Positions 1 to 64,000 of a DNA stretch of 64,000 nt are shown here, piece by piece. The translations under genes were made by a program, and so were the position numbers. The stretch comes from Gemmatimonadota bacterium. Lineage in GTDB: Bacteria > Gemmatimonadota > Gemmatimonadetes > Longimicrobiales > Gaopeijiaceae. Numbering within the stretch: position 1 is the first letter of the stretch; each line of letters opens with the position of its first letter. The notes beneath the pieces are model-generated. The model saw only the letters and a list, made by a program, of their open reading frames with translations, did no database searches and was not told where the DNA came from. The stretch covers positions 62,001 to 126,000 of the forward strand of contig JAJDTB010000038.1 of NCBI GenBank assembly GCA_022827345.1, read 5' to 3'.

Positions 1-642
1 CTCGAAACGACGGTCCGACGACAACCGCTCATTGAAGCGATTGAGCGCGCCGGCAAGTTTGTCCGAGCCCGGATCCAGCACGCGGCCCGCCCAGAAGGCG
101 TTGTCGGCCATGAGCAGCCCGCGCGGTCTCAGCAGACGCGCGGCCTCCTCCATGTAGGTCGTGTAGCGCTCCTTGTCGGCATCCAGAAACACGGCATCGA
201 AGGACCCGTCGGGACCCAGCCGAGCGAGCAGCTCGACCGCGTCGCCGACCCGCACGTCCACGCGATCCGCCAGACCGGCCTGCTCCACCGATCTCCGCGC
301 CACGGAGGCGTGCCCGGGGTCGATCTCGATCGTGACGAGCTTGCCGCCGGGCGGAAGCGCGCGTGCGATCCAGATCGCGGAGTAGCCGGCCAGCGTGCCC
401 ACTTCGAGCACCCGGCGCGCCCCGACGGCCCGCACCAGCAGCTGCAGGGCCCGGGCGGTGGCGGGCGGAAGCTGGATCCTGGGCATCTCCGCCTCGTCGG
501 CACGGGCCCGCACCCGGCGCAGTTGGTCGTCCTCGGCGGCGTAGAGGCGTTGGACGTACCCGTCGAGCGCGTCGTGGTCCAGCTCGGAGGGGTCTGGCGC
601 GCCGGAGGGGATCTTTCCGGGCGCCGCTGCGTCGTCAGCCAC
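1..642 (-). CDS. Class I SAM-dependent O-methyltransferase (C-terminus outside window)
   Basis: Translation from a GTG at 642 gives 214 residues before the window edge. SAM-binding motif I is seen at residues 79-89 (LEVGTLAGYSA), followed by an acidic end of strand 2 (IEID, 106-109). The metal-binding signature of catechol-type O-methyltransferases is also present: FLDADKERY at 152-160 and MADN at 178-181. This is the COG4122 family, which transfers a methyl group from SAM to a hydroxyl of a small aromatic acceptor in the cytoplasm with a divalent metal. The actual acceptor cannot be read from sequence. The GTG start overlaps the 3' end of the aminotransferase by 8 bases, so the two are very probably one transcription unit with coupled translation. 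The N-terminal 25 residues are low-complexity and could be trimmed by a later start. Family assignment is strong; substrate unknown. Confidence 0.87.
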   Translation of the reverse strand, partial: MADDAAAPGKIPSGAPDPSELDHDALDGYVQRLYAAEDDQLRRVRARADEAEMPRIQLPPATARALQLLVRAVGARRVLEVGTLAGYSAIWIARALPPGGKLVTIEIDPGHASVARRSVEQAGLADRVDVRVGDAVELLARLGPDGSFDAVFLDADKERYTTYMEEAARLLRPRGLLMADNAFWAGRVLDPGSDKLAGALNRFNERLSSDRRFE

Positions 643-1825
643 CCAGCACCGTCGCCATGCGCCGTACGCCCGCCTCGATCTCTTCGTCCGACGACGCGGT
701 GCTCATGCGGGCGAAGCGGGCGTCACCGAACGCCTCTCCGGGAACGATCGCAACCCCCGCCTCTTCGAGGACGCGCGCGCACACGTCGTTGGCGCAGGTC
801 AACTCGTCGTCGAAGACCCCGTCCACGCGGAAGTACAGGTAGAACGCCCCCGTGGGCATCACGTAGGGACAGCCGGGCAGAAGCTCGTCGAACAGGCGCG
901 CGACGAGGCCGCGGCGGCGGCGGAAAGCCTCGAGCATCCGGGCCTTGTCACGGGCGGCGTCTTCGCTTCGGGTGAGCCCTTCGAGGGCGGCGATCTGCGA
1001 CGGCGTCGCGGCGTTCAGCGAAACGTGGCTCTGGAAGGCGGACATCTTCGACGCCAGCTCGGCGGTCGTGTACGAGAAGCCGACGCGCCAGCCGGTCATC
1101 GCATATGCCTTGGACATCCCGTTGGCGACGACCAGGTGCCCTGCCGAGTCCGGGTCGAGGTCGAGCGCGCCCGGCGCCTTCCCGCCCTCGTCGCCGAAGT
1201 AGATCTCCTGGTAGATCTCGTCCGAAATGAGCGTCACGTCGCGGTCCCTCGCCCACTCGGCGATCGCGCCGAGTTCCTCCCTGGAATAGACGGCGCCGGT
1301 CGGATTCGACGGGGTCGACAGGATCAGCCCCTTGCTGCGCGGTGTGGCCGCCGTTTCAAGGTCGTCGGGAGTCAGCAGGAAGTCGCGGCTCTCGCTCCCC
1401 GCCACCGGCACCGGTTCCGCTCTGGCCAGCGTGACCATCTCCGGATAGGAGGTCCAGTACGGCGACCCGATCAGCACTTCGTCGCCGGGCCCGAAGAGGC
1501 AGAAGCAGGCGTTGTAGAGCGACTGCTTGGCCCCGGCCGAGACCACGACCCGGGCGCCGTCGGCCGGATACGCGGTGCCGGCGGTCATGTACTCCGCCGC
1601 CGCGGCGCGCAGTTCGGGGAGTCCGGCCGCGGGGGTGTAACGCGTGCGGCCATCCCTGATGCCCTGAATGGCCGCGGCCGAAATCCACTCGGGAGTGTCG
1701 AAGTCCGGCTCGCCTGCGCCGAGATTGATGATGTCGCGCCCGGCGGCGGCAAGCTTCTTCGCGAGAGTGCTGACCGCCACGGTCGCCGAGGGGCGCAGCT
1801 TTGCAATGTTGTCCGAAAAGGTCAT
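635..1825 (-). CDS. PLP-dependent aminotransferase, aspartate aminotransferase family (fold type I)
   Basis: This 396-residue protein has the normal length for subgroup I-gamma aspartate/aromatic aminotransferases. The landmarks are in order: LGAGEPDF at 35-42, SNPTGAVYS at 173-181 (Asn174 contacts PLP), SDEIYQEIYF at 201-210 (Asp and Tyr contacts), and NGMSKAYAMTGWRVGF at 235-250 with Lys239 as the Schiff-base lysine. A C-terminal FARMSTA segment supplies the carboxylate-binding arginine. It should transfer an amino group between an amino acid and 2-oxoglutarate in the cytoplasm; the motif set is typical of aspC/aatA-like enzymes, but aromatic or prephenate specificity cannot be excluded. 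It is the first gene of a two-gene unit with the O-methyltransferase. The ATG at 1825 lies about 40 bases from the divergently transcribed DsbA-fold gene, so the intergenic stretch must hold both promoters. Confidence 0.93.
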   Translation of the reverse strand: MTFSDNIAKLRPSATVAVSTLAKKLAAAGRDIINLGAGEPDFDTPEWISAAAIQGIRDGRTRYTPAAGLPELRAAAAEYMTAGTAYPADGARVVVSAGAKQSLYNACFCLFGPGDEVLIGSPYWTSYPEMVTLARAEPVPVAGSESRDFLLTPDDLETAATPRSKGLILSTPSNPTGAVYSREELGAIAEWARDRDVTLISDEIYQEIYFGDEGGKAPGALDLDPDSAGHLVVANGMSKAYAMTGWRVGFSYTTAELASKMSAFQSHVSLNAATPSQIAALEGLTRSEDAARDKARMLEAFRRRRGLVARLFDELLPGCPYVMPTGAFYLYFRVDGVFDDELTCANDVCARVLEEAGVAIVPGEAFGDARFARMSTASSDEEIEAGVRRMATVLGG

Positions 1826-1863
1826 CGGTTAGGGTTACTCAATTCTGTTGGTAGAGGAAGGAG

Positions 1864-2526
1864 TTGTCGGTGGAATCACACGGATCACAGGGAGCCGAGC
1901 GGGAAATAAGCCGACCCGGTGACGGGTTTGCAACCCCGCGGAGCACCCCGAACGCCTTCTACTTCGATTTTGTCGACCCGGTGTGCTACGTGGTCGCCCA
2001 CATGATCGAGGCGGCCGGCGCGGCGGCGCTGGTGGCCTGGCGCGGCTTCGAGCTTCGCCCTCCCCCGGCCGCGCTGATCGATCCGCGCCACGACGCCTGG
2101 CGGGACCGGCACTCCCGCGCACTCGCGCTGGCCGAGCACGCGGGAGCCGATCGTCCGTCCGAGCCGGCCCTCCTCCCATGGACGCGCAAGGCACACGAGC
2201 TCTGTGAATTCGCACGGGAGCGGGCGTGCGCGCATCGTATCCGGCGCGCCCTTTTCCGGGCCCATTTTGTCGATCACGCCGACATCGGCCGCATCGATTC
2301 GCTGGTCGACATCGCGGTTCGGGCCGGGCTGGACCGGACGGAGGCCAAGGCCGTGCTGGATGTCGATCGCTTCACCGGCGCGGTTCTGGCGGATCGCGAA
2401 TCGGCGCAGGCGCGGGGGATCGCCGACGTCCCGGCACTCGTCTCCAGCACCGGGAGTCTGGTTGACTCGGGCAACCGGAGCGAGATTATGGGTTGGATCG
2501 AATGCTGCACCCCGAACACCGAATAG
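1864..2526 (+). CDS. DsbA-fold / 2-hydroxychromene-2-carboxylate isomerase-like protein
   Basis: The product is 220 residues from a TTG at 1864 (a GTG at 1870 is an alternative). The opening FYFDFVDPVCYVV matches the first strand and active-site turn of the DsbA/HCCA-isomerase/FrnE superfamily, here as DPVC with only one cysteine rather than a CxxC pair. The C-terminal third contains the expected GIADVPAL loop with the conserved cis-proline. The middle is helical, as expected for the inserted helical subdomain. With one cysteine it is unlikely to be a dithiol oxidase; a glutathione-dependent isomerase or transferase role fits better. No signal peptide is seen, so it is probably cytoplasmic. 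It is transcribed away from the aminotransferase and is followed 15 bases downstream by the small unknown gene. Superfamily is fairly safe, reaction is not. Confidence 0.7.
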   Translation: MSVESHGSQGAEREISRPGDGFATPRSTPNAFYFDFVDPVCYVVAHMIEAAGAAALVAWRGFELRPPPAALIDPRHDAWRDRHSRALALAEHAGADRPSEPALLPWTRKAHELCEFARERACAHRIRRALFRAHFVDHADIGRIDSLVDIAVRAGLDRTEAKAVLDVDRFTGAVLADRESAQARGIADVPALVSSTGSLVDSGNRSEIMGWIECCTPNTE

Positions 2527-2541
2527 GAGCAACCAGTCGAA

Positions 2542-2847
2542 ATGGCAGGGTATCAGCGAAAGACGGCCCTGGGCCCCAAGGAGGTTCTGGCCAGGGCGGA
2601 AACCCACCTTCCCAGGTACATCGGGCTCATGCGTTCCAAGCACTCGTCGCACGGGGCCACCTACATCGGCAAGGAAGGCACGGTGGTGCTCACCGCCCAC
2701 CGCCACGGGCCGTTCACGGACGTCACGGCCCTTACGGACCGGCTCAGGACGTCGCGGATGGACTACGAGATCCAGCGTTTCCTCAACGTCCTGCCCTATG
2801 AACATGGAGAAGCGGTGGGCCCGGAACCCGGCGACCCGGGTCAGTAG
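2542..2847 (+). CDS. Hypothetical protein, 101 residues
   Basis: An ATG-started open frame sits 15 bases after the DsbA-fold gene and 21 bases before the DEAD-box-like gene, on the same strand, so it looks like the middle gene of a short operon. The protein is soluble, basic in its first half and contains a strand-rich centre (ATYIGKEGTVVLTAHRHGPF). There are no cysteines, membrane segments or motifs that I recognise. The end is acidic and proline-rich. The third-position GC bias resembles that of neighbouring real genes, and no competing frame makes better sense. I do not recognise the family and propose no function. Confidence 0.6.
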   Translation: MAGYQRKTALGPKEVLARAETHLPRYIGLMRSKHSSHGATYIGKEGTVVLTAHRHGPFTDVTALTDRLRTSRMDYEIQRFLNVLPYEHGEAVGPEPGDPGQ

Positions 2848-2868
2848 CTCATCGCAACACCCCCCCTT

Positions 2869-4554
2869 ATGACAACTTTCGAGCACCTGCCACTCGGTCC
2901 CGAGACCGTGGCGGCCCTGGCAGCCGAGGGGATGGAGGTGCCGACCCCCTTCCAGTCCGCGGCGATCCCCGTGATCGCGCGCGGCAACGACCTCATCGGA
3001 CGCGCCGGACCCGGTAGCGGTACGCTGGTCGCGTACGGCGCGCCGCTCATCGAGCGCATCGAGGGAGGCACCGGTTCGCCCGCCTGCCTGGTCCTCTGCA
3101 CGGGCCATCGGCAGGCCACCGAACTCGCCCGCTCGCTGGCGACGCTGTGCGACTCCGCAGGCTTGCGCGCGGGCGCCCTGGCCCCGCACTGGAACCACCC
3201 CGAGCTCGCCGACATCCTCTTCGTACCGGCCGACCGTCTGAGCGCGCTGTACGACGGCACGGTGCGAGTCGATGCCGTGCGCGCGGTCGTCTTCCACGAT
3301 GGCGACGGCCTGGTGAAGAGCGTCCCGGCCGACCGTCTCGAAGCGCTGCTCACGGGGCTGCCGAGCGGCTGCCAGCGCATCTTCTGCGGTCTCCCGTTCG
3401 GGCCCGGCCTGAGTTCGCTGGCGCGGCGCTTCACCTCAAAGGCAGTCACCATCCCACCGGGCGACGATACTCGAAGGCCGTCGCGGAAGAAGTCCAAGCC
3501 GGTGCGCGACCTGCACTTCTCGGTCACCGAGGGCGACGATGCGGAGGCCGCGCTGGCGCTCGTGTCCAGCCTGCTGGGCGATTCCACGCTCCACGTCCTT
3601 CTCTACACGGCTTCCGCCGACCAGGCGGCGGACCTGGGCGACTTCCTGGCCGTGCACGGGTACGCCTCCGGCCCGCCAGGCGACGCCACCGCACCCGTTT
3701 GGCTATGCCCCGGCGAAGAGGACGGCGCACGCGAGGTCCTCGATGGAATGCACGATCCCTCCCGGGTGGCGACCGTCTCCTGCGGCGTGCCGCCAGGGAC
3801 CGAAAGCGCCAGGACCAGGCATTGCGGCGGCGGCCCCGCCTGGGCACTGCCTGCCGTGCGCGAGTTGGGGCACCTCAGGCAGGTCGCCTCCGACGCCGGG
3901 CTGAAGCTCAAGCGCATCCGCCCCGACCGTCCGAAGCGCGTCTCGGGAAGACTCGACGAACTCGCCGACCGTCTGCACGAAGCGGCGCGCGCGCCCGAAG
4001 CCACGCCCTACTACCTCCTGGTGGAGTCCCTCCTCGAACGCTTCACCGCGGCGGAGGTTGCCGCGGCCGCCCTCCTCCTCCTCGACCGCGATTCAGGCGG
4101 GAAGCCGGCCGCAATGCGCGGCGGCTCCGCCGCTGGCGCCGCCGTCCCCGAGAGCTGGGTGCGCCTCTTCGTCTCCGCCGGGCAGCGAGACGAACTCGGT
4201 CCCGGCGACATCCTGGGCGCGATCACCAACGAGTCGGGGCTCGACGGCAAACGAGTGGGCCGGATCGATGTCCGCGAGAGCCACTCCCTCGTGGAGGTGT
4301 ACCAGAGCGATGCCAAAAAGGTGATCGGCGCGCTGAACGGCACCACGCTGGGAGGCCGCAGCCTGCGCGTCGACTACGATCGGGCGAAAGACCGCCGGCC
4401 CGGGGGCAAACCGTCCGGTGGTCCTTCGCGGCCGGGACGCGGTCCTTCGCGGCCCTCCGGGCGTCCTTCAAAGCCGGGACGCGGCCCGTCCGGGGGTCCG
4501 GGTGGTCCGGGCAGGAGTCCGTGGAAGAAGCCGCGCGTGCACCGAGACCGGTGA
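2869..4554 (+). CDS. DEAD-box helicase-like protein with degenerate ATPase motifs and C-terminal DbpA-type RNA-binding domain
   Basis: The protein is 561 residues long. The N-terminus keeps the Q motif layout (PTPFQSAAIPVIARGNDLI, about residues 24-42), but motif I reads AGPGSGTLVAYG, where the P-loop lysine of AxTGSGKT is missing. The DEAD position is VVFHDGDGLV, and the SAT motif position is IFCGLPFG. The second RecA-like domain lacks the arginine-finger HRxGR motif. After about residue 425 there is a DbpA-type RRM-like domain (VRLFVSAGQRDELGPGDILG to LRVDYD), then a Gly/Pro/Arg/Ser-rich basic tail. Family knowledge: DbpA-type domains bind rRNA and the G/R-rich tail adds unspecific RNA binding. 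Inference: this is an ATPase-dead RNA-binding paralogue, perhaps a ribosome-assembly or RNA-chaperone factor. The frame is intact over its length, so it is not a decaying pseudogene. Confidence 0.8.
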   Translation: MTTFEHLPLGPETVAALAAEGMEVPTPFQSAAIPVIARGNDLIGRAGPGSGTLVAYGAPLIERIEGGTGSPACLVLCTGHRQATELARSLATLCDSAGLRAGALAPHWNHPELADILFVPADRLSALYDGTVRVDAVRAVVFHDGDGLVKSVPADRLEALLTGLPSGCQRIFCGLPFGPGLSSLARRFTSKAVTIPPGDDTRRPSRKKSKPVRDLHFSVTEGDDAEAALALVSSLLGDSTLHVLLYTASADQAADLGDFLAVHGYASGPPGDATAPVWLCPGEEDGAREVLDGMHDPSRVATVSCGVPPGTESARTRHCGGGPAWALPAVRELGHLRQVASDAGLKLKRIRPDRPKRVSGRLDELADRLHEAARAPEATPYYLLVESLLERFTAAEVAAAALLLLDRDSGGKPAAMRGGSAAGAAVPESWVRLFVSAGQRDELGPGDILGAITNESGLDGKRVGRIDVRESHSLVEVYQSDAKKVIGALNGTTLGGRSLRVDYDRAKDRRPGGKPSGGPSRPGRGPSRPSGRPSKPGRGPSGGPGGPGRSPWKKPRVHRDR

Positions 4555-4584
4555 GGCACCGGGCCGGCAAGGCGCGACGAGAGG

Positions 4585-4603
4585 GGAATAGCAGCGCTAT
4601 TCG
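4585..4603. terminator. Inverted repeat between convergent genes, possible bidirectional terminator
   Basis: GAATAGC-AGC-GCTATTC (4586-4602) is a perfect 7-bp stem with a 3-base loop, extended outward by G-C pairs. It lies 31 bases past the stop of the DEAD-box-like gene and about 85 bases past the stop of the minus-strand small membrane protein gene. No T-run follows on either strand, so it may be a mere transcript-end hairpin or a repeated extragenic element. Confidence 0.35.
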
Positions 4604-4688
4604 CCCGAGGAGCAACGCATAGCGGAAGCGATCCAGCCCGGATCCATCGCCGGTCGAATGCCGCGGGGATTCCTCCGCGGGCTCCCAA

Positions 4689-4895
4689 CTAGGCCGCCAT
4701 TTCGTCGCGGCGCCTCCGGATCATCCGATAGAGGAAGAAACCGGCCGCGACGAACAGGCCGATCTTGAGGCCGGTCAGCAGCAGCCCGAACAGCATTCCC
4801 AGAATCGGACTCGCCGCGGCGAGCAGCAGCTTGAGCAGCAGGACGCTGACGGCGCCGGTCGCAGCGACCGCGCCCAGTGTCTTCACGTAGTGCAT
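4689..4895 (-). CDS. Small membrane protein, 68 residues
   Basis: The product has two hydrophobic segments, roughly residues 7-31 (AATGAVSVLLLKLLLAAASP and on) and 35-56 (GLLLTGLKIGLFVAAGFFLY), and ends in a strongly basic RMIRRRRDEMAA tail, which predicts a hairpin with the tail in the cytoplasm. A purine-rich GGAGGAGAT stretch just upstream of the ATG at 4895 is a good ribosome-binding site. The gene stands alone, convergent with the DEAD-box-like gene. No family recognised; similar short helical-hairpin proteins are often stress-related, but nothing here proves that. Confidence 0.65.
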   Translation of the reverse strand: MHYVKTLGAVAATGAVSVLLLKLLLAAASPILGMLFGLLLTGLKIGLFVAAGFFLYRMIRRRRDEMAA

Positions 4896-5010
4896 TCCAT
4901 CTCCTCCGAGTTCGATCTCGCGGACCGGCGAAACGCTGCCCGGCCCACAGAATGGTTCAACGCATTGCGACCCGAACGCAAACCGGCTGGGCGGTGCGTC
5001 CTGCAGATCC

Positions 5011-7431
5011 CTACCGGCGGAACCTGTAGGAGAGTTTCATGAACAGGCCCTCGGCTTCGGGGCGCACATCGCGGAACCGGAACGCCTCCATGTCTTCCAT
5101 CGTCCGCGAATACCCGACGAAGAAGACCGTGCCCGGCGTGGGCTCGTAGCTGAGCAGCGTCTCGACCGAGAAGTCATTGGACTCCCGACCGGTGATCGAA
5201 CGGCATGATTCCGCGACGCAGTACGCAACCTCGTCGCCGCCGGTCGGGGTCAGCAGCGTGCCGCGCTCCTGGCTGCCGTACTCCAGGATCACCCGGAACA
5301 TCAGCGCGCGATTGAACTGATACTGGGCCCTGGCCCGTGGAATCGTCGCGCTCGAGTAGACCGAACCGTCGCGCTGCCGCAGCAGGTTGGTGTGCCGGAC
5401 CCCGACTTCGGCGCTGAGATTGGTCGTCGGGAAGAGGTTCAGGCTCGCGTCGCCCGACCAGGAATCGGCGATGTCGACCGGCGTATCGGTAATGAAATCG
5501 AAGAGCGGCGTCTCGGACCGGGTGAATCTGATGTTGCCGCGGACCCGGTCGAAGGGGCTCACCCAGATGAAGACCGTGCCCGAGTTCAGGCCCTGGAAGA
5601 GGGACTGGTCCGGGAAGAAGGGCCTGCTGTCTCCGCCGGGGGAGGCGGCGAAAAGGCCGTCGTAGTCGGTCGGGTTGAACTGGAAGTAGGTGCGAGAGTA
5701 GTTCCCGAAAATCGTGATGTTGTTGCGGAACGAAACGCTCCCGCCGAGCCGCATGCGCCGTTCCTCGGCCCAGTTGCGCTGCCAGAACGCGTCGTGGTCC
5801 CAGAACCCTTCCACTTCGAGGCTGGGGCCCCAGCGCTCGATCAGGTCTCCGGGACTCCCGCGGAAGTTGTAGCTGACCGAGGAGCGGAGCTGCGCCGTGC
5901 CCGTGCGGCGAATGAAGCCGCTGCCGGCGAGGAAATCGTCCGTGACGTCCAGCATGCTGGCGTCGAACTGGAAATTGCGGCCGGAGCGGGCGAACTGCGC
6001 CGAGACGATCGAGCCGTTGGTCCGGTCGGTGGTGCCCTCGGCGGTGCGGCTGCCCGCGGCGAGCAGCGTCATGGTGTAGCGCTGCTGAAACTGGAAGCGT
6101 CCGTCGAAGCCCAGGACGCGGTTGAAGCGGTCGCCCTCGTAGGTCCGGTCGGTGTACACCATGCCGATGTTGGACGTCGTGCCGAGGTCGCGCCGAACCC
6201 GCAGGATGTTGACGATGGGATGTGCGAGCTCACCCGAACCGCTCGGATGCGATACGTCGTCCACGGCGTTCAGGAAGCCGGCGTTGAAGTTGCCGACCTT
6301 GCCCTGCAGCTTCGCACCCGCCACCGGATTCACGATGGACCGGGTGTAGACGAGCTGCTGGGGAAGCCGGAAGATCTCCGTCCCTTCGAGGAAGAAGGGG
6401 CGCTTTTCGCGCAGATACAGGGCAAACCGCTCGTTGACGGCGATCTGGCCGGCGTCGGCCTCGACCTGGGAGAAATCGGGGTTGTACGTCCCGTCCAGGG
6501 TCAGGTTGGAGGTGATGCCGTAGGTCACGTTCAAGCCGAAGTCGCCGTCGATCCCCCCGCGCTCCAGGGCACCGGTGCTTCCGTCGTAGACGCCCTGCTT
6601 GGAGAAGGTCTGCACCGGATTGACCTCGAGGAAGAGGCCGGCATCCAGATTACGGAGTCCGGAGAGTCTGCCGAACTGCTCCATCCTGTTGGCCACGTTC
6701 GCGGTGACCGGCGCCCACGACTCCGAGTAGCCGTTGCGCGCGATTCGCCGCTCGATCTGCAGCCCCCAGTCCTGAACCTCGGCCTCCTTGAACTTGATGC
6801 TCTTGAGAGGGAGCTTCACCTCGACCGAATAGCCCCAGTCGTAGACCCGCCCTTCGGACTCCCACACGAAATCGGGATTCCAATCGATCGGCGGACCCAT
6901 GCGGCGCTCGCGCCGGCCCCCGCCGCCCACCACCCAGAGCCCGTCCTGCTGGACGCCCAGCGGGTTGACCATGATCACGTAGCCGCGCCGGCGGTCGTCG
7001 AAGGTGTCCAGGATGAAGCGGACGTAGTCATCCGAAAAACCGTAGGAGTCGCGGTCTCCCAGCGTGGCCCGCACTCCGCCCTCGACATCGTCGTAGGCAC
7101 TGACGCTGAAGTAGAGCGCGTCGTCCGTGAGCAGCACCCGGGCTTCGGTGCGCTGCGTGGCCGGCACGCCCTCGACAGGGTCGAACTGGGTGAAGCCCGT
7201 GAGCACCGGCGCGTTCTCCCACGCTTCGTCGTCGAGGACGCCGTCGATGTCGATCGCGGCGGCGGCCAGCTTCGGGCTGGGAACGACAAGAGCCCCGGTG
7301 CTGCCGTCGTACTCTACGCCCGTCGGTTCGCTGGACGCGTCGGGGGTCGGCGTCGCGCGCTCGGAAAGCACCTGCGCATCCTGCCCGGCACCCGCCAGCA
7401 GGGTGGCTACTGTTGCGAAAATCGATATCAT
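5011..7431 (-). CDS. DUF5916 outer-membrane protein with N-terminal CBM9-like domain
   Basis: I choose the ATG at 7431 (806 residues) because it opens a signal peptide (MISIFATVATLLAGAGQDAQ); the frame stays open 40 codons upstream, but that part is basic and unlike a leader. After a short linker comes a CBM9-like beta-sandwich (IDIDGVLDDEAWENAPVL, about residues 50-70, to MVNPLGVQQDG, about 155). Then comes a DUF5916 barrel with alternating strands and aromatic girdles, ending in LSYRFRR at the C-terminus. Such proteins occur in Bacteroidota, Gemmatimonadota and Acidobacteriota outer membranes. The role is not established; the sandwich suggests carbohydrate or polymer binding at the surface. 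It is monocistronic, with 170 bases to the convergent-side membrane protein gene and a divergent small gene upstream. Confidence 0.85.
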   Translation of the reverse strand: MISIFATVATLLAGAGQDAQVLSERATPTPDASSEPTGVEYDGSTGALVVPSPKLAAAAIDIDGVLDDEAWENAPVLTGFTQFDPVEGVPATQRTEARVLLTDDALYFSVSAYDDVEGGVRATLGDRDSYGFSDDYVRFILDTFDDRRRGYVIMVNPLGVQQDGLWVVGGGGRRERRMGPPIDWNPDFVWESEGRVYDWGYSVEVKLPLKSIKFKEAEVQDWGLQIERRIARNGYSESWAPVTANVANRMEQFGRLSGLRNLDAGLFLEVNPVQTFSKQGVYDGSTGALERGGIDGDFGLNVTYGITSNLTLDGTYNPDFSQVEADAGQIAVNERFALYLREKRPFFLEGTEIFRLPQQLVYTRSIVNPVAGAKLQGKVGNFNAGFLNAVDDVSHPSGSGELAHPIVNILRVRRDLGTTSNIGMVYTDRTYEGDRFNRVLGFDGRFQFQQRYTMTLLAAGSRTAEGTTDRTNGSIVSAQFARSGRNFQFDASMLDVTDDFLAGSGFIRRTGTAQLRSSVSYNFRGSPGDLIERWGPSLEVEGFWDHDAFWQRNWAEERRMRLGGSVSFRNNITIFGNYSRTYFQFNPTDYDGLFAASPGGDSRPFFPDQSLFQGLNSGTVFIWVSPFDRVRGNIRFTRSETPLFDFITDTPVDIADSWSGDASLNLFPTTNLSAEVGVRHTNLLRQRDGSVYSSATIPRARAQYQFNRALMFRVILEYGSQERGTLLTPTGGDEVAYCVAESCRSITGRESNDFSVETLLSYEPTPGTVFFVGYSRTMEDMEAFRFRDVRPEAEGLFMKLSYRFRR

Positions 7432-7579
7432 CGAATCGTGTCTTCCACGCTTTGTTCTTCGTGTACCCGGTCGGCGCCGCGACTCCACCGGATCCCGCGC
7501 AGGGTGGTCGGAGGCGGACAGCCATGAAATATAGTCGACTCTTGAGGACACCCCCGGATCACAAACCGTTGAGGGCTCC

Positions 7580-7792
7580 GTGGCCAGCTTTAGCGAACGT
7601 CAGAAAGAGGAGTTGCTGGATCAGGTCGCTGGGGGCGCAGGCACTCCTGAATGCCCCCGGTGCGGCGGCGCGTGCGCCGTCCTCCGGGTAGGGCCCAGAG
7701 ACGATGTCGCGTATGTCCGCCACCGGATCGTGGTGCGCTGCGCCGGTTGCATGCACAGCTGCGTGATCGATGCTCCGGGGCCGCGTGGATGA
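7580..7792 (+). CDS. Small zinc-ribbon-like protein, 70 residues
   Basis: From a GTG at 7580, the product has two cysteine knuckles: CPRCGGAC at about residues 25-32 and CAGCMHSC at about 54-61. They are spaced as in small zinc ribbons that bind one zinc and often contact nucleic acid or protein. The helix at the start (FSERQKEELLDQV) is amphipathic. It is transcribed divergently from the DUF5916 gene. The frame has the same third-position GC bias as neighbouring genes, and the cysteine pairs argue that it is real. No annotated family comes to mind; its target is unknown. Confidence 0.5.
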   Translation: MASFSERQKEELLDQVAGGAGTPECPRCGGACAVLRVGPRDDVAYVRHRIVVRCAGCMHSCVIDAPGPRG

Positions 7793-7944
7793 ACGGGCCT
7801 GCGAGGCTGTGGCGGCATCGACCGGGGGCGGGACGGGCGGAGTGGCCCGTGTGTCCGCGGCAGGCTATGGTTCTCGCGAAGGGCGAGAAGCAGGGCGGGC
7901 TCGTCTGAAGAGGAACGCAGAGCGGAGTCCTGGGGACGAGAATA

Positions 7945-7981
7945 GTAAAGCAAACATGACATTCTGTAATATTTACTTTAC
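7945..7981. promoter_or_regulatory. Tandem operator pair, 21-bp period (shared with 33861-33897)
   Basis: Two 16-base sites lie in an unusually AT-rich patch: GTAAAGCAAACATGAC at 7945-7960 and GTAATATTTACTTTAC at 7966-7981. The second agrees at 14 of 16 positions with GTAATGTTTACATTAC at 33861-33876, and the first at 11 of 16. In both places the site starts are exactly 21 bases apart, two helical turns, so one regulator dimer pair could bind the same face. The pair ends 34 bases before the ATG of the PorV-like gene, where a promoter would be expected. The regulator is unknown. Confidence 0.6.
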
Positions 7982-8015
7982 ATCACATTCCGCTGGGGGC
8001 AGCGGTCCGGCGGGC

Positions 8016-9008
8016 ATGCTGCGCCGCTTGAATGCCACGGCGGGGATTGTCCACGGGCTGCGGGTGGCCGCGTTCGTGTTGGCGATTGCATGGGCCGGGC
8101 CGTCCGGGCCCGCGATCGCACAGGGGCAGCACGCCTCGGTGCGGTCACAGGCGTCGCCCACTCCAGGTCCTCTCGTGCTGAAGCTCGGCGCGAGCACCCG
8201 GGCGGCCGCGCTCGGCGGCGCCTTCTGGACCGGCGACGGGGCCGATGCGGTCCTGCACCACCCCGCGCTGATCGGGGGCGAGGGATTCGGCGGCTCCCGG
8301 CAGCGGATCGGGGGAGCGACCCACATGGTCCTGAGCGGCAGCCGCGGCTGGCTGGGGGGCGCCGTCGCGGCGGGTATCTCCTTTCTCGAGTACGGGACCG
8401 GCGCCACGTCGCCGCTGGAGCTGCCGCGCGAGACGGCGGCGCTGATCGGGGGCGGCGACATGGCGGCCTCCGAGTACGTGGCGGCGCTGGGGTACGCCGA
8501 CGAGATGTTCGGGTTCGGCCTGGGGGTGGCGGCCAAGCTGATCGGCCAGCGGCTGGGCGGGCTGCGGGGCAACACGACGGCGGTCGATCTGGGCGCGGCG
8601 AGGGACATCGGGCCCTTCACCGCCGCGGTGTCCGTGCAGAACCTGGGCCGCGCGCTCAAGGTCGGCCGCCACGAGGTGCCGCTGGCGCGGCGCGTGGTGC
8701 TGGACGCCGGTACCGGCGGGCGCGCCCCGGCGGGACCCTTCGATATCGGGGCCGCCGTTCGCGTGGCGCGCGAGGGCGACGGGGAGATCGTGCCGGGTGG
8801 AGGCGTGGAGATCGCGTGGTGGCCGGTTCAGCGCCGGATCTTCATCGCCCGGATCGGGCTGAGGCGGCGGGCGGAGGGGGAATCGTCACCGTTCACCTTC
8901 GGCGCGGGGTTCGAGGGGGACCGCATCCGGATCGACTACGCGTACGGCGAGTACATGCACGAGGACCTCGCGGCGGACTCCCACAGGATCGGGATCGCGT
9001 TTCGGTAG
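8016..9008 (+). CDS. PorV/PorQ-like outer-membrane beta-barrel protein
   Basis: The start at 8016 gives 330 residues with a classic signal peptide (about residues 1-36, ending AIAQ). An ATG at 7956 lies inside the operator patch and is less likely. The mature part begins LVLKLGASTRAAALGGAFW and contains VLHHPALIGG, the N-terminal signature of PorV/UPF0164 barrels (usually PxAAxxLG..A...GDAxAxxxNPA). It is followed by repeated Gly-rich amphipathic strands (for example TTAVDLGAARDIGPFTAAVSV). PorV-type proteins act in the outer membrane, in Bacteroidota as a type IX secretion shuttle; in Gemmatimonadota the role is undefined. The gene is monocistronic and convergent with the hydrolase gene 33 bases downstream. 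Regulation probably runs through the tandem operator just upstream. Confidence 0.78.
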   Translation: MLRRLNATAGIVHGLRVAAFVLAIAWAGPSGPAIAQGQHASVRSQASPTPGPLVLKLGASTRAAALGGAFWTGDGADAVLHHPALIGGEGFGGSRQRIGGATHMVLSGSRGWLGGAVAAGISFLEYGTGATSPLELPRETAALIGGGDMAASEYVAALGYADEMFGFGLGVAAKLIGQRLGGLRGNTTAVDLGAARDIGPFTAAVSVQNLGRALKVGRHEVPLARRVVLDAGTGGRAPAGPFDIGAAVRVAREGDGEIVPGGGVEIAWWPVQRRIFIARIGLRRRAEGESSPFTFGAGFEGDRIRIDYAYGEYMHEDLAADSHRIGIAFR

Positions 9009-9041
9009 CAGCGCCCCCGTTCCCCGCGGCCACCGCCCCGC

Positions 9042-11009
9042 TCAGTCCCGTGGCACCCTCGCCGCCCGGAACCCCGGGTGCAGCCGAGCCAACCCCAGGT
9101 CATCGACCACAACGGTGCCGGCGTCGCTGCCGTCGAAGACCAGGGCGATCGCACGAAGCGTTCCCGGCGCGAACGCCGGATTGGCCGCCGCGAAGTCTCC
9201 CAGCGGGATCGAGAAATGCTGCAGGATCAGCTCCCAGGGGTTCGCGAAGCGCGCGTCTTCGATGTCGCGGCGGCGCAGGACCCGGATCGTGAGAGGCCTG
9301 CGCAGGGCGCCGTAGTCGGTCAGGCTGACGCGCGCGGTGTCCCCATCGGCGTCGATCGCCGCGACCGTCAGCCGCAGCGGCGGTTTTTCCTCGTCCGCGG
9401 CGCGATCGGCGCGGCGGTCCTCGCCGGCCTCCGCCGCCGGGCGGTTGGGGTCGCCCTCATCCCCCTCCTCCTCTTCCCCCTCGGCATCCGGGTGTTTGCG
9501 CGGCCCCGGCTCGTCGTTCAGGGCGCCGACGTGCATTTCGAGGGTGGTCTCGGGGCCGGCGGACCAGTCCGCGGCGAGGCCGTCCGGCAGCGTCAACGTG
9601 AACGTGGCGGGCGGCGCGGGGTCGTCGGAGCCACGGTAGCTGTTGTTCCAGCCCAGCCAGAGCGCCTGGTTGAGCTGGGACGACGAGGTGTTTGTGCGGT
9701 TGCTGGAGCGCAGATCGAGACGGCCCTCGCGCCAGGTGCTCATGTCGGTGCCGTGGAGGGTGACGCCCGGGACCGAGCCGGTTGTGACGTCGATGTCCTC
9801 CTCGAAGTCGGCGAGTGGGCGGAACGACGAGTCCATGAAGCGGGTGATGTACATCGTCTTCGGGAGCCAGCCGCCGGCGACGCGGTGGTCGCGGAAGAGC
9901 GGGCGGTAGCGGTCGTCGCCCTTGAGGGTGACGTCGAGGAAGGAGGAGACGAAGACGCGGCCGAACTCGCGCTGGTCCTCCGGTGGCAGGAGGCCGTCGA
10001 GCGCAAGGATGCGGGGGCTGCGGGGGCCGTTGTCGTGGGCGCCCCAGACGGTGTTCCACTGGCCGTGATTGGCGCGGTAGACGTAGACGGCCGATTTGAA
10101 GAAGTCGCTGCCCGGGGTGAACTGCGTGCGGTTGAAGATGCGGAGCCCGTGGAAGCTGGTGACGTCGCCGTCGTGGGAGCCGTGAAAGACGAGATAGTTG
10201 ATGTCGTGAAGCGGGGCGCGCTGGTCGGCCGGCAGGTACTGGCCGTCGACGGGGGCGATCGAGATCACGGCCCTGATGTCGAAACCGAAGTCGAACTCGA
10301 GCGAGGCGTCGTCGGGGTACCGGGTGAGGCGGTTGAAGGCGGCCGCAAGGGCCACCGCCTCGCCGCCGCGGGAGTGGCCGATGAGCGCGATGTTGCCCAT
10401 GTCGACGCGGTTGTGGAAGGGGCCGTCCGCATCGTCGTTGAAGCGCCGCCAGGCCTGCAGGTGCTTCAGCAGGAGCCAGCCCCGGCCGTCGTTCTCCTGG
10501 CGGATCCCGCCGTTGATGAAGTTCATGTCGACCGAGGCGAGGATGTAGCCGCGGCTGGCCAGCAGCTCGCCGAGCCAGTCGTACCCGGGGTCCGAGAAGT
10601 CGCGCATGTTGTGGTTGCCGTGGACAACCAGGACGAGCGGGTGCGGACCGGGGTCGTCGGGGTACCACACGCGGGCGTTGATCGGGAAGCTGTCGGGCGT
10701 GAAGCCCCAGTAGCTGTTCCGGGATTTCGCCGAGGCCCCCAGGCTGACCAGCTTCGAGGCGTCGACCGTCTCGGTGACGATCGCGACCGAGTCGCGGTAT
10801 TCGGCGCGGTTCCTGTCCGTGCCGCTGCCGTAGTAGAGGGTGAGGACGTCGTGCGGGCCGGAAAGGGCGGGGTTGGGGTGGTCGAGGTGGTGGCCGGAAA
10901 GGACGGTGGCCGCGTCGGACGGGGTGAGTTCCAGCGAGCCGGCGCAGGCGGTGGCGCCAGTGGCCGCGAGGAAGACCATGGTGGCCAGGATGGCGGTTCG
11001 CGTTCTCAT
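9042..11009 (-). CDS. Secreted alpha/beta hydrolase with C-terminal beta domain
   Basis: I take the ATG at 11009 (655 residues), which starts a signal peptide (MRTRTAILATMVFLAATGAT...). The hydrolase part shows the oxyanion loop HGNHN at 130-134 and the nucleophile elbow GHSRGGEA at 211-218, with Ser213. A later NYLVFHGSHDGDV supplies the acid, and YRANHGQWN a histidine candidate. From about residue 420 a second, strand-rich region with an acidic/proline-rich linker (GEEEEGDEGDP) follows, unlike simple esterases. It probably cleaves an ester in the periplasm or outside the cell; a chlorophyllase or PETase-like acyl hydrolase is possible, but the substrate cannot be read. The gene is transcribed towards the PorV-like gene and divergently from the DUF72 gene. 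Confidence 0.8.
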   Translation of the reverse strand: MRTRTAILATMVFLAATGATACAGSLELTPSDAATVLSGHHLDHPNPALSGPHDVLTLYYGSGTDRNRAEYRDSVAIVTETVDASKLVSLGASAKSRNSYWGFTPDSFPINARVWYPDDPGPHPLVLVVHGNHNMRDFSDPGYDWLGELLASRGYILASVDMNFINGGIRQENDGRGWLLLKHLQAWRRFNDDADGPFHNRVDMGNIALIGHSRGGEAVALAAAFNRLTRYPDDASLEFDFGFDIRAVISIAPVDGQYLPADQRAPLHDINYLVFHGSHDGDVTSFHGLRIFNRTQFTPGSDFFKSAVYVYRANHGQWNTVWGAHDNGPRSPRILALDGLLPPEDQREFGRVFVSSFLDVTLKGDDRYRPLFRDHRVAGGWLPKTMYITRFMDSSFRPLADFEEDIDVTTGSVPGVTLHGTDMSTWREGRLDLRSSNRTNTSSSQLNQALWLGWNNSYRGSDDPAPPATFTLTLPDGLAADWSAGPETTLEMHVGALNDEPGPRKHPDAEGEEEEGDEGDPNRPAAEAGEDRRADRAADEEKPPLRLTVAAIDADGDTARVSLTDYGALRRPLTIRVLRRRDIEDARFANPWELILQHFSIPLGDFAAANPAFAPGTLRAIALVFDGSDAGTVVVDDLGLARLHPGFRAARVPRD

Positions 11010-11061
11010 GGGGACATCATACGGTAAGGGCGGCCGTTCAACCATCGACGCGAGACGTGAC

Positions 11062-11796
11062 ATGACCCATCCCCGACTCTGGACCGGCACGAGCGGCTTC
11101 TCCTACAAGGAATGGAAGGGGAGCTTCTACCCCGAGAAGCTGCCCGCCACGAAGATGCTGGCGTACTACTCGCGCCAGCTGTCCAGCGTCGAGATCAACA
11201 ACACCTTTTACCGCCTGCCCCGCGCCGAACTGCTCGAGAAGTGGGCAGCGCAGGTCCCTGACGACTTCGCGTTCGTGTTGAAGGCGAGCAGGAGGATCAC
11301 CCACATGAAGCGCCTCAAGGATGCGGGCGATCCGCTGGAGTACCTTGTGCGGACTTCGGTGGGGGCCCTGGGATCGCGGCTCGGCCCCATCCTGTTTCAG
11401 CTGCCGCCCTACCTGCGCGCCGACGTGGAGCGCCTCGCCGACTTCCTGGCGCTTCTGTCCGAAGGGGTGGGCGCCCCCGACGGCTTCCGCGCCGCCTTCG
11501 AGTTCCGGCACGCCAGCTGGTTCACCGAAGAGGTCTACCAGGCGCTGGCCGATCGGGGCGCCGCGCTGGTTACCGCGGACACCGGCGACGGTGAGGCCCC
11601 GGTCGTGGAGACGGCCGGATTCGGGTACGCGCGGTTGCGCCGGCCCGGCTACGGCGAGGCGGAGCTGCGCGACTGGGCAGCCGCCCTGCAGCGCCCCGCG
11701 TGGAGCGATGTCTTCGTCTTCTTCAAGCACGAGGACGAGGGCGCGGGACCGCGGATGGCGGCGGGATTCGACAAGGCCTGGGGCGCGGCGAGCTGA
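11062..11796 (+). CDS. DUF72 family protein (TIM-barrel, YecE-like)
   Basis: From the ATG at 11062 the product is 244 residues, the usual DUF72 length. The hallmarks are WTGTSGFSYKEWKGSFYP near the start, YYSRQLSSVEINNTFYRLP, FVLKASRRITHMKRL, GPILFQLPPYLR and the end DVFVFFKHEDEGAGP. The family is a TIM barrel found in nearly all bacteria, and its biochemical role is still unproved. No signal peptide. The gene has its own promoter region shared with the divergent hydrolase (53 bases between starts). An upstream extension of the frame overlaps the hydrolase gene and is not needed. Confidence 0.93.
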   Translation: MTHPRLWTGTSGFSYKEWKGSFYPEKLPATKMLAYYSRQLSSVEINNTFYRLPRAELLEKWAAQVPDDFAFVLKASRRITHMKRLKDAGDPLEYLVRTSVGALGSRLGPILFQLPPYLRADVERLADFLALLSEGVGAPDGFRAAFEFRHASWFTEEVYQALADRGAALVTADTGDGEAPVVETAGFGYARLRRPGYGEAELRDWAAALQRPAWSDVFVFFKHEDEGAGPRMAAGFDKAWGAAS

Positions 11797-11833
11797 ATCA
11801 GTCCGTGCCGCGCGGTCGGTGCACCCGGCGCCC

Positions 11834-11995
11834 TCAGTTGCCCGAAGGGGTCCCCAGCCGGTGGTCGAGTTCCCACGAGCCCACCTCCAACAGCGCCTCC
11901 TCATCCGTCCAGTCGAAGCGTAGCGGCGCGATCGTGATCATGCCCGCCACGAACGCCTCGGTGTCGCTTTCCGGGGGGATGCGTGTCCGGCGGAG
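11834..11995 (-). pseudogene. surE: Remnant of the surE (5'/3'-nucleotidase) 3' end
   Basis: On the minus strand a short frame ending in TGA at 11834-11836 reads ...PPESDTEAFVAGMITIAPL and then RFDWTDEEALLEVGS. This resembles the SurE C-terminus, where a D-T-D-x-x-A-V-x-x-G-x-V-S-I-T-P-L strand is followed by a short tail. An in-frame stop at 11996-11998 cuts it, and no SurE N-terminal motif (the NDDG loop) is found between here and hipA. About 50 codons are left. The assignment rests on one motif and could be chance. Confidence 0.4.
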
Positions 11996-12045
11996 TCAAA
12001 CCGGGGCGGAATACGCGCAGAGAGCCTGCGTGGACGACCGCTACA

Positions 12046-13329
12046 CTACCGCGGGCTCGCTGGACGCGCACCGGTCAGAGGCAACCGCTTCAGGTTCTTC
12101 TCGATCGCCGTACGCGTCTCCGCGGAGATCCCCAGGCGCCGCGTTTCCCTTGCCCATACGCTCATGAAGCGCTCCACCATCTCGCGCGCCGCCGTCACGA
12201 CCAGCTGCTGCGGCAACCGTGCCGCGGAGGCGAGGCGCGCAAGCAGATCCTCCGAAAGGTCCGAGAACCGGCGCAGGCCGCCGATCCATTCCAGAGCCAT
12301 CGTGTCATCGTCAGCGTAAGCGATCGTCGAGACCATGTCGTAGGCCGGTGTCAATTCAGGGTTCCGGCGGTCCCGGTAGATCACCGACCAGTTCTTCAGG
12401 TGCGCGTCCCCGTTGCCGATCAGGGTACAGAAGACCAGGCGGCCGACAAACTCCACCACGCCATTTGTCCCGATTTCTCGTCCGATGACCTCGGCGATGT
12501 CATCGTAACCCGCACGGATGTACTTCTGCTCAGGGTAGGCTCCGAGCACCTGGGCGAAGTCCTCGGTGTGCACGCGGGTGCCGCCGTCCTGCCGGTCGAA
12601 GCGCCGTATGGCAAGTGCATTCCCGCTCCCCGCGCGGAATCCGCGCGGCAGATTCCGGATCGATTCCACCGGGATCAGCCTCGTCTCCGGCACATCGATG
12701 CCGACGGCCGCGGCGAGCCGCATCATTGCGTGCTCCTGCTCGGGCAGGCCGGGAAAGGACTCCGACGGCAGCTTCACAATCCAGGAACCGCCGACCCCGT
12801 GCGTCGGGATTGTCAGGCGCCCGGCCGTCATTGCCGCCGAGAGCTTCAACTGGACCCCTGCCACCGAAAACCTGAGGGGCGCCGGAGACCGGAGCAGCGG
12901 GCTCCCGGCTGCATCAGGCGTATCGCGCTTGCTCCCGCTCCGTCCGATCTCACCGGCACCGCCGCCCGTTTCCTTCCAGGCCTGTGCCAGGGGGACGACG
13001 GTCACCGCACCTGGAAGATCTTCGCCGAGCGCAGAAAGGAGCGCGAACTCGGCACGCGGATCGACACCGGCGGCCCGCGCCAGGTACTCGCGCAACGGAC
13101 CCTCCGGCAGGAGGTTGGAAAAGAACGGATGGGTCCACATCCGGGTCGGTTCGATGTCGGTGATCAGTCCGCCGAAGGGATCCCGGAAGGACAGGCTCAG
13201 CGTGGGCCGCTGCCGATCGTCGATGTACGCCCGGTCGAAACCGAAGACGATCTGGTCGCGACCGATTCGGGTAAGGGTGCCGATCGACCGGCCGTGAAGA
13301 CGGACATCGAGGACGCCGAGGTCAGCCAT
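12046..13329 (-). CDS. hipA: HipA-family serine/threonine kinase toxin
   Basis: The preferred start is the ATG at 13329, which overlaps the hipB stop (ATGGCTGA arrangement); an ATG 9 bases upstream also works. The 427-residue protein has the HipA N-terminal domain (VLDVRLHGRSIGTL... FSNLLPEGPLREYLA), the substrate-phosphate loop SVAGVQLKLS near residue 158 and the ATP-binding VKLPS. The catalytic loop is IGNGDAHLKNW (Asp308, Asn313), and the metal-binding motif is AYDM (Asp331). All kinase residues appear intact. Family knowledge: HipA enzymes phosphorylate aminoacyl-tRNA synthetases such as GltX and induce growth arrest. It is expected to be neutralised and co-repressed by HipB from the gene before it. 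A low-complexity insert at residues 122-150 separates the N-domain from the kinase core. Confidence 0.92.
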   Translation of the reverse strand: MADLGVLDVRLHGRSIGTLTRIGRDQIVFGFDRAYIDDRQRPTLSLSFRDPFGGLITDIEPTRMWTHPFFSNLLPEGPLREYLARAAGVDPRAEFALLSALGEDLPGAVTVVPLAQAWKETGGGAGEIGRSGSKRDTPDAAGSPLLRSPAPLRFSVAGVQLKLSAAMTAGRLTIPTHGVGGSWIVKLPSESFPGLPEQEHAMMRLAAAVGIDVPETRLIPVESIRNLPRGFRAGSGNALAIRRFDRQDGGTRVHTEDFAQVLGAYPEQKYIRAGYDDIAEVIGREIGTNGVVEFVGRLVFCTLIGNGDAHLKNWSVIYRDRRNPELTPAYDMVSTIAYADDDTMALEWIGGLRRFSDLSEDLLARLASAARLPQQLVVTAAREMVERFMSVWARETRRLGISAETRTAIEKNLKRLPLTGARPASPR

Positions 13330-13603
13330 CGTCCGCACTTGGGCCGTCCCCGGCCCGGACAGGACCCGCGCCCAGCGCCAGGGCCGCCGGGACGACCTTC
13401 CGGGGAACGAGCATCAACTCCACGCCGAGGGCTCGCGCCAACTCCACCACGCTGGACGCTCGCGGGTCCACGCCACCGCCCTCGATCCTGGAGACCTGTG
13501 CCTGCGTCAGCCCCGCGAGTTCACCGAGGGCCCGTTGACTGAGCCGTTGAGCGGTACGTTCGGCCCTGAGCGTACCCACAATCTCAAGGATGGTCGGATG
13601 CAT
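13322..13603 (-). CDS. hipB: HipB-like XRE antitoxin and autorepressor
   Basis: A 93-residue protein with a helix-turn-helix: LSQRALGELAGLTQAQVSRIE covers residues 21-41, with the recognition helix at TQAQVSRIE. Residues 48-67 (RASSVVELARALGVELMLV) form the last helix and a strand used for dimerisation, as in HipB. The Ala/Gly-rich C-terminal tail may be the disordered degradation tag. It should bind HipA and repress the hipBA promoter. The gene precedes hipA with an 8-base overlap; the AT-rich region upstream contains a good sigma-70-like promoter. Confidence 0.87.
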   Translation of the reverse strand: MHPTILEIVGTLRAERTAQRLSQRALGELAGLTQAQVSRIEGGGVDPRASSVVELARALGVELMLVPRKVVPAALALGAGPVRAGDGPSADDG

Positions 13604-13654
13604 GCTTCGAGTCCCGTGTGATACGGTATGCGATATGTTTTGGTAAGAAAATAT

Positions 13655-13683
13655 ATTTTACTATATTGATAAGCGATTTACAA
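13655..13683 (-). promoter_or_regulatory. Candidate sigma-70-type promoter for hipBA
   Basis: Read on the minus strand, TTGTAA (13683-13678) and TAAAAT (13660-13655) are separated by 17 bases. This places transcription start near 13648, some 45 bases before the hipB ATG. The surrounding 13620-13690 stretch is strikingly AT-rich for this genome. Classic HipB half-sites of the E. coli type are not obvious. Confidence 0.45.
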
Positions 13684-13873
13684 TACTTTGGCGTATTCAT
13701 CATTCCGGGACGCCTCGTCAACCAGCCTGCTGCACCGTTGAAACCTGCCCGGCTGACCGGTGTAACGCAGGTTGGATGCCAATCCGCCTTGACACGCTCC
13801 GAGCGACTTGCCGATCATGCACGATGCACGCCGGACGGTCCGAAGCGTGCCGCCAGGCCAGGAAGGAAGCACG

Positions 13874-14827
13874 ATGATCATCAGGGTCAGCAAACGCAGC
13901 GACATCCCCTCGTCGGAGATCACGCCCGAGTCGGCGTACATCAATCGCCGCAAGTTCCTGGGGGCCTCCGCCGGGATCGGGGCGGCGGCATTCCTGGGGG
14001 TGGACCCTGTCCGGGCCGACACCGCGTTCCCCGGCGGCCACCGCGCCCACCAGGATGACGAGCCCAACACCCTGGAAGAGATCACCAGCTACAACAACTT
14101 CTACGAGTTCGGCACCGGCAAGGAGGATCCGTCCAAGCGGGCCCACGCGCTCGTCACCTCACCGTGGACCGTGAAGGTCGACGGCCTCTGCAACAATCCG
14201 GCCGACTATCAGCTCGAGGACTTCATCAAGCCGTCGACGATCGAAGACCGGACCTACCGGCTCCGCTGCGTCGAGGCGTGGTCGATGGTGGTGCCGTGGC
14301 GCGGCTTTCCGCTGGCCGACATCATCAGCCGCGCCGATCCGCTCGGCAGCGCGACCCACGTCGCCTTCGAGACGCTGTGGGATCCGGAGCAGATGCCCGA
14401 ACGCATGTGGCGGCCCCGGATCGACTGGCCGTACCGCGAAGGATTGCGCCTGGACGAGGCCATGCACCCCCTGGCCTTCCTGGTCACGGGTCTCTACGGC
14501 AAGGATCTCCCCAACCAGAACGGCGCCCCGCTGCGGCTGGCGGTTCCCTGGAAGTACGGCTTCAAGAGCATCAAGTCCATCGTGCGCATCACCTTCACCG
14601 ACGAGGAGCCGCCCACGACCTGGGCGACCCAGACGCCGCGCGAGTACGGGTTCTATTCCAACGTGAACCCGGATGTGAAGCACCCCCGCTGGAGCCAGGC
14701 GCGCGAGAAACGGATCGACGGCAGCAAGCTCTTCGGATACCGCTGGCTGGACACGCAGTTCCTGAACGGGTACGCGGACGAGGTCGGCCATCTGTACGAG
14801 GGGATGGACCTGAAGAAGTACTTCTGA
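13874..14827 (+). CDS. msrP: Protein-methionine-sulfoxide reductase catalytic subunit MsrP
   Basis: I start at the ATG at 13874 because AGGAAGG lies just upstream and it opens a Tat signal peptide with NRRKFLG at residues 24-30. The 317-residue protein carries the sulfite-oxidase-fold features of MsrP: TSPWTVKVDGLC near residue 96, RCVEAWSMVVPW with the molybdenum-ligand Cys132, and GAPLRLAVPWKYGFKS. MsrP reduces methionine sulfoxide in periplasmic proteins using electrons from MsrQ and the quinone pool, which repairs the envelope after oxidative or chlorine stress. It lies 2 bases before msrQ, the classic msrPQ pair. The length matches the family. Confidence 0.95.
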   Translation: MIIRVSKRSDIPSSEITPESAYINRRKFLGASAGIGAAAFLGVDPVRADTAFPGGHRAHQDDEPNTLEEITSYNNFYEFGTGKEDPSKRAHALVTSPWTVKVDGLCNNPADYQLEDFIKPSTIEDRTYRLRCVEAWSMVVPWRGFPLADIISRADPLGSATHVAFETLWDPEQMPERMWRPRIDWPYREGLRLDEAMHPLAFLVTGLYGKDLPNQNGAPLRLAVPWKYGFKSIKSIVRITFTDEEPPTTWATQTPREYGFYSNVNPDVKHPRWSQAREKRIDGSKLFGYRWLDTQFLNGYADEVGHLYEGMDLKKYF

Positions 14828-14829
14828 CG

Positions 14830-15456
14830 GTGAGCCGCGCGCGGCGATCCCGCACCAAAGCCAATCCCCGGCGGCAGATCCTCCTGCTGAAGACGGCCAT
14901 CTGGGCGATCGGAGTGACGCCGGTCGTCTGGCTGGCCGTCGCGTTCTTCCAGCGCGATCTGGGCGTGAATCCGGTCGAGAAGATCATCCACATCCAGGGG
15001 CGCTGGACCCTGGTCTTCCTGCTGGCGGCGATGGCGGTCACGCCGATCCGGCGCCTCACCGGCTGGAACCGGATCATACAGGTGCGGCGCCTGGTGGGGC
15101 TCTTCGCCTTCTTCCACGCCTGCGTGCATTTTCTTGCCTACGCGGGGATGGAGCAGCTGTTCGCGCTGCAGTACATCGTCGCCGATGTCGTGGACCGGCG
15201 ATACATCACGGCCGGGTTCGCCGGCCTGGTGCTGATGATCCCGCTCGCGGTCACGTCGACCAGGGGATGGATCCGTCGGCTGGGCAAGCGCTGGCAGAAG
15301 CTGCACCGGCTCGCATACGTCGCGGCTGGGCTGGGCGTCCTGCACTACTTCTGGAAGGTGAAGGGCGACACCTTCTGGCCGCTGCTCGCGGCGGTGACGC
15401 TGGCCGGGCTGTTCGCGGTGCGGCTGGTGCACCGGAGGAAGTCCCGACGGAGATAG
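14830..15456 (+). CDS. msrQ: Heme-binding membrane subunit MsrQ
   Basis: From a GTG at 14830 the protein has 208 residues and about six hydrophobic helices: AIWAIGVTPVVWLAVAFF, TLVFLLAAMAVTPI, LVGLFAFFHACVHFLAY, AGFAGLVLMIPLAVTS, LAYVAAGLGVLHYFW and FWPLLAAVTLAGLFAV. Histidines in the helices (FFHACVHF, KLHRLAY, VLHYF) are the heme ligands of the ferric-reductase-like YedZ fold. It passes electrons from the quinol pool to MsrP across the inner membrane. Start choice: the GTG follows the msrP stop by two bases and keeps the basic N-terminal RARRSRTKANPRR segment inside. Confidence 0.94.
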   Translation: MSRARRSRTKANPRRQILLLKTAIWAIGVTPVVWLAVAFFQRDLGVNPVEKIIHIQGRWTLVFLLAAMAVTPIRRLTGWNRIIQVRRLVGLFAFFHACVHFLAYAGMEQLFALQYIVADVVDRRYITAGFAGLVLMIPLAVTSTRGWIRRLGKRWQKLHRLAYVAAGLGVLHYFWKVKGDTFWPLLAAVTLAGLFAVRLVHRRKSRRR

Positions 15457-15587
15457 TGGCGCTGACGGACCTCGAGCTCGACCGCATCGTCATCCACGCC
15501 GGCTCCGAGACCTGTCCGCTAACGGATGGCATCCGCGCGGTGTCGGCAAAGCGGCTTCTCGCGGATCTGCCGGCGCCCCGAGCTTGA
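15456..15587 (+). CDS. Possible 43-residue ORF coupled to msrQ
   Basis: A GTG overlaps the msrQ stop codon (TAGTG) and opens a frame of 43 codons ending at 15587. The peptide begins ALTDLELDRIVIHAG and contains one cysteine; nothing resembles a known family. It may be a genuine coupled micro-gene, the rest of a lost gene, or chance. About 60 bases of non-coding DNA follow before the DUF4159 gene. Confidence 0.25.
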   Translation: MALTDLELDRIVIHAGSETCPLTDGIRAVSAKRLLADLPAPRA

Positions 15588-15650
15588 CACGCTCCGTGTC
15601 GCAGATCGATCATCCACCCGTGTGGCCGGGAGCCGACAGTTCGTGGAGGC

Positions 15651-16652
15651 GTGAACCTGGTGCGGGGATCGGTGAGCGGCCCCGCGGCGACAGCTGAATG
15701 GAAGGTGAGGGTGGCGCTTTTGCGGCGAGAAGGTTGGGCGGCGTGGCCGATGCCGGCCCTGGCGCCGTGCCTGCTGGCGACAGTGATGCTGACCGGCGAG
15801 CACGGGCCCGAGGGCGACGGCAGCTTCGCGGGCAACCCGGCCCGGCCGGAGGCTCTTGCCAGCGAACCACCCACGCCCGCCGCCGGACCGACGTTCCTTG
15901 CAGGTGCGCCGTCGTTCCCGCACTCCCTGCCGGACGACCCCTTCGCGAGCCCCCCGGACGCCCCCGACGCCGCTCAATTCCCGCCCCCCGAATGGCACGA
16001 GTTCTACTTCACCCGGGCAGCCTACTCCTCCTATGGCCGCGGGTGGGGACGCCGGAGCAACAGCTGGGCCACCGACTATCCCAAGTCCGACCGCCAGTTC
16101 CTGACCGTCCTGCAGCGCCTGACCAACCTCGACGCCTTCAGCTACGAGAACGCGGTGCTGCTCACCGACGAGAGCATTCGCCGCTATCCGTTCCTGTACG
16201 CCCTCGAAGTCGGCTACATGAGTCTCTCGCCCGCCGAGATCGAGGGACTGCGCGACTACCTGATGGCGGGCGGATTCCTCGTCATCGACGATTTCTGGGG
16301 GACGCAGGAGTGGCTGCAGTTCGAGTACCAGATGAGCCTGGTCTTCCCCAGCCGGCCGATCGTCGACCTGGACCTCGAGCACCCCGTCTTCAGCACCTTC
16401 TACGACATCGAAGAGATCATGCAGGTGCCCGCGTACGGGCGCTGGGGCGGGCGGACCAGCGAGCGCGACGGGTACGTGCCCTACGTGAAGGGGATCCACG
16501 ACGACGAGGGGCGGCTGATGGTCATCGTCAACTGGAACACCGATCTCGGCGACGCCTGGGAGTGGGCCGAGCAACCCGACTACCCGCTCCAGTACTCCAC
16601 CTTTGCGTTCCAGATGGGCGTCAACATGATCATCTACGCAATGAGCCACTGA
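15651..16652 (+). CDS. DUF4159 protein, first copy
   Basis: This 333-residue product from a GTG at 15651 has a hydrophobic segment around residues 34-48 (MPALAPCLLATVMLT) that may be a signal or anchor, then a proline/alanine-rich linker. The DUF4159 domain starts near residue 112 with EFYFTRAAYSSYGRGWGRRS and runs to the end. It includes YPFLYALEVGYMSLSPAEIE and LRDYLMAGGFLVIDDFWG, the glutamine-amidotransferase-like Rossmann core of this family, and ends NTDLGDAWEWAEQ...MIIYAMSH. No catalytic cysteine sits at the usual elbow, so a structural or binding role is more likely. Such genes accompany MoxR/VWA operons in Gemmatimonadota and Planctomycetota. A second copy lies at 24462. Confidence 0.85.
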   Translation: MNLVRGSVSGPAATAEWKVRVALLRREGWAAWPMPALAPCLLATVMLTGEHGPEGDGSFAGNPARPEALASEPPTPAAGPTFLAGAPSFPHSLPDDPFASPPDAPDAAQFPPPEWHEFYFTRAAYSSYGRGWGRRSNSWATDYPKSDRQFLTVLQRLTNLDAFSYENAVLLTDESIRRYPFLYALEVGYMSLSPAEIEGLRDYLMAGGFLVIDDFWGTQEWLQFEYQMSLVFPSRPIVDLDLEHPVFSTFYDIEEIMQVPAYGRWGGRTSERDGYVPYVKGIHDDEGRLMVIVNWNTDLGDAWEWAEQPDYPLQYSTFAFQMGVNMIIYAMSH

Positions 16653-16718
16653 GTATATGAGTAGCCTCGAAGCGCCGGGCGGCCGGCGCGCGCGACCGGA
16701 GCCGGGCAGGCAAGTCCC

Positions 16719-19085
16719 ATGAGCAGCCTCTTCGAATTCCTCTTCAAGTACCGGCCGGTGCTCTTCCAGGAGGGCGACCTCTCCTTCCTGACGCCGTGGC
16801 CGCTCACGGTCGTCGCGGTGGGGGCGCTCGTGCTGGGCGTGCCGGCCGTGCTGACCTACGCCATGGCGCGCGGACGGAGCCGGCGGCGCGACCGCTGGGT
16901 GCTGGGTGGGCTGCGCGCGGCCCTTTTCGCAGTGCTCTTCCTGATCGTCATGCAGCCCGCGCTGGTGCTCACCTCGGTGGTGCCGCAGCGGAACTTCCTC
17001 GCCGTGCTGGTCGACGATTCCCGCAGCATGACGATCGAGGACCGCGACGGGACCTCGCGCGCCGCGAAGGCCGCCGAACTGCTCGACCCGGAGGGGGACC
17101 TGGTCGCCGCGCTCGACGAGGAGTTCGCGCTCCGCTACTTCCGCTTCTCGTCGGCGGCGTCCCGGGTCGGCGGCCTGGACGCCTTCACCTTCGACGGGAG
17201 CCGCACCCGGATGGGCAGCGCCCTCGCCCACGCCCGCGACGAACTGCAGGGCGTTCCGCTCTCGGGGATCGTGGTCGTCTCCGACGGCGGCGACAACGCG
17301 GACGAGGCCATCGGCGAGGCGCTGCTGCCGCTGCGGGCGGCGTCGGTGCCGGTCTTCACCGTCGGGCTGGGCGACGAGGAGATGGAGGCCGACGTGCAGG
17401 TCAGCCGCGTGGACGTCCCCGAGACCGCGCTGACCGGCACCTCGATGGTGGTCAACGTCATGGTCGACTCGCGGGGGTACGCGGGGCTGACGGTGCCGAT
17501 CGTGGTCGAGGACATGGGGCGGATCGTGACGACCGAAAACGTGACCCTGCCGCGCGACGGACAGCCCCTGGTCGCCCCCGTCGCGATCACGCTGGACACG
17601 CCGGGCGCGCGCGAACTCACCTTCCGCATCGCGGGGCGGGTGAACGAGCGCGTGCTGGAGAACAACGAACTGCACACGGTGGTCCAGGTCCGCGACCGCA
17701 CCGAGAAGATCCTCTACTTCGAGGGCGAGCCGCGCCACGAGGTCGCCTTCATGCTGAGGGCCGTGCGCGCCGACGAGAACCTCCAGGTCGTCCTCCTCCA
17801 GCGAACCGCCGAGAACAAGTTCTTCCGGCGCAACCTCGACGACCCGCTCGAGCTCGTCGAGGGCTTCCCCACCACCCGCGAGGACCTGTACCGCTACCGC
17901 GCCCTCGTCCTCGGGTCGATCGAGGCCAGCTTCTTCACCCACGACCAGCTCGCCATGATCGCCGACTTCGTCAGCGAGCGCGGCGGCACGCTGCTCATGC
18001 TGGGCGGGCGCCGGGCCTTCGCCGAGGGCGGCTACAAGGGCACCCCGCTCGAAGATGTCCTGCCGGTCGTGCTCGACGAGCCCACCGGAGCCACCCCCAC
18101 CGACCGCCTCGCCTTCCTCAAGGTGGAGCCCACTCCAGCCGGCGCCAACCACCCCATCACGCGGATCGACGGCACGGCCGAGCAGTCGGCCACCCGCTGG
18201 GACTCGCTGCCCGCCGTCTCCACCACCAACGTCGTCACCGAGCTCAAGCCGGGCGCCACCGAACTGCTCCAGGGCACGGTGGTGGAGCGGCCGGGGATGC
18301 CGGGCACGGGAGGGCAGCTTCCGGGCGCCCAGCCGGACGAGCCGGACACCGGCGCCGCACCCGTCGGCGAAGACGGAGGCCGCGTCGTGATGGCCTTCCA
18401 GCGCTACGGCAGGGGCCGCTCGATGGTCCTCGCCGTCCAGGACACCTGGCTCTGGCAGATGGACCACACCGTCGCCCTCGAGGACCAGAGCCACGAGAAC
18501 TTCTGGCGCCAGCTCCTCCGCTGGCTCGTCGCCGAGACGCCGGATCCGGTCGAGGCCGCGCCGACCACCGTGTCCGTCGAAGCCGGCGAGCCGGTCACCC
18601 TGGAAGCCAACGTTCTCGACGCCGGGTTCGTCGAGGTCAACGGCGCCGCGGTCAACGCCCAGGTCACCCTTCCGACCGGCGAAGTCCGCGACCTCCCCAT
18701 GGAGTGGTCCGTCTCCGACGACGGCCTCTACACCGCCAGCTTCACCCCGCAGATGGACGGCCTCTTCGAGGTCTCCGTCGACGCCGGGCGCGACACCGTC
18801 ACCTTCGGCAGCGCCGCGACGAGCGTCCGCGTGGCCCCCGGCACCGGCGAGTTCCGCGACCCGCGCCAGCGCCGCAGCCTCATGGAGCGCGTCGCCGACG
18901 AGACCGGCGGCCGCTACTACACGGCCGAGACGGCGGCGAATCTCCCCGAGGATCTGCAGTTCACCGGCGGCGGCGTGACCGTCACCGAAGAACGCGACCT
19001 GTGGGACATGCCGATCCTGTTCCTGCTGCTCGCCGGGCTGATGGGGGCGGAATGGGGATACCGGAGGAAGCGGGGGTTGGCTTGA
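16719..19085 (+). CDS. Membrane VWA-like protein with GATase1-like domain
   Basis: A 788-residue membrane protein. Two N-terminal helices (about 28-50 and 62-86) are followed by a VWA domain whose MIDAS motif is intact, DDSRSM at 99-104 (D-x-S-x-S), with VVVSDGGDNADE as the second loop. A central Ig-like part leads to a class I glutamine-amidotransferase-like domain (RALVLGSIEASFFTHDQLAMI ... GGTLLMLGGRRAFAEGGY). A C-terminal transmembrane helix (PILFLLLAGLMGAEWGYRRK) closes the protein. This architecture is typical of the periplasm-facing partner in MoxR/DUF58/BatA operons. Inference: a metal-dependent adhesion scaffold. Its stop overlaps the start of the pseudo-caspase gene by 3 bases. Confidence 0.85.
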   Translation: MSSLFEFLFKYRPVLFQEGDLSFLTPWPLTVVAVGALVLGVPAVLTYAMARGRSRRRDRWVLGGLRAALFAVLFLIVMQPALVLTSVVPQRNFLAVLVDDSRSMTIEDRDGTSRAAKAAELLDPEGDLVAALDEEFALRYFRFSSAASRVGGLDAFTFDGSRTRMGSALAHARDELQGVPLSGIVVVSDGGDNADEAIGEALLPLRAASVPVFTVGLGDEEMEADVQVSRVDVPETALTGTSMVVNVMVDSRGYAGLTVPIVVEDMGRIVTTENVTLPRDGQPLVAPVAITLDTPGARELTFRIAGRVNERVLENNELHTVVQVRDRTEKILYFEGEPRHEVAFMLRAVRADENLQVVLLQRTAENKFFRRNLDDPLELVEGFPTTREDLYRYRALVLGSIEASFFTHDQLAMIADFVSERGGTLLMLGGRRAFAEGGYKGTPLEDVLPVVLDEPTGATPTDRLAFLKVEPTPAGANHPITRIDGTAEQSATRWDSLPAVSTTNVVTELKPGATELLQGTVVERPGMPGTGGQLPGAQPDEPDTGAAPVGEDGGRVVMAFQRYGRGRSMVLAVQDTWLWQMDHTVALEDQSHENFWRQLLRWLVAETPDPVEAAPTTVSVEAGEPVTLEANVLDAGFVEVNGAAVNAQVTLPTGEVRDLPMEWSVSDDGLYTASFTPQMDGLFEVSVDAGRDTVTFGSAATSVRVAPGTGEFRDPRQRRSLMERVADETGGRYYTAETAANLPEDLQFTGGGVTVTEERDLWDMPILFLLLAGLMGAEWGYRRKRGLA

Positions 19086-20152
19086 AGGGCGGCGGCGGCC
19101 GCGCGGCGGGGTTGGCGGGCGCCCTGCGGGGCGTCACGGCCGCGGCTGCCGGCCGAGGACGGTCGGCGGCGTTGGCCGCGCTGGCCCTCGCCACCCTCAT
19201 CCCCCCCGCCATCCAGGCCCAGAACACCCACATCCTGCTGATCTCCGGCCTTGGCGGCGACCCCGAGTACACGGAGGCCTTCCACAGCTGGCTCAGCCGC
19301 TTCGCCGACGCGGCGACCGAGAAGTACGGCGTCCCGGCCGAGCGGATCACCTACCTGAGCGAGAAGACCGAGCTGGACCCGACCCGCATTCGCGCGCGGT
19401 CGACGGCCGACAACATCCGCATGGCTTTCGTCGAGATCGGAGCCGCGATGGCACGCGACGACGAGCTGGTCGTGCTGCTGGCGGGCCACGGGACCTTTCG
19501 GGGCGGCGAGGCGAGGTTCAACATCCCCGGCCCGGACCTGTCGCCCGCCGACATCGACGACCTCCTCGACGGATTGGGCCAGCGGCGCATCACCTTCGTC
19601 AACACGGCAACCGCGTCCGGGGCGTTCGTGGAGGCGCTGTCCGCCCCCGGACGCACCATCATCACGGCGACGCGGAGCGGCCGCGAGCAGAACATGACCC
19701 GCTTCGGCCTGCACTTCGTGGACGCCTTCGCCGACGAGGGCGCCGACATCGACAAGGACGAACGCGTTTCCATGCTCGAGGCGTTCGGCTACGCCCTGAG
19801 CGAGGTCGAGCGGGAGTACGAGGGTGACAACCAGCTCCTCACCGAGCACGCGATGCTCGACGACAACGGCGACGGCGAGGGCAGCCGCGAGCTGGACGAG
19901 CTGGATGGCGACGGGGCGCTGGCGCGGGTCGTGTTCCTGAGGTCGCTCGGGGGAGCGGGGGGCGGGGAGGCGGTCTCTCCCGAGTTGCGCGCGCTAGTCC
20001 GGGAGAAGGCGGAGATCGAGGGGCGAATCGCGGACCTGCGGCGGGTCAAGGCGCAGCTGCCGCTCGAGCGCTACGAGGACGAGCTGGAGGGGCTGCTCGT
20101 CGAGCTGGCCCTCAAGAACCGGGAGATTCGGGCGGCGGGGGGGAGCGGGTAG
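19082..20152 (+). CDS. Secreted caspase/C13-like protein lacking the catalytic cysteine
   Basis: A TTG at 19082 overlaps the preceding stop and gives 356 residues: signal peptide (about 1-47, ending PPAIQAQ), then a caspase-hemoglobinase fold. Strand 1 is HILLISGLGGD, the histidine loop is LVVLLAGHGTF (His136), and the place where DACxSG with the nucleophile should stand reads FVNTATASG, giving Thr177 for Cys and Thr175 for Asp. An acidic EF-hand-like stretch (DDNGDGEGS, about 260-268) and a charged coiled coil (about 303-348) follow. Family knowledge: C13/C14 folds without the cysteine act as binding modules. It is therefore probably an inactive envelope protein of the VWA operon. Its 3' end overlaps the convergent vapC-like gene by 41 bases. 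Confidence 0.72.
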   Translation: MKGGGGRAAGLAGALRGVTAAAAGRGRSAALAALALATLIPPAIQAQNTHILLISGLGGDPEYTEAFHSWLSRFADAATEKYGVPAERITYLSEKTELDPTRIRARSTADNIRMAFVEIGAAMARDDELVVLLAGHGTFRGGEARFNIPGPDLSPADIDDLLDGLGQRRITFVNTATASGAFVEALSAPGRTIITATRSGREQNMTRFGLHFVDAFADEGADIDKDERVSMLEAFGYALSEVEREYEGDNQLLTEHAMLDDNGDGEGSRELDELDGDGALARVVFLRSLGGAGGGEAVSPELRALVREKAEIEGRIADLRRVKAQLPLERYEDELEGLLVELALKNREIRAAGGSG

Positions 20153-20531
20153 GGCAGCGGGCGGAGGTGCGATACTCCACGCCGGCCATCCCCTCGAAGT
20201 CGGCATCCTGCGTCCAGAGCGTGGCGTCCTGCGCGCGGGCCGTGGCCAGGATGATGCTGTCCGCCATCGGCAAGCCCGATTCCGCGCTGAGTTCGGCGGC
20301 GGCGATGGCCAGGTTGGCGCCGAGGTCGACCACGCGGCCGCGCTGCATCTGCGCGACGGCGTAGAGTGCGCTGGCCAGGTCGCGCTGGACCCTGATCCGC
20401 TTGAAAACCTCGAAGAGCGTGATCGCCGGGACGATCAGCCGTTCAGTCTCGGAGATGGCATCGGCGAACTCGCCCGCGTTGGGGCCGTCGCCAAAGTACT
20501 CCAGCCACGCCGACGAGTCGACGACGTTCAT
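20112..20531 (-). CDS. vapC: PIN-domain toxin, VapC type
   Basis: A 139-residue PIN ribonuclease. The acidic cluster is complete: Asp5 in MNVVDSSAWLEYF, Glu in ITLFEVFKR (about 41), Asp in LPMADSIILATA (about 91), and Asp in LWTQDADF (about 110). VapC enzymes cut tRNA or rRNA and are blocked by their antitoxin. The last 18 residues (TSARCPTRSPPPPESPGS) are proline/serine-rich and encoded by DNA antisense to the end of the pseudo-caspase gene; PIN toxins normally end just after the last acidic loop, so this tail probably came from insertion into the operon. It shares a 4-base ATGA overlap with the upstream antitoxin gene. Confidence 0.88.
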   Translation of the reverse strand: MNVVDSSAWLEYFGDGPNAGEFADAISETERLIVPAITLFEVFKRIRVQRDLASALYAVAQMQRGRVVDLGANLAIAAAELSAESGLPMADSIILATARAQDATLWTQDADFEGMAGVEYRTSARCPTRSPPPPESPGS

Positions 20532-20734
20532 GCCCGGTCTCCTTCACGAGCGACGGTCGCATCGATCCCGCGCACGAACCCGCGCGAGGCCTCGATCGGC
20601 TCCAGGGGGATGAGTTCGACACGTCCCTTGAAGGGCAGCGCCTGCACCTTCTGGCCCGGACGCAGGTCGAGTTGTTCGCGCACGTCGCGGGGAATGACGA
20701 CCTGGTAGCGGGCGGAGATGGTGACGACGGTCAT
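20528..20734 (-). CDS. AbrB/MazE-type antitoxin (VapB-like)
   Basis: A 68-residue protein from the ATG at 20734. It has the swapped-hairpin AbrB signature TISARYQVVIPRDVREQLDL followed by RPGQKVQALPFKGRVELIPL. The C-terminal third (EASRGFVRGIDATVAREGDRA) is the likely toxin-wrapping segment. It should bind the operon's own promoter and neutralise the PIN toxin encoded 4 bases downstream. The upstream part of the frame (32 codons) is unlike the family and is ignored. Confidence 0.87.
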   Translation of the reverse strand: MTVVTISARYQVVIPRDVREQLDLRPGQKVQALPFKGRVELIPLEPIEASRGFVRGIDATVAREGDRA

Positions 20735-20908
20735 GGGTGACTCCGGGGTTGGGGCCGATGCGGGACGGAACGTTTGGGCCGCCCTTGTTTCGGAAGCCGA
20801 TTGCAAGACGATAGTTGGATCAAACACGATATCGCAAGACGCTATGCAGTTTGAGAGATGTTTCGCAAGACGACTGGTGCACGCCGTTTATTGTGCCAAG
20901 CGCTGGAT

Positions 20909-20923
20909 ATCCCGATTCGGGAT
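20909..20923. promoter_or_regulatory. Perfect palindrome before higB
   Basis: ATCCCGA-T-TCGGGAT is a perfect 7+1+7 palindrome placed 18 bases before the higB ATG and followed by a T8 run. In this divergent toxin-antitoxin intergenic region it is best read as the HigA operator; as a hairpin with a T-run it could also be a plus-strand terminator, but that would sit upstream of its own genes. Confidence 0.45.
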
Positions 20924-20941
20924 GACTATTTTTTTTGTTCG

Positions 20942-21235
20942 ATGCGAATAATCGCGAAGAAGACCCTGCGCACCTTCTGGGAGCGAGACCCCCGAGCTTA
21001 GCAACCCCTCAAATCCTGGTACGCGGTCGCTCGGAAAGCCGACTGGTCCTCTCCTGCGGACATCAAGACCTTGTATGCACACGCCAGCATCGTCGCCAAG
21101 GACAGAGTGGTTTTCAACATCGGAGGCAACAGATACCGACTGGTAATCCGCTTTGACTACCCGCGCAGGATTGGTTTCGTGCGGTTCGTGGGAACCCACG
21201 CGGAATACGACAGGATCGACGTGGCCCAGGTGTAG
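20942..21235 (+). pseudogene. higB: HigB toxin gene with amber codon at position 20
   Basis: Translated from the ATG at 20942, the frame reads MRIIAKKTLRTFWERDPRA, then TAG (20999-21001), then QPLKSWYAVARKADWSS and on, with RVVFNIGGNRYRLVIRF and FVRFVGTHAEYD, ending TAG at 21233. This is a full-length HigB (97 codons; RelE-fold ribosome-dependent mRNA interferase), interrupted only at the position where relatives have Glu in DAEQPLK. A single G-to-T change (GAG to TAG) explains it. No plausible internal start rescues the toxin. The antitoxin gene begins 14 bases downstream and is intact. Confidence 0.87.
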
Positions 21236-21249
21236 AGGAAGCACGCGAG

Positions 21250-21621
21250 ATGAGAATCAAACCAATCAGGAGTGAAGCTGACTACGACGCGGCACTGAGT
21301 GAGATCGACCGTCTCATGGGTGTCGCCCCGGGCACTCCGGAATCCGACACGCTGGAGGTCCTTGTGACCTTGGTCGAGAGATATGAAGCGGAACACTGGA
21401 GCATCGATGCGCCTGACCCGATCTCGGTAATCCACCATATGATGGAGGCGCGTGGATTGCGGCAGAAGGACCTCGCGGCGTTGATCGGGTCGCAGTCTCA
21501 TGCTTCCGAGATTCTCCGGCGGCGTCGTCCCCTTTCACTGGCCATGATTCGGGTGTTGGCTGCGGAATGGAGCCTTCCGGCCGAGGTGCTGGTCCGCGAA
21601 TACGAGCTTGCCAGAGCCTAG
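21250..21621 (+). CDS. higA: HigA antitoxin
   Basis: A 123-residue antitoxin of the longer HigA type: N-terminal domain MRIKPIRSEADYDAALSEI with the family's LMGVAPGTPESDTLEVL, then a helix-turn-helix at about 68-98 (GLRQKDLAALIGSQSHASEIL) and a last RPLSLAMIRVLAAEW helix. HigA binds HigB and represses its operon. The gene lies 14 bases after the broken higB, so it is now an antitoxin without its toxin; it may survive as a regulator or as an anti-addiction module. The start has a modest purine-rich site (GAGGAAG) about 10 bases upstream. Confidence 0.92.
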   Translation: MRIKPIRSEADYDAALSEIDRLMGVAPGTPESDTLEVLVTLVERYEAEHWSIDAPDPISVIHHMMEARGLRQKDLAALIGSQSHASEILRRRRPLSLAMIRVLAAEWSLPAEVLVREYELARA

Positions 21622-21685
21622 ACACGCCACCAGGTCGCAGACGCGAACGGTGGCGACTCCGGTGTGGCGCACCCACCTTTTGCGG

Positions 21686-24400
21686 ATGAGCATTCGACAG
21701 ACTCGATCCCGCCCTCGCAGTGTAGTGGGGCCGCTTCGCCTGGTCGCGAGCGTTCTGGTCGCGCTCGCAACGCAATGGATGCCGCCGCCCGAGCTGGTCG
21801 GCCAGGGTCAGGATGCACCGGCAGCCGCCCAGGAACCCGACGCCTTCGCAGCGCTTCGCGCCGGGCGCTACGACGAGGCCGTGCGGGCGCTGCGGGAGGC
21901 CGCTCTCGACGGGGACGGCGCCGCGCTGCGTGGGTGGGTGACGGCGCTGCGCGAGACCGGGGACTACGACGGCGCGGTGGAGGCCGCCGAGCTAGGGGTG
22001 GAACGGGGCGTGGGCGGCGCACGGGCGCTGCTGGGAGCCGCGCTGATGGATGTGGGGCGCATCGCCGAGGCCCGGGCCGTGCTCGAGGAGGGAGCCGGGG
22101 AGGGCGGCGCGGCGGGCGCGGCGGCCCGCGTCGAACTGGGCATCCTGCTGTACCGCTACGGGGACCGTGCGCGTGCCCGCGACCTCTTCGACGGCTTCAT
22201 CGACTACTACAATCAGGCGGCCGGACTGACGGCGGCCGAACTCACGGCGGTGGGCAGGGCGCTCTTCCACCTTTCCCGCTGGAACTACGAGTACGCGCAC
22301 GACGCGCTGCTCGCGCTGGACGAGGCCGTCGCGGCCGGCCCGCTGGATCATTCCGCCCGGCTCGCAACCGGCGAGCTCTTCCTGGAACGCTACGACGCGC
22401 GCGAGGCGGCGGCAGCCTTCGGCCTGATCCTCGAGGAGAACCCCGCCCACGCGGCCGCGCGTCTGGGGCTGGCCCGGGTCGCGCGGCTGGAGGGGGGCGG
22501 CAACCCGCAGGGACAGCTGGAGGCCGCGCTCGAAACCAACCCGAATCTGGCGGGAGCCCGCACGCTGCTTGCGCGGATCCGCCTCATGGACGGGAATCGG
22601 GGCGAGGCGCTGGAGGAGGTCGAGCATGTCCTGGCGGTGAACGGCGGCGACCTGGAGGCCCTCGGGACCAAGGCCGCGATTCTGCATTTGGGTCACGACG
22701 ACGCGGGCTACGAAGCCGTGATGGAGGAGGTGCGCGGGCTCACTCCGACCCCGACGCAGCCGCTCCTGCTCCTCGCCGAGCTGTCCGCCGACCACCGCAA
22801 GTACGCGGAGGCGCTGGAGTTCGCCCGCGAGGCGACGGAGGTCGACCCCGGAAGGTGGAGGGCCTGGGGGCTGATGGGGCTCAACCAGGTCCGGCTGGGC
22901 CAGGTCGAAGCGGGACGCGCCAACCTCGAGACGGCGTTCGCGGGCGATCCCTTCGACCTCTGGTTCAAGAACACGCTCGACCTGCTGGACACGTTCGCCG
23001 GGTACCGCGTCGTCGAGACGCCGAACTTCGACCTGGTGCTGCACGAGTCCGAGGCCGAGCTGCTGGCCCCGTACATGGAGGCGGTGGCCGAACGCGCCTT
23101 TGCGGAGATGTCGCGGCGGTACGGGCATGCGCCGGGCTCACGGATCCGGGTCGAGGTCTATCCGAGCCACGCCGACTTCTCGGTGCGCACGGTGGGGCTG
23201 GTGGGAATCGGGGCGCTGGGCGTGAGCTTCGGGCCCGCGCTCGCGATCGACTCGCCGGCGGCGCGCGGCCGCGGCGAATTCAACTGGGCCTCGACCCTCT
23301 GGCACGAGATCGCTCACTCGTTTCACCTGGCGGTATCCGACCACGAAGTGCCGCGGTGGTTCTCGGAGGGCCTGGCCGTGCACGAGCAGCGCAAGGCCGA
23401 TCCGCGCTGGGGCCACCAGCCGGGCGTGGGCTTCGTCCGGTCGCTGGCGTCGGGCGAGCTGCGGCCGGTCAGCGAACTCGACCGCGGCTTCTCCAATCCG
23501 CGCCATCCGGGCGAGGTGATCGACAGCTACTACCAGGCGTCGCTCGTCTTCGAGCTGATCGAGGAGCGCCACGGGTTTCCGGCGATCGTCGAGATGCTGC
23601 ACGCCTACCGGGACGGGGCGACGAACGAAGAAGCCTTCGAAATGGCGCTCGGGGTGCGACTGGAGGACTTCGACGGAGACTTCGAGGCCTTCCTGCGGGA
23701 ACGGTTCGCCACGGCGGTGGAATCGGTGGGCGGGGAGCCCGCGGAGATGGCCCCGCTCACCCAGCCGCTGGCGATGTCGGACGTGGGGGCCCTCGAGGCC
23801 GAGGTGGCCCGCAATCCGGACCGGTTCGGACCCCGCATGGCGCTGGGGCAGGCGCTGTTCGGTGAAGGGCGCGGCGCGGAGGCCGCCGAGCACTTCGAGG
23901 CCGCCCTCGAGCTCTTCCCTCAGTACGGCGGCCCGGACGGCGCCCACTGGTACCTCGGCCGGATCCGGCAGGCGGAGGGCGATACGACGACGGCGATCGG
24001 TCACTACCGCTCGCTGTTGCGCCTCAACGAGAGCCACTACGACGGGCGCCGCGCTCTCGCCGAAGTGCTCTACGACATCGGCGACCAGACGGGCGCCGCC
24101 GAGGCCCTGCGCGACCTCGCGCACGTCCACCCCTACGAGATCGAGGACCACGAGCGCCTGTCCCTCCTGATGGAGGCGACCGGCGATCTCGACGCCGCGG
24201 TCCTCGAACGGCGGGCGATCCTGGCGCTCGGTCCGGTCGATCGTGCAACCGCGCACTACGAGGTCGCCCGCCTCCTGCACCGCAAGGGCGATCGCGCCGC
24301 GGCCCGCAGCGCCGTCCTCGCGGCGCTGGAGATCGCCCCGAACTACGAGGCGGCGCTGGACCTGCTGCTGGAGCTGCGCCGCGAGGGGGGTGGGCGATGA
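21686..24400 (+). CDS. Secreted TPR protein with gluzincin (peptidase MA-like) domain
   Basis: I take the ATG at 21686 (904 residues) as it opens a signal peptide (arginine-rich start, then LRLVASVLVALATQW). TPR-like helical repeats fill residues ~45-430 (for example AELTADHRKYAEALEFARE-type units). Residues ~440-690 hold a metalloprotease domain with HEIAHSF (540-546) and a downstream WFSEGLAVHE (~559-568), the HExxH plus Glu zinc site of gluzincins. More TPRs follow to the end. The catalytic residues look intact. It should be a zinc peptidase or peptide-binding scaffold in the periplasm or at the surface. It continues the operon after the toxin-antitoxin island and is followed by the second DUF4159 gene. 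Confidence 0.83.
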   Translation: MSIRQTRSRPRSVVGPLRLVASVLVALATQWMPPPELVGQGQDAPAAAQEPDAFAALRAGRYDEAVRALREAALDGDGAALRGWVTALRETGDYDGAVEAAELGVERGVGGARALLGAALMDVGRIAEARAVLEEGAGEGGAAGAAARVELGILLYRYGDRARARDLFDGFIDYYNQAAGLTAAELTAVGRALFHLSRWNYEYAHDALLALDEAVAAGPLDHSARLATGELFLERYDAREAAAAFGLILEENPAHAAARLGLARVARLEGGGNPQGQLEAALETNPNLAGARTLLARIRLMDGNRGEALEEVEHVLAVNGGDLEALGTKAAILHLGHDDAGYEAVMEEVRGLTPTPTQPLLLLAELSADHRKYAEALEFAREATEVDPGRWRAWGLMGLNQVRLGQVEAGRANLETAFAGDPFDLWFKNTLDLLDTFAGYRVVETPNFDLVLHESEAELLAPYMEAVAERAFAEMSRRYGHAPGSRIRVEVYPSHADFSVRTVGLVGIGALGVSFGPALAIDSPAARGRGEFNWASTLWHEIAHSFHLAVSDHEVPRWFSEGLAVHEQRKADPRWGHQPGVGFVRSLASGELRPVSELDRGFSNPRHPGEVIDSYYQASLVFELIEERHGFPAIVEMLHAYRDGATNEEAFEMALGVRLEDFDGDFEAFLRERFATAVESVGGEPAEMAPLTQPLAMSDVGALEAEVARNPDRFGPRMALGQALFGEGRGAEAAEHFEAALELFPQYGGPDGAHWYLGRIRQAEGDTTTAIGHYRSLLRLNESHYDGRRALAEVLYDIGDQTGAAEALRDLAHVHPYEIEDHERLSLLMEATGDLDAAVLERRAILALGPVDRATAHYEVARLLHRKGDRAAARSAVLAALEIAPNYEAALDLLLELRREGGGR

Positions 24401-24461
24401 GGGTGCCGCACTCCGGCGCGCACCGCGTTTCAGCTGAAGCGCCGGTGCGTGCAGGGCGAGG

Positions 24462-25286
24462 ATGCGAGGCATGAGGGGCGTCGCGCCGGGAGTGGTCGCC
24501 GCGGCTGCCGGTGCAACCCTTTCCCTCGCGGCAGCGGTCCTTGTCTCATCGCAGGGCGCGGGAGAGGCCGCCGGGCCGGCCGCGTCGCCCTCTTCACCCC
24601 CTCAGGTATTCCTCAATGTCCCCTACGACGCCGCGTACACCTTCGTCCGCGTGCGCTTCAACAGCGCCAGGCGCTCGCTGGGCCGGGGATTCGGGCGCGG
24701 CGGCGGACCGGGGTGGGCTCACGACTACCCGCACGCCGACCAGAACTTCATCAAGATCCTGGACGAGGTGACCCTGCTGGCGCCAAACACCGTTGGCACC
24801 AACATCATCGACGCGGACGACCCCGAGCTGCACCGGTATCCGATCGCGTACGTCTCCGAGCCCGGGGAGTGGGCGCCGACGCAGGCCGAGGTCGACAACA
24901 TGGCCGGCTACCTGCGCAAGGGCGGCTTCCTGATCCTGGACGACTTCCGCAGCCAGGGTGAGTGGAGCCGGGTGGAGGCAATATTCAACGTGATCCTGCC
25001 GGGGCACCGGTTCCGGACGCTCGAGCTGGAGGAGCCGGTCTTCAATTCGTTCTTCCAGATCGAGACGCTGGACCTTCCGCCGCCGACCTTTCAGCAGTAC
25101 CGTCCGCTGTTTCTGGGGCTGCACGAGGACGACGATCCCGACGGTCGCCTGATGGTCATCGCCAACTTCAACAACGACATCGGCGACTACTGGGAGTACT
25201 CGGACCTCGGGTACTTTCCTATCGATCTCTCTAACGAAGCCTATAAGTTCGGTGTCAATTACGTGATCTACGCGCTGAACCGGTAA
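24462..25286 (+). CDS. DUF4159 protein, second copy
   Basis: This 274-residue protein starts with a short basic n-region and a hydrophobic segment (VAAAAGATLSLAAAVLVSS), hence is exported. The DUF4159 core runs from about residue 49 (FLNVPYDAAYTFVRVRF) to the end, with LRKGGFLILDDFRSQGEW, YRPLFLGLHEDDDPDGRL and IANFNNDIGDYWEY, matching the first copy at 15651 block by block (GGFLVIDDF, LMVIVNWNTDLGDAWEW). Here the linker is much shorter. Two divergent DUF4159 genes in one operon suggest a heteromer. It lies 34 bases before the MoxR gene. Confidence 0.87.
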   Translation: MRGMRGVAPGVVAAAAGATLSLAAAVLVSSQGAGEAAGPAASPSSPPQVFLNVPYDAAYTFVRVRFNSARRSLGRGFGRGGGPGWAHDYPHADQNFIKILDEVTLLAPNTVGTNIIDADDPELHRYPIAYVSEPGEWAPTQAEVDNMAGYLRKGGFLILDDFRSQGEWSRVEAIFNVILPGHRFRTLELEEPVFNSFFQIETLDLPPPTFQQYRPLFLGLHEDDDPDGRLMVIANFNNDIGDYWEYSDLGYFPIDLSNEAYKFGVNYVIYALNR

Positions 25287-25320
25287 GCGCCGGCGAACAC
25301 CGGCGAGAAGAGGTGACCCC

Positions 25321-26355
25321 TTGTCCACTACGACCCTGACGACCCCCCAAGCCGAACCCATGGCCGACGTCGCCCTCGCCGAGCGCATCCAGGAGGGGCG
25401 CGAGAAGATCCTCTCCGAGGTCCGCAAGATCATCATCGGGCAGGAGGAGGCGGTGGAGCACGTGCTGCTTACCCTGCTGGTGGGCGGCAACAGCCTGATC
25501 GTGGGCGTGCCCGGCCTGGCCAAGACGCTGCTGATCCACTCGATCGCGCAGGTGCTGGACCTGAACTTCTCGCGCATCCAGTTCACGCCGGACCTGATGC
25601 CGTCGGACATCACGGGGACGGACATCATCCAGCAGCGTGAGGACGGGACGCGGGGGATGGAGTTCGCGCCCGGGCCGATCTTCGCGAACGTGGTTCTCGC
25701 CGACGAGATCAACCGTACGCCGCCGAAGACCCAGGCCGCGCTGCTCGAGGCGATGCAGGAGCACCGCGTCACCGTGCAGGCCAACACCTACGAGCTGGCG
25801 CCGCCGTTCTACGTCTTCGCCACGCAGAATCCGATCGAGCTCGAGGGGACCTACCCGCTGCCCGAGGCACAGCTGGACCGGTTCATGTTCCACATCCGCA
25901 TGGACCACCTCGAAGAGGACGAGGAGATGGAGGTGGTGCGGGAGACGACCGACGAGGTCGAACCCGAGCTGAGCGCGGTGGTGTCGCGCGACGACATGAT
26001 CGCTTTTCATGACCTGGTGCGGCGCGTGCCGGTGTCGGAGCCGGTGATGCGCTACGCGGTCGGTCTGGTGCGCGCCAGCCGGCCGAATCCGAACGGCGGC
26101 CTCGATTTCATCAAGAAGTGGGTCGCGCACGGGGCCAGCGTGCGGGCCGCCCAGTACCTGATTCTGGGGGGGAAGGCGCGGGCGCTCACGCAAGGACGGC
26201 TGACCGTGAGTTTCGAGGACATCCGGGCCCTTGCGATGCCGGTCATGCGGCACCGCATCCTCACGAACTTCCACGCGGAGTCCGAGGGGCGGACGACGGA
26301 CGAGCTGGTGGAGATGCTGCTGGGCGCGGTGCCGATGCCCAGGTCGGGGATGTAG
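25321..26355 (+). CDS. MoxR-family AAA+ ATPase
   Basis: A TTG at 25321 preceded by GAAGAGGTG gives 344 residues. The AAA+ elements are intact: Walker A GVPGLAKT (62-69), Walker B VVLADEIN (124-131), the MoxR-specific FTPDLMPSDITG (88-99) and ATQNPIELEGTYPLPEAQLDRF with the arginine/sensor region. MoxR proteins are chaperone-like ATPases that activate VWA-domain partners; here those are the DUF58 protein 62 bases downstream and the two VWA membrane proteins. It is cytoplasmic. Sequence conservation is the best in this operon, so it is the most reliable anchor for the operon's identity. Confidence 0.96.
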   Translation: MSTTTLTTPQAEPMADVALAERIQEGREKILSEVRKIIIGQEEAVEHVLLTLLVGGNSLIVGVPGLAKTLLIHSIAQVLDLNFSRIQFTPDLMPSDITGTDIIQQREDGTRGMEFAPGPIFANVVLADEINRTPPKTQAALLEAMQEHRVTVQANTYELAPPFYVFATQNPIELEGTYPLPEAQLDRFMFHIRMDHLEEDEEMEVVRETTDEVEPELSAVVSRDDMIAFHDLVRRVPVSEPVMRYAVGLVRASRPNPNGGLDFIKKWVAHGASVRAAQYLILGGKARALTQGRLTVSFEDIRALAMPVMRHRILTNFHAESEGRTTDELVEMLLGAVPMPRSGM

Positions 26356-26417
26356 GGAACCGGGTGAGCAGGGTGCCCGCCCTCGTGTCCGCGACCGCTG
26401 GCCGGGTGTAGTTCGCC

Positions 26418-27365
26418 ATGGCCGCGAAGGGCTCCCGCTCGCCGCGCGCGTCGTTCCTCGACCCCGTCATCCTGGCGAGGATCGACAACCTGCAGTTGCT
26501 CGCGCGCACCGTGGTCGAGGGCTTCATGCAGGGGATCCACCGCTCGCCCTTTCTGGGAGTGAGCATGGACTTCGCCGAGCACCGCCCCTACATGCCCGGC
26601 GACGACATCCGCAGGATCGACTGGCGGCTCTACGCCCGCACCGACCGCTTCTACATCAAGCAGTTCGAGGCCGAGACGAACGCCGACGTGTGTTTCCTGC
26701 TGGACGTCTCCGCCTCGATGGGATACGGCTCCGGCGACATCACCAAGCTGGACTACGGACGCTTCCTGACCGCGAGCCTGGCGTACTTTTCGGCCGGGCA
26801 GAAGGACCGGGTCGGACTGTACGCCTTCGATAGCGATGTGGTGGAGCACGTGCGGCCCTCCGCGGCCCATCTCGACAAGGTGCTGCACGCAGTGGCGCGC
26901 GTGAAGGCGCAGCGCGAGGGCAGCTGGGACCGGCCGCTGGCTCGGGTCGGCAGCACCTTCCGCCGCCGCGGCATCATGGTGGTCGTGTCGGACTTCTACC
27001 ACGATCCCGCGGAGATCTCGGAGAGGCTGGGCTTCTTCCGCGCGCAGGGGAGCGACGTGGTGGCGTTCCACATCCTCGATCCCGCCGAGATCGATTTCCC
27101 CTTCGTGCAGGCGGCCAACTTCCAGGACCTGGAAACGCGGGAGCTCCTTCCGGTGAAGCCCGAGAAGCTGGCCAGCGCCTATCAGGAGCAGGTCAGGGCG
27201 CACATCGACGCGCTCGGCAAGCTCTTCGGCAAGCAGCAGGTCGACTACGTGCTCCTCAACTCGGCCGAACCGCTGGACGAGGCGCTGTACGCCTATCTCA
27301 TGTTCCGCCAGCACCGGCGCGGCGGGTCCGACCCTGCCCGGATGGCGCGGACCGGGAGCGAGTAG
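26418..27365 (+). CDS. DUF58 protein with degenerate-VWA fold
   Basis: A 315-residue soluble protein. The DUF58 signature is MDFAEHRPYMPGDDIRRIDWRLYARTDRFYIKQFE (in pieces from about residue 51 to 85). It is followed by a VWA-like core with LLDVSASMGYGS (about 95-106, D-x-S-x-S intact) and GIMVVVSDFYHDP. This is the standard partner of MoxR: the ATPase is thought to remodel complexes held by the DUF58 protein. The stop is 6 bases before the BatA-like gene. A transmembrane part is lacking, so it must act at the cytoplasmic face. Confidence 0.94.
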   Translation: MAAKGSRSPRASFLDPVILARIDNLQLLARTVVEGFMQGIHRSPFLGVSMDFAEHRPYMPGDDIRRIDWRLYARTDRFYIKQFEAETNADVCFLLDVSASMGYGSGDITKLDYGRFLTASLAYFSAGQKDRVGLYAFDSDVVEHVRPSAAHLDKVLHAVARVKAQREGSWDRPLARVGSTFRRRGIMVVVSDFYHDPAEISERLGFFRAQGSDVVAFHILDPAEIDFPFVQAANFQDLETRELLPVKPEKLASAYQEQVRAHIDALGKLFGKQQVDYVLLNSAEPLDEALYAYLMFRQHRRGGSDPARMARTGSE

Positions 27366-27371
27366 CTACAG

Positions 27372-29477
27372 GTGAGTTTCCTGACCCCGCTGTTCCTGAT
27401 CGCGCTGGCGGGGCTCGTGGGTCCGATTCTGCTGCACCTGACGCGGCAGGAGCGGGGCAGGCCCGTGCGGTTCCCCTCGCTGATGTTCCTGGAGAAGATC
27501 CCGTTCCAGGAGAAGTCGCGGCGCCGGATCCGGCACTGGCTCCTGCTGATCGTGCGGCTGGCGGCGCTGGGGCTGTTGATCGCGGCCTTCGCGCGTCCGT
27601 TTGTGCGCGGGGGGCGGCTGGCGGCGGTGGGCGGGCCGGCGGCCGAGGAGGTGGTCATCATGCTCGACCAATCGTGGTCGATGGAGATGGGCGACAACTG
27701 GGACGAAGCGGTGTCGCGGGCGCGGTCGGTGGTGGGTGCGCTCCGGCCTCGCGACCGCGTGTCGCTGATCGCCTTCTCGGAGACGCCGACGCTGCTGCAT
27801 CGCTCGATCTCCGAGCCCGCTCGAATCAACGCCGCCCTGGACACCCTGAGCACCACCTCCCTGGCGACGCGCTTCGCGCCGGCGGTCAAGCTGGCCGCAT
27901 CCACGCTCGCCGCGTCGAACCTGTCCCGGCAGCGGGTGGTGCTGATCAGCGACTTCCAGCGCACGGGGTGGCGTCCCGACCCCGATGCAACGCTGCCGGA
28001 GGGGATCGTGGTCGAAAGCGTGGCGGTCGGGGGGGAGGAGTCGGCGAATCTGGCGCTGGTCGACCTGGAGCTGGGTCGTCAGGGCGCCGGAGCGCGGGAG
28101 CGGGTGACGGTGGGGGCGCGCGTGGTGAATACCGGCGAGGAGGAGGTGGCGGCGGACGTGTTGCTGCTGATCGACGAGATCGAGGTCGAGACGGCCACGG
28201 TGACGGTGCCGGGGGGCGGGGCGGCGGCGGTGGGGTTCGCGCCGTTCACGCTGACGGCGCCGTTCACGCGCGGTGAGCTGCGCCTGGCGGAGGAGGCGGA
28301 CGAGGGCCTCGAGCAGGACAACACGCTCAGCTTCGTGGCGTCGCCGGGGGGTGATCTGGGGGTGGTGATCGCCGATCCGCTGGGTGCGGGGGATTCGAAT
28401 CTGTATCTGCGTGGAGCGCTGCAGATCGCCGAGGGCGCGGGATTCGCGGCGAGCGTGGCGCGGGCGGTGCCGGACGAGGACCGGCTGGCCGGGACCGAAG
28501 TGGTGATTCTGAACGGTGGGGCGTTTCCGGGCGGGGCCGCGGGCGACCGGCTGCGCGCCTTCGTCGAGGGCGGCGGCGGGCTGCTCTTCGTACTCGGGGA
28601 GCGCTCGACGGTGCCAGCGGTGCACGCGGACTTTCTGCCCGCGGCCGTCGGCGGGGTGGTCGAGGGCGGCGGGGAGCGGCACCTCGGCTTCGTCGACTAC
28701 GACCATGCCGTGTTCGAGGCGTTTCGCGGGCCGCGGTCGGGCGACTTCTCGCGGGCGTCGTTCTACCGGACCCGTGCGCTGACGGCCACCGACGGCGAGG
28801 TGCTGGCCCGCTTCGACGACGGCGCGGCGGCCCTGATCGAGGGGCGCCGCGGCCAGGGCCGAGTGATGATCTGGGCGACCGGGCTCGACCGGTTCTGGAA
28901 CAACCTGGCGCTGCAGCCCGTCTATCTGCCCTTCGTGCACAGGGTGACCTGGCACCTGGGGGGACGCGGTGAAGTGCCGGCGTGGCACCTGGCCGGCTCG
29001 ACGGTCAACGTGGCCGGCCTGGCCGAGTCGGCGGGCGTGCTCGAAATCCCGGAGGGCGCGGTGGCAATGGAGCCGGGAGGCGGTTCGGTGCCGCTGGGTG
29101 GTGGCGAGTCGGTCCTGAAGCTCGACCGGCGCGGGATCTGGGAGATCCGTCCGCCGGGGCAGCGGCCCGACCATCCGCTCGCCCTGGCGGTGAATGTGGA
29201 CGTGGCCGAGTCCGATCTGACGCAGCTGGACGTGGAGGCGTTCCAGGCGGCGGTGGGGGGCGCGGCAACGTTGGTGGACGGGGGCGGGGGGTCCGGCGAC
29301 GGGGAGGCAGCAGCCGACATCGCCGGCGAAGACTTCGAGAAGAGCCAGGCGTTCTGGCGCTATATTCTGGCTGCGGTCTTTCTGCTGATGGCTTCGGAGA
29401 CCATGTTGTCGAATCGGCTGTCGCGCGACCGCATCAAGGAGGGGGAACATGTCACCGACGGGCAACCGGCGCTCTGA
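27372..29477 (+). CDS. BatA-like membrane protein with VWA domain
   Basis: The 701-residue product opens with the Aerotolerance/BatA N-terminal module: a helix (LTPLFLIALAGLVGPILLHL), RFPSLMFLEKIP and a second helix (HWLLLIVRLAALGLLIAAFA). A VWA domain follows with MIDAS MLDQSWSMEMGD (98-109), then an Ig-like region and a GATase1-like domain (VVILNGGAFPGGAAGDRLRAF ... GGGLLFVLGERS). A last helix (YILAAVFLLMASETML) anchors the C-terminus. It mirrors the protein at 16719 in architecture, so the two are probably ancient paralogues. The 29-base overlap with the next gene implies translational coupling. Function: envelope-spanning assembly factor, by analogy only. Confidence 0.9.
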   Translation: MSFLTPLFLIALAGLVGPILLHLTRQERGRPVRFPSLMFLEKIPFQEKSRRRIRHWLLLIVRLAALGLLIAAFARPFVRGGRLAAVGGPAAEEVVIMLDQSWSMEMGDNWDEAVSRARSVVGALRPRDRVSLIAFSETPTLLHRSISEPARINAALDTLSTTSLATRFAPAVKLAASTLAASNLSRQRVVLISDFQRTGWRPDPDATLPEGIVVESVAVGGEESANLALVDLELGRQGAGARERVTVGARVVNTGEEEVAADVLLLIDEIEVETATVTVPGGGAAAVGFAPFTLTAPFTRGELRLAEEADEGLEQDNTLSFVASPGGDLGVVIADPLGAGDSNLYLRGALQIAEGAGFAASVARAVPDEDRLAGTEVVILNGGAFPGGAAGDRLRAFVEGGGGLLFVLGERSTVPAVHADFLPAAVGGVVEGGGERHLGFVDYDHAVFEAFRGPRSGDFSRASFYRTRALTATDGEVLARFDDGAAALIEGRRGQGRVMIWATGLDRFWNNLALQPVYLPFVHRVTWHLGGRGEVPAWHLAGSTVNVAGLAESAGVLEIPEGAVAMEPGGGSVPLGGGESVLKLDRRGIWEIRPPGQRPDHPLALAVNVDVAESDLTQLDVEAFQAAVGGAATLVDGGGGSGDGEAAADIAGEDFEKSQAFWRYILAAVFLLMASETMLSNRLSRDRIKEGEHVTDGQPAL

Positions 29478-32400
29478 CGGCGAAATCCTGCGGGTCGTAG
29501 GCCGCGTCCGCCGACGTTGGCGGCTCAAGCTGCTGCTCCGCGGACTGGCTCTCACCATCGGCGGAGTCCTCCTCACCTTCCTGATCTCCGCGTCCGGTCT
29601 CGAGGCCCTGCGCTTCACGCCCGGAGCCGTGACCGGCATGCGGATCCTGTTGTGGGTGGTCGTCACCTTCTTCCTGGCGCGCTGGATCCTCTGGCCGCTC
29701 CTGCGTCCCGTCTCGGATGAGCGCGTCGCGCTCTACCTGGAGGAGAACGAGCCTTCACTGCAGTCGCGTGTGCTCACCGCCATCGAATCCGCCAAGGGCG
29801 GCCGCTTCGCCGATTCGGAGCTGTCGCGCGAGGTGGTGCGGCGCGCGGTGTGGCGGTGCCGGCGCATCGACTACGGCCGGCGCATCGAGCAGCGCTCCAT
29901 CCGCCGCTCCACCGGCATGCTCGGCGGCCTGACCCTCGCGTCCGTGGTCCTCCTTCTCGTCGGCCCCGGGTTCCTGCGGCACGGGATGTCGGCACTCTTC
30001 TTCCCCGTCCGCGCGGCCGAATCGGTCAACCCGTACAGCGTCGGCGTCGAGCCCGGCGACACGGTCATCTCGCGCAACTCCGACCTCATGGTCTCGGCCG
30101 TGCTGCGCGGCTTCGCGTCCGACGACGTGGTGCTGTACACCCGTGCCGACGGCGACGACGGCTTCCTGTCGCTCCCGATGATCGAGGACGGCACCGGCGC
30201 ATTCGAGGGACTGCTCCTCAACGTCGCCGAGGAGACCACGTACTACGTCGAGGCCAACGGCGTCCGCTCCGGCACCTTCACCCTCGGCGTCGCCGACCTG
30301 CCCGCCGTCGACCGGCTGGAGATGGTCTACCACTTCCCGCGCTACACGCGCCTCGCCCCGCGCCGCTTCGAGTACGGCGGCGACGTGGCCGCGCTGGCGG
30401 GCACCCGTGTCGAGCTCACCGTCACGCCCACCCTCGCCACGCCATCCGCGCAGCTGGTGATGGACACGGGGGACACGATCAGCATGGAGACCGGGCCGGA
30501 GGGCAATTACACGGCCTCGTTCATCGTGCGCGACGACGGCTTCTACGGGATCAGGTTCCTGGCCCACGGCGATGTCTGGGTGGCCGGTGCGCCGGACTAC
30601 CGGATCGACGTGCTGCACGACCAGGGGCCGTCGATCTCCTTCAGCCGGCCGGGGCGCGACATCACGGTCAGCTCGATCGAGGAGGTCTTCCTGGAAGCCC
30701 GCGCCGACGACGATCTGGGCGTCGCCGATATCTCGCTGATCTACAGCGTCAACGGCGGGCCGTCCGACACTCTGCAGATCCACTCGGCCGGCGGCGCGCC
30801 CCTCACCGAGGTGACGGCGGGCCACACCGTCTTCCTGGAGGACTACGAGCTGGAAGTGGGCGACCTGGTCGCCTACCACGGCGTCGTGCGCGACAACGCG
30901 CCTTCGCCCAACGAGTCGATGACCGACATCTACTTCCTGCAGATTCGCCCCTTCCGCCGCGACTATCGCGAGGCCGAGGGCGGCGGAGGCCAGGGAGGCG
31001 GTGGCGGCGGCGGGGGCGGCGGCGACATGGAGCAGGATCTGTCGGCGCTGCAGCGCCAGATCATCGCGGCGACCTTCAACCTGGTCCGCGACCGGGACAG
31101 CTACGCGCCCGAGAGCTGGGAGGAGAACGTCGTCAGCGTCGCACTCACCCAGGAGCGGCTGCGGGAGCAGGTGGAGACGCTCGGCCAGCGGATTGTGAAC
31201 CGCGGGATCGGCGGTGCGGACGAGGCGTTCCAGCGCATCGTGGAGGCGCTGCCGGTCGCCGTCGAGGCGATGAACGAGGCGGTGGATTCCCTGCGGGCCG
31301 TGAAGCCGAGCGGGGCGATCCAGGCCGAGCAGCGCTCGCTCCGGCAGCTCCAGAAGGCCGAGGAAACCTACGAGCGCTTCGTGTCGCAACAGCCCCAGCA
31401 GCCGGGCGGAGGCGGGGGGCGGCAGCAGGGACCCAGCGCCGAGGACCTGGCCGATCTCTTCGAGCTGGAGACCGACAAACTGCGCAACCAGTACGAGACC
31501 GTGCAGCGCAGCCAGCAGGAGACCGCCGACCAGGAAGTCGACGAGTTGATGGAGAAGCTGCGTGAACTCGCGCGCCGGCAGGAGCAGGAGCTCGAGCGGC
31601 AGCAGCGCCGGGCGGCGGCTCAGCAGGGCGGCCAGCAGGGGGGCGGCAGTGACGCGGCGCGGGCGCTGGCCGAGGAGGCCGAGGAGGCGGCTCGCAGGTT
31701 GGAGCGCCTGTCGCGCGAGTCCGGTGACCGGCGGCTCGAGGAGGTCGCGCGCCAGATGCAGCAATCGGCCGATGCGATGCGGCGGTCCGCGGCGAGTGGG
31801 GGAAGCGCGGGGGTGGCCGAGGCGCGCAGCGCGCTGCGGCGGCTGCGGGAGGCACGGGACGATCTCGGGGGCGCGCAGGACGAGCGGCTCGAGCGCGATC
31901 TGGAGGATGCGCGCCAGCGGGTCGACGAGCTCGGCCGCCAGCAGGAGGACGTCGAGAACCGCATGGAGCAGATGGCAAGGGTGGGCCGTCCGTCCGCAGA
32001 TCAGGTAGGGCGGATCCGCGAAACCAAGGAGGACATGGCCGAAGAGGTGGGCGACATCCTGGCCAATCTGGACCAGCTCGCGGCGACGGCTCGCCGGGAT
32101 GGTACGGAGGGCGCCGCCGAACTTCAGGAAGCGACGGAGACCATCCGCGACACGCAGCTGCGCGAGCGCCTGCTCTATTCGCGCGGGCTCGTCGGGCGTC
32201 CCGGGCAGGAGGAGTACGCCGAGGCGTTCGAGAATCAGACCGCGCAGGCGATCCAGTCACTCGGGAATCGGCTGGACGAGGCGGCAGAGGCGATTCAGGG
32301 ACGCGCACAGGACAATTCCGAGCAGGAAGCGCTCGAGTCGGCGCGTGACCTGGTGCGCAGCCTCGAGTCGATGGAGCGTCGGCTGAGAGCTGGTGGGCAG

Positions 32401-32955
32401 GAGGGCGGTGAGCAGGAGGGTGGTGAGCAGCAAGGCGGTGAACAACAGGGCGGACAGCAGCAGGGCGGCCAACAGCAAGGCGGACAGCAGCAGGGCGGCA
32501 ACCCGACCGGCGGTGAACGCAACGCCGGAGGCGCTCCCGGTGCGAGGGACTACCGCGACGGTGATTGGCGAGGGGGCGGCCCCCGCAACTTCGACCCCGA
32601 TGCAATACGCCAACTGCGGCGCGAGGCCCGCGAGCGCCTGGGCGAGACGGTGGCGCTGGGTCAGCTGCTCGAACGCATCGGCGCCGACCCCCAGGAACTC
32701 CGCGACATGATCGAGGCCATGCGCGCGCTGGACCGCGAGCGGACCTACGCGGACCCGATGGAGGTGATGCGGCTGCAGCAGGAGCTCGTCGAGACCATCA
32801 AGCAGCTCGAATTCCGGCTTCGGCGGGAGTTCGCCACGGACGAGGAGGGCGAGATCTTCCTCTACCAGTCCGGCGACGTCCCCGACGAGTACCGGGCTCT
32901 GGTCGAGGAATACTACCGCGCATTGGCACGAGGCAGAGGAAGCGAGCGCCGGTGA
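29449..32955 (+). CDS. DUF4175-like membrane protein with long coiled coil and Gly/Gln repeats
   Basis: This 1168-residue protein has hydrophobic helices at about 26-46, 65-85 and 155-172 and then a periplasmic beta-rich region (about 180-500; SVGVEPGDTVISRNSDLMV and similar Ig-like strands). A poly-glycine run at about 510-523 marks the border to a very long charged coiled coil (about 525-950) rich in Glu, Arg and Gln. A Gly-Gln-Glu repeat follows at about 983-1020. The C-terminal 130 residues are again helical (RQLRREARERLGETVALGQL). The layout matches DUF4175 proteins found next to MoxR/DUF58 genes. It is the largest member of the operon and probably the structural rod of the complex. ATG at 29449 lies inside the previous gene. 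Confidence 0.8.
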   Translation: MSPTGNRRSDGEILRVVGRVRRRWRLKLLLRGLALTIGGVLLTFLISASGLEALRFTPGAVTGMRILLWVVVTFFLARWILWPLLRPVSDERVALYLEENEPSLQSRVLTAIESAKGGRFADSELSREVVRRAVWRCRRIDYGRRIEQRSIRRSTGMLGGLTLASVVLLLVGPGFLRHGMSALFFPVRAAESVNPYSVGVEPGDTVISRNSDLMVSAVLRGFASDDVVLYTRADGDDGFLSLPMIEDGTGAFEGLLLNVAEETTYYVEANGVRSGTFTLGVADLPAVDRLEMVYHFPRYTRLAPRRFEYGGDVAALAGTRVELTVTPTLATPSAQLVMDTGDTISMETGPEGNYTASFIVRDDGFYGIRFLAHGDVWVAGAPDYRIDVLHDQGPSISFSRPGRDITVSSIEEVFLEARADDDLGVADISLIYSVNGGPSDTLQIHSAGGAPLTEVTAGHTVFLEDYELEVGDLVAYHGVVRDNAPSPNESMTDIYFLQIRPFRRDYREAEGGGGQGGGGGGGGGGDMEQDLSALQRQIIAATFNLVRDRDSYAPESWEENVVSVALTQERLREQVETLGQRIVNRGIGGADEAFQRIVEALPVAVEAMNEAVDSLRAVKPSGAIQAEQRSLRQLQKAEETYERFVSQQPQQPGGGGGRQQGPSAEDLADLFELETDKLRNQYETVQRSQQETADQEVDELMEKLRELARRQEQELERQQRRAAAQQGGQQGGGSDAARALAEEAEEAARRLERLSRESGDRRLEEVARQMQQSADAMRRSAASGGSAGVAEARSALRRLREARDDLGGAQDERLERDLEDARQRVDELGRQQEDVENRMEQMARVGRPSADQVGRIRETKEDMAEEVGDILANLDQLAATARRDGTEGAAELQEATETIRDTQLRERLLYSRGLVGRPGQEEYAEAFENQTAQAIQSLGNRLDEAAEAIQGRAQDNSEQEALESARDLVRSLESMERRLRAGGQEGGEQEGGEQQGGEQQGGQQQGGQQQGGQQQGGNPTGGERNAGGAPGARDYRDGDWRGGGPRNFDPDAIRQLRREARERLGETVALGQLLERIGADPQELRDMIEAMRALDRERTYADPMEVMRLQQELVETIKQLEFRLRREFATDEEGEIFLYQSGDVPDEYRALVEEYYRALARGRGSERR
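32395..32512 (+). repeat. In-frame Gln/Gly repeat tract
   Basis: A 12-base unit encoding G-G-x-Q (CAGGGCGG-type) is repeated about nine times within the DUF4175-like gene; the amino-acid unit drifts from GGEQE to GGQQQ. It is a coding low-complexity tract, prone to slippage, and may vary in length between strains. Confidence 0.7.
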
Positions 32956-33770
32956 GCAATTCTCCCGCCGCGCCCACGGCGGCCACCCGCGACATCAAGT
33001 TGTCCATCGAGATCCGGGCACCGGCGGATGCCGTTTGGCGAGCGATCAGCGAGGGCGAGCGCGTTGCCAACTGGTTCGCGCCCATCGCCTCCGGCGAAAT
33101 CGGCGAAGGCGGCCACCTCAAGGTGTCGTGGGGCGGCGAGGCGGTGTGGACCAGTTGGGTCACCGTCTGGGAACCGCCGCACCGGCTCCGCCTGGTTGAC
33201 GAACTTCCTGAAGGGGCGGCTGACGAAGGCGCCCAAATGGCGCTTGAATACCGCCTCGAGCCCGCGAACGGCGGCACCCGCCTCACCCTCGTGAACTCGG
33301 GTCTGTCGGCCGATCCCTCCTGGGACGACGGCGTCCACATGATGACCAACGGGTGGCGGTTCTTCCTCTGGAACCTCAAGCACTACCTTGAGCGGCACCC
33401 GGACTCGCGCCGCACGATGATCAGCGAGCGGCCGTGGGTGACGGGTACCCGCGAGCAGGTGTGGGACGCGGTATTGGGAGTGGACGGTCTTGGCGGCGTG
33501 CCGGCGCGGCCTGGCGACCGGTTCACCCTCCGGCTCGATAGCGGCGAGATGCTCGAAGGCACCGTCGTCCTCTGCGACCGGCCCTGGGCGTTCGCCGGAA
33601 TGGTGGCCTCGCTGAACGACGGCGTCCTGCACGTCGAGATGGAGGGGAGCGGGGACCGATGGAAGATGGGTGTTTGGCTTTCGATGTACGGAGTGGAGGA
33701 AGAGCGATGCAAAGAGATCGGCAAGGCGCTCGGGCAAACGATGTCGCGTCTGTTTCCCGAGGAGGGCTGA
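32952..33770 (+). CDS. SRPBCC (AHSA1/START-like) protein
   Basis: A GTG overlapping the previous stop (GTGA) gives 272 residues. The first half is a clear AHSA1-type domain: IKLSIEIRAPADAVWRAI, ERVANWFAP, GGHLKVSWGGE, WEPPHRLRLVDE, GGTRLTLVNSGL and GWRFFLWNLKHYLE. The second half (TREQVWDAVLGVDGLG to SLNDGVLHVEME) reads like a second, shorter SRPBCC copy. These domains form a cavity for a hydrophobic ligand; AHSA1 relatives also bind Hsp90-type chaperones. There is no signal peptide, so it is cytoplasmic. As the last gene of the long operon it could be a ligand sensor or chaperone cofactor, which is inference. Confidence 0.82.
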   Translation: MSNSPAAPTAATRDIKLSIEIRAPADAVWRAISEGERVANWFAPIASGEIGEGGHLKVSWGGEAVWTSWVTVWEPPHRLRLVDELPEGAADEGAQMALEYRLEPANGGTRLTLVNSGLSADPSWDDGVHMMTNGWRFFLWNLKHYLERHPDSRRTMISERPWVTGTREQVWDAVLGVDGLGGVPARPGDRFTLRLDSGEMLEGTVVLCDRPWAFAGMVASLNDGVLHVEMEGSGDRWKMGVWLSMYGVEEERCKEIGKALGQTMSRLFPEEG

Positions 33771-33860
33771 GGGCGACCCCAACGGACCGCGGAAACACCC
33801 TCCTGCGCATTCAGCGGGCACGGCATCCGCGTTTGACGGCACGCTTCACGCGCTCTATTT

Positions 33861-33897
33861 GTAATGTTTACATTACGATTTGTAATGTTGTCATTAC
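33861..33897. promoter_or_regulatory. Tandem perfect palindromes, 21-bp period (operator)
   Basis: GTAATG-TTTA-CATTAC (33861-33876) and GTAATG-TTGT-CATTAC (33882-33897) are both perfect 6-bp inverted repeats with 4-base centres. Their starts are exactly 21 bases apart. They sit in an AT-rich window between the SRPBCC stop and the signal peptide of the WD40/amidohydrolase protein, hence in its expected promoter. The same pair, less perfect, occurs at 7945-7981. The size and symmetry suit a dimeric helix-turn-helix repressor. Confidence 0.68.
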
Positions 33898-33910
33898 ATT
33901 TCTCCAATCC

Positions 33911-36900
33911 CTGGCTCCGTTATGGTACACCCGGTGCGAGGCGCGGCCAAGACACCGACCGTCGCTTTCCCGGATTCGACGACTCTTCGCCACCGCCTTC
34001 GGTACGGCGGTCCTGATGGCGCTTCCCCTCCAGTCCGGAGGAATCTCTCACCCTCTCACCGCCCAGGAAGCTGACGCGGACGACCCCCATCCCCAGCAGG
34101 AGGGTCTCCCCCTCGCCCCCGGCCGCACCATCTCCACCAGCTTCACCGAGGGCTCGTGGATGTCGGTCGACGTCAGCCCCGACGGCCAGACACTCGTCTT
34201 CGACTTCCTCGGCGACCTCTACACCCTGCCGATCACCGGGGGCACCGCCACACCGCTCACCCGGGGCATGGCCTTCGACGGGCAACCGCGGTTCAATCCG
34301 GACGGCACGCGCGTGGTCTTCACCTCCGACCGCAGCGGCGGTGAAGGCATCCACATCATCTCGCTGGACAAAAGCGACACCGTCCAGATCACGCAGGGGA
34401 AGTCGAGCTCCTACCAGTCCCCCGAGTGGACCCCCGACGGCGACTATGTGATCGCCACCAAACAGACGCCCGGACAGGGCAAGCTGTGGCTCTACCACGT
34501 TGACGGCGGCACCGGGATCCAGCTTATCGACGAGCCCGCAAACCGCCGCACCACCGGGGCCGCGTTCGGCGCGGACGGACGCTACATCTGGTACGCCTAC
34601 CGCACCGGCAGCTGGGAGTACAACTCCGGCATGCGCCAGTACCAGCTCGCCGTCTACGACCGCGAGACAGGCGAGTCGGCCACCCGTTCGTTCCGCTACG
34701 GCGGCGCCTTCCGACCCACACTCAGCCCCGACGGGCGCTGGCTTGTCTACGGCTCCCGCCACATCGGCGACACCGGCCTGCGCATCCGCGACCTCGACAA
34801 CGGCGACGAGCGCTGGCTCGCCTTCCCCGTCCAGCGCGACGACCAGGAGTCCCGCGCCACGCGCGACGCCTACCCGGGCATGTCCTTCACGCCGGACTCG
34901 GACGCGTTGATCGCGTACTACGGCGGCGGCCTGTGGCGCGTCCCCGTCGACGGCTCCGACCCCACGCCCATCCCCTTCCGCGTCGATGTCGACATGGCGA
35001 TCGGCCCGGAAGTCGATTTCGACTACCCGATCGAAGACACCGAGACCTTCGTCGCCAAGCAGGTCCGCGACGCGGTGCCGTCCCCAAGCGGCGACCGCAT
35101 CGCCTTCTCGCTGCTGGCCGGCGTCTACGTCATGGAATGGCCCGACGGGACGCCCGAACGCCTCACCCGGTCGCAGGCCAACGAGCACATGCCCACCTGG
35201 TCGCCCGACGGCGAGGCCATCGCCTACACCACCTGGGACGACGCCACCGGCGGCCACATCTACCGCGTCGACGCACGCGGCGGCGACCCCACCCGACTCA
35301 CCACCGCCCCCGCCCTCTACGACAACCCGGTCTGGTCGCCCGACGGCGACCGCATCATCGCGGTCCGCGGTCCCGGCCGCGCCTACGACGAGGCCCTGAC
35401 CCGCGGCGTCCCCGGCGGCGCCGACGACCTCGTCTGGATCCCGGCCACGGGCGGCGACGCCACCGTCATCGCCCCGGCACGCGACCGCAACCACCACTTC
35501 ACAAGCAACGCCCGCCGCATCCACGCCTACAACCCCGGCGACGGCCTCGTCTCGTTCCGCTGGGACGGCACCGACCGCAAGTCACACGTGCGCGTGGTGG
35601 GCGCGGGTCCGCCGGGATCCAGCACCCCACCCCCCGCGACCCTCATCACCATGGCACCGCGCGGCGACCAGGCGCTCGCCCGCGTGTACAACCACCTCTA
35701 CACGGTCACCGTTCCGCTCGTCGGCGGCGATGTCCCCACCATCAACGTCGGCAACCCCGACAACGCGTCCTTCCCCGCCCGCCAGCTCACCGAGATCGGC
35801 GGCGAGTTCCCGGCGTGGGGCGCGGACGGCCGCCGGATCCACTGGACGATCGGCAACGCGCACGTCGTCTACGACCTCGACGCCGCCCGCGCATTCGAAG
35901 ACTCGGTGGCCGCGGCCCGCGAGGCGGACGAGCCGGACGAAGCCGAGGACGATCCCGACGCCGCCGACATCGAGACCGCCGACACCCGTTACACCCCGCA
36001 GGAGACCCGCATCCGCGTCGAATTCCCCCGCGACACGCCCCGCGGCGCGGTCGTCCTGACGGGCGCGCGGGTCGTGACCATGAACGGCGACGAGATCCTG
36101 GAACGCGGCGACATCGTGGTGCGCGACAACCGCATCGCCCAGGTCGGAGCCACCGGTTCGATCACGCCCCCGCCCGACGCGGCGGTCATCGACCTCGCAG
36201 GCAGGACCGTCGTGCCCGGCTTCATCGACACGCACGCCCACCTCAGGGCCCAGGTCAACATCCTCCGCACTCAGCCCTGGTCCTACGCGGCCAACCTCGC
36301 CTACGGCGTGACCACCACCCGCGACCCCCAGACCGGCACCACCGACGTCGTCAGCTACGAGGACCTCGTGCGCGCGGGCCGGATCCTGTCGCCGCGCATC
36401 TATTCGACCGGCCCCGGCGTCTTCTCTTCCGAGAACGTGAAGGATCTCGACCACGCCCGGCACATCCTGCGCCGCTACAGCGACTACTATGACACCAAGA
36501 CGATCAAGATGTACGCCGCCGGGAACCGCGAGCAGCGCCAGTGGATCATCGAGGCGGCGCGCGAGCTCGAGCTGATGCCCACGACCGAGGGCGGTCTCGA
36601 CACCAAGGCCAACATGACCATGGCGATCGACGGCTACTCGGGCGTCGAGCACAACATGCCGGCCTTCCCGATGTACGCCGACATGGTCGAGCTCGTGGCG
36701 CGTTCAAACATGGCCTACACGCCCACGATCCTCGTCACCTACGGCGGTCCCTGGGCGGAGAACTACTTCTACGCGACCGAGGACGTGCTCGGCGACGAGA
36801 AGCTCGCCCGGTTTACGCCCACGGAGGAGATCCTGCAGAAGGCGCTGCGCCGGCCGGGGACGGGACCGGGGCCGTCAGGCTGGTTCCACCCCGCGGTGCA

Positions 36901-37303
36901 CACCATGGATCAGGTGTCGGCGTTCGTGCGCGATGTGATTCGTGCAGGGGGAAGGGCCGGCGTCGGGAGTCACGGCCAGCTTCAGGGGTTAGGGTACCAC
37001 TGGGAACTGTGGGCAACCCAGGCCGGCGGAATGACCGAGCACGAGGCGCTGCAGGTCGCCACGATCCTGGGCGCGCACTCGCTCGGCCTGGACCGCGATC
37101 TCGGCTCCATCGAGGTTGGCAAGCTGGCAGATCTGGTCATCCTCGACGGCAACCCCCTCGACGACATCCGCAACAGCAACACGGTCGACCGCGTCATGGT
37201 GAACGGCCGCCTTTACGACGGCGACACCCTGGACCAGGTCTGGCCCGACCAGGTCACGGCAGGGCCGTTCTACTGGCTGCGGGAAGCTCCGCCGGGGCGG
37301 TGA
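33911..37303 (+). CDS. Secreted WD40-like beta-propeller / amidohydrolase fusion
   Basis: The mature protein is clear: a signal region (LFATAFGTAVLMALPLQ), PD40/TolB-like propeller blades (GSWMSVDVSPDGQTLVFDFL, DGQPRFNPDGTRVVFTSDRS and so on, to about residue 690), then an amidohydrolase (imidazolonepropionase-like) with GFIDTHAHLRAQ as the HxH metal site, YGVTTTRDPQTG, and late GLGYHWEL and ADLVILDGNPLDD. Such fusions occur as secreted dipeptidase or hydrolase-type enzymes in Gemmatimonadota. The start is a problem: no ATG, GTG or TTG lies in frame between the operators and the signal peptide. CTG at 33911 is used here, ATT at 33974 is another option, and upstream ATGs lie inside the SRPBCC gene. 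Confidence 0.78.
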   Translation: MAPLWYTRCEARPRHRPSLSRIRRLFATAFGTAVLMALPLQSGGISHPLTAQEADADDPHPQQEGLPLAPGRTISTSFTEGSWMSVDVSPDGQTLVFDFLGDLYTLPITGGTATPLTRGMAFDGQPRFNPDGTRVVFTSDRSGGEGIHIISLDKSDTVQITQGKSSSYQSPEWTPDGDYVIATKQTPGQGKLWLYHVDGGTGIQLIDEPANRRTTGAAFGADGRYIWYAYRTGSWEYNSGMRQYQLAVYDRETGESATRSFRYGGAFRPTLSPDGRWLVYGSRHIGDTGLRIRDLDNGDERWLAFPVQRDDQESRATRDAYPGMSFTPDSDALIAYYGGGLWRVPVDGSDPTPIPFRVDVDMAIGPEVDFDYPIEDTETFVAKQVRDAVPSPSGDRIAFSLLAGVYVMEWPDGTPERLTRSQANEHMPTWSPDGEAIAYTTWDDATGGHIYRVDARGGDPTRLTTAPALYDNPVWSPDGDRIIAVRGPGRAYDEALTRGVPGGADDLVWIPATGGDATVIAPARDRNHHFTSNARRIHAYNPGDGLVSFRWDGTDRKSHVRVVGAGPPGSSTPPPATLITMAPRGDQALARVYNHLYTVTVPLVGGDVPTINVGNPDNASFPARQLTEIGGEFPAWGADGRRIHWTIGNAHVVYDLDAARAFEDSVAAAREADEPDEAEDDPDAADIETADTRYTPQETRIRVEFPRDTPRGAVVLTGARVVTMNGDEILERGDIVVRDNRIAQVGATGSITPPPDAAVIDLAGRTVVPGFIDTHAHLRAQVNILRTQPWSYAANLAYGVTTTRDPQTGTTDVVSYEDLVRAGRILSPRIYSTGPGVFSSENVKDLDHARHILRRYSDYYDTKTIKMYAAGNREQRQWIIEAARELELMPTTEGGLDTKANMTMAIDGYSGVEHNMPAFPMYADMVELVARSNMAYTPTILVTYGGPWAENYFYATEDVLGDEKLARFTPTEEILQKALRRPGTGPGPSGWFHPAVHTMDQVSAFVRDVIRAGGRAGVGSHGQLQGLGYHWELWATQAGGMTEHEALQVATILGAHSLGLDRDLGSIEVGKLADLVILDGNPLDDIRNSNTVDRVMVNGRLYDGDTLDQVWPDQVTAGPFYWLREAPPGR

Positions 37304-38538
37304 GCGCACGGGTGGCAGCCCGACCAACCGTCACCCCCGGCGTCGACGTCTTCCTGCGAGGCGGCGGCGCTTCGGACAGCGTCCGCGGCACGTCCGACCG
37401 CACACGTGCCGCGGTCGCCGGTCTCCGCCACGCTCGTCTGGGACTCGTCGCCCACCCCGCCTCGGTCACCTCCGGCCTCGCCTTCTCCGCCGACGCGATC
37501 CGCGCGGCCGGCTGCGACCTGCGCGCCCTTTTCGGCCCCCAGCACGGCGCCCGCGGCGAAAAGCAGGACAACATGATCGAGTCGGACCACTACACCGACC
37601 CCGTCACCGGTCTCCCGGTCCACTCCCTTTACGGCGAGGTCCGCAAACCGACCCCCGCCATGCTCGACGGCCTCGACGCCGTCCTCTTCGACCTCCAGGA
37701 CGTGGGCGTGCGCGTCTACACCTTCGTCTGGACGATGGCGCTGGCCATGGAGGCGTGCGCCGAGGCCGGCGTGCGGTTCGTGGTGCTGGACCGCCCCAAC
37801 CCGGTCGGCGGGATCAGGCGGGAAGGTGCCGTGTTGCGCGCCGGCTTCGAGTCATTCGTCGGCCTCCACCCGGTCCCGCTCCGGCATGGCCTGACCTGCG
37901 GCGAGATGGCGCGCTGGCTGAACGTGGAAAGCGGCATCGGCTGCGACCTCACGGTCATACCATGCGAGGGCTGGCGGCGCGACATGTCCTGGGCCGACAC
38001 CGGCCTTCCCTGGGTGATGCCCAGCCCCAACCTGCCCACACCCGATTCCTGCGTGGTCTATCCCGGCATGGTGCTTCTCGAAGGCACGAACATGTCCGAA
38101 GGCCGCGGCACCACCCGCCCCTTCGAGCTCTTCGGCGCTCCGTGGCTGGACCCGGCGGCCCTTGTCGCGCGGCTCGACCGCGCCCGCCTGCCCGGCATCG
38201 TTTTCCGCCCCTGCCACTTCGAGCCCACCTTCCAGAAGCACGCCGGCGCGCTCTGCGGGGGCGCCCAGCTGCACGTCACCGACCCGGACGCCTTCGAGCC
38301 GGTCCGCACGGCCGTCGAGATCCTAGTCGCGGCCCGCGCGCTGGCTCTGGACGACTTCGCCTGGCTCGCACCACCCTATGAGTACGAAGAGACCCTGGCC
38401 CCGATCGACATCCTGTGGGGTGGCGCGGGGCTGCGGGAGGGCGTGGACGCGGGCGCGACAACGCTGGAGATCCTGGAGGGGGTGGATGACGAGCTGGATG
38501 CCTTCGGCGAGTCGGTGGAGCCGTACCTGCTGTACTGA
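37300..38538 (+). CDS. DUF1343 protein, NamZ-type exo-beta-N-acetylmuramidase
   Basis: A GTG overlapping the preceding stop gives 412 residues without a clear signal peptide. DUF1343 features are all there: PGVDVFL, LGLVAHPASVT, LRALFGPQHGARGEKQDNM, PVHSLYG, LDAVLFDLQDVGVRVYTFVW, FVVLDRPNP, PSPNLPTPDSCVVYPGMVLLEGTN, SEGRGTTRPFELFGAPW and FEPTFQKHAG. NamZ removes terminal MurNAc from peptidoglycan fragments during cell-wall recycling. As most relatives are exported, an upstream in-frame start might add a leader, but that would run through the previous gene. It is coupled to the WD40/amidohydrolase gene by a 4-base overlap. Confidence 0.93.
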   Translation: MSARVAARPTVTPGVDVFLRGGGASDSVRGTSDRTRAAVAGLRHARLGLVAHPASVTSGLAFSADAIRAAGCDLRALFGPQHGARGEKQDNMIESDHYTDPVTGLPVHSLYGEVRKPTPAMLDGLDAVLFDLQDVGVRVYTFVWTMALAMEACAEAGVRFVVLDRPNPVGGIRREGAVLRAGFESFVGLHPVPLRHGLTCGEMARWLNVESGIGCDLTVIPCEGWRRDMSWADTGLPWVMPSPNLPTPDSCVVYPGMVLLEGTNMSEGRGTTRPFELFGAPWLDPAALVARLDRARLPGIVFRPCHFEPTFQKHAGALCGGAQLHVTDPDAFEPVRTAVEILVAARALALDDFAWLAPPYEYEETLAPIDILWGGAGLREGVDAGATTLEILEGVDDELDAFGESVEPYLLY

Positions 38539-38585
38539 CCTCGCGTTGGCGTACAGGTTCTGTGGTCCGGGGAATCGCGACCCCG

Positions 38586-38864
38586 TTAGTCCGATTCGTA
38601 CCGCTCCACAGGGATCTCGGCCGATCTCGCGCGCATCCGGGCGGCATCGTACCAGGCCTGCATTGAGAGCAGCGTACCCATGTTCGCCCCGAAAGCCTTC
38701 TCGATTCGCAGAGCCATCTCCGGCGACAACGCCACGTGACCATTCAGCAGGTCGGACAGGGTAGCACGCCGCACGCCAGGAATCGTCGCGGCCTTCGTCA
38801 CGTTCAGGCCCAGTTCTTCCACGACTTCCGTCCGGATGAAGTCTCCGGGGTGACACGGCGTCAT
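38586..38864 (-). CDS. Orphan HigA-type antitoxin
   Basis: From the ATG at 38864 the 92-residue product is a short HigA/VapI: HPGDFIRTEVVEELGLNVTK, then the helix-turn-helix TIPGVRRATLSDLLNGHVAL (about 32-51) and MALRIEKAFGANMGTLLSMQ. It is strikingly close in layout to the first 75 residues of the giant protein at 45927-50018 (HPG, GVxRxxLSxLLNG, K-F-x-A, LLxxQ). No higB lies upstream; instead a secreted-protein gene ends 13 bases before. It may be a solitary repressor or the survivor of a lost module. Confidence 0.88.
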   Translation of the reverse strand: MTPCHPGDFIRTEVVEELGLNVTKAATIPGVRRATLSDLLNGHVALSPEMALRIEKAFGANMGTLLSMQAWYDAARMRARSAEIPVERYESD

Positions 38865-38877
38865 TCTCACCGGGCGT

Positions 38878-39897
38878 TCAGCCCCGCTCGCCGTCAATCC
38901 ACGCCCTCCAGGCCTCGACATCCGTTCCGAAATCCTCGCCGCTGACAGCTTGCAGGAATGCCAAAGCGGGCTCTCGGGTGCGTGCATGTTGGGCACCCGC
39001 GTGCGCGAGCAGAAAGTCGGGGTTCTCGCGGACGAGCCGCTGCCCGAACTCCGGGTCAATGTCGGTAGCAAGCAGGATTCTCAGCGTGTGCCTGAACCCG
39101 CGCGGATTGGTGCCGCCCAAGATCGCCAGCAGAGGGTCGCGGGCCCCGGACCAGTCGACGGGGTCCCACCCTTTCCTGGCCAACTGCTCCATCATGTACA
39201 GCGCCACAGAGCTGACTTGCGGGTCCTCGTCGATCACAGCGCCCACAAGACCGTGCCACGACGTGTCTTCGGCCAGAAAGTTGCTCAGCACGAGCGCCGC
39301 AATCGCGCGCGACGACCACGAGGCGTCCCTTTCCAGTACGTTGCGGGCGAGGCGGTGATCCGCTTCGCCGTCCGCGCGCTTGACGAAATCCAACAATTGA
39401 TCCAGGGTCTCGGGATCGGCACCCTCGCGTCTTGCAACCCGCCGAGGGCTATTGAACAGCCTGAAGATGCCCCCACGCGAGGGCACCGCGCGGGCAGCCG
39501 CACGCAGCGTGCGCACGTCCTCTCCGACGACTGCTTTCACCTCTTGCCAACTCTCCGGCAGAGCGACCGTTTCGCTTCCCCGAACGCGATACCGCACCCG
39601 CGTGCTGTCTTCCACGCCGACAACGACGGTGTACAGCCTTCCGGATCCAACGTTCGAAACGCCGAAAGCGCCCGCGTCGGCGAATCCGAGCTGCTCCTTC
39701 ATGGCAACGGCACAGGCGCTGAATGGACGGCCGGGATTGACCTGCTGGATCGCGTCGAACAGGTCCTGTGCTTCCCAGTCCTGCAAGCCGATAAACTCGA
39801 CGGGGCCTCTTGGCCCGGGGATCACCTGGGCCGTGCCCTGCGGCGCCGTCATCGCAAACAGCACAGCCAGACCGGAAACCGCGTGCAGGATCTTCAT
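38878..39897 (-). CDS. Secreted helical-repeat protein of unknown function
   Basis: The 339-residue protein has a good signal peptide (MKILHAVSGLAVLFAMTAPQ, cleavage after GTAQ). A first domain of about 110 residues is mixed alpha/beta; after that come paired helices with HEAT-like spacing (SSRAIAALVLSNFLAEDTSW, DEDPQVSSVALYMMEQLARK, GFRHTLRILLATDIDPEFG). No catalytic motif is visible. It would sit in the periplasm or outside and bind a partner. The stop is 13 bases before the orphan HigA start, so they may share transcripts. Family not recognised. Confidence 0.7.
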   Translation of the reverse strand: MKILHAVSGLAVLFAMTAPQGTAQVIPGPRGPVEFIGLQDWEAQDLFDAIQQVNPGRPFSACAVAMKEQLGFADAGAFGVSNVGSGRLYTVVVGVEDSTRVRYRVRGSETVALPESWQEVKAVVGEDVRTLRAAARAVPSRGGIFRLFNSPRRVARREGADPETLDQLLDFVKRADGEADHRLARNVLERDASWSSRAIAALVLSNFLAEDTSWHGLVGAVIDEDPQVSSVALYMMEQLARKGWDPVDWSGARDPLLAILGGTNPRGFRHTLRILLATDIDPEFGQRLVRENPDFLLAHAGAQHARTREPALAFLQAVSGEDFGTDVEAWRAWIDGERG

Positions 39898-39990
39898 CGG
39901 ACTCCTATCTGCTCTACCTCGGGTTGCGTGGTAGCCGAACGCGGCGACCGTATCACCAGGATTCTATGGTGCCGATATGCACTTCTCAAC

Positions 39991-41610
39991 TCAACGCACG
40001 CGAAAGTCAACAACCAAAGGCAGATGATCCGACCTCTCCGTATCCATCTCCCCTACCCCTAGTACCTCCCGAGCGCCCGGCGCCAGCGCAGCCGCGTCGA
40101 ACACAAATCCCCTGTCGACCTCCAGCACCTCACCGCGATACAGCAGGTAGTCCAGCCTTCCGGGCGAGAACGGATCCTCGCGCCAGATGCCGCGCCAGGT
40201 CGCGAGTGAGCGGTCGCGCAGCCGCTCCAGCCGGGCGACGTCGAGATCAGTCCCGTCCGGGCCCAGACCGCGCCGTAGCGCGTTCAACGGTCGGGTCGAA
40301 CCGACGAGGTTCAGGTCACCCGCGACCACCACACCCGGGTCGGGCCGCCCGTCCACCACAGCCGCGATCGCGCCATTCAGCGTCCGTGCCTGCAATTCGC
40401 GCAGCCGGTCCCGCGGCGACCCGTCGTACCCCGCGCTCTGCAGGTCGACGGGAACGAAGAGCACGTCAACGCCATCGACGGTCACCCACGCTCCCGTGGC
40501 GGACACACCACCCCTCGCTTCATTGCGCGCCAGCGCCGAGGGCGGGGGCATCCGTGGGGCTTCGGGTTCGTCGCCAGCCTCTTGCAGCCACTGCTCCAGC
40601 GCGCCGGGTGCGTGGTCGATCCTCGCCATTGCGGGCTCACCGCGGAGGCTCAGGCCCCTCGCGCCGACGGCCGTGCGCTGCCTCCCGCCGCCCTGGGCCA
40701 GGGACCAGGTCCAGGCTTCGTCGCCGAGCCCGATACCCTCGCCGAAAACCGCCAGCTCCTCGAGCGTGATGGAGAAGTAGATCTCGTCGAGCAACAGCAC
40801 GTCGGGCTGTAGCGCGCGCACAACCCGCTGGAAGGCGTCCGCGTTGGTGTGGAAGCTCGAGTCGGAGACGTTCCAGGCAACGACGCGAAACGCTCCGGGC
40901 GACCTGGCCACCGCGTCGGCGTCGAGCAGCGGTGGAGGCTCGCCGGCGGCAGTCGCGAGTCGATGCGTGAACAGCGGCGATTCGTCGACCACCGCACCGG
41001 CGCGCAGGTAGCGCAGCCGGCCGGCGACGAAGCCACCCTGCCCGGCCGCCGGAAGGTGTCCCGGCCCGCCCGCGAGCAGTCCCCGGTCCAGCCGCACTTC
41101 GAACCGGTCCGACGAGTGCGTCGGCGACACGATCAGCCCCACCGAGCCGGCTGGCTCGACCTCGCCGGGACCGCCCTGGCCGATCCGGCGCATCCCGACC
41201 CCCACACCGCGCGCGTCCGCCGCCGGGTCGCTCTGGCGGGTGAGGACGACGGCCATGTCCGCGCCGTCCACCCCGCCGTGCGCGCCACCCGTGGCGGAGT
41301 CACCATCGACATTGAGCACCAGTTCGACCGAGCCCGGCAGCCCCTGCACGGTGACGGTGTCGCCCAGGTCGATCAGGAAGTGGAGGAAGCGGGGATCGTC
41401 CTGCGCGGCAATCGCCCCGAGATCCACCGGCGAGCCGTCGGGGACATCGCCGGACCGATCAACCACCAACGGAGCAACACCATCCCAGTCGTCGAACGAG
41501 CCGTCGGTCCAAACGCCCCGAGGCGAAGCGATCGGATCGGGGGGACCGCAGGAGACCAGGACAATCAGGCCGGCGACACCGGCTGGAGCCACTCGGGCAA
41601 CCGATTTCAC
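39991..41610 (-). CDS. Lipoprotein endonuclease/exonuclease/phosphatase-family protein
   Basis: I start at the GTG at 41610, which overlaps the tetR stop (GTGA) and opens a lipoprotein leader (VKSVARVAPAGVAGLIVLVSC, lipobox LVSC). The 539 residues divide into a beta-rich N-terminal half (about 40-225; VLNVDGDSATGG, FEVRLDR) resembling a CBM9/DOMON-like sandwich. The EEP domain follows: FRVVAWNVSDSS, ALQPDVLLLDEIY, VVVAGDLNLVGS, LDYLLY and the closing TERSDHLPLVVDF with the catalytic Asp-His. The active-site set is complete, so a secreted nuclease or phosphodiesterase is expected. It follows tetR in one transcription unit. Confidence 0.8.
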   Translation of the reverse strand: MKSVARVAPAGVAGLIVLVSCGPPDPIASPRGVWTDGSFDDWDGVAPLVVDRSGDVPDGSPVDLGAIAAQDDPRFLHFLIDLGDTVTVQGLPGSVELVLNVDGDSATGGAHGGVDGADMAVVLTRQSDPAADARGVGVGMRRIGQGGPGEVEPAGSVGLIVSPTHSSDRFEVRLDRGLLAGGPGHLPAAGQGGFVAGRLRYLRAGAVVDESPLFTHRLATAAGEPPPLLDADAVARSPGAFRVVAWNVSDSSFHTNADAFQRVVRALQPDVLLLDEIYFSITLEELAVFGEGIGLGDEAWTWSLAQGGGRQRTAVGARGLSLRGEPAMARIDHAPGALEQWLQEAGDEPEAPRMPPPSALARNEARGGVSATGAWVTVDGVDVLFVPVDLQSAGYDGSPRDRLRELQARTLNGAIAAVVDGRPDPGVVVAGDLNLVGSTRPLNALRRGLGPDGTDLDVARLERLRDRSLATWRGIWREDPFSPGRLDYLLYRGEVLEVDRGFVFDAAALAPGAREVLGVGEMDTERSDHLPLVVDFRVR

Positions 41611-42149
41611 GTTGACAGCCCGCTCCTGATGGTGTCCCAGACAAGATCCTGCGCCTGCAGCAGACCGATCTCTCCGTTGTCGACCGCCCGGCATGCCGCC
41701 CAGATCAACGCGTCGATGCTAGCCGCGGCCCACGCCGCCGGAAAGTCCGGACGGATGAATCCCTCCTTCGCGGCGCCCCGGACCAGGTCCGTGAACTCGG
41801 ACATCTGCCGCTCGTAGGCCGCGGCGATCTCCGGATCATCCTGGAGCTCGCCGATCGACTCCAGGAATCGAAAGGATTCGCCCGCGCCAACCACCGCCTG
41901 CACGACCAGTTGCAGTGCTTCGGTCGCGCTGCAGGCCCGCGCCGACGCCTGCCGGGCCACCCTGTCCGTCTCGGCAACGGCTTGCCTGCCCAGCGCCCTG
42001 AGCAACCCGGCGCGGCTGTCAAAGTGGCGAAATACCGTTGCACGCCCGACCCGTGCTTCGGTCGCGATTTGTTCGACCGAAGCGCTCGGGTTCGCGGACA
42101 GCACCCTGCCCGCCGCCTCGAGGATTCGTTCCCTGGTCCCCAGTGCCAT
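41607..42149 (-). CDS. TetR/AcrR-family regulator
   Basis: A 180-residue regulator with the N-terminal TetR helix-turn-helix: RERILEAAGRVLSANPSASV, EQIATEARVGRATVFRHF and DSRAGLLRALG (residues ~5-51). The remaining helices form the ligand domain (cysteine near position 66, many alanines), too variable to name a ligand. It lies 9 bases after the redox fusion gene and overlaps the EEP gene, so it probably controls this cluster. The 36-base palindrome at 44108-44143 is the obvious operator candidate. Confidence 0.93.
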   Translation of the reverse strand: MALGTRERILEAAGRVLSANPSASVEQIATEARVGRATVFRHFDSRAGLLRALGRQAVAETDRVARQASARACSATEALQLVVQAVVGAGESFRFLESIGELQDDPEIAAAYERQMSEFTDLVRGAAKEGFIRPDFPAAWAAASIDALIWAACRAVDNGEIGLLQAQDLVWDTIRSGLST

Positions 42150-42158
42150 GATTTGAAA

Positions 42159-44093
42159 CTACCCGCCTGGCAACGGTTGGGAGTCGGCGTTGTACCAGGT
42201 TTCCCAGGACGCCCGGATCAAGGCCCTGCGCCGCGACGGGTTATCGAGGACCACGCCCAGCCAGACCTCGGCCATCTCCTCCTCGCTCTGCCAGCCCCAG
42301 GCGATGTCCCGGGGCGGGTCGAAGGGGTTCTCCACGTTGCCGGCCGAGTTGTCCCAGACCCACCATGCGTCGATCCGCGAGCCCGCCGGGATGTGGAGCG
42401 GCGTGCGCAGGGAGTAGATGTTCTGCCAGCGCATCCTCCAGTCCTCGATGCCGAAGACGGTGTGTTGGCGGCCGTCGGGGAAGGTCACCACCATCCGTGC
42501 CTTCGTGCCGACGAAGTGCATGTGCGGCATGGCGTCGACGAGTCGGAAACCGACGGGAACGTCCATGTGGACGTGGCGCACGTAGGCCGAATCGCCCGCC
42601 CGGATGTCCAGGTCCTGCGTGCCGATCAGGAGGCCGTCGATGTACTCGGGAGTCGGATTGTCGGCGAAGTAGAAACCGATGCGGCTCCGGTCGACGGTCG
42701 CCCGGCCGCTCAGCTTGTAGTGGACCTCGATCACGATGTCGCCGCCCTCCGGCAGCCACAGGCCGACTCCCTCGGGGAGCATGTACGGATCCGCTCCCGG
42801 AGCCCATCCGCCGATCCCGTAGGACAGCTCGTCGGTGTTGTCGTAGGACATGAACGAGCCGGTCCCGAAGACGGAGAACCCGGGCTCGTCGTCTTTCGCG
42901 TCCTCCTCCCTCGCCCGGCCGCTGTAGTCGGCGAAGAAGTTGGCGTGGTGAACCACCGTGGGGTCGCCCGCCTGAAAGTCGATGGCCGTCACGGTCCGGG
43001 TCCTCTCGAGCCCGGACGGAATGACGAAGTAGCGGTAGATGTCGCCGCCCTCGGCGGGGACCTCGAACGGCTCGACCATCGGCAGCACCAGGTCCGGCTC
43101 CCCGTGGCGCCACCCGGGGTCGGGCAACCGGGGCTCCGGGGGACGGTGACCCGGCTCGCCCTCGGCCCCGTCGCTCGCCGCCCACGCCCGGAAGAGCTCG
43201 ATCTGGGTTTGCGACAGGTAGCGCTCGCCGCGGAAGCGGCCGTAACGGGGTTCGGGGCGCCAGGGGGGCATCCGCCCTGCCGCGGTCGCGCGCTCCAGCC
43301 TGCGGGCTCGCGAGGACGCATGTTCGTACGTGGACAGCGCAAACGGGGCGATGCCGCCCGCCTGGTGACACTCGACACAGTTGGCGGCCAGTACCGGCGC
43401 CATGTCGCGGCTGTAGGTGGCCGTCCGCTCGTCGGCGCCGGGCCAGGGCGCGATGTCGCACCCGACCGGGGCGGTCTTCCGAAGTTCCGCGCGGGGGTCG
43501 TGGACCGTGCTGAACGCCTCCCGGAGATCATGGTTCCGTTCGGAAGGGAGCCGGTCGGTCTCGTGCCGGTCGTCGATCCGGCCCCGGTACACCACCCGGT
43601 CCCCCTCGTTCACCACGAACGCCTCGACGACCTTGACGGGCCCGAGACGCGTGGCCAGGTCGCCCGACGGGTCGAACAGGACGGGCGCTTGCAAGCCGTA
43701 CTCGTCGCGGAGCGCCCGCGCATCCGACCACGTTCGGTCGGGGCTGGACACCACCAGGTAGAAATCGATTCCCCGCGCCTCCGCCTGGGCGGTGAAGTCG
43801 TTCATCTCGGCCAGATAATCCGCCGACACCGGGCACTCGCCGTCCACGAACACCAGGGCGGCCGGACCCGACCCGTTCTCGTCGCCCAGAGCGCGGATGT
43901 TCCCGTCCACGTCCAGGAAGCGGGCGCCGATGATCTCGGCGGCCTCCCCCTGCAGCGGCGGCGGCTGCACGTCGACTCCGGGAGGGGTGGTGACGACCTG
44001 ATTGCACGCCCCGGCGGCCGCGGCAGCCACCGCGCCCGACAGCATCAGGCGAAGCGCGCGTTCGCGCCGTCCTGCACTTCTTGACTCCGTCAT
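42159..44093 (-). CDS. Lipoprotein fusion: redoxin, cytochrome c motif and type II copper monooxygenase-like domain
   Basis: The 644-residue protein starts with a lipoprotein leader (AVAAAAAGAC, Cys at 29). Residues ~50-185 form a thioredoxin-like redoxin domain (ALVFVDGECPVSADYLAEMN) with a single active-site cysteine. At about 238 CVECHQAGGIAPFAL is a c-type heme CxxCH motif with a P-F partner segment. From about 310 follows a peptidylglycine-monooxygenase-like fold (VVHHANFF near 379, HVHMDVPVGF and AMPHMHFVGT near 505-525) giving His/His and His/Met copper ligands. This order is known from planctomycete and gemmatimonadote redox lipoproteins. It likely acts in the periplasm; the substrate is unknown. 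Confidence 0.84.
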   Translation of the reverse strand: MTESRSAGRRERALRLMLSGAVAAAAAGACNQVVTTPPGVDVQPPPLQGEAAEIIGARFLDVDGNIRALGDENGSGPAALVFVDGECPVSADYLAEMNDFTAQAEARGIDFYLVVSSPDRTWSDARALRDEYGLQAPVLFDPSGDLATRLGPVKVVEAFVVNEGDRVVYRGRIDDRHETDRLPSERNHDLREAFSTVHDPRAELRKTAPVGCDIAPWPGADERTATYSRDMAPVLAANCVECHQAGGIAPFALSTYEHASSRARRLERATAAGRMPPWRPEPRYGRFRGERYLSQTQIELFRAWAASDGAEGEPGHRPPEPRLPDPGWRHGEPDLVLPMVEPFEVPAEGGDIYRYFVIPSGLERTRTVTAIDFQAGDPTVVHHANFFADYSGRAREEDAKDDEPGFSVFGTGSFMSYDNTDELSYGIGGWAPGADPYMLPEGVGLWLPEGGDIVIEVHYKLSGRATVDRSRIGFYFADNPTPEYIDGLLIGTQDLDIRAGDSAYVRHVHMDVPVGFRLVDAMPHMHFVGTKARMVVTFPDGRQHTVFGIEDWRMRWQNIYSLRTPLHIPAGSRIDAWWVWDNSAGNVENPFDPPRDIAWGWQSEEEMAEVWLGVVLDNPSRRRALIRASWETWYNADSQPLPGG

Positions 44094-44107
44094 TGTACAT
44101 CCCCATA

Positions 44108-44143
44108 GATACGATTATGTCTTTAATGAGACTATATCGTATC
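44108..44143. promoter_or_regulatory. 36-base interrupted palindrome, candidate TetR operator
   Basis: GATACGAT (44108-44115) and ATCGTATC (44136-44143) are exact inverted repeats, and inner GTCT/AGAC (44119-44122, 44129-44132) continue the symmetry. The element ends 14 bases upstream of the ATG of the redoxin-cytochrome-copper gene and overlaps the stop of the CRTAC1-like gene. An operator fits better than a terminator because it is AT-rich and lacks a T-run. Confidence 0.5.
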
Positions 44144-45722
44144 ATCCATCCGACCGTACGGTCAACCACCTGCCCCGGTAGTCGGGCGGAAAGACGCCCT
44201 CGCGCACCACCATCGACCTCACGCCGCCCGCCACATACGTCACCCGCACATCCACCCGCTCCACACCCGCCGGAATCCCGAAGTGCGCCGGCGTCGCTCC
44301 CTGCGAGCAATACCCGCCGCCGGTGTCCATCAGCCGCGTCCCCAGGATCGCGCCGGTGTCGTGGTCCAGCAGCTGCACCTCGGCGCCGGGGACCATCGAC
44401 CGCCCATCCGCACCCATCGCCGCCACTTGCAGCGAACGCCCCGCCGCGTCGGCCGACAGCAGGTTGCGGTACAGGTGGTGCGTCCCGCCGGTCTCGTCGT
44501 TGTTGGCGATCGACAGGTCGAGGTCGCCGTCCCGGTCGAAATCCGCCCACGCCACGCCGTGGCTCGGACCATGCTCCAGCAGGTTCGCCGGAAGCGCATT
44601 CGTGAAGCTTCCACCGCCGTCGTTGATGAAGAGGTGGTCCTCCACCGCAGCGATCCCCGACAGGTACGAGGTGACGATCAGGTCGGGACGCGCGTCGTGG
44701 TCGACGTCCGCCCAGGCCGCTGTCGTCGAGTGGTAGTCGACGCCGAGTGTGGCGGGATCGGTGACGTCGGTGAAAGTGCCGTCGCCGTTGTTGCTCCACA
44801 GGATGTCCGGCCCGTAGGTGGCGATGAAGAGGTCGAGGTCGCCGTCGTTGTCGTAGTCGGTAACCGCGGGGGCCACGCTGCCGTACTCCTCGCCGCGGCC
44901 GGGGTGATTCATGCCCAGCTCCGCCGCGACATCCACGAAGGTCCCGTCGCCCTCGTTGCGGAAAAAGGCGTCTTCGTCACCGTTCTGGTTGGAGACGTGG
45001 ACGTCGAGGTCGCCGTCGCGGTCGTAGTCGAACCACGCGACGCCCACCGTGCGGCGCGGGTCGCCGAGGCCGGATTCAGTGGTGACGTCGGTGAAGGTCC
45101 AGGCCGGAGCGGCGGGCGCTGCGGAAGCGTCGGCCGCAGGCAGAGCCCCAGGCGCTCCATCGTTCCGAAAGAGCCGGTTGGGCTGGTCCCGCATGGCGAC
45201 GAACAGGTCGAGGTCGCCGTCCCCGTCGTAGTCGATCCAGCTGGGTTGGCGTGTATTGCCCATCAGGTCCACGCCGAGCCCGGACGTAACGTCCACGAAG
45301 ATCTGATCATCGTTCCGGTAAAGGCGGTTCGGTGTAGCGGCCGTGGCGGAATGGCCGACGTAGAGGTCGAGGTCGCCATCGCCGTCGTAGTCGCCCCACG
45401 CCGCCGCGCGGGTGTCCTCGATGTCCGCCAGGCCGAGCTCCGGCGCGACATCCACGAAGGTGCCGCCTTCGTTTCGGTAGAGGTGGTTGGCCGAGTAGCG
45501 CATCCCCACGAAGAGGTCGAGGTCCCCGTCCCGGTCGAAGTCGGCCCACGCGTTGGGCTGGGCGCCGGGGATGGCGAATAGGTCGGGCTGGACGCGGTCG
45601 AAGGCGGGTGGGAGCGACTCGGCCGCAGGGTCGCCGCTGGACATGCCGGTGGAGGTAGTGTCGTTGCCTGGGGCAACACATGCCGTGACAAGGGCATGAA
45701 CAAAGAGAGACAGCCTTCGCAT
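44142..45722 (-). CDS. CRTAC1-like lipoprotein with FG-GAP/VCBS repeats and ASPIC/UnbV C-terminus
   Basis: This 526-residue product has a lipoprotein leader (LFVHALVTAC). Six or so FG-GAP repeats follow, each with a calcium-loop of the form D-x-D-x-D-G-D-L-D (ADFDRDGDLDLFVG, GDYDGDGDLDLYVG, IDYDGDGDLDLFVA, FDYDRDGDLDVHVS and others), so a seven-bladed propeller is expected. The C-terminal GRSLQVAAMGADGRSMVPGAEVQL and GYCSQGATPAHFGI match the ASPIC/UnbV domain. Such proteins are surface-exposed Ca-binding proteins of unknown ligand, often near redox lipoproteins as here. It precedes the fusion gene by 48 bases with the palindrome in between. Confidence 0.9.
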   Translation of the reverse strand: MRRLSLFVHALVTACVAPGNDTTSTGMSSGDPAAESLPPAFDRVQPDLFAIPGAQPNAWADFDRDGDLDLFVGMRYSANHLYRNEGGTFVDVAPELGLADIEDTRAAAWGDYDGDGDLDLYVGHSATAATPNRLYRNDDQIFVDVTSGLGVDLMGNTRQPSWIDYDGDGDLDLFVAMRDQPNRLFRNDGAPGALPAADASAAPAAPAWTFTDVTTESGLGDPRRTVGVAWFDYDRDGDLDVHVSNQNGDEDAFFRNEGDGTFVDVAAELGMNHPGRGEEYGSVAPAVTDYDNDGDLDLFIATYGPDILWSNNGDGTFTDVTDPATLGVDYHSTTAAWADVDHDARPDLIVTSYLSGIAAVEDHLFINDGGGSFTNALPANLLEHGPSHGVAWADFDRDGDLDLSIANNDETGGTHHLYRNLLSADAAGRSLQVAAMGADGRSMVPGAEVQLLDHDTGAILGTRLMDTGGGYCSQGATPAHFGIPAGVERVDVRVTYVAGGVRSMVVREGVFPPDYRGRWLTVRSDG

Positions 45723-45800
45723 CTGAGTTTCCCGGTCTGGACGGTTTACATTGCGGCGCTAGCCTGACAGTCCAACCCTTGAGCGCTACCGGATTGGACG

Positions 45801-45829
45801 AGCTTTCCCCCGGTTCTGACCGGGAAGCT
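45801..45829. terminator. Imperfect hairpin downstream of the giant gene
   Basis: AGCTTTCCCCCGG (45801-45813) pairs with CCGGGAAGCT (45820-45829) with bulges, loop TTCTGA. It lies about 100 bases beyond the stop of the giant gene on the minus strand and upstream of the CRTAC1-like gene. No T-run follows, so the terminator reading is weak. Nothing else is seen in the 45723-45926 gap. Confidence 0.3.
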
Positions 45830-45926
45830 GGTACGAAAAGAAGAGGGTGGCCTCCTGCCCGTCCACGATATCAAGGGACACTTTCGGACAGGCAACGCGT
45901 TCCCGGCCCGAAGTTCGAGATACTTC

Positions 45927-48900
45927 TCACCACATCCTCTTCCTAGCGGCCCCTTCCGCATCATGCCACTTCGCCTCTTTTTCGTAGTTCGCCGCAAGTT
46001 GATCAAAGATGGTGCTAACGAAGGGATACTCGAACTCAAGCTGCTTGGCCAAGCCCTTGTATTTGGCAGCCAGCTTTCGTTCCGGGTCGCCGGTGTCTGC
46101 ACGGTAGGAGGCCATCTCGCCCGGTCCCTTTCGAATCCCCATCTCATAGCCTAGCGCCATTCGTGAAGAGGCAGTTCTCTCCAACGCCTCACAGACGGGG
46201 CGTGGCGGCATCGGGCCGTCGGCGTCAGCTCTGACCCTGGCCAGAAACTCACCGAGAACTCTATCGCCAATGTCCGTACGATCATATAGGGCGCAGAGCC
46301 CCCGCACCTCACCAATCCACCCCAATAGCGCTGCAACGTCAACGCTACCATCAGGTTGGGTGCCAGGAAGCCGCCTTACATGGGCGAGAAGGCGCCTCGC
46401 AGCGGCTAGTGCCCTGTCAAAGCGCTTTGGATCGTCGAATCGCCACTCCGGTGGGTCCTCCCCATAATCCTGACGGTGGTACGCCAGTGCGAGGGCCTTG
46501 AAATAGAGGCCAGGAGACTCACCGATTTTCTGCTCCAGGTTCGGGATTCCGGTCGGAGTACGCACCAGTACATCGATGTACGCGTACTCCAATTGAGCCA
46601 AGTCGTCCGGACTGGCTTCGCTACGCTCCCTAAAAGACGCTATCGCCTGTTCGATCCGATAGGCCTCGAGTCCATAGTTATCGTTCAATGAGGGTTCTGT
46701 CGACGCCACGGCGAAGAGAAGCCGCTTCAGCCGCGCTGTCTCCACCGTCGACCATTCGTCGTTCACGACCCAGAGTGCGGCCCGTGGACGCTCTACGCCG
46801 AGGAGACGATCGATGAGGGGATTCAATTCGTTCTCTGTGTGAGGGGCCAATCGCAACTCGACTTCGCTCCAATACCGGTCCCTCACTCCGGCACATTGGC
46901 GGTCGACCAAATCCCAAGTCTCCTGCCGGAATGGACTACATAGGAGCAGTCGGATTGTTTGCTGAATCGTCGATCTCTCAGCTACGATCGAGATGACAGT
47001 CGCCCGTCCCTCTTGATCAAGCGAGTACAGGAAACCCCGGACAAGGCCGTCAAACTGGCGTGTCAATTCTGTTTGCTCGGCCAAGCACCGGCTAAGGAAC
47101 TCGGATTGCGCATGCGAGCCGCATATCCTCGGTCCCAAGGACTCCCCTACTACCTCCGCATCGGCCCCGAAGCGCAAGAGGGCCGTCACGCCTTGGTACC
47201 CGAGAGTCGCCCAGATCTCTGATATGGCTGCAGTGCGCTGGTTTTCTACCCTCTGCCGATGTCCTGAGAAGTCTTCATCTAGATCTGTGGTGTCGTTGAC
47301 CGACGGCTCGATCCAACGCCCCGAAAACAGCCACGCGTGTCGAAGGACCGGTTCGTCCGGCTGGAGATGTTCGAATGCCCTTCGCGCGGCCGCGATCGTT
47401 GCTGACTCCAGTTGCCGGCCGAACCGAGTGAGTGCGAATCGCCGGATTCGCTCCCGGAGCTCAGCTTTCGCGCCGTCACCCGCTTCGGAATCAGCCCACT
47501 CTTCAATGCGCCTCCACACCCTGAGCTGGTCGTCGTCCAACATCCACCGGACACGTTGGACCAGGTCAGCGAGAGTGGCCTCGTCATGGCCAGGGGGCCA
47601 GTCTATGGCGAGGTCGAGTGCCCTGCGGACAAAGGTGTAATCGTCGTGGTTCGTAACGCCTCGACCAGAAACGGAGGCATCGCTACGCCACAGGGGTCGG
47701 TAGTTACGATCGCCGATTCGTGTCCGACCATCCGGTAGCTGCTTGATGCAAACCTGCCAGGCAGCGTCAGGAAACTGGTTCACCAGTGCTTCGAGGCTCT
47801 TCACCCTTTCCTCAAGCGAAGCCGCAGTCTGTGGATTCCACGACCTGTAGATCCCTTCAAGGCTATGGAGCGGCGTACTCACCCAGTTGTCATCGATGGG
47901 GATCGTGGACAGTCGCCCAAGGATCCGGCTAACCCTTGCGAGGTTTTTCCACGCGAGACATTCCAGCGCCCCAAGAACTCCGGTCCGGAGGCAACGACCG
48001 AAGACTCCCGCCGGTGCGGGCTTCATCACACCGAAAACTACTGGGTCTTGCTCCGCTAGGTCACTCTCGACGATTTGCAAAAACTGATCTGGAGCAGCCT
48101 CCGCGTAACGCGGTAGGTCGTCGTTGTGGGAGAGGAGTTTTTCCAGTGTAAATGGCGTCATGAGCCGACGGATTAGGGACGACACGCGAGCCTCAACATC
48201 TACTCCAAGCCATCCCAAGAATAGGTGATCGCCGTGGACGGAAAGGATAACCAAGGTCTCACATATTCCCCTGCGCAGAGCAGCAGAGTGGTCGCGGACC
48301 TTACCGAAAATTCCGGCGGCCCATCGGTGATCCTCCGGCAACTCCAGGGCTGGGTCAGTCTCCGAGAGCACATACTCGGCAAGCCGGAAGAAGTCGTTAA
48401 CAACCTGCTCGGTGATGTACTGCTTGATCCCGAACAGGGAATCGATCTTGGAGGCAACCCCATGAAGCCGCCCAGCGGACCACACGGGACTGTCATCCAA
48501 GTGCAGCAGTCTCCCAAAATCTCTCTCGATATCACCATAGGACTTGTGGGCGAGGTAACGCAGAACCTCGCAGTCCGAGTCCGAGTCTCGATGCCAAGCA
48601 CCGATGAGCGCCATCGGGATGAGACGCTCGGCTGTGTCTTGATCTGCCGCCCATTCGGGCTTACGGATCGCGCTGATCGTCGAAAGCCGGCGCCGCAGGA
48701 TGGTCGGTGATCGTCCTGACTCCCGTCCGAGTTTCTCGGCCCTGTCACGGTCGATCCCCATCGAATCTAGCGCCGCTGCAAACGCTTCGAAGTTTAGCAG
48801 GTCAAGCGAGATATCCGGACCCGGTTGGTCGGCGTTACGGGGCCGGACCGTGATGCAGTGGAATCGGGTCTGGACGGGCGCCAACTCTCGTTCGACCTCT

Positions 48901-50018
48901 TCGCTATGGACTATCGGAAGGAAACGCGTGCGCGATGCGGCCAGCGACCGCAGAGTGGCAGGCGAGTCGAAGATTGCGGCCAAATCGGCCATCGACATCA
49001 AGCTTGGATCGTCCTGCGGTGCGACCGCGAGGTCGCGGAACAAGCACGCGAGAAACGCCATGGCTTCGCCTTTGGAATCGGCCGCAATTACGAGAGGCCG
49101 CTTCGGCTCATTGCCGAGCCACTCTGTGAACTGCTTGCGGGAGGCAACCACGGAGGGCCTAAAGATCTCAGGGGTGAGCTTCGGAGTACTCGCCAACGAC
49201 CAGTTCTCCCAGAAGCGGTGGAGCGTCTCGACGCCATCAGTCTTCATATTGAGTTGCTCCGCGAGCCAGGTCTGCGCTGGGATCGATTGAGTCAACCACG
49301 TTTCGAGGGCGCTCGCATCCAACGCTTTCACGGCTTTCCAGTGCCCCTCGCGCTGTTTCTCGTCCTCCCATTCGGTCACGCCGTCCCATCTCCGGGGCGT
49401 TACAAAAACAAATGTGCTTTCCTTTCGGTCGGCAAAGGGTACGGCACGCCTCAGTCCGTTTCGGTAGTCGTCATCGGCCTTTCGTTTCGGATCCCTGCTC
49501 GTGCCGAATTCCCAGCAAGAGAGCCCCTCAGGGATCCAAGGCGTCACCGAGTCCGCCTCAGCAAGACCGTCCCAGCCCCTTCGCTGGCCATCGTCGTACC
49601 CAGGAAAGCTGACTCTACGCAAGCCATCGTGGGTCGAAATGACCAGCATTCGCAACAGAACCGGGAGCAGCTGGCGCGCCTTGATTCCGTTGGACCATTC
49701 GTCGATTTGCAACGACTTAATGGCAAGGAACTGGGGCACGTATGCAAGCACCGACATCGTTCTTGCATCTTCACTCTGCTCGGAGCGGTCATAATCGGAC
49801 TGACGCTTCAGGAGTTTATTGCGATCAGCGTCGAAAGTCTTCGCTAAGCGCGCCGCCATCTGTAGCGATAGCGAAGAATTCCCATTCAGAAGATTCGACA
49901 GGGCGGGTCGGCCAACGCCAAGCCGCTTGGCGGCCTCTGTCACCGACATGCCGGATGGGATAATGTGTCTCCTGACGAACAATCCAGGATGTTCGGAGCT
50001 CCGGGGACCATGTGGCAT
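45927..50018 (-). CDS. Giant HigA-fused, nuclease-like multidomain protein (putative defence or toxin)
   Basis: One uninterrupted 1363-codon frame. Residues 10-77 are a complete HigA-type DNA-binding domain (GVGRPALSNLLNG at 34-46 as the turn and recognition helix). Residues ~95-258 are alpha/beta with GWDG (148-151), SCWEFGTSRDPKRKADDDY (167-185) and FVFVTPRRW, an acidic/basic spacing like PD-(D/E)xK nucleases; this is inference. Residues 306-322 (KRPLVIAADSKGEAMAF) occupy the place of a P-loop but lack GxxxxGK[ST]. The remaining ~1000 residues are helical, compatible with a STAND-like sensor region. DNA here is clearly less GC-rich and uses more A/T-ending codons than flanking genes. No partner gene is adjacent. 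I do not recognise a named family. Confidence 0.8.
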   Translation of the reverse strand: MPHGPRSSEHPGLFVRRHIIPSGMSVTEAAKRLGVGRPALSNLLNGNSSLSLQMAARLAKTFDADRNKLLKRQSDYDRSEQSEDARTMSVLAYVPQFLAIKSLQIDEWSNGIKARQLLPVLLRMLVISTHDGLRRVSFPGYDDGQRRGWDGLAEADSVTPWIPEGLSCWEFGTSRDPKRKADDDYRNGLRRAVPFADRKESTFVFVTPRRWDGVTEWEDEKQREGHWKAVKALDASALETWLTQSIPAQTWLAEQLNMKTDGVETLHRFWENWSLASTPKLTPEIFRPSVVASRKQFTEWLGNEPKRPLVIAADSKGEAMAFLACLFRDLAVAPQDDPSLMSMADLAAIFDSPATLRSLAASRTRFLPIVHSEEVERELAPVQTRFHCITVRPRNADQPGPDISLDLLNFEAFAAALDSMGIDRDRAEKLGRESGRSPTILRRRLSTISAIRKPEWAADQDTAERLIPMALIGAWHRDSDSDCEVLRYLAHKSYGDIERDFGRLLHLDDSPVWSAGRLHGVASKIDSLFGIKQYITEQVVNDFFRLAEYVLSETDPALELPEDHRWAAGIFGKVRDHSAALRRGICETLVILSVHGDHLFLGWLGVDVEARVSSLIRRLMTPFTLEKLLSHNDDLPRYAEAAPDQFLQIVESDLAEQDPVVFGVMKPAPAGVFGRCLRTGVLGALECLAWKNLARVSRILGRLSTIPIDDNWVSTPLHSLEGIYRSWNPQTAASLEERVKSLEALVNQFPDAAWQVCIKQLPDGRTRIGDRNYRPLWRSDASVSGRGVTNHDDYTFVRRALDLAIDWPPGHDEATLADLVQRVRWMLDDDQLRVWRRIEEWADSEAGDGAKAELRERIRRFALTRFGRQLESATIAAARRAFEHLQPDEPVLRHAWLFSGRWIEPSVNDTTDLDEDFSGHRQRVENQRTAAISEIWATLGYQGVTALLRFGADAEVVGESLGPRICGSHAQSEFLSRCLAEQTELTRQFDGLVRGFLYSLDQEGRATVISIVAERSTIQQTIRLLLCSPFRQETWDLVDRQCAGVRDRYWSEVELRLAPHTENELNPLIDRLLGVERPRAALWVVNDEWSTVETARLKRLLFAVASTEPSLNDNYGLEAYRIEQAIASFRERSEASPDDLAQLEYAYIDVLVRTPTGIPNLEQKIGESPGLYFKALALAYHRQDYGEDPPEWRFDDPKRFDRALAAARRLLAHVRRLPGTQPDGSVDVAALLGWIGEVRGLCALYDRTDIGDRVLGEFLARVRADADGPMPPRPVCEALERTASSRMALGYEMGIRKGPGEMASYRADTGDPERKLAAKYKGLAKQLEFEYPFVSTIFDQLAANYEKEAKWHDAEGAARKRMW

Positions 50019-50047
50019 ATGGTTGTCCGCTTCGTATGTTGTAGTGT

Positions 50048-50071
50048 GTAGCGCAACACGCTACTATAGCG
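50048..50071. promoter_or_regulatory. Overlapping palindromes with CGCTA half-sites (autoregulatory operator)
   Basis: GTAGCG-CAACA-CGCTAC (50048-50064) is a perfect 6-bp inverted repeat, and CGCTA-CTA-TAGCG (50059-50071) a second sharing one half-site. They overlap the candidate -10 of the giant gene and stand 30 bases before its ATG. Binding by its own HigA-like domain would block transcription. Confidence 0.5.
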
Positions 50072-50091
50072 TAACGAGTATTCCGAGTGAA
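50063..50091 (-). promoter_or_regulatory. Candidate promoter of the giant gene
   Basis: On the minus strand TTCACT (50091-50086) and TATAGT (50068-50063) are separated by 17 bases. Transcription would begin near 50056, inside the palindromes, giving a leader of roughly 38 bases before the ATG at 50018. Confidence 0.45.
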
Positions 50092-50164
50092 TCAACCCCC
50101 TTGGGGCAAGCCGGGGGGCGCAGGCCCGCTTTGAAGAGCCCAGCAGCTCCGCTATTCTATACCC

Positions 50165-50589
50165 ATGGAGCGGTAGAACGACCTGCTCGATCTCGGACGG
50201 AAGACACTCGCTTCGCAGCCCTTCAGCGTCTTCCTAGGGGCGGAATTGCTCGGCCCGTCACCCGGGATCGCCAAACTGCGGATCCTGGTTTGCCGCGAAG
50301 TCGGCCAGCAGCACGGGTTCGTGCACGGCGGCATCGTCGGCTACGCCGCCGACAACGCTCTCACCTTCGCTACGGCAGTGTCCTCGGAAGCGCCGTGGTC
50401 ACCTCCGAATTCAAGATCAACTACCTCAAGCCGGCCAGGGGCGGATTCCTCGTGGCCCGCGCCGGCGTCGTCCACCATGGCAAACGGCAGGCTGTCTGCC
50501 GCTGCGACGTCTTCGCAGTGGACCAGGGAGGGGAAACGCTGTGCGCAAACGCGCAGGGCATGATCGTCAGGCTGTCGATTCCAGGCTGA
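50165..50589 (+). pseudogene. PaaI/hotdog-fold thioesterase, broken by amber codon 4 and a frameshift
   Basis: The frame from the ATG at 50165 reads MER, TAG, NDLLDLGRKTLASQPF and then LGAELLGPSPGIAKLRILV, GFVHGGIVGYAADNALTF, the standard PaaI-like hotdog start with its HGG motif. At about 50366-50374 the frame shifts: SVLGSAVVTSEFKINYLKPA, LVARAGVVHHGKRQAVCRCDVFAVD continues in another frame and ends at 50589. One lost base restores the join (…LTFAYGSVLG…). The fourth codon is CAG in relatives' sense (MERQN), so TAG is a C-to-T change. Two independent lesions make it a genuine pseudogene. Confidence 0.83.
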
Positions 50590-50627
50590 AGAGCGACCTG
50601 GCAGATCGGTCTGAGCAACCCCTTCCC

Positions 50628-51512
50628 TCAGGAACCCCCTCGATCAAAGCAGGACAGCCTCATGCGCCCGTTCTTCCCCCCGACCGCGCAGTCATCGAGA
50701 TGGCGCCCCTGATTGCGCATCCCTCGGAAGCTGCGTCTCATGTCGCCGATCTCGTCTTTCACGAAGGACTGATACTCCTCCGGGGAGACCATTCGTCCCT
50801 CGTCCGCCGGCGGGACGATCTGCTCCTCGGCACCATCCAGCGAGACCGCCGTGGCGCCGTAGATGGTGCTGCCGCCGTTCAGCGACAGCACCAGGATCAC
50901 CCCCGGCAGGCCGCCATAGAGCGCCGGCCCTGCCTGCACAGGAATGTCGGGAGCAAACCAGGCGACCATCTCGCCGCCGTCCGACAGTGCCGCGGCCCTC
51001 CTCACCCGATAGCCCGCATGCGTGCGCTGATCATCGGTAAGCCGCCAGTCGACGCTGGGCGGGGCATCCGTGCGCAACACCTCCTCAAACGCTTCGAGCA
51101 CCCTGACCCCGGGGGCGCCGTCGGAGCCTGAGTAGGCCCGCGTTACCGCATTCTCCTGGCTCGCCGCAACAGACTCGACCATCTCGACCAATACATCGAG
51201 GTTGCCGTGTGTCATGGGGAACACAGCGGGAGGGGGTTCCTGACCTTCGTCTTCCGGTGCCGGGACCATCAGAGACGCTGACGGATTGAAGTGAAGCAGG
51301 AAGGATCGATCCCTCGCCGCCGCGAGCCTGTTTCGGACCTCCGCCATCTCACCCGGCACCTCGGCATCGACGGTGGTCACCCGCGTGTAGGTGATGGTTC
51401 CGCTCTGGGCATCGGCCGGCCCGGATGACGCAACGGCGAGTGCTCCCGCCACGATCCACGGCAAACGGCGTCCGTGACTCCGGGTCAACGGCTCGGGCTC
51501 GGCTATTCGCAT
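50628..51512 (-). CDS. GLPGLI-family secreted protein, downstream copy
   Basis: The 294-residue protein begins with a basic n-region and a hydrophobic core (LPWIVAGALAVASSGPADAQ), hence is exported. The mature part starts SGTITYTRVTTVD and contains the family mark YGGLPGVILVLSLNGG (about residues 218-233), preceded by MVAWFAPDIPVQAGP. A C-terminal charged stretch includes EEYQSFVKDEIGDMRR, followed by two cysteines. GLPGLI proteins come with TonB-receptor-like proteins; the role is unknown, perhaps metal or peptide related. It follows the receptor gene by 63 bases on the same strand. Confidence 0.86.
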   Translation of the reverse strand: MRIAEPEPLTRSHGRRLPWIVAGALAVASSGPADAQSGTITYTRVTTVDAEVPGEMAEVRNRLAAARDRSFLLHFNPSASLMVPAPEDEGQEPPPAVFPMTHGNLDVLVEMVESVAASQENAVTRAYSGSDGAPGVRVLEAFEEVLRTDAPPSVDWRLTDDQRTHAGYRVRRAAALSDGGEMVAWFAPDIPVQAGPALYGGLPGVILVLSLNGGSTIYGATAVSLDGAEEQIVPPADEGRMVSPEEYQSFVKDEIGDMRRSFRGMRNQGRHLDDCAVGGKNGRMRLSCFDRGGS

Positions 51513-51575
51513 TTCCAGGTGCCTCCCCAGCGCGGCACTTCGCCGCTCTCGTTCCTCACACGGGGTTATCCACTG

Positions 51576-54356
51576 CTACCGCCGTCCGCCGCGTCCGCCC
51601 CCACGTCTAACCCCACGCCCACCCATTTGGTTCCCCAGCCGATACATCACCCGGAGCATGAAGTACTGCCCGAGCGATTCCGTCCGCGACTCCTCGATGA
51701 AGCTCGCCGAATTCGTGACCGAGACGCCCTGATTCTGGTTGAGCAGATCGTAGGCCTGAAGCTCGATCTCGGCGCGCTCGTCGAGCACCCGCCGGGTGAT
51801 CGAGGCGTCCCAGCGGGCGATGTTCCGCGATTCCGCGAACAGCCCCTGATCGTAGGTGCGGTAGCGGAAATCCGTCTCCAGCTCCCAGCCGCCGAGGTAG
51901 AAGGTCGCTTCGCCGCGGTACTGGCTGTTCAGGTAGTTGCGGTTGAGCTCCTCGTTCAGCGAGTACTCGACGTCGTTGAGGCTGAAGTCCGCCGTCAGCT
52001 CCACATCGAAGCGGTCCTTGATACGGTTCTCCAGGCTCACCTCGAAGGTGTTGCGCAGGATCTGGCTCTCGTTGGCGGCCAGATTGATCAGCTCCGTCCC
52101 CTCGGAATACGTGATGCGGTACTCCAGGTCGAGTTCGATGCCCAGTCGCCGGATCGGCGTGCCGAAGTTCGCCCCCAGATTACTCGACCATTCACCGTCG
52201 GTGTTGACCGGCATCCGCGTCTGGAACCCGCGTTCGTTGAAGATGCGCGACGTGGAAATGCTGTTGTGGTTGTAGTCGAGGCCGGCAAACGTAAAGAAGT
52301 TGATGAAGCTGAACTGGTCGAAGAAGCGATATTCTGCGTCGACCGAGTGCTCGTACTCGGGGCGCAGGTCCGGGTTGCCCGAGTAGACGTTGAGGGGATC
52401 GCGGTTGTCGGAGTAGGGCTGGAGCTGCGTGAGCGACGGCTCGCGGCTGCGTCCGCTGTAGCTGAACTCGATGTTCTGGCCGTCCTTGATCTCGTTCTTG
52501 AACTGGGCGTTTGCCAGCAGGTGCGTGTAGCCGTTCTCGATGGTCTGGTCCCGGTCCAGGATGACGCCTTCGAGCTGCGAGCGCTGCAGGCGGAGACCGA
52601 CGGTGAACCAGTGGAGATCGTCCTGGTGGCTGTAGCGTGCCCCGCCCTGGAGATAGGTGTACGCCCGCTCGAATCCGGAACTCAGACGGTCGTTGAAGAC
52701 GGGCGCGCCACCGACGAGGTCGTAGACCGAATTGTCCCGGTCTTCACGCGTCCAGTTGCGCTGGCCGAACACCTCCATGGTGTGACCTTCGGAGAGCGGT
52801 TGCGTCAGCGACAGCCGCGCCGAGTTGTTCCAGGTGCGCCCCACCCGTGACTGTTCCTGCAGGATCTCCTCGAGATCGTCGTCGCGCCCGCGCTGCCCAC
52901 GCACTTCACCCGTGACGACAGACGACAGGTCGGAGGAGAGATCGGAGTCCTGCAGGCCGCTTCTGACCTCGGCAACCAGGCTGCGCCCGTTCTCGCTGAG
53001 CCGCTTGCGCCATGTCAGTCGCGCGTTGCCGCCCAGATCGTCCCCGTTCACGAGGTAATCCGTGGTGGCCGAATTGAGCATGCTGCCGCTCAAGGTGTGC
53101 GTTTGCCGGTTCGCGAAGGACGTCATCGACGACGCGCGTGTGTTTCCGTCCATGCGCAGCCGCAGATCGTGACCGGCCGAGATGGTGTACTGCGCGTTCA
53201 GATTGAGACGGTGACGCCGGTTGCCGGTCTCCTGGTTGCTGGACTGGTCCACCAGCGATGCGACATCCGAGCCGAAAAGCGCCTGCTGCTGAAGCGTTTG
53301 GTCCTGGGAATTGTCGAGTTGGCTGATGAAGTAGCTCCCCCGCAGCCAGGTGTCGTCGTCTCCGAAATCCCGGCTCGCGTTGACCCCGAGGCTGGTGGTC
53401 TCGGTGAAACCGTCGTTGGAGCCGCCGCCCCGCCTTCCGCCTGCGAAGTCCGCGAAGTCGCGCCAGTTGAATCCCGCATTGTTGACGTTGTTCGCGTTGG
53501 CGGTCAGCGCCAGCTGGGTATTCGGCGAGAAGCGGTTCAGCGTCAGCGACCCGTCGTAGCGGGCTTCGTTGCCCACCGGCCCCGTGACGCGGCCCTGGTT
53601 GTCCACGTCGCCGCCGACGCCCCCTCTGGCGCGGCCGAAGTACCCGCTGCGCGCCTCCTCCTTGAGCTTGAGGTCGATCGTGCGCTCCTCCTCGCCGTCG
53701 GGTATGCCGGTGAACTCGGCCATGTCGGACTGCTTGTCGTAGACTGCGACCTGCGCGACCGCGTCGGCCGGAAGGTTCTGCGTGGCCACCGTCGCGTCCC
53801 CGCTGAAGAACTCCTTGCCGTCGACAAGGATGTTCTGGACCTCCTCGCCCTGCGCCGTGATCGTCCCGTCCGAGTCGACCTCGATCCCGGGGAGTCGCTC
53901 CAGCAGGTCCTCCACCGTGGCGTTGGGAGGCGTCGGAAACGCCAGAGCGTTGTAGCTGAGCGTGTCGCGCCGGTTGACGAAGGGCACGTGTTCGACGCTG
54001 ACGACCAGCGAGTCCATCTCCAGCGCCATGAGCGACAGCCCGACTTCCCCGGCGTCCACATCGGCGTTCGTGATATCGAAGTCGCGGCGCAGCGTCCGAT
54101 ACCCGATCAGCGTGACCTGCAGGATGTACTCGCCCGCGGCCAGCCCGGTGATCGCGAACGTCCCGTCACCCCGGCTCAGCGCATACTGGGCCAGGACCGA
54201 GTCCGGCCGCGTCAGCGCGACCACCATGGCGTTCTGCAGGCCCCCTCCCAGCGAGTCTGCCACCGTGCCCCGCACCTGGTACTGCCGCTCCTCTTCCTGC
54301 GCGCTCAAGGGGACGGCCATCGAGAAGCAGGCCGTCCACAGAACCAGAAACCTCAT
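51576..54356 (-). CDS. Outer-membrane beta-barrel receptor with CarboxypepD-like and plug domains
   Basis: I start at the ATG at 54356 (926 residues): MRFLVLWTACFSMAVPLSAQ is a clear signal peptide. Residues ~24-110 are a carboxypeptidase-regulatory-like sandwich (YQVRGTVADSLGGGLQNAMV, DFDITNADVDAGEVGLSLM). A plug follows (about 115-220; ATVEDLLERLPGIEVDSDG, NILVDGKEFFSGD, TIDLKLKEEAR), then a large barrel. The end is Gly/Arg-rich (GGRGVRRGGGRGGRR), unusual because barrels normally end in an aromatic residue; the last strand YFMLRVMYRL precedes it. The type is the TonB-independent-looking OMP_b-brl_3 family of Bacteroidota and Gemmatimonadota. It probably imports or senses a ligand with the two flanking GLPGLI proteins. 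Confidence 0.9.
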   Translation of the reverse strand: MRFLVLWTACFSMAVPLSAQEEERQYQVRGTVADSLGGGLQNAMVVALTRPDSVLAQYALSRGDGTFAITGLAAGEYILQVTLIGYRTLRRDFDITNADVDAGEVGLSLMALEMDSLVVSVEHVPFVNRRDTLSYNALAFPTPPNATVEDLLERLPGIEVDSDGTITAQGEEVQNILVDGKEFFSGDATVATQNLPADAVAQVAVYDKQSDMAEFTGIPDGEEERTIDLKLKEEARSGYFGRARGGVGGDVDNQGRVTGPVGNEARYDGSLTLNRFSPNTQLALTANANNVNNAGFNWRDFADFAGGRRGGGSNDGFTETTSLGVNASRDFGDDDTWLRGSYFISQLDNSQDQTLQQQALFGSDVASLVDQSSNQETGNRRHRLNLNAQYTISAGHDLRLRMDGNTRASSMTSFANRQTHTLSGSMLNSATTDYLVNGDDLGGNARLTWRKRLSENGRSLVAEVRSGLQDSDLSSDLSSVVTGEVRGQRGRDDDLEEILQEQSRVGRTWNNSARLSLTQPLSEGHTMEVFGQRNWTREDRDNSVYDLVGGAPVFNDRLSSGFERAYTYLQGGARYSHQDDLHWFTVGLRLQRSQLEGVILDRDQTIENGYTHLLANAQFKNEIKDGQNIEFSYSGRSREPSLTQLQPYSDNRDPLNVYSGNPDLRPEYEHSVDAEYRFFDQFSFINFFTFAGLDYNHNSISTSRIFNERGFQTRMPVNTDGEWSSNLGANFGTPIRRLGIELDLEYRITYSEGTELINLAANESQILRNTFEVSLENRIKDRFDVELTADFSLNDVEYSLNEELNRNYLNSQYRGEATFYLGGWELETDFRYRTYDQGLFAESRNIARWDASITRRVLDERAEIELQAYDLLNQNQGVSVTNSASFIEESRTESLGQYFMLRVMYRLGNQMGGRGVRRGGGRGGRR

Positions 54357-54378
54357 TGTGCGGCCCACGGGCCACCTC

Positions 54379-55119
54379 CTATTCACGGCCGCCCCCACGG
54401 CGCCCATACAACTGTTCCAGTTCGTCGAGCTTGTCCTCGACAATTGCTTCATACTCTTCGCGCGACACTTCGTCGCCGACCTCCGGCGCGCGAATCAGCC
54501 CCGCGTCCACCTCACCGAGCACGACCTCGGTCGCGAAGTACTGCGCGCGCCCACCGTCCAGCGACAGGACCAGGATCATGCCCGGCAGACCGCCGTAGGA
54601 CCCTGGACCACCCGGCACCGGGATCACGGGCGTGAACCACGCCTCGATCGACGTGCCGTCGTGCTCGGCAGTCGCCTTCATCACCATGTGCCCGAGGTGC
54701 TCCGCCTGTTCGCTCGTGAGACGCCAGGCATAGGCCGGCGGCGGGCCCGCTACGCGGAAGTCGCGCCCGAAGAACTCCCGCGTCTCCACCGCCGTCCCTT
54801 CCGCGTAGCTCACCCAGGCACTGCGAACGATTTCGAGATCGGTGCGCGAGGCCGATCGGGTCTTCAGTCTCTCCAGCCGTCCCCGCCACCGGCCGGACCT
54901 GTGGTCCTCGCCGGCTTCTTCCACACTGGCCGGAGTCATCAGTGATTCCGCCGGCCCGAAGTGGAGAACCATCGTTCTGGTCTCGCTAGCGGGGATCGAT
55001 TCCTTCCAATCCTCGGGGATCTCGAAGCCGTGCTGCTGGGAATAGGTGTAGGTGATGGTCCCCTGCTGCGCGGTCAGCGCCGTGGGGATCAAAAGGGCGA
55101 AGGCGATGTTGCGAGTCAT
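54379..55119 (-). CDS. GLPGLI-family secreted protein, upstream copy
   Basis: This 246-residue protein has a short signal peptide (MTRNIAFALLIPTALTAQ). The mature protein opens with QGTITYTYSQQHGFEIP, parallel to SGTITYTRVTTVD in the downstream copy. It carries TPVIPVPGGPGSYGGLPGMI and VLSLDGGRAQYFATEVV, the family's hallmark. It ends in an acidic helix (REEYEAIVEDKLDELEQLYG) and RRGGGRE. It is the first gene of the GLPGLI/receptor/GLPGLI unit, with 22 bases to the receptor gene. The two copies are paralogues and not a recent duplication, as outside the core they differ a lot. Confidence 0.88.
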   Translation of the reverse strand: MTRNIAFALLIPTALTAQQGTITYTYSQQHGFEIPEDWKESIPASETRTMVLHFGPAESLMTPASVEEAGEDHRSGRWRGRLERLKTRSASRTDLEIVRSAWVSYAEGTAVETREFFGRDFRVAGPPPAYAWRLTSEQAEHLGHMVMKATAEHDGTSIEAWFTPVIPVPGGPGSYGGLPGMILVLSLDGGRAQYFATEVVLGEVDAGLIRAPEVGDEVSREEYEAIVEDKLDELEQLYGRRGGGRE

Positions 55120-55242
55120 GCCAGTTAAGACAGCCAGGCTCGAAAAAACGTTCTGCGACTGCTACCGGCCGTTCTCCGCCATTCCCCACTTCCGGGTACT
55201 GCCGCAGATCCGGTGTCGACCGGGATTCGCGCCCTTGCTGTA

Positions 55243-55259
55243 TATATGGTAACCATATA
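55243..55259. promoter_or_regulatory. Palindrome inside the RHH-PIN promoter
   Basis: TATATGGT-A-ACCATATA is a perfect 8+1+8 palindrome. It sits between a TTGCTG (55235-55240) and a TACCAT (55258-55263) at 17-base spacing, with the antitoxin ATG at 55271, so it overlaps the -35/-10 space. It is the likely binding site of the RHH antitoxin. No Shine-Dalgarno sequence is visible, and the start site would be at or next to the ATG. Confidence 0.5.
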
Positions 55260-55270
55260 CCATACATGCC

Positions 55271-55585
55271 ATGAGGACGATCAAGACGACCGTGTACCTG
55301 AACGCGGCGGACTACCGCAAGCTGAAGTCGATGGCGGGCGACGAGGGGCGGTCGGCTGCGGAGCTGGTGCGCGAGGCGGTCGCGGAGTATGCCGCGAAGG
55401 CGACGGAGCGCGCATGGCCGAGGTGCTTCGGGATGGGTGACAGCGGCGATCCGCACTTCGCGGAGAATTATGAGGACTACCTGGACGGTTTCGGTGAAGA
55501 TGGCCTGGAGGACTACAACTGGCCCGAATCGGACGAGCATTTGGGGGACGACTCCGGGACGAAGCCGGCAGGTTTGGGCGAGTAA
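55271..55585 (+). CDS. Ribbon-helix-helix antitoxin
   Basis: A 104-residue protein whose first 45 residues are a ribbon-helix-helix: MRTIKTTVYLNAADYRKLKS (strand and helix A), DEGRSAAELVREAVAEYAA (helix B). The rest is acidic (LDGFGEDGLEDYNWPESDEHLG) and should wrap the basic toxin. It binds its own palindromic operator. The PIN toxin gene begins 6 bases after its stop, the standard antitoxin-first order. Confidence 0.88.
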   Translation: MRTIKTTVYLNAADYRKLKSMAGDEGRSAAELVREAVAEYAAKATERAWPRCFGMGDSGDPHFAENYEDYLDGFGEDGLEDYNWPESDEHLGDDSGTKPAGLGE

Positions 55586-55591
55586 CCGGCT

Positions 55592-56005
55592 TTGGTAGTC
55601 GTGGACACGAGCGCCTTGCTGGCGCTAATGGACGGCGGGAATTCACAGCGCGCGTTGCTTCGATCGGCGTTGCGGGCGGATCCGGATGGCTGGGTCATTC
55701 CGTGGGCCGTCCTCCCCGAATTGGATTACATGGTTGCCAGGCGCCTGGGCCGAGCCACAGTCGCGGCGTTCCGCGCCGATCTGGCCGAAGGGCGGTTGCC
55801 GATCGAGTGGGGGGGTGCAGCCGACCTCCATAGGGCCCTGGAGCTTGGCCGCGCCTATCGCGACCTGTCGCTGGGGTTGGTCGATGGGATCGTGATGGCC
55901 GTGGCCGAGCGGTTGGAGGCGCGGGCGATCCTGACGCTCGACCTCCGGGATTTCGGAGCGGTTACCCTGAAGGGCCGTCCCGAAATCTGGCCACGGGATC
56001 TGTAG
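55592..56005 (+). CDS. PIN-domain toxin, VapC type
   Basis: From a TTG at 55592 the 137 residues show the full PIN acidic set: Asp5 (MVVVDTSALLALMD), Glu in VLPELDYMVARR (about 43), Asp in LGLVDGIVMAVAE (about 98) and Asp in ILTLDLRDFGAV (about 116-119). It should be a toxic RNase held by the RHH protein. The helical middle is standard. It ends 76 bases before the stop of the convergent GH109-like gene. Unlike the vapC at 20112, there is no odd tail. Confidence 0.9.
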   Translation: MVVVDTSALLALMDGGNSQRALLRSALRADPDGWVIPWAVLPELDYMVARRLGRATVAAFRADLAEGRLPIEWGGAADLHRALELGRAYRDLSLGLVDGIVMAVAERLEARAILTLDLRDFGAVTLKGRPEIWPRDL

Positions 56006-56081
56006 GGGATCTCAACTCGTCGGAGCCGCAGGTGGATACGGGCTCGCGAAGACCTGACGAGCAGCCAAAGCCGTCATCCCG

Positions 56082-57512
56082 CTACGCCCCCACCACCGGC
56101 CACGGCGCCCACTCCCTCCACTTCCCCCTCGTAAAGTCCGGGAACTCAACCGGCGCGCTGCCGTTCGCCACGCTGATCTCGGACAGCTCGCACACCGCGC
56201 TGAGCGCCGCCGCGTCGTACACGTTCATGTCGAGCGGCAGACCCTCGCGCAGGCACTTGACGAGGCGGTAGTCCTCCATGAAGTCCATGCCGCCGTGGCC
56301 CGCACCGATCGAGGCCTCGCGGAGCGCCTGCCAGAGGGGATGCTCGAACTCATCGTAGTACGTTTCGGCCTCCTCCCAGCGGTGCGACGGACTGCGGCCC
56401 TCGATGTAGACGCGGTCCGGATAGCCCTGAAAGATGCCGCGCGTGCCCTGGACCTTGTTGATGCGGTCGTAGGGGCGCGGGAGGTTGGTGTCGTGGGCGA
56501 CGTAGATCGTCTTGCCGAGGGCGGTCTGGATGAGGCTGCCGTTCACGTCGCCGAGCGCGAAGGTCTCGGCGCGCTTGGCGTGGCCTTCCGGGTAGTTGGC
56601 GGCCGCCCATTCCTGCAGCCCGCGCGAGGGGCTGCTCATTGAAACGAGGGTGGCGAAGCGGTCGCCGCGGTTGATGTCCATGCAGTTGGCGACGGGGCCG
56701 AGGCCGTGGGTGGGGTAGAGGTTGCCGTTCCTGGTCCAGGAGTGGTCGCGGCGCCAGAGTCCCTCGCCTTCGTCGGCGAACTTGATGCCGCGGAGGTCAT
56801 GGAGGTAGCCGCATTCGGCGTGGAGGATCTCGCCGAGCAGGCCCTGGCGGACCAGGCTGAGGCAGAGCAGTTCGGCCCGGCCGTAGTTGACGTTCTCCAT
56901 CATCGCGCAGTGACGTCCGGTGCGCTCGGCGGTCTCGACGAGCTTCCAGCAGTCCTCGAGCGTGTACGCGGCGGGGACTTCGGTGGCCGCATGCTTGCCG
57001 TTCTCCATGGCGGCGACGCAGATGGGCACGTGCCACCGCCACGGGGTCGCGTTGTAGACGAGGTCGAGGTCGGCCTCGGCGCAGAGGCGTTCGAAGTCGG
57101 TCTCGCCGCCGGTGTAGAGGGCCGGCCTGGGGTGGCCCGCCTCCTCGACGATGTCGGCCGCGCGCTCGGCATGGGCCTCGCGAATGTCGCAAACGGCCGT
57201 GATCGCGCACCCGTCGATGCGGACGAGGTTGCGGACGTGCGCCGTGCCCATGCCGCCGACGCCCACGTAGCCGATGCGGACATGGTCGATGGCGGGGGCG
57301 GCGAGAGGGTGGTCGGGTGGGGCGGTGAGGGTGCCCGGCACCGTGGCCGCGCCGGCCAGGGCGTCCTGTCCAGCGCCGGGATCACCGCAGCCCGTGACGG
57401 CGCCCGCCGCGACGCCGAGGGCGCCGACCTTGAGGAAATCGCGCCGGTCGAGGCCGGTCGCGTCGAATCCGGCTGCCGCGCGGCCGGCCGTGTCTTTTCG
57501 GTCGCTCTTCAT
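56082..57512 (-). CDS. Gfo/Idh/MocA oxidoreductase, GH109-like, Tat-exported
   Basis: This 476-residue protein has a Tat signal (DRRDFLKVGALG at about 22-33) followed by a lipobox-like TGC. The Rossmann dinucleotide motif is IGYVGVGGMGTAHVRNL near residue 80. Catalytic-domain marks of GH109 are NATPWRWH, EVPAAYTLEDCWKLVE, MMENVNYGR and GHGGMDFMEDYRLVKCLREG. GH109 enzymes use tightly bound NAD to cleave alpha-N-acetylgalactosaminides by redox-assisted elimination. The substrate here is not certain. It is monocistronic and lies convergent with the RHH-PIN pair. Confidence 0.9.
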   Translation of the reverse strand: MKSDRKDTAGRAAAGFDATGLDRRDFLKVGALGVAAGAVTGCGDPGAGQDALAGAATVPGTLTAPPDHPLAAPAIDHVRIGYVGVGGMGTAHVRNLVRIDGCAITAVCDIREAHAERAADIVEEAGHPRPALYTGGETDFERLCAEADLDLVYNATPWRWHVPICVAAMENGKHAATEVPAAYTLEDCWKLVETAERTGRHCAMMENVNYGRAELLCLSLVRQGLLGEILHAECGYLHDLRGIKFADEGEGLWRRDHSWTRNGNLYPTHGLGPVANCMDINRGDRFATLVSMSSPSRGLQEWAAANYPEGHAKRAETFALGDVNGSLIQTALGKTIYVAHDTNLPRPYDRINKVQGTRGIFQGYPDRVYIEGRSPSHRWEEAETYYDEFEHPLWQALREASIGAGHGGMDFMEDYRLVKCLREGLPLDMNVYDAAALSAVCELSEISVANGSAPVEFPDFTRGKWREWAPWPVVGA

Positions 57513-57638
57513 GCTGCTGTCACCCTCCGTTGGTTGCTCGTTTTGGTGACATACAGCCGCAACGGCGACCGCGTGTCAAGCGCGCGCCCGAACGCGCCGG
57601 CGATCGACGCTCCCGGGGTGGAGGTGCAGGGGCCGCCG

Positions 57639-58847
57639 TCAGCCGGGCCGACCGGTGGACATCCATTTCAGACCCGGGTGCAGCGCCAGCAGCGCCGCGA
57701 CGCCGGCGAACGGCATCGACATCAGGGTGGCCGCGTGAGGGCTCGTCACGTCCGCAACCGCGCCCGTGCCCATTACACCCAACGCGCCAACCGTCCACGC
57801 AAGCCCCATCACGATCCCGGAGCTGGCGCCGGGGGCGCGCGGCGACATCTCCTGAGCCATCACGACGATGGGCGGCAGCGTCGCCATCCCCAGGAAGCCC
57901 GCGCCGGCGATCGCGACGAAGCCGATGGCGCTCCAGGGCCCGAGCCATACCGCGGCCAGGTGCGCGGGCAACGCGAGTACGCACAGCAGGAAGAGGAGGC
58001 GAGGCCGGTCCATCCGGTCGGCGAGAAGGCCGCCGGTCAGCGTGCCGAACGCCTGCGCCCCCAGGTAGACGGAGAGCGCCGCCGCGCCCAGAGTCTCCGA
58101 TCCTCCCATCTCCGCCACGATGATCGGCTCCATCGTGAGGAAGGCGCGCTGCACGAACGCCATCGCCGAACTCACCCCAAAGATGATCCCCAACGGGCCC
58201 GCGAGCTGACGCAGGACGTACGACGGCGGCGGTGCCGGGGGCGCGTTGCGGGCCTCGCCGCGGCCGCTGGGCAAGCCGAAGTAGAAAAGAGGGGCGAGGA
58301 GGAGCGCCGGGAGCATCGCCACCCACAGTCTCTCCATCCCGCCCCACGCGACCAGCCCGACCGCCACGAGCGGCCCCACCGAGAATCCGATCGCACCGCC
58401 GAAGGAGAAGATCGAGTAGCGGCTGCCGCTGCCCTTCCCCTCGGTCAGGCGTACCGCGTACGAAGCACCCGGCGGATGAAACGCGGCGCCCCCGAGTCCC
58501 CCGATGACGAGCAGCAGCATGAGCACCCAATACGACGACGCGAACCCCATCACGGACACGAAGACGCCGCTCACGACCACGCCGCCCACCGCGAGCGCCC
58601 TGCGTCCGAATCGATCCGCCACGTAACCGAAGAACGGCTGCGGCAGCGCGGTCGCGATGGCGTACGCGGCACCGAGCGACGCGGCGGCCGCGATCGAGAT
58701 GCCCATCCCGTCCATGATCCGCGGAAGGAGCGGCGGCACGAACGATGCGTAGGCGTCGTTGATGCCGTGTGCCAGCGCAATGATGAGCGCGATTCGGGTG
58801 GCCGATATGCCCGCAGACTGCGGAGTCGGGTCGGCATTGGCCGGCAC
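57639..58847 (-). CDS. MFS transporter, fosmidomycin-resistance (FSR)-like
   Basis: The 402-residue product has twelve hydrophobic helices. The first contains ALAHGINDAYASFVPPLLP, which is the FSR family's hallmark, and the cytoplasmic loop FGYVADRFGRRAL gives the MFS motif A. The second half repeats it as LTGGLLADRMDRPRL. It is expected to export a small drug or metabolite with proton antiport at the inner membrane. It precedes the GH109-like gene by 126 bases on the same strand and may or may not be in one unit. Confidence 0.9.
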   Translation of the reverse strand: MPANADPTPQSAGISATRIALIIALAHGINDAYASFVPPLLPRIMDGMGISIAAAASLGAAYAIATALPQPFFGYVADRFGRRALAVGGVVVSGVFVSVMGFASSYWVLMLLLVIGGLGGAAFHPPGASYAVRLTEGKGSGSRYSIFSFGGAIGFSVGPLVAVGLVAWGGMERLWVAMLPALLLAPLFYFGLPSGRGEARNAPPAPPPSYVLRQLAGPLGIIFGVSSAMAFVQRAFLTMEPIIVAEMGGSETLGAAALSVYLGAQAFGTLTGGLLADRMDRPRLLFLLCVLALPAHLAAVWLGPWSAIGFVAIAGAGFLGMATLPPIVVMAQEMSPRAPGASSGIVMGLAWTVGALGVMGTGAVADVTSPHAATLMSMPFAGVAALLALHPGLKWMSTGRPG

Positions 58848-59117
58848 CAGGCCGGCGTTGGGAGTCTTCAGCGTCGAAGTCGTCTTCGTCGGAGGTTCAA
58901 GTTCCCCTGGAGCGCCGGGGGTGCATTGCCAGCTTCCGCCAGGCAGCGCCGCGGGTCAAGTACCATGGGCGCGGCGTCGGCAGAGACTGGAAACCACCAG
59001 TTGCGGTGCCTAGTATGGATGGTCGTACCCAAATGCCCCCCACGTCGCGTTCAACGCACAGACCTGTCGGATTGTCTTTAAGGGGCTAGGCCGAATCACC
59101 ACATCCAGGACACCGAA
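58848..59117. other. Intergenic region between divergent MFS and LVIVD genes
   Basis: I find no open frame or strong hairpin. TTGTCTTTAAGGGGC near 59070-59090 is the only AT-rich segment and would be a place for the plus-strand promoter. The stretch must also contain the MFS promoter. Confidence 0.4.
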
Positions 59118-61169
59118 ATGACCCTGAAGCCGTACGAAAACATGCGTTCCCGGACGCTCTCGCGCCTAGCGGCGCTGCTCTCGTTCACTGTCGTGCTGCC
59201 CGCGCTGACGGGTTGCGCTTCCCAGTACGGCGGCGACCCCGAGATGGCCGCCGAAATGGCACCCGAAGCCCAGGCCACCTTCGCCAACCCACCCGGCCTG
59301 CACGTCAACCCGCCCACCCCCGACCCGCGCGTCGGGCTGGCGCCCGGCCTCTTCGACGCGGGCGAGGCGATCTGGAACCTCCGCATGGTTTCCACCACCC
59401 CGCCCGAGGCACCCTTTGTGGGGAAGACCAACTCGGACCTCGCCTTCACCGGCAACTACGCCATTCAGGGCAACTACGACGGTGTCCAGGTCTGGGACAT
59501 CTCCGATCCGGCGAATCCGACTTCGGTGGTCACGCACCGCTGCCCGGCCTCGCAGAGCGACGTCTCGGTGTACGACAACCTGCTCTTCGTATCCGGAGAG
59601 GGCATGGGCGGCCGCCTGGACTGCGGCGACGAGGGTGTGCAGGAAGCGGTCAGCCACCACCGGCTGCGCGGCACCCGCATCTTCGACATTACCGACATCG
59701 CCAACCCGGAGTATGTCGCCAACGTGCAGACCTGCCGGGGCTCGCACACCCACACCGTTCTCAAGCACCCGGGCGACGACGACAACGTATACATCTATGT
59801 CTCCGGTTCAGCGCCGGTGCGTCCCGCTGAAGAGCTGGCGGGGTGCTCCGGCGGCATGCCGGATGAGGATCCCAACACCGCCCTCTTCAGGATCGAGGTC
59901 ATCCGGGTCCCGCTGGCCAACCCGCAGGCCGCCGCGATCGTGAGTTCGCCGCGCATTTTTCATGATTTGGTGGCGCCGCCGCAGCACGGGCCGGCGCCGG
60001 CTGACATTGCCGAAATGGAAGCCGCGAGGGCGGCTGGGGCCTTCGTCATCGAGGTCCAGGGACAGGCCATGGTCCTCCCCGGCGCATTCGTGCAGCCCCA
60101 GCTGGACAGCATCGTGAACGCGCGAGGCGGGGAGGGACCCGCGACTGCGGCCGACAGCACGGCCCTGCGCGACCAGATCAGCAGCATGATCGCCGAGGCG
60201 ATGGGCGGGGGCGGCGGCGACGGCGACGGTCCGGCCCCGGGCCCGACCCAGTGCCACGACATCACAGTCTATCCGGCCATCGGGCTGGCCGGCGGCGCCT
60301 GCGGGGGCTACGGGCTTCTGCTCGACATCTCCGACCCCGCCAACCCGACACGGCTGGCCGCGGTGGCCGACTCCAACTTCTCGTACTGGCACTCGGCCAC
60401 CTTCAACAACGACGGCTCGGCGGTCATGTTCACCGACGAGTGGGGCGGCGGCGGCGGTCCCAAGTGCCGTGCGTCGGATCCGATGGAGTGGGGCGCGAAC
60501 GCCGTCTTCACGATCGAAGACGGGGAGATGATCTTCCGGAGCTACTACAAGCTGCCCGCCGCGCAGACATCTCTCGAGAACTGCGTCGCCCACAACGGCT
60601 CGCTCATCCCGATTCCGGGCCGCGACATCATGATTCAGGGGTGGTACCAGGGCGGGATTTCGCTGATCGACTGGACCGACCCCGACAACCCGGTCGAAAT
60701 CGCCTTCCACGACCGCGGCCCGACCAACGCCGAACGGATGGCGATGGGCGGCAGCTGGTCGGTCTACTGGTACAACGGTGTGATCGTGAACTCGGAGATC
60801 GCGCGGGGGCTCGACATTTTCGAGCTCGTTCCGAGCGACCTCCTGACGCAGAACGAGATCGACGCCGCGAATTCCGTGCAATTGCGGCAGCTCAACTCCC
60901 AGGGCCAGCCGATCTTCGAATGGCCGGCGACGTTCGCGCTGGCGAAGGCCTATCTCGATCAGCTCGAGCGCTGGCATGGGATGACGGCCCCGCAGGTGGC
61001 ATCGGCGCGCGCTGCGCTGGCGCAGGCCGAAAGCGCGTCGGGTTCGGCGCGGAGGGATGCGCTGCGGTCGCTCGCGGCCACGCTCAGCGGCCAGGCGGCT
61101 GGCGCGGCGGACTCGGACAAGGTCGAAGATCTCGTGGACGCGGTTGAACGACTGGCGAACGGCGGATAG
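59118..61169 (+). CDS. LVIVD-repeat lipoprotein, first copy
   Basis: The 683-residue protein has a lipoprotein leader (LSFTVVLPALTGC). The mature part is a LVIVD-type propeller: GNYAIQGNYDGVQVWDISD, NLLFVSGEG, LRGTRIFDITDIANPEYVA, GGYGLLLDISDPANPTRLA, QGGISLIDWTDPDNPVEIA and others. Conserved HTHTVLKH, WHSATFNNDG and MFTDEWGGGGGPKC lie between. Cysteines come in plausible disulfide pairs. A Gly/Asp-rich insert at about 355-375 and a C-terminal helical tail (residues ~610-680, AQAESASGSARRDALRSL) are outside the propeller. The role is unknown. It lies 14 bases before the DUF305 gene in one operon. Confidence 0.9.
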   Translation: MTLKPYENMRSRTLSRLAALLSFTVVLPALTGCASQYGGDPEMAAEMAPEAQATFANPPGLHVNPPTPDPRVGLAPGLFDAGEAIWNLRMVSTTPPEAPFVGKTNSDLAFTGNYAIQGNYDGVQVWDISDPANPTSVVTHRCPASQSDVSVYDNLLFVSGEGMGGRLDCGDEGVQEAVSHHRLRGTRIFDITDIANPEYVANVQTCRGSHTHTVLKHPGDDDNVYIYVSGSAPVRPAEELAGCSGGMPDEDPNTALFRIEVIRVPLANPQAAAIVSSPRIFHDLVAPPQHGPAPADIAEMEAARAAGAFVIEVQGQAMVLPGAFVQPQLDSIVNARGGEGPATAADSTALRDQISSMIAEAMGGGGGDGDGPAPGPTQCHDITVYPAIGLAGGACGGYGLLLDISDPANPTRLAAVADSNFSYWHSATFNNDGSAVMFTDEWGGGGGPKCRASDPMEWGANAVFTIEDGEMIFRSYYKLPAAQTSLENCVAHNGSLIPIPGRDIMIQGWYQGGISLIDWTDPDNPVEIAFHDRGPTNAERMAMGGSWSVYWYNGVIVNSEIARGLDIFELVPSDLLTQNEIDAANSVQLRQLNSQGQPIFEWPATFALAKAYLDQLERWHGMTAPQVASARAALAQAESASGSARRDALRSLAATLSGQAAGAADSDKVEDLVDAVERLANGG

Positions 61170-61172
61170 GAC

Positions 61173-61179
61173 AAGGAGG
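61173..61179 (+). promoter_or_regulatory. Strong ribosome-binding site of the DUF305 gene
   Basis: AAGGAGG is a perfect anti-Shine-Dalgarno match, 4 bases before the ATG at 61184. Few genes in this window have such a strong site, which supports this start and suggests high expression. Confidence 0.7.
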
Positions 61180-61183
61180 AGAG

Positions 61184-62026
61184 ATGAAGAGCGAACACCT
61201 CGCGGACGGGCTCGGCGGTTCGCGGCAGGCACCCACTTGTCGTCGGACGGGCGCCCGGCAAAACGTTGTCCCGTTGGCTCGGACTGCACGTTGGGCGGGA
61301 GCGTCCTTCACCGTCCTCCTCGTTACCGGTGCGCTGCAGGGGTGCGCGAGCGCGCGGAGTGACTCGTCCACATCGCCGGAACCGGCCGTTGCGGCCCCTT
61401 CCCCCACGGCGATGGCTGAACCGGCCCCCTCCCCCACCCGCCCCAGCGCGGAGAAGATCGCCGAGCTCGAGGCCATCTACGAGGCACGTTTCCAGAGCAC
61501 CCTGACCGGCTACCACGAGGCCGATGTCCACTTCATGACCGGCATGATCGGGCACCATGCCCAGGCGCTGGTCATGTCCGGGTTCGCGCCGGATAACGGA
61601 GCCAGCCCGAGCATCCAGATCCTCTGCGCGAGGATCATCAACGCGCAGCAGGACGAGATCAACGTCATGCAGGCGTGGCTGCGGGATCGCGGGCTCGAGG
61701 TTCCGGAGGTGCACATCGAGGATGGCAGGCTCATGGTGCACGGACCCGAGCACGCCATGCACATGCCCGGGATGCTCACGCCCGAGCAGCTCGAAGAGTT
61801 GCGGCATGCCCGCGGCCCCGACTACGACCGCCTCTTCCTGAAGTACATGATCCAGCACCACCAGGGCGCGGTGACGATGGTGGACCAGCTGTTCGCCACC
61901 GACGGCGCCGCGCTGGACGACTTCGTGTTCAAGCTCGCTTCCGATATTCAGGCCGATCAGAACTCCGAGGTAAAACGCATGGAGCTGATGCTCGAGGCGA
62001 TGACCTCCGGTGGATCCAGCGGCTGA
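61184..62026 (+). CDS. DUF305 lipoprotein
   Basis: This 280-residue protein has a long basic n-region before the lipobox (FTVLLVTGALQGC, about residues 43-55). An Ala/Pro-rich linker leads to a DUF305 (ferritin-like four-helix) domain: EADVHFMTGMIGHHAQALVM, IINAQQDEINVMQAWL, YDRLFLKYMIQHHQGAVTMV and KLASDIQADQNSEVKRME. The H-H pairs (MIGHHAQ and MIQHHQG) and Met/His-rich helix edges are typical metal-binding positions, thought to hold copper. It probably acts in the periplasm or on the outer membrane with the flanking LVIVD lipoproteins. It is shorter in its linker than many relatives, yet the domain is complete. Confidence 0.9.
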   Translation: MKSEHLADGLGGSRQAPTCRRTGARQNVVPLARTARWAGASFTVLLVTGALQGCASARSDSSTSPEPAVAAPSPTAMAEPAPSPTRPSAEKIAELEAIYEARFQSTLTGYHEADVHFMTGMIGHHAQALVMSGFAPDNGASPSIQILCARIINAQQDEINVMQAWLRDRGLEVPEVHIEDGRLMVHGPEHAMHMPGMLTPEQLEELRHARGPDYDRLFLKYMIQHHQGAVTMVDQLFATDGAALDDFVFKLASDIQADQNSEVKRMELMLEAMTSGGSSG

Positions 62027-62076
62027 CAGACAGCATTTCCACGGCACACCCCACCCCGTTCTCAGGACAAAGTGAC

Positions 62077-64000
62077 ATGACGCCGATCACCCGCGCGGAC
62101 GACCGTTCGCCGACCCCCGTGCGCCCTCTCGCGCTCCTCTCCCTCACGACCGCCCTCGTCCTCGCGGGCTGCGCCGCGCCCCCCATGGCCGAGGCACCCT
62201 CACCGGCCGGCCCCGCCGAGGCGCCCATGGCCCAGGCGGCGGCTCCGGAAGCCACCTTCGCACACCCGGCCGGACTCCGCGTCAACACGCCCAGCCCCGA
62301 CCCCCGCGTCGGCCTCGCCCCCGGGCTCTTCGACGCCGAGGAAGCCATCTGGAACATGCGGATGATCTCCACCACGCCCCCCGAGGCTCCATTCGTGGGC
62401 AGGACCAACTCGGACCTCGCCTTCACCGGCAACTACGCGATCCAGGGCAACTACGACGGCGTCCAGGTGTGGGACATCTCCGATCCGGCGAACCCGACCT
62501 CGGTGATCACCTACATCTGCCCGGCGTCCCAGAGTGACGTCTCGGTATACGACAATCTGCTGTTCGTGTCGGGCGAGGGGCTCGGTGGGCGGCTCGACTG
62601 CGAGCCCGGCGGCGTCCCGGAGGCCGTCAGTCACGACAGGCTGCGCGGCATCCGCATCTTCGACATCTCGGACATCACGAATCCGGATTACGTCGCGAAC
62701 GTGCAGACCTGCCGCGGATCGCACACGCACACCGTCCTCAAGCACCCCGGCGATGACGACAACGTGTACATCTACGTCTCCGGTTCGTCGTCGGTGCGGC
62801 CGCCCGAGGAGCTGGCCGGGTGTTCGGGCCTTTCGCCCGACGAGGACCCCAACTCGGCGCTGTTCCGGATCGAGGTCATCCGCGTGCCGCTCGACGACCC
62901 GCAATCCGCAGCGATCGTGAGTTCGCCCCGGATCTTCGAGGACCTGGTCGCGCCTCCCACGCACGGGCTGTCGCCGGCCGACATCGAAGAGATCACAGTG
63001 GCGCGCGAGCGGGGTGCCATCATCGGTTACCGCCGGGGCCAGCCCCGGGTCATGCGGGAGCGGGCCGCCCAGGCCATGCTGGACAGCGTGGTCGCCGCGC
63101 GCGGAGGCTCCGGCGAGGCCACCGCCGCCGACCGTGCCGCCCTGCAGGCCGCTCTCGACGAACAGGGTCGCATCCAGGCCGAGCTGGCCGCGCAGCAGAG
63201 CGACGAGCCGCGCCCCGGTCCCACGCAGTGCCACGACATCACCGTATACCCCGCGATCGGACTCGCGGGCGGCGCCTGCGGCGGATACGGCCTGCTCCTG
63301 GACATCTCCGACCCCGGCAATCCGTCACGCCTGGCCGCCGTCGCCGACTCCAACTTCTCCTACTGGCACTCGGCCACCTTCAACAACGACGGCACCACGA
63401 TCATGTTCACCGACGAGTGGGGCGGAGGCGGAGCGCCCAAGTGCCGCGCGTCGGACCCGATGGAGTGGGGCGCGAACGCGATCTTCACCATCGAAGACGG
63501 GGACATGGTCTTCAAGAGCTACTACAAGATGCCGGCTCCCCAGACCTCGCTCGAGAACTGCGTGGCCCACAACGGATCGCTGATTCCGATACCGGGCCGC
63601 GACATCATGATCCAGGGCTGGTACCAGGGCGGAATCTCGCTGATCGACTGGACCGACCCCAACAACCCGGTCGAAATCGGCTTCCACGACCGCGGCCCCT
63701 CGGACGGCACGCGCCAGGGCTCCGGCGGCAGCTGGTCGGTCTACTGGTACAACGGCGTGATCGTCAACTCCGAGATTTCCCGCGGCCTGGACATCTTCGA
63801 GCTGGTGGCCAACGAATCCATCACCCAGAACGAAATCGACGCCGCCAACTCCGTGGTGCTGACCCAGCTCAACTCACAGGGACAGCCGATCTTCGAATGG
63901 CCGGCCACCTTCGCTCTGGCGCGCGCCTACCTCGACCAGCTGGAGCGCTGGCACGGGATGACGGCACCGCAGATCGAAGCGGCACGCGATGCGCTGGCGA
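62077..64000 (+). CDS. LVIVD-repeat lipoprotein, second copy (3' end outside window)
   Basis: From the ATG at 62077, 641 codons are inside the window without a stop. The leader LALLSLTTALVLAGC is a lipoprotein signal. The mature sequence matches the first copy nearly throughout: RVGLAPGLFDAEEAIWNMRM, AIQGNYDGVQVWDISDPAN, HTHTVLKHPGDDDNVYIYVS, QCHDITVYPAIGLAGGACGG and IFEWPATFALARAYLDQLER. It differs at the leader and in the central insert (residues ~325-385), where the copy-1 Gly-rich part is replaced by a charged, Gln-rich one. It forms the third gene of the LVIVD/DUF305/LVIVD unit. Confidence 0.92.
   Translation, partial: MTPITRADDRSPTPVRPLALLSLTTALVLAGCAAPPMAEAPSPAGPAEAPMAQAAAPEATFAHPAGLRVNTPSPDPRVGLAPGLFDAEEAIWNMRMISTTPPEAPFVGRTNSDLAFTGNYAIQGNYDGVQVWDISDPANPTSVITYICPASQSDVSVYDNLLFVSGEGLGGRLDCEPGGVPEAVSHDRLRGIRIFDISDITNPDYVANVQTCRGSHTHTVLKHPGDDDNVYIYVSGSSSVRPPEELAGCSGLSPDEDPNSALFRIEVIRVPLDDPQSAAIVSSPRIFEDLVAPPTHGLSPADIEEITVARERGAIIGYRRGQPRVMRERAAQAMLDSVVAARGGSGEATAADRAALQAALDEQGRIQAELAAQQSDEPRPGPTQCHDITVYPAIGLAGGACGGYGLLLDISDPGNPSRLAAVADSNFSYWHSATFNNDGTTIMFTDEWGGGGAPKCRASDPMEWGANAIFTIEDGDMVFKSYYKMPAPQTSLENCVAHNGSLIPIPGRDIMIQGWYQGGISLIDWTDPNNPVEIGFHDRGPSDGTRQGSGGSWSVYWYNGVIVNSEISRGLDIFELVANESITQNEIDAANSVVLTQLNSQGQPIFEWPATFALARAYLDQLERWHGMTAPQIEAARDALA

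Follow-up and report, generated by a model that had tools for sequence, protein, structure and literature searches.

A dispersed 42-bp paired-palindrome element in one genus of Gemmatimonadota

The two palindromes at 33861-33897 of the window, that is, of the whole 64,000-nucleotide stretch of DNA that was analysed, are one copy of a dispersed 42-bp element and not a local operator. On the sequence comparisons made here, we give an about even chance to a lineage-specific element that would accommodate two protein dimers, was inserted partly via MITEs, and has been selected at gene ends for a boundary job rather than for promoter repression. Dispersed palindrome families are usually put down to transposase debris or taken for operators. 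This family looks like neither, being found without RAYT, avoiding divergent promoter regions and varying between close species, and the bases presumed to contact protein are nonetheless strongly selected where the copies sit.

Direct reading confirmed what the first-pass annotation had reported of the sequence, namely two perfect palindromes with flawless 6-bp arms, centres of TTTA and TTGT, and a phase of 21 bp. The window holds two copies of the element, the second of which is less perfect:

33861-33876, plus strand: palindrome 1, GTAATGTTTACATTAC; with the preceding T (33860) included, the half-site reads TGTAA, and the half-sites are conserved between the window's own genome and its sister genome
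33882-33897, plus strand: palindrome 2, GTAATGTTGTCATTAC, by direct reading
33860-33901, plus strand: 42-bp paired-palindrome element, scoring 73 bits with the first weight matrix (control 0 at >=15 bits)
7941-7982, minus strand: second, less perfect element copy, found by weight matrix, with an orthologous copy in the sister genome (G009)

Across the window's own genome (4.79 Mb in 75 contigs), perfect GTAATGN4CATTAC occurs 26 times, against once for a reversed control, and 98 times against 2 when up to one mismatch is allowed. In 1.26 Mb of this genome a gap of 4 yielded 23 sites and each other gap from 0 to 8 only 0-2, and close sites were spaced by 21 bp in 17 of 18 pairs and by 20 bp in the other, a count that leaves out register echoes at 5 and 26 bp. 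The aligned copies give an asymmetric 42-bp consensus, TGTAATGTnnACATTACAwwwTGTmATGTTnnCTTTACAttc, and the corresponding weight matrix recovers 74 copies in 2.46 Mb (control 0 at >=14 bits), from which a genome-wide number of about 145 (elsewhere given as roughly 140) is extrapolated. The element is a discrete class, since 75 copies score >=10 bits and 74 of these >=30 bits in the same 2.46 Mb. Pairing is obligate: 55 palindromes lie in 21-bp doublets and the remaining 3 in two 20-bp doublets outside the 42-bp model, so that no lone palindrome was present in the 2.46 Mb scanned.

Many of the 23 genomes of the genus are rich in perfect palindromes, which are nearly lacking in the rest of the family and order. 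Of 20 genomes of the genus sampled, 19 matched the doublet pattern, with up to 130 copies (control 0 everywhere), and the 97 genomes examined from the rest of the order had 0-2 doublets each (control 0). Congeners nearly without doublets do exist, with only 2-4 in G001 and G016 and none in G008. The element family is thus essentially a feature of a single genus of Gemmatimonadota, whose association with sponges is suggested by isolate names. In a congener of 2.8 Mb (G010), most of the listed sites follow a species-specific consensus, GTAAAGN4CATTAC.

Purifying selection acts on the half-sites in place. In 21 gap-free copies shared with the sister genome, 11 of 420 positions (2.6%) had changed in the four half-sites (TGTMA/TTACA), compared with 68 of 399 (17%) in the rest of both palindromes and the spacer; flanks within 15 bp had changed at 14% of positions and distant flanks at 4%. 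Half-sites differ from the faster-changing positions with Fisher P = 6e-13 and 4e-11, although the half-site positions were picked after viewing the data and the copies were ascertained in the window's own genome. The resulting ascertainment bias is judged to be small, because degraded intermediate copies were observed in neither species. A copy that starts at the stop codon of another SRPBCC gene illustrates this constraint, being nearly unchanged in G013, G015 and the sister genome while the DNA beyond it has diverged.

Base-pair covariation between partner positions was not observed under either of the two hairpin schemes. The clear dependencies are instead between neighbouring bases within one half-site (the TGTAA, TGTCA and TGACA variants), and this combination favours a protein on double-stranded DNA, with the caveat that the copies fold slightly better than column-shuffled ones. 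A dimeric protein would therefore fit best as the candidate reader of the element. Together with the obligate pairing and the selection on half-sites, the same dependence upholds the first-pass proposal that paired dimer sites lie on one face of the DNA, and its further suggestion that the putative reader is encoded elsewhere than at the window locus is likewise counted as supported.

The placement of the copies relative to genes, which were called with a home-made codon model, tells against the promoter operator of TetR, LacI or ArsR type that had also been proposed. Among 70 extragenic copies, 22 lie between convergent genes, where 9.5 are expected from intergenic length (P = 1.3e-4), and 7 lie between divergent genes, where 20 are expected (P = 2.8e-4). 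The other 41 are in codirectional gaps, in random orientation (19 vs 22) and with a preference for the 3' side that is not significant (25 vs 16, P = 0.21). Many copies touch or overlap stop codons. With about 145 copies, this is the reverse of operator placement, and an ordinary operator is unlikely as a class: palindromic dimer sites with conserved half-sites are present, but as a class they do not favour promoter regions. It is also unlikely that the copies are ordinary cooperative operators of one transcription factor, carried by mobile repeats to the about 145 targets of an enlarged regulon. The helically phased doublets, the conserved half-sites and a neighbour-base dependence like that of protein recognition agree with such a regulon, as do the many codirectional copies less than 100 bp from a downstream start, but it accounts neither for the depletion between divergent genes, the enrichment between convergent genes and the random orientation, nor for the lack of single sites and of a continuum of weak sites.

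Known operators do provide a partial likeness. The TyrR box is TGTAAAN6TTTACA, and both GlnR/TnrA and TyrR boxes can occur in pairs. The GlnR/TnrA box is TGTNAN7TNACA (PMC6191146). The half-site TGTNA of these boxes resembles the TGTMA of the element, which differs in its N8 spacing and in a genomic placement that is not operator-like.

REPs are located between convergent genes (PMC1525189), and REPINs are doublets that form hairpins (PMC3116915). As with REP/REPIN sequences and their RAYT transposases (PMC3116915, PMC2817692), the element consists of short extragenic palindromic doublets in tens to hundreds per genome, often between convergent genes and variable between species. Miniature mobile DNA of this kind, with arms kept for mobility and not for host function, would also agree with the obligate pairing, the abundance of extragenic doublets, the convergent preference and the presence/absence differences, and the window copy can fold as one long hairpin (-13.9 kcal/mol, z -4.4). 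Membership of the REPINs nevertheless fails, because no Y1_Tnp/RAYT match was found in any of the 23 congener genomes, while 5 of 14 control genomes were positive. In addition, the element is a direct 21-bp doublet of near-perfect, AT-rich palindromes without pairing covariation in either scheme, and constraint in place across species divergence is unexpected for idle copies, making this explanation quite improbable. An RNA-level 3'-end element, with hairpins that stabilise or terminate transcripts, is very improbable despite the 3'-end bias and a mean fold energy of -8.44 kcal/mol against -7.30 +/- 0.30 kcal/mol for column-shuffled copies (0 of 200 shuffles as good), a slight excess that may be explained by shared ancestry of the copies, as TGTCA half-sites would give a C-T mismatch, compensatory changes were not seen, the stems are AT-rich, and at the window copy, the one tested, there is neither a GC-rich stem with a T run nor any terminator-like site nearby. 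Nothing in window 33000-35000 exceeded the Rfam gathering score.

The boundary element remains the preferred reading, and the following mechanism is proposed for it. Two adjacent 18-bp sites (TGTMA-N8-TTACA), 21 bp apart, would be bound side by side by two dimers of a putative sequence-specific protein, probably cooperatively. Copies would arise by insertion, partly as passengers on MITE-like repeats of about 250 bp, and would then be maintained by selection at the 3' ends of genes and in convergent gaps. Their most likely job would be at gene boundaries, as a roadblock or insulator that separates transcription units, or as an anchor of chromosome organisation, although the 3'-end bias could be passive, with insertions at gene ends being the least harmful. 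A more ambitious form of the proposal is tentative and rather doubtful as a whole: that these two-site gene-end elements, at about 30 per Mb, with their putative dimer make up a new genus-confined boundary system, spread by MITEs and then selected, as a young network that organises the nucleoid or insulates transcription, with a distance of several kilobases or more maintained between its elements in the window's own genome. The many congeners, with 0 to 130 copies each, amount to a natural experiment on how binding sites multiply along a bacterial chromosome into a useful network, and the element offers a concrete bait for finding the candidate binding protein.

With regard to spacing, no two copies in the window's own genome lie within 4.4 kb of each other, where 8 are expected below 4 kb (0 of 2000 simulations had as few). 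The single-contig congener G021 has 49 palindromes, perfect or with one mismatch, the closest pair being 10.6 kb apart (P = 0.0024). The spacing is a tendency and not a rule, because closer palindromes are among the listed positions in G007 (1.25 kb) and G012 (249 bp). The short-range exclusion in the own contigs and in G021 recalls target immunity or functional redundancy.

The matS sites of MatP and the NBS sites of Noc are dispersed chromosome-organising sites, and the element resembles them as a dispersed palindromic dimer site without promoter logic. Unlike them, it is an obligate doublet, differs between close species and is not tied to a ParB paralogue, and it shows no macrodomain bias in G021, where the ori/ter bias of the palindromes was not significant. 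A ParB/Noc paralogue was considered as the reader and rejected: each of the 23 genomes has one strong ParB_N match, second and weaker matches occur only in G014 and G016, and carriers thus have no consistent extra ParB/Noc-like protein. PadR, the sole regulator family looked for, gave only 4 matches in the window's own genome, and a PadR operator was set aside.

The window copy sits in an insert between two genes of the same strand:

32952-33770, plus strand: upstream gene, AHSA1/SRPBCC-domain protein of 272 aa (Pfam AHSA1, E = 1.1e-18)
33793-33979, plus strand: insert of about 180-190 bp carrying the element, approximate extent; present in the 95%-identical sister genome and absent from several congener junctions
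34016-37303, plus strand: downstream gene, PD40 propeller and amidohydrolase (Pfam PD40, E = 6.1e-24; Amidohydro_1, E = 6.3e-22)

The upstream part of this insert resembles the left body of the MITE-like repeats. At this position the own and the sister genome both have the element, and the 10 congener loci read lack it. According to the gene calls, the amidohydrolase start overlaps the upstream stop in four of these element-free loci (L107, L108, L115 and L117), the gene begins 24 bp past that stop in a fifth (L113), and in the other 5 a different gene or arrangement follows. The frame of the amidohydrolase gene in the window is open from 33542, with an ancestral start position at about 33767, and no sigma-70-like promoter was found near the window copy. 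The first-pass annotation had named sites lying inside a translated region, together with a transcription start far upstream, as an observation that would count against its proposal, and this is partly what was found: in both the own and the sister genome the insert keeps the frame open across both palindromes, in frame with the amidohydrolase, but the present start codon is uncertain, and the window copy may therefore be leader or coding sequence.

Some copies lie inside a repeat of about 250 bp with inverted ends of two types, and the second element of the window lies in a copy of this repeat. The same repeat body also exists without the 42-bp element:

7875-8061, minus strand: MITE-like repeat around the second element, by repeat comparison
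4516-4687, minus strand: MITE-like repeat with the same body, without the 42-bp element, by repeat comparison

A further stretch of the window (51502-51581, plus strand) is a copy or an end of the MITE-like family without the element, and other contigs contain solitary left or right MITE ends whose mates were not found. One clean insertion of the repeat is at C9:199492, where the sister genome has an empty site and there is apparently a 3-bp target duplication. Inverted ends and an empty site thus link the embedded copies to MITEs; the 42-bp unit, on the other hand, is separate from the MITE, with most copies showing no MITE flanks. A search for an autonomous partner of the MITE, covering 51% of the genome, did not find one, as single MITE ends there lack a mate around a transposase gene. 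The Mu/Tn7-type transposase domain PF09299 gave no hit, yet the control genomes gave none either, and this result is hence uninformative. A phage origin was considered and rejected, with no exact tandem match in viral contigs.

Scripted scoring of 30 loci between the window's own genome and the sister genome returned 23 copies as present, 6 as absent (at L202, L208 and L209 one flank aligns poorly) and 1 as unscored, the last being the clean MITE insertion. At the dapF/lptG junction the own genome has a copy and neither the 94%-identical sister locus nor the other relatives examined has one, a difference that could stem from insertion in the own genome or from loss in the sister, and these cannot be distinguished with certainty. 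At L025 (4274-4600) a MITE-type copy is followed, 168 bp downstream, by a Fur-family gene (Pfam FUR, E = 1.5e-16), and at L022 (4013-5488) a predicted lipoprotein signal peptide, MCNVNITFCNVKFTFLLASAGAVALSGC, appears from a home-made gene call to begin in the element.
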